Virus record (IMG/VR): IMGVR_UViG_3300035670_001338
Coordinates: 1-22,277 of that record
Length of the DNA stretch: 22,277 nucleotides
Strand: one strand, 5' to 3'
Source of the DNA: a virus
In this document: positions 1 through 22,277 of the stretch, in pieces
Numbering within the stretch: position 1 is the first letter of the stretch
Layout: every line of letters begins with the position of its first letter
Notes under the pieces: generated by a model
The model's database searches: none
Told to the model about the DNA's origin: nothing
Seen by the model: only the letters and a program-made list of their open reading frames with translations
Translations under genes and position numbers: made by a program

Positions 1-176
1 CGTGTTATCTTGGCGGGCTCTAGGTGGCGTTCTGGCGGGCTTAGGTGTCTGGCGGGGGTGATTACTTAGGGCGATAGGTTGCGGGCGTGATAGGGGCTCC
101 GGTGAACGCTTAGCATGTTTGCGGTTTGCGGTTTGCTTGGTGATCTTGGCGGGTTCGGGGGCGGGGCGGGTATGGC
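1..176. repeat. G-rich non-coding left end with short direct repeats
   Basis: No gene with a start codon and ribosome binding site is visible here. The plus strand is strongly G-rich. The heptamer TGGCGGG occurs at 33-39 and 50-56, and it is embedded in an exact 11-nt repeat, ATCTTGGCGGG, at 7-17 and 143-153. At 118-136 the unit TTTGCGG is repeated about 2.7 times in tandem. One minus-strand frame stays open to the window edge but is Pro/Arg-rich and has no start codon. The segment lies beyond the terminator of the left operon, so it may be a genome-end or intergenic region; its function is unknown. Confidence 0.5.
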
Positions 177-177
177 A

Positions 178-208
178 AAACCCCGCTAGGGGTTACCTAA
201 CGGGGTTT
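178..208 (-). terminator. Rho-independent terminator of the left operon
   Basis: An 8-bp perfect stem, AAACCCCG (178-185) with CGGGGTTT (201-208), encloses a 15-nt loop. Read on the minus strand it follows the last gene of the left operon by about 20 nt, and the distal arm ends in TTTT. This is a typical position and structure for an intrinsic terminator. Confidence 0.75.
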
Positions 209-226
209 GGCGGTTGCGGTATTTGG

Positions 227-400
227 TTATAGCTTAGTTAGCCCTCTCGATAGCCACCCGCTAAAAATCCCAAGTATCAAGCCCACACCGATAAGGGCGG
301 GGGCGATAGTTGCGATTATGGCGAATAGAACGATTAAAGAGACTAACCCTCCTAGGGGGTTGCGCTTGGCGTGTGCTCCCCTGGCATGGCGGGCGGGCAT
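227..400 (-). CDS. Small membrane protein, 57 aa
   Basis: The start is placed at the ATG at 400, where it overlaps the stop of the preceding small gene as TAATG; an upstream in-frame ATG at 454 would lie inside that gene. The N-terminus is basic and rich in His, Arg and Ala (about residues 3-13). It is followed by a long hydrophobic stretch, about residues 18-47, enough for one long or two short membrane segments, and a short basic tail. It is the last gene of the left operon, just before the terminator. No family is recognised. The topology suggests an inner-membrane phage protein, possibly affecting the host envelope; that role is inference only. Confidence 0.7.
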   Translation of the reverse strand: MPARHARGAHAKRNPLGGLVSLIVLFAIIATIAPALIGVGLILGIFSGWLSRGLTKL

Positions 401-531
401 TAGTTCACTCTCCAAGTCTTCATGCCTTGACTCTTCCATGTCTCCAAGAACCAAAGAGAGTCGCTCTCGGTGTCGAACATTGCTAGGTGATTATCCCCGC
501 AAGTGTCGCATTGATAACCGTACTTAATCAT
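400..531 (-). CDS. Very small Cys-containing protein, 43 aa
   Basis: This reading frame starts with ATG at 531, overlapping the stop of the preceding gene as TAATG, and ends with TAA at 400, overlapping the next start as TAATG. Both junctions being exact stop-start overlaps is the main reason to call it a gene. Near the N-terminus C8, C11 and H15 form a CxxC-x3-H pattern, possibly half of a zinc knuckle, although no second Cys pair is present. The C-terminal half is rich in Trp. The family is not recognised. Expression probably depends on translational coupling, because no separate ribosome binding site is seen. Confidence 0.6.
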   Translation of the reverse strand: MIKYGYQCDTCGDNHLAMFDTESDSLWFLETWKSQGMKTWRVN

Positions 532-854
532 TAGTTCACCTCCAAGAATTCAGCAAAGCTAAAAGACAATTCGCCCCAAGTGATTTTCTGCTCCGTGAAA
601 TTTACCTGGCAAGGGGTGTATTCCTCTTCGAACTCATAACCAAGCCCCAAGCCGTAGCCCGTTTCACTGCTCCATTCATTACCAATAATTTGCGATACAA
701 AAATGCGCATTGCGTAACTATCGTCATTCCAGCGGGGGCGTGCAGCGCTAAGGGCTTGCTTAGTGTCTGTCAGTTTGCTCTCCCCACCCCAGTGCGAGTA
801 CAGACTTAGTGTCTGTCCGTTTTGCTGTAGTTCCCATGTAGTTCTTGCTCCCAT
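531..854 (-). CDS. Conserved actinophage-type hypothetical protein, 107 aa
   Basis: This protein has no recognised enzymatic motif. The N-terminal third has the pattern of an extended beta-strand protein (residues around QNGQTLSLYSHWGG), a sequence style seen in uncharacterised small proteins of many actinobacteriophages. The C-terminal half is acidic and aromatic. It starts with ATG at 854, preceded by a purine-rich GAGAGAGA ribosome binding tract, and its stop overlaps the next start. It belongs to the left operon of small proteins, probably early or host-directed genes. Function unknown. Confidence 0.7.
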   Translation of the reverse strand: MGARTTWELQQNGQTLSLYSHWGGESKLTDTKQALSAARPRWNDDSYAMRIFVSQIIGNEWSSETGYGLGLGYEFEEEYTPCQVNFTEQKITWGELSFSFAEFLEVN

Positions 855-880
855 TTTGTTTCTCTCTCTCGTTCTCGTTA

Positions 881-1381
881 TCAGTTAACTTTTGCTAGTT
901 CTCGGTGATACTCGCAGGCAGGTTGCCCGTAACTGTCGGACTCAAGTCCCTCGGTATCGTTGCACTCACTCCAAGCGCAAACCTGTATCTTGGCAAACTC
1001 AAACCCTGCCCCCATAGGTTCATCATGACTGCCCCGCCTAGCGGTTAGATTGCCCTCAGGCGTGAGACTATAGGTAATCGTAAAGTCTCCGTTCAGGTAA
1101 AGTGCCCGCACAATTTCCAGCGGTTCAGGTTTGACTAACTTAAACCCGCTAAGTGACCTCCAGCCTAGCCCCGTGCCTTGAATAATAACTTGCTCCCACT
1201 CGTTCAGGTCTTGGCTATCTAGCCAGTCTTGCACTAGCTCCCCTGCCCACTCCTCAGCATCGCTAAAGCAATAGTCCGAGCAAGTGTCAGCCGGTGAATA
1301 GGTATCGGTTTCCTCATCCCATACCTCACAGGTGCAGTAAGTGGTTAACTCAGCGGTTGCAGTTTCTTTTAGTTCTAACAT
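881..1381 (-). CDS. Hypothetical acidic Cys-rich protein, 166 aa
   Basis: The protein is strongly acidic and carries two cysteine clusters. The first, near the N-terminus, contains a CTC group and a later C-x3-C (about residues 16-38). The second, near the C-terminus, contains CAWSEC followed about 17 residues later by a CEYH group, so metal binding is likely at the C-terminal one. The middle part looks like a beta-rich domain. It sits in the left operon, 19 nt after the upstream gene, with an AGAGAAAGAG purine tract before the start at 1381. No known family is recognised. Confidence 0.7.
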   Translation of the reverse strand: MLELKETATAELTTYCTCEVWDEETDTYSPADTCSDYCFSDAEEWAGELVQDWLDSQDLNEWEQVIIQGTGLGWRSLSGFKLVKPEPLEIVRALYLNGDFTITYSLTPEGNLTARRGSHDEPMGAGFEFAKIQVCAWSECNDTEGLESDSYGQPACEYHRELAKVN

Positions 1382-1400
1382 GTTTTCTTACTCTTTCTCT

Positions 1401-1685
1401 TTAGATTTGGCTATTGCCAAACATCTTCACTTGTTGTTTGTTGGCGGGGATCTTGGCGCTATAGGTAGCAATTCCCGCTTGCTTTAGCTCCCATAGTCTT
1501 CTGGCAGACACTAGCCCTAGGCGGTTTAGCTCTTCAAGGGCTTTCTGTTCGTACATAGTTTCGTACCCGTATTGAAAAGGCAGCCGCCCTACCTCTTCCC
1601 CGTCGACATAAATACGGGCGCTGAAGTAGCTGTTGCCATAAGTCTTGTCTACCCATTCTTTGGCTTCAATAAAAACGCTGTTCAT
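1401..1685 (-). CDS. Hypothetical protein, 94 aa
   Basis: The first half is predicted beta-rich and contains a phrase typical of uncharacterised phage proteins (YFSARIYVDGEEVGRLPF), suggesting a small alpha+beta fold. The second half is helical and basic. There is no catalytic motif, membrane segment or Cys cluster. The start at 1685 is preceded by an AGAGAGAG purine tract that can pair with 16S rRNA, and the upstream gene ends only 3 nt away. It is co-transcribed with the other left-operon genes. Function unknown. Confidence 0.7.
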   Translation of the reverse strand: MNSVFIEAKEWVDKTYGNSYFSARIYVDGEEVGRLPFQYGYETMYEQKALEELNRLGLVSARRLWELKQAGIATYSAKIPANKQQVKMFGNSQI

Positions 1686-1688
1686 TTT

Positions 1689-1967
1689 TTAGCTCTCTCT
1701 CTTTACTGCTATTTGTAATAATTCGATTTGTAGCTCTCGAAGTGCCTCGGTTTCGTTGTCGGTTAGGTTTCGGGTTAGCCCAAAGTCTCGGTTTAGAAAC
1801 TTCAGGATTTCGTAAACATTTCGGCGTTTCAGGGCCAACATTGGTCGCCCAGGCTCTTCGGGGACTAGTTCTGGCTCTCTGAGTTCGACTTCTTGCTCTC
1901 CCTCGCAGATGTTACAAAAGGGGTTGCAATCGTAACCGCCTTCGTGTCTAGGGCAGATAACTAACAT
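1689..1967 (-). CDS. Small putative zinc-binding protein, 92 aa
   Basis: The N-terminus contains C5, H8, C14, C18 and C21, a compact Cys/His set that could bind one zinc ion. An acidic Glu/Pro-rich linker (about residues 22-42) leads to a C-terminal helical domain (about 45-92) of mixed charge. The start at 1967 overlaps the stop of the 26-codon gene upstream as TAATG. The family is not recognised. Small zinc-knuckle proteins of this size in phage early regions often bind host proteins or nucleic acid, but that is only analogy. Confidence 0.65.
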   Translation of the reverse strand: MLVICPRHEGGYDCNPFCNICEGEQEVELREPELVPEEPGRPMLALKRRNVYEILKFLNRDFGLTRNLTDNETEALRELQIELLQIAVKRES

Positions 1968-2047
1968 TACTCATCACCCCCAAAGACATGTCCCAAATAC
2001 AAAACGCCTAAAAACAAAAGTACAAAAGTGATACCTACAGTTTCCAT
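1967..2047 (-). CDS. Single-pass membrane micro-protein, 26 aa
   Basis: This 26-residue frame begins with ATG at 2047 and ends with TAA at 1967. Both ends overlap neighbouring genes in the TAATG arrangement, which is unlikely to occur twice by chance. Nearly the whole protein is one hydrophobic segment (about residues 4-22, rich in Leu, Val and Phe) followed by a short acidic tail. It would be a one-TM inner-membrane peptide. No family can be assigned at this length. Confidence 0.55.
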   Translation of the reverse strand: METVGITFVLLFLGVLYLGHVFGGDE

Positions 2048-2214
2048 TAGTTGCACTCCATATTTGCCACCCAAATACGGGTATTTTCTAGAAACTTTTC
2101 ATAGCGATTAGCCAAGATGCTCGCTCCGTTGGCGTAACACTTGGGGATTAGCTCTTCATACTTCTGGATTAGCTCCTTGGCTAAAGCCAAGTCCTCTAGT
2201 TGCTTCTTGCTCAT
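2047..2214 (-). CDS. Small helical protein, first gene of the left operon, 55 aa
   Basis: The frame runs from ATG at 2214 to TAA at 2047, which overlaps the next start as TAATG. The sequence is mostly helical and charged, with Lys/Glu-rich amphipathic segments and two Cys (C26 and C54). An AGAGTAGAGAGAAC purine tract precedes the start. It is the first gene after the promoter at 2263-2292, with a leader of roughly 40 nt. Function unknown. Confidence 0.6.
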   Translation of the reverse strand: MSKKQLEDLALAKELIQKYEELIPKCYANGASILANRYEKFLENTRIWVANMECN

Positions 2215-2262
2215 GTTCTCTCTACTCTCTCTAGCCCTGGCGGGTTGCCTTGGCTATTGCTT

Positions 2263-2292
2263 AGTAGACAATACTGCGGGGCAGCGTGTCAA
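2263..2292 (-). promoter_or_regulatory. Sigma-70-type promoter of the left operon
   Basis: On the minus strand a perfect -35 box, TTGACA (2287-2292), is separated by 18 nt from a moderate -10 box, TCTACT (2263-2268). The predicted start of transcription is near 2256, about 40 nt before the first gene at 2214. No other strong promoter was found for the eight-gene left operon. Confidence 0.6.
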
Positions 2293-2303
2293 CTTTATTT
2301 TGG

Positions 2304-2321
2304 TAACGAATTCATAACGAA
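2304..2321 (-). promoter_or_regulatory. Direct repeat just upstream of the left promoter
   Basis: The heptamer TTCGTTA (minus strand) occurs twice, at 2304-2310 and 2315-2321, spaced 11 bp or one helical turn. It lies 11 bp upstream of the -35 box, a normal position for an activator site. Which protein would bind is unknown; the WhiB proteins of this window do not bind alone to such sites in known cases. Confidence 0.35.
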
Positions 2322-2340
2322 ACGCTGAGAGTTGTCTGAT

Positions 2341-2354
2341 AGAACAAGTGTTCG
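2341..2354. promoter_or_regulatory. LexA (SOS) box 1, one mismatch
   Basis: The sequence AGAACAAGTGTTCG fits the Gram-positive/actinobacterial LexA operator CGAAC-N4-GTTCG except for the first base. It lies about 50 bp upstream of the -35 box of the left operon. Its centre is 43 bp from the centre of box 2, about four helical turns. Confidence 0.6.
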
Positions 2355-2383
2355 ACGATCTGCCGCTATCTAGGGGGGCTTGA

Positions 2384-2397
2384 CGAACAAATGTTCG
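2384..2397. promoter_or_regulatory. LexA (SOS) box 2, perfect palindrome
   Basis: The sequence CGAACAAATGTTCG matches the actinobacterial and Bacillus LexA/DinR operator CGAAC-N4-GTTCG exactly. It lies in the same 300-bp non-coding region as box 1. With two sites on the same helical face, cooperative binding or local silencing by the host LexA is plausible. Confidence 0.7.
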
Positions 2398-2445
2398 ATT
2401 TCGGTCTTTTTGCGTCAGAACCTGTGTGTGTATCCCTATTAAGGC

Positions 2446-2514
2446 CTCGAACCGAATTTTTGCTTTTTGTGACCGAACCGAAATCTGTCTATACGGAACT
2501 CGAACCGAATTTTT
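2446..2514. repeat. Three iteron-like CGAACCGAA repeats
   Basis: The core CGAACCGAA occurs at 2448-2456, 2474-2482 and 2501-2509, spaced 26 and 27 bp. The outer copies share the longer form CTCGAACCGAATTTT; the middle copy has the variant ACCGAACCGAAATC. The stretch from 2398 to 2514 has no convincing gene: the plus-strand frame starting at 2391 lacks a ribosome binding site and is largely made of these repeats. The spacing resembles iterons or a multi-site operator. Confidence 0.6.
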
Positions 2515-2838
2515 CTAAATCGGTTTGTTTCCTCGGCTCTCGTTGCAAGATTTATGAGCTGGCAAAAGTGGCGAGTTAGGATCTGCCGGTATTAGGTGGT
2601 CTGCTGTCCAAGGGTCATAGGGCTTGAAGCCTTCTCTGCAGATGTGACAGACAACTGCTGAGTCTCTTACTAGCTTTGCTCGTTTGCGATAGTCACCGGA
2701 GTACTGGCCTGTTGCTTTCTTCTTTGCAGCTCTCGCTGAATAGTCTCGCTTTGGCAGCTGATGATCCTCGCACCTGTTCCCGCCTCGTGTGAGCTTCCCG
2801 CAGACTAAGCAGGGAGCCTGGAAGTTGTAGCCCTTCAT
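2515..2838 (-). CDS. HNH endonuclease, 107 aa
   Basis: An N-terminal zinc finger is visible at C10, C13, C23 and H26. A basic linker follows, then an HNH domain: C64 and C67 as one metal pair, the catalytic D80-H81, then H95 with C98 and N99 closing the beta-beta-alpha-metal fold. HNH proteins nick or cut DNA; in phages they act in packaging or as homing enzymes. It starts with ATG at 2838, overlapping the stop of the FmdB-like gene as ATGA. Genome-end HNH proteins often sit next to terminase genes, but none is visible here, so packaging cannot be claimed. Confidence 0.85.
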   Translation of the reverse strand: MKGYNFQAPCLVCGKLTRGGNRCEDHQLPKRDYSARAAKKKATGQYSGDYRKRAKLVRDSAVVCHICREGFKPYDPWTADHLIPADPNSPLLPAHKSCNESRGNKPI

Positions 2839-3011
2839 TTATCCGTGCTGTAGAAGCCTGAGCCCTTGAAGGCCACCGAACCGAAATCGAAGACTCGCTT
2901 CATAGGTTCTGAACATTCTCTGCACAAAATCTCTAGCTCTGAGTCGCTCATGTTACGGATCTCGAACCGAATTTCGTCACAGTTCTCACATTTGTAGGAG
3001 TAAGTAGGCAT
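2835..3011 (-). CDS. FmdB-family zinc ribbon protein, 58 aa
   Basis: The frame begins MPTYSYKCENC and has a second CREC pair, giving C8, C11, C30 and C33, then ends with VAFKGSGFYSTD. This is the full signature of the FmdB/CxxC_CxxC_SSSS zinc ribbon family, whose members usually are 60-110 residues. The family name comes from a putative regulator of formamidase genes, but its molecular role is not established. AGGA lies about 8 nt before the ATG at 3011. The stop overlaps the HNH start as ATGA. The gene contains two of the CGAACCGAA motifs that are also found in the downstream control region. Confidence 0.85.
   Translation of the reverse strand: MPTYSYKCENCDEIRFEIRNMSDSELEILCRECSEPMKRVFDFGSVAFKGSGFYSTDK
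2875..2974. repeat. Two further copies of the CGAACCGAA motif, inside the FmdB gene
   Basis: The core occurs at 2877-2885 (context ACCGAACCGAAATC, identical over 14 nt to 2472-2485) and at 2963-2971. The second lies in a 21-nt block, 2954-2974, that matches 2492-2512 at 20 of 21 positions. Both are coding here, whereas their partners at 2.4-2.5 kb are non-coding. Confidence 0.6.
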
Positions 3012-3056
3012 AAATTCCTAGACCTTTCATTATGTATGACCCCCCTGCACTTTTCA

Positions 3057-4211
3057 TTATTGCAGGACTACTAGGTCTCTTCTTGGGTCATACCCCCCAC
3101 CTACTACAAGGCTGACAATTCCATGAGGCGTATCTCTACCCATTCCTGTACGGTCTGCAAACCAAGCGCTACCGCCATCCATAGCTGGTACTTGAATCCA
3201 GAGGCGGTGGTTGAAGTTCTGCACTCGGTAGTGATGGTAGTGGGCAGAGATGAGAACATCGGCTTGTCCTACCGGTGTTGCACCTAGAGCCTGACCTGCA
3301 AACCACTTCTGTGCATCCCTTATCTGGTGTCCATGTGCGAATCCGACCATTGTGCCTGATAGGTCTAGGGCGAGTGTTGTGTTGTCCCGCTCTGGGAATC
3401 TTGCTTCGACATGTTGAAGGTTTGGATTTTCCTTCGCAATGTCAAGCACCTGCTGAACTATCTCGACCTGCCATGAGTCAATCGGGTCGGTGATTAGCTG
3501 GCGGTGTGACTCGTCGTGGTTACCTGGAACGACTGGAATAATTAGCCTGTCTGTCAGCGGTGCGAACGCCTTTACCCATTCGAGCAGGATGCGGCGACCT
3601 AATCTGATCTGCGTTGTAAGGTCTAGGTCTAGTCGCCCTGCAATCTTTCCGCCCTGTGACACAATGCCCTCAATGCAGTCACCGAGTTGCGGTAGAGCAA
3701 TCTGACCTATCCCTCGGTTCTTGATTTCCTCATGTCTGCCAAGTGCTGACTCTAATGCTCGCCTGACTCTGCCGACTGTTCCCTCGGTTCCATCACCCGC
3801 ATCTTTACCCCATTGGGTGTCCCCGATGTTATAGATAGCTGTTAGGTCGCCTTTTGTAGCCTTAGCCGCTTTAGGCTTCCATTTCTTCAGTTCTCGCTCT
3901 AAATCGTCATAGGGAACAAGTGTTGCTCGTTGCGCAACAGGCTTGACATTGACTCGGTAGCTCTCTAGCCACTCGCCATGATAGGTCTGCCACTTGCTTC
4001 GGCGAACGCCGGTAATGATCCAGTCGTTCGGGTTCAGGTCGAACTCTGCCAGTAGCTCGGTGGCATCGTGAACCTGCTCGGTGCGTGGTGTAGATACAAA
4101 GTATCCACCGTCAGAATCTATCTCTAGCTGTGGTCGCCAGGCTTCCTTCGGTGCGGTTGTTCTCTTGTCACTTCCTTGTGGGCCAAGCCCAGCCAAATCT
4201 TCTAGCATCAT
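3057..4211 (-). CDS. Calcineurin-like metallophosphoesterase, 384 aa
   Basis: The C-terminal two thirds carry the motifs of the calcineurin-like phosphoesterase fold in order: G130-D131 in GDTQWGK, G177-D178 in LGDCIEG, the GNHDE block at 230-234, H293/H295 in AHGH, and H324/H326 in SAHYHHY. These residues bind two metal ions. The N-terminal ~115 residues form a separate domain of unknown function. Related phage proteins hydrolyse phosphoesters or trim nucleic acids; the substrate cannot be told from sequence. The start overlaps the HTH gene stop as ATGA; a second ATG at 4208 is also possible and gives an N-terminus (MLEDL) identical to that of the HTH protein. Confidence 0.85.
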   Translation of the reverse strand: MMLEDLAGLGPQGSDKRTTAPKEAWRPQLEIDSDGGYFVSTPRTEQVHDATELLAEFDLNPNDWIITGVRRSKWQTYHGEWLESYRVNVKPVAQRATLVPYDDLERELKKWKPKAAKATKGDLTAIYNIGDTQWGKDAGDGTEGTVGRVRRALESALGRHEEIKNRGIGQIALPQLGDCIEGIVSQGGKIAGRLDLDLTTQIRLGRRILLEWVKAFAPLTDRLIIPVVPGNHDESHRQLITDPIDSWQVEIVQQVLDIAKENPNLQHVEARFPERDNTTLALDLSGTMVGFAHGHQIRDAQKWFAGQALGATPVGQADVLISAHYHHYRVQNFNHRLWIQVPAMDGGSAWFADRTGMGRDTPHGIVSLVVGGGYDPRRDLVVLQ

Positions 4212-4432
4212 GCCCTAAAGCAAGCGCATTGCTTACGCCTGTGTTTTGCTATGCCTGTGTCAACGATTGTTATGCCTCGCTTGGCTAGTTCGTTGCTGAG
4301 GGTCTTGAAGTTCCATTCTGGGTTGTCTACTGCGGCAAGCAGGATGTCCCTGTCATTTTGTTCTAGTCCGTCTGCAACGGTGCGTACCTTGCAGTTATGA
4401 ACTCGGCGTGGTGGCGTTAGGTCTTCTAGCAT
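4208..4432 (-). CDS. Small helix-turn-helix DNA-binding protein, 74 aa
   Basis: Residues about 25-72 form a helical bundle with the pattern of a helix-turn-helix: a conserved ND-R-I-L segment, a TLSNELAKRG helix and a recognition-like helix around DTGIAKHRR, ending in a short CAC group. Closely similar small proteins are found in many actinophages next to terminase or phosphoesterase genes. Its likely role is DNA binding, either transcription control or genome-site recognition. The stop overlaps the phosphoesterase start, so the two are coupled. Confidence 0.65.
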   Translation of the reverse strand: MLEDLTPPRRVHNCKVRTVADGLEQNDRDILLAAVDNPEWNFKTLSNELAKRGITIVDTGIAKHRRKQCACFRA

Positions 4433-4438
4433 GGCAGG

Positions 4439-4654
4439 TTAGATCGTTAGATCATTCTCGCTTTCAATTAGTTTCTCGGCTAAGTAATTCAATGTGGTGG
4501 AACCGAAGTTGTCATCCTGTAAGTGCTCTAGGAATACATCTGCGATTAGTCTGCGTACATCGTCAAAGTCACCTGACCAGATGAGTTGATTATCTTGTAG
4601 CAAAGCGATGGCCTGAACATAGTTCGCTTTGTGCCAGTTGTTAGTTTTCAGCAT
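4439..4654 (-). CDS. Hypothetical protein, 71 aa
   Basis: This is an acidic, largely helical protein. The C-terminal part (DDVRRLIADVF to NYLAEKLIE) suggests two amphipathic helices. No Cys clusters, membrane segment or catalytic motif is seen. It lies between tightly packed small genes on the same strand: 3 nt after the upstream stop and 6 nt before the HTH gene start. Function unknown. Confidence 0.6.
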   Translation of the reverse strand: MLKTNNWHKANYVQAIALLQDNQLIWSGDFDDVRRLIADVFLEHLQDDNFGSTTLNYLAEKLIESENDLTI

Positions 4655-4657
4655 TTT

Positions 4658-4864
4658 CTAAAAGTCCGTTTCTAGGTTTTTGTCATAGATGGTAATCAAT
4701 AAATACCACCGAATAAATACGAAGGTAAAAGTTTTTTCTAGGTGATAGTAGGTTGCCTGAAATCCCCATTCCCAGCTTCTGCCTACTAGAAACTCAACCT
4801 TGTCAAAAAGCACCATGTATCTGTCATTGAATGCCCCCTTATCAAATTTGATAAATTTACTCAT
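4658..4864 (-). CDS. Hypothetical aromatic-rich protein, 68 aa
   Basis: The protein is unusually rich in Phe, Tyr and Trp. Residues about 43-61 (TFTFVFIRWYLLITIY) form a hydrophobic stretch that could be one membrane segment or a beta hairpin core. The start at 4864 overlaps the preceding micro-gene stop as ATGA. The local DNA is more AT-rich than the flanking genes. The family is not recognised. Confidence 0.6.
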   Translation of the reverse strand: MSKFIKFDKGAFNDRYMVLFDKVEFLVGRSWEWGFQATYYHLEKTFTFVFIRWYLLITIYDKNLETDF

Positions 4865-4935
4865 TTGTCACCTCTGTTGCTCTCGGCCCGATAGCCCTTG
4901 TATTTACTGGGATTTTTGATGCAAACATTGCTCAC
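4861..4935 (-). CDS. Micro-protein, 24 aa, in the coupled small-gene chain
   Basis: This frame starts with GTG at 4935, overlapping the TGA of the gene before it (GTGA), and ends with TGA at 4861, overlapping the next ATG (ATGA). The GGAGAG tract at the end of the previous gene serves as ribosome binding site. The peptide is basic with one Cys and no hydrophobic segment. The double overlap is the only support for it; it could also be a linker that keeps ribosomes moving into the next gene. Confidence 0.45.
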   Translation of the reverse strand: MSNVCIKNPSKYKGYRAESNRGDK

Positions 4936-5093
4936 TTCTGCTCTCCTGTGATTAGCCCGATTAGCTCAGATGATTGCATGTCAATCCAGACATACTCTTT
5001 TAGCAGCTTGATAATGCGTTCACGCTCTTGTTCCCTACCGAGTTGCATGTAGTAAGCAGCAGGGTCGTTGAGCATTAGTTCTCTATCACTCAC
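4932..5093 (-). CDS. Small helical protein, 53 aa, paralogue of the protein at 5459-5725
   Basis: The frame begins with GTG at 5093, overlapping the upstream TGA as GTGA, with a GGAGAG ribosome binding tract 8 nt before it. The middle (REQERERIIKLLKE) and the end (LIGLITGEQK) match the protein encoded at 5459-5725, and 15 nt are identical between the genes (5001-5015 and 5555-5569). A duplication is therefore likely. This charged helical motif is common in small phage proteins of unknown role. Confidence 0.6.
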   Translation of the reverse strand: MSDRELMLNDPAAYYMQLGREQERERIIKLLKEYVWIDMQSSELIGLITGEQK

Positions 5094-5326
5094 TTCTGCT
5101 CTCCTTTTACTGTAATAAATGGAACTCCTAGGCCAAGTTCGCTTACATTCTCAACCTTGGTTATGTCGCTCATTAGTAAATCAAGCGCAGCGGTAACGGA
5201 TTTAGCATCCCTAACATCGTAAAGAACAAGCCCGCCAAATCTTTTGTTGATTAGCTGAATGAACTCAACCTGCATAACTTGTTGCGCCCAGTCATAAATG
5301 CGCTCTGCGTTATTTACCTGAGTCAT
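5090..5326 (-). CDS. Hypothetical protein, 78 aa
   Basis: The protein has an N-terminal helical half and a beta-rich C-terminal half ending in the same GEQK tail as its downstream neighbour. AAAGGA precedes the ATG at 5326, and the start lies inside the end of the upstream gene by 17 nt. No recognised motif. It belongs to the chain of coupled small genes expressed from the promoter at 6424-6452. Confidence 0.6.
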   Translation of the reverse strand: MTQVNNAERIYDWAQQVMQVEFIQLINKRFGGLVLYDVRDAKSVTAALDLLMSDITKVENVSELGLGVPFITVKGEQK

Positions 5327-5462
5327 TTTTCTGTCCTTTGATTAGTTCGATTAGCTTTTGAATCTCTGCCGATGTTGCTTTGCGCTTTTTGTAATCGGCT
5401 ATTTGAAGTGCAACAACAACCCATAAAAGAATTGGAGGCACCCAAATAACGAGGTCACTCAT
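5310..5462 (-). CDS. Single-pass membrane protein, 50 aa
   Basis: The frame starts with ATG at 5462, overlapping the preceding stop as ATGA, with GGAGAG just upstream, and ends at 5310, 17 nt inside the next gene. Residues 4-22 form one hydrophobic membrane segment containing a Pro-Pro kink, followed at once by a Lys/Arg-rich stretch (25-29) that predicts a cytoplasmic C-terminus. The remainder is a charged helix. Small one-TM phage proteins may be lysis or exclusion factors, but nothing here proves this. Confidence 0.6.
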   Translation of the reverse strand: MSDLVIWVPPILLWVVVALQIADYKKRKATSAEIQKLIELIKGQKNDSGK

Positions 5463-5725
5463 CGTCGCTCTCCTCTAATTAGCGCAATAAAATCGGTCAG
5501 GCTCATGTAGTCCACTTGATTATTGCTTGCATCGAAACGATTGAAGTTTTCTTCTAGCAGCTTGATAATTCGTTGTTGCTCTTTGCGCCCTGCTTCTTCC
5601 CATACCTGAGTTAGCAGAGTGTTTGGAACTACGGTCTGACCGTCTGCAAATGACATGGCCCTGCCTGTGTTGTCCCTAAGCTTTCCTAGCTCATTGAGGA
5701 TTCCCTCTGCGGTTAGCTCACTCAT
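5459..5725 (-). CDS. Small helical protein, 88 aa
   Basis: The second half (GRKEQQRIIKLLEENF to LTDFIALIRGE) is the longer version of the motif found in the 53-aa protein at 4932-5093. The start at 5725 overlaps the NrdH gene by 8 nt. The gene ends with GGAGAGC followed by an ATGA overlap, a junction type repeated in the next genes. Function unknown. Confidence 0.65.
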   Translation of the reverse strand: MSELTAEGILNELGKLRDNTGRAMSFADGQTVVPNTLLTQVWEEAGRKEQQRIIKLLEENFNRFDASNNQVDYMSLTDFIALIRGERR

Positions 5726-6029
5726 CTTCTACCTCATCTGCTACCTGCACCATAGGCGTTAGGGGTACATTCACGCCTTTAGCCCTCTCGGTCTTTAGGT
5801 GTCCGTCTAGGCTCTTGATCTTGTCTAGTCGAAAGCCTGACCATCTGCGTGAATCTGTCTCGACAATCGGTGCAGCCATAAATCCCATCTCTAGGAATCG
5901 GTCTACGGCCTTTGGTGAGCGGTCTAGGCGCTTCACCTGATAGATGATGCCTCGCTTGTTGAACTCTTTTTCGGTCATGTCGCACTGTACACAACCGGGC
6001 TTACGCCAAAGGGTAATCTTCATGGTCAT
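5718..6029 (-). CDS. nrdH: NrdH-like glutaredoxin, 103 aa
   Basis: The redox motif C13-V-Q-C16 follows a first beta strand. A cis-proline (P54, in AAPIVE) and the NrdH signature W63-S-G-F-R67 follow at the expected distances. NrdH proteins have a glutaredoxin-like sequence but receive electrons from thioredoxin reductase, and pass them to class Ib ribonucleotide reductase, common in actinobacteria. Phage copies are thought to support nucleotide supply. The C-terminal ~30 residues extend beyond the usual ~75-residue family length and are acidic at the end. No ribonucleotide reductase gene is in the window. The start at 6029 overlaps the upstream stop as ATGA; the ATG at 6023 is an alternative. 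Confidence 0.85.
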   Translation of the reverse strand: MTMKITLWRKPGCVQCDMTEKEFNKRGIIYQVKRLDRSPKAVDRFLEMGFMAAPIVETDSRRWSGFRLDKIKSLDGHLKTERAKGVNVPLTPMVQVADEVEDE

Positions 6030-6226
6030 AGGACTTCACCGATTTGTTCTAGCGCAGCGTCAATGCCCGCCTTCTTAGACTTTGGTGCTTGGTCACGCAA
6101 CTGAATCAGTTGTAGTCGGATAGTTGCCTTAGTGGTTTCAGCACCCTGGCGAATACCCATCCAGTAGTCTTGGTCTAGTTCCTGCTCGAAAAATAGTTCT
6201 GCTAGGAATCTGCGGATTTTGTTCAT
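6026..6226 (-). CDS. Hypothetical helical protein, 66 aa
   Basis: The protein is almost entirely helical, with a basic first helix and a Gln/Thr-rich middle part. Both its start (ATGA overlap with the gene before) and its stop (ATGA overlap with nrdH) show translational coupling. No motif recognised. Small proteins of this form are common upstream of nrdH in actinophages, but a function is not known. Confidence 0.6.
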   Translation of the reverse strand: MNKIRRFLAELFFEQELDQDYWMGIRQGAETTKATIRLQLIQLRDQAPKSKKAGIDAALEQIGEVL

Positions 6227-6417
6227 TCATCTCCCCTTAGTTTCTTGATTTCCATGCGTAGCATCTCTGCCGGTGTTGTGAATCCGTTGTTCCACCATGA
6301 GTCTGCAATCAGCTCTAGGTCTTCAAGGATTGTGTTGAATCCAAGCTCGTAGCCTTTGTTGTATAACAGATCAAGGTGAGCTTGTAGCCCTGTCTGTATC
6401 TCTCTCATTGTTGTCAT
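6223..6417 (-). CDS. Hypothetical helical protein, 64 aa, first of the coupled small-gene chain
   Basis: It is acidic and helical and contains a Trp pair, and resembles the neighbouring small proteins in composition. There is no Shine-Dalgarno sequence before the ATG at 6417. Instead, a promoter is placed so that transcription should begin at the A of that ATG, giving a leaderless mRNA. The stop overlaps the next start as ATGA. Function unknown. Confidence 0.6.
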   Translation of the reverse strand: MTTMREIQTGLQAHLDLLYNKGYELGFNTILEDLELIADSWWNNGFTTPAEMLRMEIKKLRGDE

Positions 6418-6423
6418 GAGGTA

Positions 6424-6452
6424 AGGCTATTGAACTGTTAGGCAAGTGTCAA
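6424..6452 (-). promoter_or_regulatory. Promoter placed for a leaderless transcript
   Basis: On the minus strand TTGACA (6447-6452) and TAGCCT (6424-6429) are separated by 17 nt. The -10 box ends 6 nt before the ATG at 6417, so +1 should coincide with the start codon. It lies in the 52-nt gap after rusA and would drive the small-gene chain. Confidence 0.7.
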
Positions 6453-6469
6453 ACACATTTTTGCGTCTG

Positions 6470-6889
6470 TTACAAAATCGTTATTTTTATTACCGCCCCT
6501 GGAGCACGATCATCGTCGTAGAACTTGCGGGCTACTAATTCGACTACAAGGCTGTCATCAGCCCATAAACGCCCTGTGCCTGACTTTCCGTCTTCACCCT
6601 GGTTGACGGCATCTAACACGCCCCTGGCGAGCTTATCGACATCAGGAGGGACTATTGGGAAGGCTCGCTTTGATTGCTTGATACTTGGCGGGCGGGGAAG
6701 GTAGAAGTCTATTTCAACTCTTACAGGGCCAAGTATTAGGTTGTGATCTAAAGGAAGAACCGCCTCGACTTCTTTGGCGATAGCGGCTCTCCAAGGCTTT
6801 AGCTTTTTAGAGGCTTCGATGAGCCTGCCCCTTACGACTTTCTTAGAGCCTTGGGGAGCAGGGTCACCGAATACTGAGAACTCTAGAAT
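6470..6889 (-). CDS. rusA: RusA-family Holliday junction resolvase, 139 aa, ATT start
   Basis: The frame encodes the complete RusA pattern: an N-terminal FSVFGDPAPQGSKK strand (residues 4-17), the P82-D83-V-D85-K86-L segment with D93, and a final D111-D112 pair. These acidic residues bind magnesium in RusA, which cuts Holliday junctions during phage recombination. No ATG, GTG, TTG or CTG exists between the in-frame stop upstream and the first conserved strand. The ATT at 6887-6889 gives the expected N-terminus. GGA lies 6 nt upstream and the start overlaps the SSB stop by 7 nt, indicating coupling. A frameshift from SSB or a sequencing error are alternatives. Confidence 0.85.
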   Translation of the reverse strand: MLEFSVFGDPAPQGSKKVVRGRLIEASKKLKPWRAAIAKEVEAVLPLDHNLILGPVRVEIDFYLPRPPSIKQSKRAFPIVPPDVDKLARGVLDAVNQGEDGKSGTGRLWADDSLVVELVARKFYDDDRAPGAVIKITIL

Positions 6890-7224
6890 GGCGCATCCGA
6901 AGTGTCGAACTGAGCGGCAGACTCAAAGGTGTCTACCTCTTTAGGCCAGACCTTGATGCGAACGCCTGTTGACCCATCTTTCTTGTTGTAGGTCGAGAAC
7001 TTAGCGTTGCCGGAGACAGCTACTCGCAAGCCCTTCTGAGCTGAGAGAAGCCATGCGTGCTCTGAGTCTGCATCGACTGTTACATCGATGTAGTCACGGC
7101 TAGTGGTTTCCCATTCACCCTGTGCGTTCTTGGAGCGGTTGCTGTGGGATACGGTTACGACTGAACCCCAGTCAAATGTCTTCACTTCTTCAACGAAGCC
7201 TGTGAAGGATAGTAGTAATGCCAT
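6883..7224 (-). CDS. ssb: Single-stranded DNA-binding protein (OB-fold), 113 aa
   Basis: The protein is short and beta-rich with an OB-fold-like pattern: strands around SFTGFVEEVKTF, DYIDVTVD and LRVAVSGNAKF, and a basic loop (NKKDGSTGVRIKVWP). The C-terminus ends in SDAPF, similar to the acidic D-x-P-F tail that bacterial SSBs use to recruit other replication proteins. It is shorter than the usual 150-180 residues of bacterial SSB. Being next to rusA and near the replication genes agrees with a role in phage DNA replication and recombination. A GAAAGG tract precedes the ATG at 7224. Confidence 0.75.
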   Translation of the reverse strand: MALLLSFTGFVEEVKTFDWGSVVTVSHSNRSKNAQGEWETTSRDYIDVTVDADSEHAWLLSAQKGLRVAVSGNAKFSTYNKKDGSTGVRIKVWPKEVDTFESAAQFDTSDAPF

Positions 7225-7236
7225 GTAGGTTGCCTT

Positions 7237-7497
7237 TCATTCAATGTGTGAGGGCTGGACACAATCAGAGTTTCCGCATGAGCGGATACCTGGAAGCACT
7301 TCCTCGCCCTCCTCGTCTATCGGTGTTACTAGATCATCTGAGAACTTACCGTGCCAAGGTAGGCATTTGTAGTTCCCGTCTTGAACTGTAACAGCCCTGC
7401 GTGTTCGACAGCTTGCACAAAGCACTCTGTCATTGCCTCGCTTCTTTGTGACATCCCATGAATAGCCACAACGAACGCAAGTTTCTCGTTCCCACAC
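7237..7497 (-). CDS. Zinc-finger protein (HNH-like), 86 aa
   Basis: Several Cys/His pairs are visible: C7/C10 and C27/C30 (a four-Cys zinc ribbon), then C45/H49 and C74, C79, H84 in a C-terminal GNSDCVQPSHI segment. This last part resembles the end of HNH-type nuclease domains, but no convincing catalytic Asp-His pair is seen. It is therefore called a nucleic acid-binding zinc protein. The start is GTG at 7497, since the frame has stops directly upstream; the ribosome binding site is weak. Confidence 0.6.
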   Translation of the reverse strand: MWERETCVRCGYSWDVTKKRGNDRVLCASCRTRRAVTVQDGNYKCLPWHGKFSDDLVTPIDEEGEEVLPGIRSCGNSDCVQPSHIE

Positions 7498-7509
7498 ACG
7501 ATGAGCCTA

Positions 7510-7932
7510 TCAAAACATCTTGATAAGTGTGCCTTTATTCGCTGGTACTGCGACAAAAGCCTCATTGCGTGTGTAGATAGTGTCCTTACGAATAGTTGGG
7601 CTAGAGGCAAATACTTCGCCTTCGACCAGCAGTCCATAAGTCCAGTCATCATTCAACATGAGGAAGGTGACATTTTGTGGATTCTTTGCGAACTTGATTT
7701 TCCTAGCTGCAAAGTGAATGGTCTTGAACGGGAATCGTTCGCCCTTCCAGTTGTGCTTGACTTCGACCTCAAGCTCGAACTTGCCTCGCTCGTTTTCAAC
7801 GATTAGGTCTATCCCGTATTGATCTGGGTTGACATAGACGATGTAGCCGTAGCGAGAACGAAAGAAGTCAATGACGAACTCCTTAGCAGCGTCATCCCTG
7901 TCGTAGAGTTCCTGCGAGAACGGTTTAGCCAT
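7510..7932 (-). CDS. PD-(D/E)XK-like endonuclease, 140 aa
   Basis: The ATG at 7932 is chosen because it overlaps the upstream stop by 8 nt; an ATG further up lies well inside that gene. An N-terminal helix is followed by a beta strand with D42 (YGIDL) and a second strand with E55-V-E57-V-K59, the D-x(n)-E-x-K pattern of the restriction endonuclease-like fold. Such proteins cut DNA or resolve branched DNA. The C-terminal half is beta-rich and lacks recognisable motifs. Located in the replication module, it may process recombination intermediates or attack host DNA; the substrate is not known. Confidence 0.65.
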   Translation of the reverse strand: MAKPFSQELYDRDDAAKEFVIDFFRSRYGYIVYVNPDQYGIDLIVENERGKFELEVEVKHNWKGERFPFKTIHFAARKIKFAKNPQNVTFLMLNDDWTYGLLVEGEVFASSPTIRKDTIYTRNEAFVAVPANKGTLIKMF

Positions 7933-8698
7933 CGAGCTTCTTCGTACATGGAAGGCATAACGCCAGGTTCTTCCCGTGCTCACAGAGCTTAGGTGCTGAT
8001 GCTTGAGCTTCTAGTGCTTGTTGTTCAGCTAGGAATCGCTCCGTAGCAGCCTTTTCCTTCTCTCGCCTAATTCTGGCTCGTTCGGCAGCTTCTGAGTCTT
8101 GAGATGGCGTTGCAGCGTTTTCCCATGAATCAGCATTGAGCCAAGATGCGGGATACTTCGTGAACTCTGGGTTGCGTGTTGGGTCATTGCGATAGGCAAT
8201 TACTCCGGCAAGGATGTCCTCGAACTTAGCTCGCTTCATGGCTGACTTGAATGCTCTAAATGCTTTTGCCTTATCTAGCTTGCGTGGGTATGCATTCCAG
8301 AATTCAACAAAATGCGCATCTATTTCTTTACTTTGTTCTTCTTTATTATTGGTATTCTTAGGGGTCGGATTATCCGTCATCGGGTTTTCCGCCATCGGGA
8401 AATCCGCAGGGTCGTGCGTAGTCCAAATTGCCTCGCCAAACTTTCCGCCCTCATTGACCTGGCTTCTAGTCAAATAGCCATACGCCTCAAGTTCTGCGAT
8501 TGCAGATCGGATAGCGTCTTTGCCCTCTTGGTTCTGATTCGCAATCGAGTTGATGCTAAGCGACCAGCCCTGAGAGTGACTCATAATGAGGCTAAGAAGT
8601 CCCCTAGCCTTCAAAGATAGGCGATTGTCACGCAACCATGCGTTAGGAATTTGAGCAAATTGCTCGTCAAATGAATGATGACCTCTAATAAGTGGCAT
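7925..8698 (-). CDS. Replication initiator / helicase loader, DnaD-like, 257 aa
   Basis: Residues about 10-85 form a winged helix: IPNAWLRDNRLSLKARGLL, then a WSLSINSIA helix and an EGKDAIRSAIAELEAYGYL helix-wing pair, as in phage replisome organizers. A charged linker (about 100-125) leads to a C-terminal domain (FWNAYPRKLDKAKAF to KYPASWLN) typical of phage DnaD/DnaC-type helicase loaders. The extreme C-terminus has a zinc-like C239-x-H241-x6-C248-x2-C251 group. This protein should bind the phage origin and recruit the host helicase. The ATG overlaps the previous stop as TAATG. Confidence 0.8.
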   Translation of the reverse strand: MPLIRGHHSFDEQFAQIPNAWLRDNRLSLKARGLLSLIMSHSQGWSLSINSIANQNQEGKDAIRSAIAELEAYGYLTRSQVNEGGKFGEAIWTTHDPADFPMAENPMTDNPTPKNTNNKEEQSKEIDAHFVEFWNAYPRKLDKAKAFRAFKSAMKRAKFEDILAGVIAYRNDPTRNPEFTKYPASWLNADSWENAATPSQDSEAAERARIRREKEKAATERFLAEQQALEAQASAPKLCEHGKNLALCLPCTKKLDG

Positions 8699-8910
8699 TA
8701 TCTTTTACTCCGCTTCATTATCTCCCTGGCGTTGTAGCTTTCAAATGCCCTGCGTGCCTCATAATCCCTAGCTCCACCTTTCCAGCGACCTGCATCAAAA
8801 TAGAGCTGCAATAAATCCTCTCTGACTAGATTCATCTCATTTGCAGTAATTATTTTGTAGCCATCTAGAGCGGCAAGACGCATTTCTTTTGCTAGTTCTT
8901 CGATGTCCAT
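8698..8910 (-). CDS. Hypothetical protein, 70 aa
   Basis: The start at 8910 is preferred over an earlier ATG at 8925 because AAGGGG lies 3-8 nt ahead of it, inside the end of the HNH gene. The protein is helical and charged, with a basic C-terminus (MKRSKR). It ends in a TAATG overlap with the initiator gene, so the two are translated together. No family recognised; it may be an accessory factor of the initiator by position. Confidence 0.6.
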   Translation of the reverse strand: MDIEELAKEMRLAALDGYKIITANEMNLVREDLLQLYFDAGRWKGGARDYEARRAFESYNAREIMKRSKR

Positions 8911-9635
8911 TTCCCCTTCTTCCATTCTGTAATGAACTTGCTCCCTTTAGACAAATTACAACTGGCGCAAGCGCCTGTCAAATTACCGATGCTATGTCTG
9001 CCACCTCTGCTTATAGGAATGATGTGATCTATGTGTTCCGCTAGGGCTCCGCAATAAAAGCATCCAGCTCGAAGCATTGCCAAAATTTCTAATTTGGTAA
9101 CTAAAAAAGACCCATTAGATTGTGCTAATGCTCTACGGCGAGCAGTTTTATTTCTCTGCGTTTCGAGATTTCTTGCTCGACTTTGTTTCGCTACTTCCCT
9201 AGCTTTTTCAGGATTATTTTGTCGCCATCGCCTCGAGTTTGCATTTACTTTATCTTTGTTATTTAGAGCCCATAATTTATCAGTCAAAGCTTTCTTATCT
9301 TTATTTTTTGCCCGATAAGCAGCTGATTTAGCACTCAATTCTTCTTGGTTTTGAGAACGCCAGATTTTAGTCCTATCAGCTATTTGTTCTTTATTCGCTT
9401 CCCTATACTTTTTGTCAGCAACTGCTTTTTTATCCTTGTTCTCTGCCGCCCATTTTCGTCTTGCCGCATTGACAGCATCTTTATTTTTTGAGCGATAGAG
9501 CCTATTTGCCTCAACGTCGCAAGCTTTACATGTAGATCGTCTACCAGATTTACTTGCTTTAGAACCATTGTGTCGAGAAAAATCATCAATTGATTTGATT
9601 TGACCGCATTTAGAGCAGGCCTTAGAATTAGTCAT
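8892..9635 (-). CDS. HNH endonuclease with eight 15-residue repeats, 247 aa
   Basis: Three parts are visible. An N-terminal zinc finger uses C7, C10, C36 and C39. Residues 51-170 are eight repeats of exactly 15 residues, each beginning with Asn, most as N-K-D-K or N-x-E and with Trp/Tyr near position 12; they are Lys/Arg-rich and helical. The C-terminal HNH nuclease domain has C192/C195, the catalytic D203-H204, N218 and C223/C226-N227. This arrangement suggests a homing-type endonuclease with a modular DNA-binding arm. AGGAG precedes the ATG at 9635. The gene is clearly more AT-rich than its neighbours, a sign of separate acquisition. It overlaps the next gene by 19 nt. Confidence 0.85.
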   Translation of the reverse strand: MTNSKACSKCGQIKSIDDFSRHNGSKASKSGRRSTCKACDVEANRLYRSKNKDAVNAARRKWAAENKDKKAVADKKYREANKEQIADRTKIWRSQNQEELSAKSAAYRAKNKDKKALTDKLWALNNKDKVNANSRRWRQNNPEKAREVAKQSRARNLETQRNKTARRRALAQSNGSFLVTKLEILAMLRAGCFYCGALAEHIDHIIPISRGGRHSIGNLTGACASCNLSKGSKFITEWKKGKWTSKN

Positions 9636-9662
9636 GTTGGACTCCTAACTAGTCTGACCACG

Positions 9663-9689
9663 CCCAGGGGTGTTAGCGCACCGCCTGGG
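9663..9689 (-). other. Intercistronic RNA hairpin before the HNH gene
   Basis: CCCAGGGGTG (9663-9672) pairs with CACC (9679-9682) and CCTGGG (9684-9689), leaving one bulged G and a 6-nt loop. It directly follows the stop at 9693 of the upstream HNH gene. No U-run follows on the minus strand, so it is more likely an mRNA processing or control structure than a terminator. Confidence 0.5.
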
Positions 9690-9692
9690 TCT

Positions 9693-10040
9693 TTAGATTA
9701 AGTATAACGGTGTATCTACTTTTTTGATGTTTCCAGCGAGATCCAATACAAACCATTCACCTGTATTTGCATTGAAAATCGGAGCGGCAAAATCTTTCCA
9801 TGATGCAAGTTTCCAGCCCATGTCAATAGCTGTGTTAGCAGCATTAGAGTCTGACTCAATCAATGAGTTCATAGCGCTACATAAAACTATTAGGTTGTCC
9901 AGCCGGTCAAGCAGCTTTGATCCACCCATCTGACGATTGCGACGATGCTGTATTGAGATGGCTTCAACTTCGCCACAATGCCAGCATTGATTGTTATCTC
10001 GCTTGAGAACTTTTTCTCGCATTGCTTTAGAGAGCGCCAT
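9693..10040 (-). CDS. HNH endonuclease-like protein, partly degenerate, 115 aa
   Basis: The N-terminal half has an HNH layout: R14-D15-x3-C19-x2-C22, H32 in IQHRRNRQMGGS, N49 and C54. In related actinophage proteins a Cys-x-x-Cys pair completes the metal site, but here the second Cys and the His that normally follow C54 are replaced (SAMN), so the fold may lack one metal ligand. The C-terminal half (GWKLASWKDFAAP, then a short beta-rich GEWFVLDLAGN) matches the usual extension of this family. AAGGA lies about 9 nt before the ATG at 10040. Whether it is still an active nuclease is uncertain. Confidence 0.75.
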   Translation of the reverse strand: MALSKAMREKVLKRDNNQCWHCGEVEAISIQHRRNRQMGGSKLLDRLDNLIVLCSAMNSLIESDSNAANTAIDMGWKLASWKDFAAPIFNANTGEWFVLDLAGNIKKVDTPLYLI

Positions 10041-10049
10041 TAGTCATCC

Positions 10050-10376
10050 TTACATTTTGAGTTCTGAGGCAAGAAGTCTAGCTTGTGTTCCTGCACCCAT
10101 AATTGCCGTCTCAATCTGTTTTATCTTGACTCGTATGCGGTTAGCCTTAGCCTTCGCCAAATCACGCTCTAAACGGGCTTGTGAGGCTTCTAGGCGGGCA
10201 AGGGCCTGTCGGTCTGCAACAGTCCCCTGCGCCTTGATAAAAGCCTTCTGTTCGACTAAATCGAGATTGTTCTCTGCTTCAGCTAATTCGACCTCAGCAG
10301 CGTAAAGAGCGTCAGCCCCTCGGCTGTTCTCCTGGGTTAGCTCTGAGATCAGTTTGAGTATCTCTGATGGTGTCAC
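10050..10376 (-). CDS. Coiled-coil phage protein, 108 aa
   Basis: The frame starts with GTG at 10376. The protein is nearly all helical, Ala/Glu/Lys-rich, with heptad-like spacing over about residues 20-95, predicting a long coiled coil. Proteins with the same start (TPSEILKLISELT) occur in many actinophage early regions near recombination genes and remain uncharacterised. It lies directly behind the annealing-protein gene. A scaffold or accessory role in recombination is only suggested by position. Confidence 0.65.
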   Translation of the reverse strand: MTPSEILKLISELTQENSRGADALYAAEVELAEAENNLDLVEQKAFIKAQGTVADRQALARLEASQARLERDLAKAKANRIRVKIKQIETAIMGAGTQARLLASELKM

Positions 10377-10417
10377 TTAGTAACTTCAATCGCTCTAGAA
10401 ATTCAACCTTCCAGAAT

Positions 10418-11029
10418 TCACTTTCCCGCTTTGCCAGTAGCTCGACCTGCAACTGTCCCAGTTCCCTTGCCTTCAGCATCATCGTCAAAGAGTTTTGGTA
10501 CGCTTCCCTGAGCTCCTCCACCGACGCTGCTAGTACTTGATGTTGCACGGCTCTGAATCCTGTCTAAGATGTCTGACGATGCACCGGAAGCCTTAGCCTC
10601 TGCCCAGAGCAATCGCAGTTGTTCTTTATCGGTAAGTTTATCTGCCTCTGCTAAAAAGTCTTTCTGTCCTCGGACTACCTTCTGCATCTCTTCACGAGAT
10701 GCTAGTGAGTTAGGTTCCTTGTTCATTGAGTACCCCATGACCATCAAGGCTCGCCCAATGCTGCTGCTCTCGGCGTTTTCTAGGGCTGAGGTTTGATTTG
10801 CTCCGCCTGTCCCATCAATCTCAAACGCATACCCCGTTGCCTTAGCGAGCTTGTTTGCCTGATCTCCAGCGCTGAGGTAAATAGTTGTCTTGATTACCCA
10901 ACGAGCCTTCTCGCCTTGCTCTGCAAACTCGTTAGCCCATTCGGTAATGATTCTGCCATCTGGGTAGTCCTGGTGGAACTTAGCCAGTCTCTCAGCAACA
11001 GTTGAATACTTGCTCAGGTCAAATCTCAT
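10418..11029 (-). CDS. ERF-like single-strand annealing protein, 203 aa
   Basis: The ATG at 11029 is chosen because AAGGAG lies 7-8 nt before it and the start overlaps the preceding stop; an ATG at 11059 lacks a good site. The protein has the N-terminal DLSKYSTVAERLAKFHQDYPDGRI segment and the ENAESSSIGRALMVMGY motif (about residues 85-101) of phage ERF/Sak-type annealing proteins. These coat single-stranded DNA and pair complementary strands, working with an exonuclease. The C-terminal ~40 residues are Gly/Thr-rich and disordered. With the YqaJ exonuclease 200 nt upstream it forms a two-component recombination system. The exact annealing family is not certain. Confidence 0.65.
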   Translation of the reverse strand: MRFDLSKYSTVAERLAKFHQDYPDGRIITEWANEFAEQGEKARWVIKTTIYLSAGDQANKLAKATGYAFEIDGTGGANQTSALENAESSSIGRALMVMGYSMNKEPNSLASREEMQKVVRGQKDFLAEADKLTDKEQLRLLWAEAKASGASSDILDRIQSRATSSTSSVGGGAQGSVPKLFDDDAEGKGTGTVAGRATGKAGK

Positions 11030-11231
11030 CGTCTTCTCCTTCATTCCAGTTTGTGTCATCGTCTTCTTCGACTAGCTTCCAACCAGCCGAAAGGTAAAAC
11101 GGCATGTCAATACCGTGTATGTACAAGCGATCTAGCTCACGCTGATCATCAAGCACTATCCCACTACAAGGGCCAGTTATCCAGGTATCGCCCTTCATGA
11201 GCGTTATCTCGTCACCCAGCAATACCATCAT
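11019..11231 (-). CDS. Hypothetical acidic protein, 70 aa
   Basis: The protein is beta-rich in its first 50 residues and ends in a very acidic tail (EEDDDTNWNEGEDDEI). It lies between the exonuclease stop (2 nt upstream) and the annealing protein, which its end overlaps by 11 nt, so all three are coupled. The acidic tail could mimic DNA or bind a partner, but no family is recognised. Confidence 0.6.
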   Translation of the reverse strand: MMVLLGDEITLMKGDTWITGPCSGIVLDDQRELDRLYIHGIDMPFYLSAGWKLVEEDDDTNWNEGEDDEI

Positions 11232-11233
11232 GA

Positions 11234-12124
11234 TTAGCCCTTCTTGTGAATGATGAGGGCAGGAGTCCCACCACGCATCTGTCTAGAGGCTACCTTGACC
11301 GGAGGCTGTCCGTCAACTGTGACATACGCAGTTCTCGCATAACCCATTGTGTCGAGTGTTGCAGACTTGAGCATGTTGAGCTCTGCCTGAGCTTCGTCAA
11401 GCTTGCGCTGTGCGTTCCATAGGTTTATTCCTAGCTCACCAAGCTCTACTTCCCTGTCCTCGATGTCTGTGTTCATGCGCCTAACTGTCTGATAAGTCGA
11501 CTCTGATCCATCCCAGTCAGGCTTCATCTGAGTCTGTACCTTGTTCCAGAACCGAAGTATTGCGTCACGCTGTACCGACTGTTGAAATGCGTCAGCTTCA
11601 ACGAGCTGCTCAAAAGGCTCCATAGCAATCAAGCCGATAACATACGCCCTCTGTAGTCCGAGAACATCCAGGTAGTGCTGTACCTGCGCCATGTAGTGCT
11701 GAGGGATACCTTGCCAAGGGTAGCGAGCGGTCTTGACCTCAATCACAAACCATTCACCTGTTTCTTTGTTGTAGGCAACCCCATCAGGGTTAGCATGCAT
11801 GATGTCGAAGTCTTTAGCAGCGTAAGTCCCACAGCGATACACCTGTAGCTCAGGGTGCTTCTCTTGAAAGCGCTGAAGGATAGGTTCCTCTAGCCAGTTG
11901 CCAACTTCAGTCGCTGTATTGCCTTTGAACGAGTCCTCGATGAGCCCTGTCTTCTTCGCCCAGAGAGCGTATGCAGACTCCCAAGGGTTCAACCCTAGGA
12001 TTGTGCCCACCTCGCTACCGCCGATGCCTCTAGAGCGAACCTCGTGCCATTCAGGGCTATCTGATGAGAATGCCCCTAAGTAGTTTGCACCGAAGTTTTC
12101 TGAAGTGATGCTGATTGCTGTCAT
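11234..12124 (-). CDS. YqaJ-family recombination exonuclease, 296 aa
   Basis: The lambda-exonuclease/YqaJ nuclease core is clear: W26 and R30 followed by the GIGGSE block (33-38), E79/E80 in WLEEP, D114 in ANPDG, E129-V-K131 in VIEVKT, and Q147 with H150 in the AQVQHYLDV helix. These residues form the PD-(D/E)XK active site that degrades one strand of a DNA end so that the annealing protein can load. The C-terminal third is a helical extension. A strong AGGAGG ribosome binding site lies directly before the ATG at 12124. It is the first gene of the minus-strand DNA-metabolism block. Confidence 0.9.
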   Translation of the reverse strand: MTAISITSENFGANYLGAFSSDSPEWHEVRSRGIGGSEVGTILGLNPWESAYALWAKKTGLIEDSFKGNTATEVGNWLEEPILQRFQEKHPELQVYRCGTYAAKDFDIMHANPDGVAYNKETGEWFVIEVKTARYPWQGIPQHYMAQVQHYLDVLGLQRAYVIGLIAMEPFEQLVEADAFQQSVQRDAILRFWNKVQTQMKPDWDGSESTYQTVRRMNTDIEDREVELGELGINLWNAQRKLDEAQAELNMLKSATLDTMGYARTAYVTVDGQPPVKVASRQMRGGTPALIIHKKG

Positions 12125-12142
12125 TTTGACCTCCTAACCGAT

Positions 12143-12172
12143 ACCCTAGAGCAACGGAAGGACATTTTTGAA
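12143..12172 (-). promoter_or_regulatory. Possible promoter of the recombination genes
   Basis: On the minus strand TTCAAA (12167-12172) and TAGGGT (12143-12148) are 18 nt apart; TAGGGT resembles the TAN3T -10 boxes seen in actinobacteria. The predicted transcript would carry the AGGAGG site before the exonuclease start. The -35 box is weak and overlaps the TTG start of the divergent whiB gene. Confidence 0.35.
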
Positions 12173-12416
12173 AGAAGTCAGCAAAAAGTACATTGCGTTG
12201 CAATCTGCAATCATCAAACAAGGTGATGTGCCATGCTCGCAATACCCTGAGTTGTTCTTTCCAGAAGATTTACCAGTAGAGGCTGTAAGAGAAGCCGAGA
12301 AGCTTGCTATCTACCTATGTAAGACATGTCCCGTCCGAAAGCTTTGTCTTGACTATGCCATGACCGCCAGGGAGCCTTACGGCATCTGGGGTGGCACTAC
12401 TCCTGCCGACAGATAA
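12168..12416 (+). CDS. whiB: WhiB-family iron-sulfur regulator, 82 aa, no basic tail
   Basis: The four cluster-binding cysteines C23, C51, C54 and C60 are present in C-x27-C-x2-C-x5-C spacing, followed by the G72-I-W-G-G turn that is the family signature. WhiB proteins hold a [4Fe-4S] cluster and bind the sigma factor SigA to change promoter use; phage copies can act against host WhiB2. The protein stops eight residues after W74, so the basic C-terminal DNA-binding tail of most members is missing. The start is TTG, with GGAAGGA 5-10 nt before it. It is divergent from the recombination block. Confidence 0.9.
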   Translation: MKEVSKKYIALQSAIIKQGDVPCSQYPELFFPEDLPVEAVREAEKLAIYLCKTCPVRKLCLDYAMTAREPYGIWGGTTPADR

Positions 12417-12421
12417 AGAGA

Positions 12422-12454
12422 GAGGCCCGCCGTAAGGGGGTTACAGCGGGCCTC
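12422..12454. terminator. Strong hairpin after the first whiB gene
   Basis: A 9-bp perfect stem, GAGGCCCGC (12422-12430) with GCGGGCCTC (12446-12454), continues inward as GTAA/TTAC (12432-12435 and 12441-12444), with only a C/A mismatch between. It lies 6 nt after the whiB stop. On the minus strand it is followed by TCTCTCTTT, on the plus strand by a purine tract, so it fits an intrinsic terminator better for minus-strand transcripts, though it can act on both. Confidence 0.6.
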
Positions 12455-12518
12455 AGGAGAGAGAGACAAGATGAACTTATCAATTTGAAATGACTCAAAG
12501 GAAGCTATTTCGTTTATT

Positions 12519-12548
12519 ACTATACACATACTTTTGCTAGAAATGCAA
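12519..12548 (-). promoter_or_regulatory. Minus-strand promoter between the whiB genes
   Basis: TTGCAT (12543-12548) and TATAGT (12519-12524) on the minus strand are 18 nt apart, with +1 near 12512. A transcript would run antisense to the first whiB gene, through the hairpin, and toward the exonuclease operon. Its -35 box is 2 nt from that of the plus-strand promoter. Confidence 0.4.
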
Positions 12549-12550
12549 AT

Positions 12551-12580
12551 TTGACATTTTCAATAAACGAGTCCTATCGT
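12551..12580 (+). promoter_or_regulatory. Promoter of the second whiB gene, leaderless
   Basis: TTGACA (12551-12556) and TATCGT (12575-12580) are 18 nt apart. The -10 box ends 7 nt before the ATG at 12588, so the mRNA should start at or next to the start codon. No Shine-Dalgarno sequence is present, in agreement with leaderless translation. Confidence 0.7.
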
Positions 12581-12587
12581 TCATCAC

Positions 12588-12893
12588 ATGAAAATACACA
12601 TTCCTGCTGAACACCTATACATGAAGTTACAGAAAGCTATTGACAATGCTCCGGTAATCCCACCTTGCCAGGTAACTGATCCTGAGATTTGGTACGCCGA
12701 GAAACAAGAGATAGGTAATCAGTATCGCTTAGCTAAGAAGCTCTGTCAGGAATGCCCTGTAATCAGGCAATGCGGTGAGTATGCGCTTGTAGCTCAAGAG
12801 ATGGAAGGTTGCTGGGGCGGAATGTCTCCGAGAGAGCGTATGGCTATCTGGCGTAACCCAAAGGGTCGGCCTAAAACTGTGCAAAATGTATAG
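12588..12893 (+). CDS. whiB: WhiB-family iron-sulfur regulator with AT-hook-like tail, 101 aa
   Basis: C27, C53, C56 and C62 form the iron-sulfur cluster set, followed by the EGCWGGMSPRER turn (73-84) and a basic C-terminus containing K-G-R-P-K, which resembles the AT-hook of DNA-binding WhiB proteins. It should bind host SigA and promoter DNA. In contrast to the first WhiB it has the tail, so the two probably differ in function: one may direct DNA recognition, the other may only bind the sigma factor. It is convergent to the lysis genes. Confidence 0.9.
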   Translation: MKIHIPAEHLYMKLQKAIDNAPVIPPCQVTDPEIWYAEKQEIGNQYRLAKKLCQECPVIRQCGEYALVAQEMEGCWGGMSPRERMAIWRNPKGRPKTVQNV

Positions 12894-12904
12894 TAAAACG
12901 TGTG

Positions 12905-12930
12905 CAAAAGGTTACATTGGCTTTTGTAAC
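12905..12930. terminator. Possible bidirectional terminator between whiB and the holin gene
   Basis: Two competing 6-bp stems lie in the 44-nt convergent gap: CAAAAG (12905-12910) with CTTTTG (12921-12926), and GTTACA (12911-12916) with TGTAAC (12925-12930). The TTTT and AAAA arms give U-rich ends in either direction. The stability is low, so this is a tentative call. Confidence 0.35.
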
Positions 12931-12937
12931 TGATTAG

Positions 12938-13270
12938 TTACTGTAGCTCAGGGTCACTGTCCTCGTACTCGATATCGTCATAGTCAAACTTGCCGTCTTG
13001 GTTTACTTCGAGAGCATCTTTTACAGCCTCTGAGTCGCTTTTAGCAACGGCGGCTCGATAAGCGTTCTCGATGTCCTGAATAGCAAGACTGCCTTTCCAT
13101 GCTAGGGAAACTCCAATAGTGGTGACAACGACCACAAAAGCGCTACCGACACCTATCAGCGCACCAAATACCCAATCGCCACCTACAGCTCCAAGTGCCA
13201 TACCACCTGCGAAGGTAGCCATAAACAAACCCAGGGATCGTATAACTAATTGCTTGGCTATGTTCTTCAC
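12938..13270 (-). CDS. Holin candidate with EF-hand-like C-terminus, 110 aa
   Basis: The GTG at 13270 is chosen as start: it overlaps the lysin stop as GTGA, with AGGA 7 nt upstream. An earlier ATG would lie inside the lysin gene. Two hydrophobic segments, about residues 10-30 and 33-57, are joined by a tight Gly-rich turn. The C-terminal tail is acidic and contains a 12-residue loop (88-99, E-x-N-x-D-G-x-F-D-x-x-D) with the ligand spacing of EF-hand/dockerin calcium sites. Size, topology and position after the peptidase fit a holin. A single unpaired EF-like loop is unusual and may be coincidental. Confidence 0.7.
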   Translation of the reverse strand: MKNIAKQLVIRSLGLFMATFAGGMALGAVGGDWVFGALIGVGSAFVVVVTTIGVSLAWKGSLAIQDIENAYRAAVAKSDSEAVKDALEVNQDGKFDYDDIEYEDSDPELQ

Positions 13271-13851
13271 TTGATGTCCTGTCCACATGTAGGGCACTTC
13301 TTCACCTGCGGAAGAACCACCGTTTCCGTTTTCTTGTTCGCTTGTTTTGTCGCTGGAGCTTGGGTCTTGACCCACTCAACGAAATCGAATTTGTCTGCGG
13401 TGACTCCGAATACTCCACGCTCTAACCAACTAATTGTGAGGTGAAGATGAGCGCCAGAAGAGGCACTACCTGTATTACCAATAATGCCGATAGCATCGCC
13501 TTCTGCGACCTTATCTCCGGCTTTGAGTGTGATAGCTTCTGAGGCATCGTGACCGCCTTTGCAGTTGATTCCGTGCTTCTTGCAGGCTAAGTGGCAGTAA
13601 CCCACATACGCTGCTTTTTTCTTTTTGACATCCCACACGGTCTGTACTAGCACCCATCCTAGGATGTTCGACCACTTGACGAACTGAACCGTGCCATTAG
13701 CGACGGCAGGAATAGCCGTCTTGCCCTTTGAGCTGCCCGTAGGGGCGAAGTCAGTACCCGAATGGGCTTGCATCTTGTTCTTACGGCGAAAGTCACTCAT
13801 AGAGCCGTATACGCCCGTAATGGTGTTTTCTGGGAAAGGTAACTTAGCCAT
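13267..13851 (-). CDS. Endolysin, M23-family metallopeptidase, 194 aa
   Basis: The M23 (LytM-type) zinc motifs are present: H30-x3-D34 in HSGTDFAP, H87 in YCHL, and H135-x-H137 in GAHLHL. These proteins cut peptide cross-links of peptidoglycan. Between H87 and the conserved KAGDKV strand there is an insertion with C90, H93, C97 and H101 (plus C86) that may bind a second metal. A linker of about 30 residues rich in Thr and Lys leads to a CPTCG end; no known wall-binding domain is recognised. No signal peptide is seen, so a holin is needed for release. The ATG overlaps the upstream stop by 8 nt. Confidence 0.85.
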   Translation of the reverse strand: MAKLPFPENTITGVYGSMSDFRRKNKMQAHSGTDFAPTGSSKGKTAIPAVANGTVQFVKWSNILGWVLVQTVWDVKKKKAAYVGYCHLACKKHGINCKGGHDASEAITLKAGDKVAEGDAIGIIGNTGSASSGAHLHLTISWLERGVFGVTADKFDFVEWVKTQAPATKQANKKTETVVLPQVKKCPTCGQDIK

Positions 13852-14059
13852 TTAGTGCCTGCCAAACGAATGTCATAATTGCGCCAAGAACAGCAGATGC
13901 CCCGGCGATAACCCACATGCGGCGCTCTAGAGTGCGTAGGCGCATCTCATGGTCTTTGATGTTGCGCTCAACCCAGTCTATGTGCGTTGGAATCTTCTCA
14001 TTCAAGCGCTCAATCTGCTTGATGAGGTCAATAGCCCATGCTGGGATTTCGTCGTTCAC
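13844..14059 (-). CDS. One-TM lysis-associated membrane protein, 71 aa
   Basis: The N-terminal part (about 1-46) is a charged amphipathic helix with coiled-coil character. One hydrophobic membrane segment (about 49-68) follows, close to the C-terminus. This layout resembles XhlA/hemolysin-type membrane proteins that accompany phage holins. It directly precedes the peptidase with an 8-nt overlap, so it belongs to the lysis cassette, as a second holin or holin partner. The start is GTG at 14059 with GGAG 7-10 nt upstream. Confidence 0.65.
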   Translation of the reverse strand: MNDEIPAWAIDLIKQIERLNEKIPTHIDWVERNIKDHEMRLRTLERRMWVIAGASAVLGAIMTFVWQALNG

Positions 14060-14104
14060 TACACGCTCCGATAATGTTAGAAAAGTGTAGGTTATGAAAC
14101 TATT

Positions 14105-14371
14105 TTACTGTACGTTTACGACACGAACCGTACCACCAGCAGCCGAGCAGATTGCGTATAGCGAGTCATCTGCGTTGGTCTGGAATACGGTTGTGTTGGT
14201 CTTTGACAACTTGACACCGGTTGAAGTCGTGACATCTGATCCACCGACATAAACTGCGGTGTCACCGTCGAAGTCACCATCTTGCAGGTAGACGAACTGT
14301 GAACGGATCGAAGGGCCAGATACCTCTACTACTGCGGTTCCGACTGACTTTACTGAGCTGTAAACAGGCAC
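14105..14371 (-). CDS. Small beta-rich virion-associated protein, 88 aa
   Basis: The sequence is almost wholly beta strand: a VEVSGPSIRSQFVYLQDGDFDGDTAVYVGG core followed by TSTGVKL and a C-terminal GGTVRVV strand. Short proteins with this pattern occur near fibres or capsid decoration genes of actinophages. No enzymatic motif is seen. It starts with GTG at 14371, where the stop of the preceding gene and this start overlap as TAGTG. Structural role inferred from fold type and place only. Confidence 0.5.
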   Translation of the reverse strand: MPVYSSVKSVGTAVVEVSGPSIRSQFVYLQDGDFDGDTAVYVGGSDVTTSTGVKLSKTNTTVFQTNADDSLYAICSAAGGTVRVVNVQ

Positions 14372-14601
14372 TACGCACCTACTAGAGCGTCAATTTGTGC
14401 ATCAGTCAAGCCGAGTGCCTTTAGTGCGTCTCGACCAGCCTGGGCATCAGCAGCCTTTTGAGCAGCTAGTTCCTCTTGAGCTAGTCGTTCCGCTTCTGCC
14501 TGAGCAGCCTGAACTTCACGCTCTGCGATTTCCTCTGCTGTTAGAGGGCGCTCGATGACTTCACCTGTTGCGCAGTTTACTTCGATTGCGATGTCTGACA
14601 T
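14371..14601 (-). CDS. Ala/Glu-rich helical tail-associated protein, 76 aa
   Basis: After a short strand region (VNCATGEVIERPLTAEEIAERE) the protein is one long Ala/Gln/Glu helix (about 27-60) with a C-terminal LGLTDAQIDALVG end. This pattern is typical of small proteins encoded next to tail-fibre genes, some serving as fibre assembly helpers. AAGGAAAAC precedes the ATG at 14601. Confidence 0.6.
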   Translation of the reverse strand: MSDIAIEVNCATGEVIERPLTAEEIAEREVQAAQAEAERLAQEELAAQKAADAQAGRDALKALGLTDAQIDALVGA

Positions 14602-14610
14602 TTGTTTTCC

Positions 14611-15081
14611 TTATGCTTTCGTGATGATGTAGAGAGATGCGGTGCTGTGTTGAACAAATCCTGTTCCTGCGCTGACAAGTTGGATGCTGCTGATTGCGCT
14701 GCTACCAAATTGTGCTGCGTAGATAGCTGAATAATAAGTTGAATTATTATTTTCAGTCACTACATCCCCACTAGCCGACTTGTTTGCAGAAGATGTGTAA
14801 TTAGGAAAATAAAACTCTCCGTTGCCGAAAGTGTTGGCTGTAAATGAGCTTGGAACAACATAAGGGTAAATCGCTGTTCCGCTTTGACTTCCAGGGGAAT
14901 AATAAAGTGACTTGAAAGCTGTTGAATCTGAGCTGTTTACTTTTAGATTTAGAACAACCGCAGAATCTCTAATAGAGAATTTCAACAACAAGTCCACTCC
15001 CGTCTGAGGTATCCCTGTGAACTCGATTGAAGCAGCCGCACCGGATCCGACTGTGACGGACTCAACTAAGACCATTCCCAT
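14611..15081 (-). CDS. Fibre-like minor tail protein, copy 3, 156 aa
   Basis: The N-terminus has the SVTVGSGAAASIEFTGIP pattern shared with the proteins at 15625-16089 and 16092-16661, and the end (AISSIQLVSAGTGFVQHSTASLYII) also matches them. All three lack Cys and are rich in Ser, Thr, Ala and Gly, like trimeric fibre or receptor-binding domains. The start overlaps the HNH stop as TAATG. It probably helps cell recognition, and sequence divergence between copies is high in the middle part. Confidence 0.65.
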   Translation of the reverse strand: MGMVLVESVTVGSGAAASIEFTGIPQTGVDLLLKFSIRDSAVVLNLKVNSSDSTAFKSLYYSPGSQSGTAIYPYVVPSSFTANTFGNGEFYFPNYTSSANKSASGDVVTENNNSTYYSAIYAAQFGSSAISSIQLVSAGTGFVQHSTASLYIITKA

Positions 15082-15623
15082 TATGCAAGCCTTTCTGGTG
15101 CGTATAAGTTCAAAATCATGATTGCGTATTCAACCTTATCTGATGGTCTTTGTCCTGCTGGTTGAGCGGTGTTCCATAGCTCTAGGTTCTCAGTCCTGTT
15201 ATCAAATGTATCACCGTTTTTATGGTGGACATTTTCACCTTTGACTAGCGGTCTGCCCAGCATTTCACTCATTACCAATCGGTGTTCGTAGACTGTGCCT
15301 TTAGCATCTGCCATCGGTGATTCTGGTGCTAGAACTTTTTTGTATTTAGCGCCCTTGTAGGTCTGCGGATTGCGAGCAACAATTTCGGGGTCACCATAAA
15401 TTGAATACCTGCGATTGTGCATCTGGCAATAACCACTAGAAAAGTGTGGCTTGAAGCAATCGTCTACGCTACAAAATTCGTGGATTCTAGCTCTACCCCT
15501 ATACCCAACAAAATTGACATCTCCATGGTTACGCCATCGTTTCCAATGCTTAGAGCAAAGACCTCTAGCCTTGACTAACTTTTCACAACCATCCTGAGAG
15601 CATGGTGCTGCTTTGCAAGGCAT
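15081..15623 (-). CDS. Free-standing HNH endonuclease with paired zinc fingers, 180 aa
   Basis: The ATG at 15623 is preferred: it follows the stop of the fibre gene by 1 nt, with GGAG about 9 nt upstream; an upstream in-frame ATG would lie in the fibre gene. Two identical-spacing fingers C-x4-C-x9-C-x2-H are visible at C8/C13/C23/H26 and C51/C56/C66/H69. The nuclease part has H114 in YEHRLVM and the NVHHKNGD (131-138) plus N142 and N146 of the HNH_3 type. Placed between paralogous fibre genes, it looks like a homing endonuclease. It has no role in tail structure. Confidence 0.85.
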   Translation of the reverse strand: MPCKAAPCSQDGCEKLVKARGLCSKHWKRWRNHGDVNFVGYRGRARIHEFCSVDDCFKPHFSSGYCQMHNRRYSIYGDPEIVARNPQTYKGAKYKKVLAPESPMADAKGTVYEHRLVMSEMLGRPLVKGENVHHKNGDTFDNRTENLELWNTAQPAGQRPSDKVEYAIMILNLYAPERLA

Positions 15624-15624
15624 T

Positions 15625-16089
15625 TTATGCAACTCCGTAAAGATAGAAAGTGCTTCCGGCGCTGTAATTACCATTTCCGAGAGTAGTAACCTCTAGTGCT
15701 GTTATTGCACTTGTGCTTGCCCACCTGTGAGCAGCCATAGAAACATTTGCTGTTGAATCATTTACTCGACTTAATACTGTTTTGTGTTTATCTGTCACTG
15801 AATAATCCATAAATTGCCACATAGATAGTCCACTTGTGCCATAGTTACTAGCACTAAACCAAGAAATTTCATCAAAAGTGCTACTAGCTGTGCTACTACC
15901 ATTTCCGGCTGCTCTTACATTGTAGTAAATACTAGAAGTATCAGAATTGACTCTGACTACTGTAACATTGTCAGTCTTGCAGACAAGCACTAAGTCCCTG
16001 TAATCCTGACTGATAGAGCTAAAGGTAACACTTGAAGCACTAGAGCTGAGAACGGTTGATGCGATTAGATCATAAGTTGGTGTGGGCAT
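15625..16089 (-). CDS. Fibre-like minor tail protein, copy 2, 154 aa
   Basis: The STVLSSSASSVTFSSISQDYRDLVLVCKT start and the AITALEVTTLGNGNYSAGSTFYLYGVA end match the other two fibre copies; the middle is more aromatic. Beta-rich, Ser-rich and without Cys except one, it fits a domain of the distal tail that binds the host surface. AAAGGA lies ahead of the ATG at 16089. The DNA is relatively AT-rich compared with the tape measure gene. Confidence 0.65.
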   Translation of the reverse strand: MPTPTYDLIASTVLSSSASSVTFSSISQDYRDLVLVCKTDNVTVVRVNSDTSSIYYNVRAAGNGSSTASSTFDEISWFSASNYGTSGLSMWQFMDYSVTDKHKTVLSRVNDSTANVSMAAHRWASTSAITALEVTTLGNGNYSAGSTFYLYGVA

Positions 16090-16091
16090 GA

Positions 16092-16661
16092 CTATCCTTT
16101 CACGCCGTAGAGAGAGAGCCGACTATTAGCAGTAAAGCTCGTTGAACCAAAAGCTATGAGCTGAATAGATGTAACAGCCGCAGTATTGTTCCAAAATCCT
16201 GAGCTAAGTGCGACTCCACTTGTGCTATCTGGATAACCTGATAGCACTCTAATAGTTGTGTTTTTAGTTGTTGAACTAAAATCAAGAACATCAATTATTC
16301 CAGCACCAAACCCATTTGTGACTGAGCTATATCCAGCTGCGCCACTTTCATAGCGCATGCGTGGCTGACTCGTTAGGGAACCAGATGAAACGCTGCCACT
16401 ATAACCTTGAAGATTGTGATTTGCGTAATTGAAACCCGTGTCACCATTCAATGTCACGAAAACTGGCTCTAAAACGCTACTTCGTGTGTCACGAAGCACA
16501 GTCCTCAACTGCAAGTGCTTATAGTCGCTGTAACTATCTAGCCCTGTGAAAGTAACAGAAGCAGCACTAGAGCTAAGCACCTGAGTTTCTAGCAGGTCAA
16601 AAGCACCTGCGCCCCCTGCCTCTACCTGTGAGTTCAGGATTCCTAAAAGCATCAAACTCAT
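16092..16661 (-). CDS. Fibre-like minor tail protein, copy 1, 189 aa
   Basis: Compared with the other copies it has a ~20-residue N-terminal extension with a Gly-rich loop, which might anchor it to the tail. The shared segments are TQVLSSSAASVTFTGLDSYSDYKHLQLRTVLRD and AVTSIQLIAFGSTSFTANSRLSLYGVKG in outline. The start overlaps the preceding stop as ATGA. A receptor-binding or fibre role is likely from fold type and position. Confidence 0.65.
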   Translation of the reverse strand: MSLMLLGILNSQVEAGGAGAFDLLETQVLSSSAASVTFTGLDSYSDYKHLQLRTVLRDTRSSVLEPVFVTLNGDTGFNYANHNLQGYSGSVSSGSLTSQPRMRYESGAAGYSSVTNGFGAGIIDVLDFSSTTKNTTIRVLSGYPDSTSGVALSSGFWNNTAAVTSIQLIAFGSTSFTANSRLSLYGVKG

Positions 16662-17194
16662 GCTAGGGTCACATTTCCGATGATCGTGTAAGTGTTTGAA
16701 TCAACTGCCATGACTGCAACTGCTTCGTATTGTGCGCCTAGTGTCGCTGTCAAAGCTGTTCCTGCGGTTCCTGCGCCCTGAAAGGTAACGCCTGTTCCTG
16801 CGGTGATTGTCATACCGCCGCCTGCGTCAATAATCTGCACCTGTTGTCCTGCGGTGAAGGCTGTTGCCGTTGAAACTGTTACGACTGCCGATGCACCTGT
16901 AAAGCGTAGGTAGTTGCTTGCGTCTGCCGATGCGACTGTGTAGGCAGTTGCGGTTGAGTTCGTGAGGGTAACAGATTCCACACCGACAGCGTTCCATGAT
17001 GCGCCATCGTAGGCGTATACAAGGTTCGTGTCAGAAAGGTAGGTAACCATACCTTCTGTCGCTGTGCCGATTGCAGATGAACGAGCCGCTGAGTCCGCAA
17101 AGACCATGACGGACTGATCCATGAGATAGCCGTTTACATTCGCTGCTGTTAGGACTTCACCCGCCGTGAAGACTTTTCTACCTAAACCTGCCAT
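16658..17194 (-). CDS. Minor tail/fibre protein, 178 aa
   Basis: The N-terminal ~60 residues (GRKVFTAGEVLTAANVNGYLMDQSVMVF, then AYDGASW) form a conserved attachment module found at the start of many actinophage fibre proteins. A Thr/Ala-rich beta region follows (about 75-178) with repeated VTVSTATAF, MTITAGTGVTF and ALTATLGAQ strands. The module probably docks to the baseplate. TAAGGAAATC before the ATG at 17194 is the ribosome binding site. Confidence 0.75.
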   Translation of the reverse strand: MAGLGRKVFTAGEVLTAANVNGYLMDQSVMVFADSAARSSAIGTATEGMVTYLSDTNLVYAYDGASWNAVGVESVTLTNSTATAYTVASADASNYLRFTGASAVVTVSTATAFTAGQQVQIIDAGGGMTITAGTGVTFQGAGTAGTALTATLGAQYEAVAVMAVDSNTYTIIGNVTLA

Positions 17195-17201
17195 GATTTC
17201 C

Positions 17202-18425
17202 TTACCAGCTCAAACTGTATGTATCTAGTTTACCGAACTCTGGGTCATCGAGAACGAGAGACGCATAGTCAATCGCCTGGAACCCTAGAGTCATGTAGTG
17301 CACTTGTGGTTGCACCGTGTGGTCAATACGAATGATTTCTAGGTATCGTTCGATTGCATCCCCGATGTTGTTCGGGGTAAATGAGATTTTGACGATGCTT
17401 CCTAGCTCTAGCCCCGTCATGTCATCTAGTTCTGCCTGCTCTAGATTGTGTAGAGCAACTTCAATCTGGTCAAAACGGTATTCTGGCTCAGAGTAGCGAG
17501 AAGCATAAACAACAGCTAGTTCTACTGACTGTGAGTCATCTGCGAACAACAGCCCATCTTGAGTCAGGTTCCTGATACCGTATTGACCCTGTGAGTCGGT
17601 ATCTGAGGCGATTGCAGTACCACCACCAGCTCTAGATACCACAATCTCGTTATAGAGGTTCTCAGAGCCGTATACGACCTGTACATTCTGATACGGGATT
17701 CCTGTGCCACCAAAGTTCACAAGTGATGTAGAAGTCGGACTCTGCGATCTGTCTTGGAAGGTAAAGTCACCGGACTTCGAGATGAACAGGTTGCCTGGCT
17801 CTGACTGTGCTACAAGCTGTAGATACTGTAGGGCGTTTGTGTCATCCTGAATCGGGTAGTCCGAGAGCAGAGAAGCACCTGTATCAATGTTTCTAGCAGT
17901 TGATGACCAAGCAACATCCGCAGAGTCAAGGATTCTGTTGATACGAGCACCTGTGTACTCAGAGTCAGGTGTTGCACCTGTCAGCGTTTGTCCTGCTACT
18001 AGCGATAACGAGTCATAAGCGATAGCCGTTACGATTGAGTCGCCATTTGGTAGGTAGGACAGGTTCCAGTCATCAATAAAGCCTCTGAACTGTTCTACAC
18101 CGTTTGAGAAGAGTTTTATCTCTCGCCTAGGGATAATGTTGCCGTAATACGGAGAGGCTGTATAAAGCGGGTCAAAGGCTCTGTCGTGGTTGTTGAACTC
18201 GATGTTCGCTTGACCTGCTGTAAAGCTTGTAAAGTCGTTATTACGCCCTCGCTGAATGTTGATAGAGCGCACTCTGTCAGTTACATCAACAAAGATAGTT
18301 CCACCAAGCGTCCATGCAGGGTCGTCAAGCTTTCCTGATACTGGGTCATCAAGCTTTAGAAATGGCCCGATGTTTGATCCTGTTAGGTCAAAACCAATTT
18401 CGACTTTAGGTGTAGGGATTGCCAT
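17202..18425 (-). CDS. Minor tail / baseplate protein, 407 aa
   Basis: The protein is beta-rich. Residues about 1-120 resemble a distal-tail or ring domain (TFVDVTDRVRSINIQRGR in part; FNNHDRAFDPLYTASPYYGNI); residues 120-260 follow the pattern of phage baseplate hub domains; the C-terminal part (LGSIVKISFTPNNIGDAI) is again beta. This type of protein usually follows the tape measure in siphophages and forms the tail tip. It lies 7 nt after the tape measure stop. A precise subtype cannot be given from sequence alone. Confidence 0.75.
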   Translation of the reverse strand: MAIPTPKVEIGFDLTGSNIGPFLKLDDPVSGKLDDPAWTLGGTIFVDVTDRVRSINIQRGRNNDFTSFTAGQANIEFNNHDRAFDPLYTASPYYGNIIPRREIKLFSNGVEQFRGFIDDWNLSYLPNGDSIVTAIAYDSLSLVAGQTLTGATPDSEYTGARINRILDSADVAWSSTARNIDTGASLLSDYPIQDDTNALQYLQLVAQSEPGNLFISKSGDFTFQDRSQSPTSTSLVNFGGTGIPYQNVQVVYGSENLYNEIVVSRAGGGTAIASDTDSQGQYGIRNLTQDGLLFADDSQSVELAVVYASRYSEPEYRFDQIEVALHNLEQAELDDMTGLELGSIVKISFTPNNIGDAIERYLEIIRIDHTVQPQVHYMTLGFQAIDYASLVLDDPEFGKLDTYSLSW

Positions 18426-18432
18426 GCTCTGC

Positions 18433-21400
18433 CTAGGTTGTTAGAACGGTTGAGATTGGGCCGTTAGCTGATTCGTAGTTCTTTAGAGTCTGTACAACAG
18501 CCTCACCAGCCTTAGCACCGCTTACACGAGTCTCTGCGGTTACATTGACGGTGTAGTTGTTTACAACGCCTCCAGAAGCCTGTGCGGCAGCTTGAGCAAG
18601 GTCAGCAGATGACATGCCAGACTTGATTCCTGATAGGTCTACCTGACCGCCAGAAGCAACGACATCACGCAAGCTTGAGTAGATGTCTGACTTGATTTGA
18701 GCGCCTGCTGCTTTAGTAGCATCTCCGATAGCTCCGGCATAGCGCTGAGCACCTGTGATAAGAGCGTCTAGCTGGTCTAGAGCGGCTTGGTCAATCATTG
18801 GCTTAGGAACAGGGATAGCAGCAATCTCAGCAGCAGCAGAAGCCCTAGCAGCGTTCTCGGCAGCACTTTGAGCAACATTGATTGCCAGGTCAAGCTTTGA
18901 CTGGAAGGCATTGTTGAATCCTTCTGCCATAGCTGTAGCCTGTGCCTCAAGAGCATCTTGCTGTGAGCGCATACCTGCGAGCAACTGATCAATAAGTGCC
19001 TGACCAGAGTCGTAGTATGTCTGTGAGACTTCAAAGCCGAGCTCAGCACCTATAGCATCAATCTCGCTGAATAGGCTGTTGATTTCGGTGATAGTGCCTG
19101 CGCCACCGTCTACTAGCGCCTGAGCAGTCTCCCCACCAGCTTCGACACCAGCCTGTACAAGCTGGTTGAAGAGCATTGGGTCAAGACCCATGTCTTTGAG
19201 GATTCTAAGGTTGTTAGCAAACGCACGAGCCTTCTCTGCCATCGTACGGAAACCATCAAGAAGTCCAGCAGATTTATCAGCAACTGAGTCAAGTGTTTCC
19301 TCGTATGAGCGTGAGACTGTGACATTGAAGGTGCGTAGGTCATTACCTAGCTTTACAACGCCCTGTGAGACCTCTGTAACGGTTCTAGTCTGTGTTTCGC
19401 TAGAAAGCTTGTCAAACAGATTTGTGAGGCTTAGAGCGCTTGTGAGGGCTGAGCGGTATTCCTTTATCAAGCTCTCGCTTAGGCTGTACCTGTCTGCAAG
19501 CTCGTCACGCTGACGCTGAATGTTTGCAAGTAGAGCAAGCTCTTCATCTGCGTATGCCTGAAGCTCCTTGTAGCCTGCTTCAAGCAAGTCACCAGCACGG
19601 AAGGCTGACTTTAGGGAGTCACGGATAGATGAGGCGTATTCTGCGACAGCAGACTCAAACTTACCTATCTCTCGCTCGATAGTCGGGAGAACACCTAACT
19701 CTGCCATAAGGTCAGTGAAGCTAAGCCTTACTTCGTCAAAGTGTTCAGCAATAGCCTGTAGGTCTGCCTGAAGCTGTTCGTTGATAGCAGCAACTTTGGC
19801 GTTGTAGTCTGCCCACTCCTGCGCCAGCTTCTCTTGAGCATCTGCAAGTTCCTTAGCGCCCTGTGCGGTTCTGTAATACTGCTTTTCTAGGTCAGCAAGC
19901 GGGAGAATGCCCTTCTTGATTTGAATCCAGACCTTCATCCAGCCTTCAGAGCCGAGAATCATGTCAATTAGACCCTCAGAAGCACCCATAGCCTGAAGTT
20001 GTATGCGAGCTGACTGCTTCTGCACTTCTTCTTGAAGCTTGCCGATGAAGTCTGCTACATAGTCTTTGATGACCTTTGGCGTACCTCCGCCAGTAGTGCT
20101 ACTGCTACCGCCACCGCCAGTGATTTCAGGGGTGATCTTGACCTTGCCCTTGACATCCCAAACTTCAGTCTGGTCGCCTAGTGCCTTTAGGCTTTGACGA
20201 GCTGCTTCGTATAGCCCTGCCATTTCAAGCTTTGATGCATTGATAGCATCCTTGAGCTCAATCTGTTGCTGAATTTGAGAAGCCCAGTCAGTCGAGACAA
20301 GCTTGCTCCAGTCACCAGTGAAGAAGGCATGTGCCATCTCACCCATGACCTTGAAGCCAATAATCGTGTTCTCAATGACATAGAGCAGGTCGTGTATGAG
20401 GTCTACAACAGCGCCGACTGCCCATCCGATAATGTCAAAGACATTCTTGACGGTCAGCTCATTGCCGGTGATTGTCTTGAAGATGGACTCAAACTGGATG
20501 CCTAGAGCAGTGACGGACTCGCCTACATCGGTAAGCGGATTTGTCATGTCGCCAACAAGGGCGATGACTTCATCCATAATGTCTAGGAAGAGGTTTAGCC
20601 CATCAATCATGGCTGGGATGAGGTCTTCTACCAAGCGCTCCAGAGTAGGAGCCATGCCCTCAAAAGTCTCAGTAAGTCGTGGTCCTAGTGTGGCAGTAAC
20701 ATCCTGCAACTGCTCCATCATGCCAGCGATAACAGGCAATAGCGATGTGGCTACAGTGTCTTTGACATTCGCAAATGATGCCGCAAGCTTCTGCTGTTCA
20801 ACAGCTAGAGTGCCAGACTGACGAGCAAATGCGCCTTGAGCATCAGCCGACCTCTTGAATAACAGTTCTACACGGATTTGCTGTTCAGCGAGACGACGCT
20901 CCGCACCCTCAAGATGACTTAGGCTTCTAGCAGCGAGCTCCGCATTGATTTCGGATTGCTTCATAGCAACACCGAACTTCTCAATCGGGTCGTACTCGCC
21001 TCGGAAGAGAGCGGTCATGCCCAAGAGAGCTTCTTGCACATCGTAGCCGTAGGTAATCGATAGATCCGTTGCGAGACCTACTAAGCGCTCTGTAAGGTCA
21101 GCGGTTTCATTTATGCTGAAGCCAGATTGCTTTAGTACCGAACCGATGAAAACAGATGCCTTTGAAGCTTCGTTTAGGGACAGCCCCATGTTTACGGCAG
21201 ACTTTGAGAATGCCTCCATGCGGGGGGCAACTTCATCAAAGACTGTGTTTAGACCAGCAACATTTCGTTCTAGGTCACGAGCGCCAGCTACAGCGTTGAC
21301 AGCAAAGTCAGCAAACTTAGTTCCTGCGACAAAGCCACCGAAGGCGATACCGGCAAGACCAGCAGTCTTAGCAACAGCCCCGACAGATTTGCCGAGCATG

Positions 21401-21471
21401 TTTAGCTGAGAAATAGATTTAGCAAGCCCCTGAATAGATACCGTGATGGGGGTATTGATTTTACCTGCCAC
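18433..21471 (-). CDS. Tail tape measure protein, 1012 aa
   Basis: It is by far the longest gene of the window and has the composition of a tape measure: Ala/Gln/Leu-rich helices, long coiled coils (about 520-720 and 860-900), hydrophobic patches near 25-50 and 340-385, and a Gly/Ser-rich linker near 455-470. The N-terminal part (FADFAVNAVAGARDLERNVAGLN to VEQQKLAASFANVKDTV) matches phage tape measure domains. Its length sets tail length; by the usual 0.15 nm per residue this suggests about 150 nm. The start is GTG at 21471, overlapping the upstream stop as TAGTG, with GAGG 8 nt ahead. Confidence 0.9.
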   Translation of the reverse strand: MAGKINTPITVSIQGLAKSISQLNMLGKSVGAVAKTAGLAGIAFGGFVAGTKFADFAVNAVAGARDLERNVAGLNTVFDEVAPRMEAFSKSAVNMGLSLNEASKASVFIGSVLKQSGFSINETADLTERLVGLATDLSITYGYDVQEALLGMTALFRGEYDPIEKFGVAMKQSEINAELAARSLSHLEGAERRLAEQQIRVELLFKRSADAQGAFARQSGTLAVEQQKLAASFANVKDTVATSLLPVIAGMMEQLQDVTATLGPRLTETFEGMAPTLERLVEDLIPAMIDGLNLFLDIMDEVIALVGDMTNPLTDVGESVTALGIQFESIFKTITGNELTVKNVFDIIGWAVGAVVDLIHDLLYVIENTIIGFKVMGEMAHAFFTGDWSKLVSTDWASQIQQQIELKDAINASKLEMAGLYEAARQSLKALGDQTEVWDVKGKVKITPEITGGGGSSSTTGGGTPKVIKDYVADFIGKLQEEVQKQSARIQLQAMGASEGLIDMILGSEGWMKVWIQIKKGILPLADLEKQYYRTAQGAKELADAQEKLAQEWADYNAKVAAINEQLQADLQAIAEHFDEVRLSFTDLMAELGVLPTIEREIGKFESAVAEYASSIRDSLKSAFRAGDLLEAGYKELQAYADEELALLANIQRQRDELADRYSLSESLIKEYRSALTSALSLTNLFDKLSSETQTRTVTEVSQGVVKLGNDLRTFNVTVSRSYEETLDSVADKSAGLLDGFRTMAEKARAFANNLRILKDMGLDPMLFNQLVQAGVEAGGETAQALVDGGAGTITEINSLFSEIDAIGAELGFEVSQTYYDSGQALIDQLLAGMRSQQDALEAQATAMAEGFNNAFQSKLDLAINVAQSAAENAARASAAAEIAAIPVPKPMIDQAALDQLDALITGAQRYAGAIGDATKAAGAQIKSDIYSSLRDVVASGGQVDLSGIKSGMSSADLAQAAAQASGGVVNNYTVNVTAETRVSGAKAGEAVVQTLKNYESANGPISTVLTT

Positions 21472-22181
21472 TATTTACTCCTCAAGAGGGCATTGACCCT
21501 TAGATTTACTGCTGAGATTGCCATGTCCATTTGACGCTGTGCTTGCGGTAGTGCCTTTTCAGCAGCGGGCCATACAAAGCGTGAGGCCCAGCGTTGCTTG
21601 ACGAATCTTGCGCTCATAAGGCTACCAAGGAAGTTTCCAGGTACTACACGGTGTCTACGCTTGCCAGGAACCTTTGAGCCGTCAGGCATTGTGTACATGT
21701 AGTCATACAAAGGAGTCATGCCTTTGCGCCCCTTAGAACCGCCCCTGCGCCCTGCCATGTCAGCTAGAACAGTTGCAGGTGATCCGACCTGTAGTCGTAC
21801 GATGGCAATCTCTTTGCCCCTGTATGCCTTCTTACGGGTGTTTGGCGTTTGAATGAGTACTGACTTAGATGGCTTGTGACCAGCCCCGAAGCTAGAGCCC
21901 CATGCTAGGCGACCAAAGTGAACCTGACGCATACCGCTAAGAGGGGGCTTTGATTTGCTGGGGATAGCGCTCTTGATTTCTTTTTGCACAGGCTTAGCGA
22001 TAGCCCTGAAGTCCTTGCGCAGTTGTTTTACATAATCTTTGTCAAGCTTTACTAGAACTTTCATTACTTCGTTCCAGTTTGTAATCTCAAGACGAGTTCC
22101 GACAGTACCGCCATACGACCCACCCGTAACGGCACTCATGCCTATCTTTGCTTGTGGGATAACCGCCAATGTAACCGCCAA
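21471..22181 (-). CDS. Tail-region structural protein of unknown type, 236 aa
   Basis: A basic protein with a Lys/Arg-rich centre (SKPPLSGMRQ to RRGGSKGRKG) and a C-terminal alpha-helical part (FVWPAAEKALPQAQRQMDM). It lies directly upstream of the tape measure gene and its end overlaps it. A distant likeness to HK97 gp10-type tail completion proteins is possible but weak. The start is uncertain: TTG at 22181 lies 6 nt after a -10-like TATACA and would be leaderless, whereas ATG at 22139 gives 222 residues. The first residues come from a tandem 12-bp DNA repeat, which speaks for the shorter version. Confidence 0.55.
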   Translation of the reverse strand: MAVTLAVIPQAKIGMSAVTGGSYGGTVGTRLEITNWNEVMKVLVKLDKDYVKQLRKDFRAIAKPVQKEIKSAIPSKSKPPLSGMRQVHFGRLAWGSSFGAGHKPSKSVLIQTPNTRKKAYRGKEIAIVRLQVGSPATVLADMAGRRGGSKGRKGMTPLYDYMYTMPDGSKVPGKRRHRVVPGNFLGSLMSARFVKQRWASRFVWPAAEKALPQAQRQMDMAISAVNLRVNALLRSK

Positions 22182-22206
22182 TCGTCTTGTATAAGTTTAC
22201 CGCCAA
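22161..22206. promoter_or_regulatory. ACCGCCAA repeats and possible promoter before the tape measure block
   Basis: AACCGCCAAT occurs at 22161-22170 and 22173-22182, a 12-bp period, and ACCGCCAA again at 22199-22206. A -10-like TATACA (minus strand, 22188-22193) ends 6 nt before the TTG at 22181. No good -35 is seen, so an activator bound to the repeats may be needed. Taken with the terminator beside it, a new transcript probably begins here. Confidence 0.35.
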
Positions 22207-22213
22207 AAGAAAA

Positions 22214-22233
22214 ACCGCCCCTTGCGGAGCGGT
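22214..22233 (-). terminator. Rho-independent terminator upstream of the tape measure block
   Basis: On the minus strand ACCGCTCC pairs with GGGGCGGT (8 bp with one T·G pair) around a GCAA tetraloop of the stable GNRA type, followed by TTTTTCTTTT. This is a textbook intrinsic terminator. It ends transcripts from genes lying to the right of the window. Confidence 0.85.
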
Positions 22234-22277
22234 CTTCTAGTTTCGTGGAAGCGTCTTAGCGACTAACCACCTTTGCA
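22234..22277 (-). other. End of an upstream minus-strand gene, not identifiable
   Basis: Between the terminator and the window edge there are only 44 nt. All three minus-strand frames meet a stop within them: near 22263, 22258 and 22238. One is probably the end of the preceding gene (expected tail assembly chaperone or major tail gene), but the piece is too short to choose a frame. Confidence 0.3.

Follow-up and report, generated by a model that had tools for sequence, protein, structure and literature searches.

Paired predicted LexA operators before a small-gene cassette in an uncultured phage, and a longer two-box element in its relatives

A few temperate phages are known to make use of the LexA protein of their host. 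In phage GIL01 of Bacillus thuringiensis, host LexA together with gp7 represses two promoters, P1 and the late P3 (PMC6182141), binding at P1 and at the tandem dinBox2 and dinBox3 of P3 (PMC6182141, PMC4551915); the LexA-binding co-factor gp7 and the activator gp6 assist this control. The antirepressors of Salmonella prophages are reported to be LexA-controlled as well (PMC3121763). In actinobacteria, the LexA operator of Streptomyces venezuelae reads tCGAAC-N4-GNNCGa (PMC9380542).

We analysed an uncultured phage sequence, here called the window, which is a complete IMG/VR record of 22,277 bp, classed as linear. Two predicted LexA boxes in it share the 14-bp core of the actinobacterial operator and in part its outer T/A flanks (PMC9380542), while they differ from the typical operator in lying on a phage, as a phased pair and well upstream of a -35 element. 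As in GIL01, paired boxes are found at phage late-gene promoters in this family, the genes run mostly in one direction and no dedicated phage repressor is seen among the proteins scanned. The boxes of P3, however, lie within the promoter about two helical turns apart, whereas the pairs described here stand upstream of the promoter and 4 or 16–17 turns apart; in the window they are 48 bp (2341–2354) and 91 bp (2384–2397) upstream of the sole clear -35 and do not overlap the promoter. Furthermore, P1 also controls early genes, while here no boxes precede the early genes. Because box position, spacing and the lack of early-gene control differ, we do not file the window system as a member of the GIL01 type, although it appears to resemble GIL01 in its logic. 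The integrase and repressor of a temperate phage were not found in the gene map of the near-complete relative G016 or in the proteins scanned, which cover the window in part. Like the Salmonella antirepressors (PMC3121763), these phage genes would be wired to the host SOS response; those antirepressors reportedly act on a phage repressor, and none was seen here among the proteins scanned.

The box pair and its setting in the window

The relatives of the window and the phage phiPsal1 measure 31–32 kb, and about one third of the genome is absent from this 22.3-kb linear fragment. All genes run leftward except two WhiB genes (12168–12893, plus strand). The leftward order begins with tape measure and tail genes, lysis genes, a YqaJ exonuclease, a RepO-like initiator, SSB and many small genes, and continues with an MRE11-like exonuclease, a Zn ribbon, an HNH endonuclease, a 300-bp gap and eight tiny genes that reach the left end. 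The replication and recombination operon extends leftward from 12124 to 3057. Both boxes sit in the 300-bp gap between the HNH gene and the small-gene cassette and are hence intergenic. The cassette consists of eight minus-strand ORFs from 2214 to 227, several of them joined by overlapping stop and start codons (Table 1). Another HNH endonuclease gene lies within the tail-gene region (15081–15674) and is likely a homing-type insertion. Relatives carry one to three WhiB genes, and in some of them the predicted LexA element adjoins these genes.

Table 1. Features of the window around the predicted LexA boxes, with the WhiB genes.
Feature	Position	Strand	Remarks
Cassette ORF, 75 aa	227..454	-	from the ORF list; without family
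Cassette ORF, 43 aa	400..531	-	from the ORF list
Cassette gene, 107 aa	531..854	-	PHROG 31860 (unknown); homologues in L317 and L318 cassettes
Cassette gene, 166 aa	881..1381	-	without family
Cassette gene, 94 aa	1401..1685	-	PHROG 6246 (unknown); homologue in L317 cassette
Cassette gene, 92 aa	1689..1967	-	homologues in cassettes of L318 and L320
26-aa ORF	1967..2047	-	start and stop overlap neighbours (TAATG); read from sequence
First cassette gene, 55 aa	2047..2214	-	without family; only relative in the contig of L002
Weak -10 candidate TCTACT	2263..2268	-	18-bp spacer; putative, read from sequence
-35-like TTGACA	2287..2292	-	read from sequence; TTGACA downstream of boxes also in L002, L320, L322, L329
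GTTATGAATTCGTTAC, copy of the 11-bp-period direct repeat GTTAYCAAANYGTTAC	2303..2318	-	between boxes and promoter; conserved
Predicted LexA operator, downstream box AGAACAAGTGTTCG	2341..2354		1 mismatch; 17.3 bits
Predicted LexA operator, upstream box CGAACAAATGTTCG	2384..2397		0 mismatches to CGAAC-N4-GTTCG; 20.4 bits
HNH endonuclease	2515..2838	-	PHROG 5718, E 1.7e-6; syntenic gene immediately upstream of boxes
WhiB genes, tandem pair	12168-12416 and 12588-12893	+	sole rightward genes with known family

A pattern search recovered all that an earlier note on this DNA had described here, namely one perfect box, one box with a single mismatch and a distance of 43 bp from centre to centre, and the eight small genes downstream were likewise found. 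The spacing corresponds to 4.1 helical turns and brings the two boxes to roughly the same side of the DNA, each with the CGAAC-N4-GTTCG core in intergenic DNA upstream of a promoter. The bare pattern itself is unexceptional: allowing up to two mismatches, CGAAC-N4-GTTCG matched 11 times in the whole window against a mean of 6.15 in shuffles. Since this loose pattern is not rare in the window, we built a scoring matrix from host-type operators, taking 15 boxes from streamlined Microbacteriaceae, the majority located at SOS genes. When the 22-kb window was scanned with this matrix, the next best site after the two boxes reached 8.3 bits. Sites scoring as high as the weaker box appeared 0.007 times per first-order Markov shuffle, and a box pair within 100 bp was seen in none of 300 shuffles.

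The TTGACA named in the earlier note is present on the minus strand, but its -10 is weak, and a mechanical promoter scan of the window does not list it. The hexamer is kept in the 96% relative L002, and L320, L322 and L329 carry TTGACA-17-TANNNT at the corresponding place. Between boxes and promoter, the GTTATGAATTCGTTAC repeat is a candidate activator or second-operator site. Motifs of the GTTAYCAAANYGTTAC type follow the last box in L002, L317, L318, L319, L320, L322, L329 and L018/G017, and the repeat also stands upstream of some promoters that have no boxes (G016, G023), so that the boxes seem to have been added to a type of phage promoter. The GTTAYCAAA repeat may resemble the direct repeats of MtrA or GlnR. 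Its reading as a Pho box was discarded, the tandem motif being absent around pstS in candidate hosts, and a whole-genome search for the tandem gave one match, near a rhodopsin gene and at about chance level.

Host-type operators and conservation behind the HNH gene

The closest isolate sharing the gene order of the window is phiPsal1, a phage of Pontimonas salivibrio, a marine member of the Microbacteriaceae (PMC6106888), and we infer an aquatic Microbacteriaceae host for the window. LexA is present in 195 of 200 Microbacteriaceae genomes. The exact 14-mer CGAACAAATGTTCG occurs between the SRAP gene and dnaE2 in five small genomes of this family (G183, G039, G121, G170, G107), before lexA in G114 and before recA in G157 and G211, while AGAACAAATGTTCG, an A-first form like the box at 2341–2354, is found upstream of lexA in G039 and G223. 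A site of at least 8 bits was detected in 35 of 39 lexA upstream regions, a set that includes two comparators outside the family (Actinotalea, Mycolicibacterium), one genome counted twice and a few boxes that also served in building the matrix. Some of these regions hold double boxes overlapping at 13 bp, just as in the phages L320 and L322. SOS genes of the presumed host group, lexA and recA among them, hence carry the box sequence, and this match to operators of plausible hosts agrees, at the level of sequence, with the identification as LexA operators given in the earlier note.

Using the HNH gene upstream of the boxes, we fetched 22 relatives. The earlier note held that a lack of conservation in relatives would speak against its reading; boxes were found within 330 bp behind the HNH gene in seven of the 22 (the contig of L002, L317, L318, L319, L320, L322 and L329). 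The remaining 15 have no boxes at this place, showing that LexA control is not essential to the family. Where boxes do occur behind the HNH gene, they always precede a small-gene cassette, which in L318 and L319 leads to the terminase. Sites of at least 12 bits are 30-fold denser here than elsewhere (13 in 7,260 bp versus 12 in 200,183 bp), giving p 4e-13 for the local excess among relatives that are not independent of each other. L002 has the same box pair as the window at a spacing of 43, followed by 41 in L319, 179 in L317 and L318 and an overlapping 13 in L320 and L322; L329 has a single box.

A count of GAACANNTGTTC in 64 relatives, with 21 occurrences versus at most five for permuted palindromes, was dropped as main evidence, because most of the matches encode conserved protein sequence such as RRTDVLHP; after this codon effect was seen, only intergenic GAACANNTGTTC sites were counted. 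As for prophage relatives, the searched genome contigs returned only distant MRE11 homologues with at most 44% identity.

A long element with two boxes around a conserved core

In a widely spaced class, the two boxes lie 169–179 bp apart around a conserved non-coding core. This long form is found in many relatives before the major capsid gene (G010, L018, L351, L354, L356, L363 and others, at a spacing of 169/170 bp), behind the HNH gene (L317, L318), inside the cassette of L320 and of L322, between a pair of WhiB genes in G016 and, in L348, L361 and L364, 3' of the WhiB genes, where it faces convergent lysis genes and has no obvious downstream target. Ten of the elements are under 90% identical, with a mean identity of 60%. 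When a pattern was searched that specified nothing but GGTYTTGCCC, 14 bases and the second box, 21 stretches matched; upstream sequence is intact in 19 of them, and in every one of these the first box lies at 169, 170, 178 or 179 bp. An insertion near the first box sets the two length classes apart, by about one turn of the helix. Examples are L322:8118-8305, L018:9743-9930 and L318:858-1053. The element also contains a weak direct repeat whose copies lie about 70 bp from each other.

After its first box, the window pair has TCAAGCCCCCCTAGA in common with L317, and judged by sequence it looks like an internally shortened form of the long element. An RNA element was rejected after RNAalifold gave no compensatory pair on 15 elements; an Rfam search gave no match to the element, its one hit being a tRNA elsewhere in a relative. 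A small protein between the boxes was rejected as well, as the frames carry stops and have no starts shared across members. The element was not found in INPHARED, and PLSDB gave only short matches. One of these, about 30 bp on the Rothia terrae plasmid p4 (L376:1041-1070), matches the core of the L322 element with TTTTGCCCAGTAAATACGCGGG shared; it lies inside a long inverted repeat of this 2.5-kb plasmid, has an E of 0.02 and could reflect chance or a DNA site common to both.

It is possible, and we put this forward tentatively, that aquatic-actinobacterial phages carry a cis-element unmatched in the searched phage and plasmid collections, in which paired LexA operators 16 or 17 turns apart flank a conserved core. 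It may have moved among genome sites including the capsid promoter and might let phages without integrase or repressor gate their late and accessory genes by the SOS response, with the window holding a shortened version of four turns. Paired, helically phased boxes would make a clean operator design. In viruses more generally, at least 120 stretches (L082-L201) carry two perfect CGAAC-N4-GTTCG boxes 28–58 bp apart, and A-NN-T inner bases in both boxes occur in 51 of 154 pairs among the matches listed. No helical phasing is seen in the 154 listed pairs at 28–57 bp, so phasing is at most a trait of the pairs of the window family, where it rests on few independent spacings.

Probable regulation by the host SOS response and competing readings

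The identity of the boxes with host SOS operators, together with their conservation in relatives, makes LexA binding and SOS control of the cassette likely. The boxes are intergenic, and such pairs recur upstream of the capsid operon in relatives. Against this reading stand the position of the boxes clear of the best promoter, which is unlike textbook LexA repression, and the long elements of L348, L361 and L364 that precede convergent genes. Taking these points together, we consider it fairly probable that the boxes are operators of host LexA, which would keep the cassette promoter repressed until RecA is activated; we infer that LexA binds them, that it acts as a repressor and how it would do so.

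In the undamaged cell, LexA dimers on both boxes would keep this promoter off. Because the boxes lie upstream of the -35 and not over it, we propose that repression would probably work by blocking the GTTAYCAAA-repeat site and the recruitment of RNA polymerase just downstream, either by excluding an activator or by forming a LexA-bound DNA structure. DNA damage, or single-stranded DNA made during infection, would activate RecA and lead to cleavage of LexA, upon which the cassette would be expressed, possibly with the late genes behind it. The same logic could apply to the capsid operon in relatives. The virus thus probably reads the SOS alarm of its host to time part of its gene expression. 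If this is true, damage to DNA in surface water, as by sunlight, would act through the host repressor to gate phage expression directly. Such pairs recur in uncultured phages of common aquatic actinobacteria without visible lysogeny genes, at accessory-gene and at capsid promoters.

The earlier note went further and suggested that host LexA may serve as a substitute switch. Taken as a lysogeny switch of the GIL01 kind, this would mean that the phage persists as an extrachromosomal prophage and that host LexA, at these and other boxes, is the chief repressor maintaining lysogeny. GIL01 itself, whose capsid and lysis genes have tandem LexA boxes at their promoter, sets a precedent (PMC6182141), and the gene content is compatible with it: neither the G016 gene map nor the scanned proteins, which cover the window in part, show an integrase, and no repressor, CI-like proteins included, was seen in the scanned window proteins (a subset of the ORFs of a fragment) or the selected G016 proteins, the sole exception to such absences being a 53-aa excisionase/MerR-like HTH protein in near-complete G016. 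But the matrix scan detected no LexA box near 12124–12168 or elsewhere before the replication and recombination operon, nor between the exonuclease and the WhiB genes, and most HNH relatives have no boxes. Moreover, phiPsal1 is described as a lytic phage that disappeared from the culture and gave no indication of integrating (PMC6106888), and cI/cro-like HTH proteins are encoded in its own genome. With an early operon free of boxes and with neither integrase nor recognisable repressor among the G016 genes covered, this reading is the weaker one, and we regard it as unlikely. Expression gated or timed by SOS in the course of infection is no less likely than lysogeny control, and SOS gating of accessory and late genes fits better than LexA in the place of a lysogeny repressor; indeed, the window boxes precede the accessory cassette, with the terminase beyond it in L318 and L319.

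We find it less probable still that the boxes serve as decoys which grow in number as the phage replicates, titrate out host LexA and thereby release helpful SOS functions such as nucleotide supply, DnaE2 and recombination. Sites of the high-affinity type, a variable element location and the long elements without an obvious facing gene (L348, L361, L364) would suit a decoy, yet most copies stand upstream of same-strand genes, near a promoter and a second conserved motif, neither of which a decoy needs, and each genome has just two to four boxes. That the palindromes instead serve a different regulator, encoded by the phage or by the host, which shares the GAACANNTGTTC core by chance, is very improbable given the 14-bp identity with sites at host SRAP/dnaE2, lexA and recA and no phage repressor in the proteins scanned, even if phage regulators may have similar operators and the conserved 170-bp core suggests that further proteins bind there.

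Apart from the boxes, the window holds three copies of a AAATTCGGTTCGAG-core repeat on the transcribed strand (2439–2459, 2492–2512, 2954–2974) and two related ACCGAACCGAAATC copies (2472–2485, 2875–2888), which lie within the Zn-ribbon gene and in the stretch immediately upstream of the boxes. The AAATTCGGTTCGAG repeats are possibly operators of a phage regulator. Similar oriented arrays occupy the same place in relatives; in L320, ATTCGGT lies on one strand in 17 of 18 cases, and one such repeat falls within a TTGACA-17-TAGTCT spacer.
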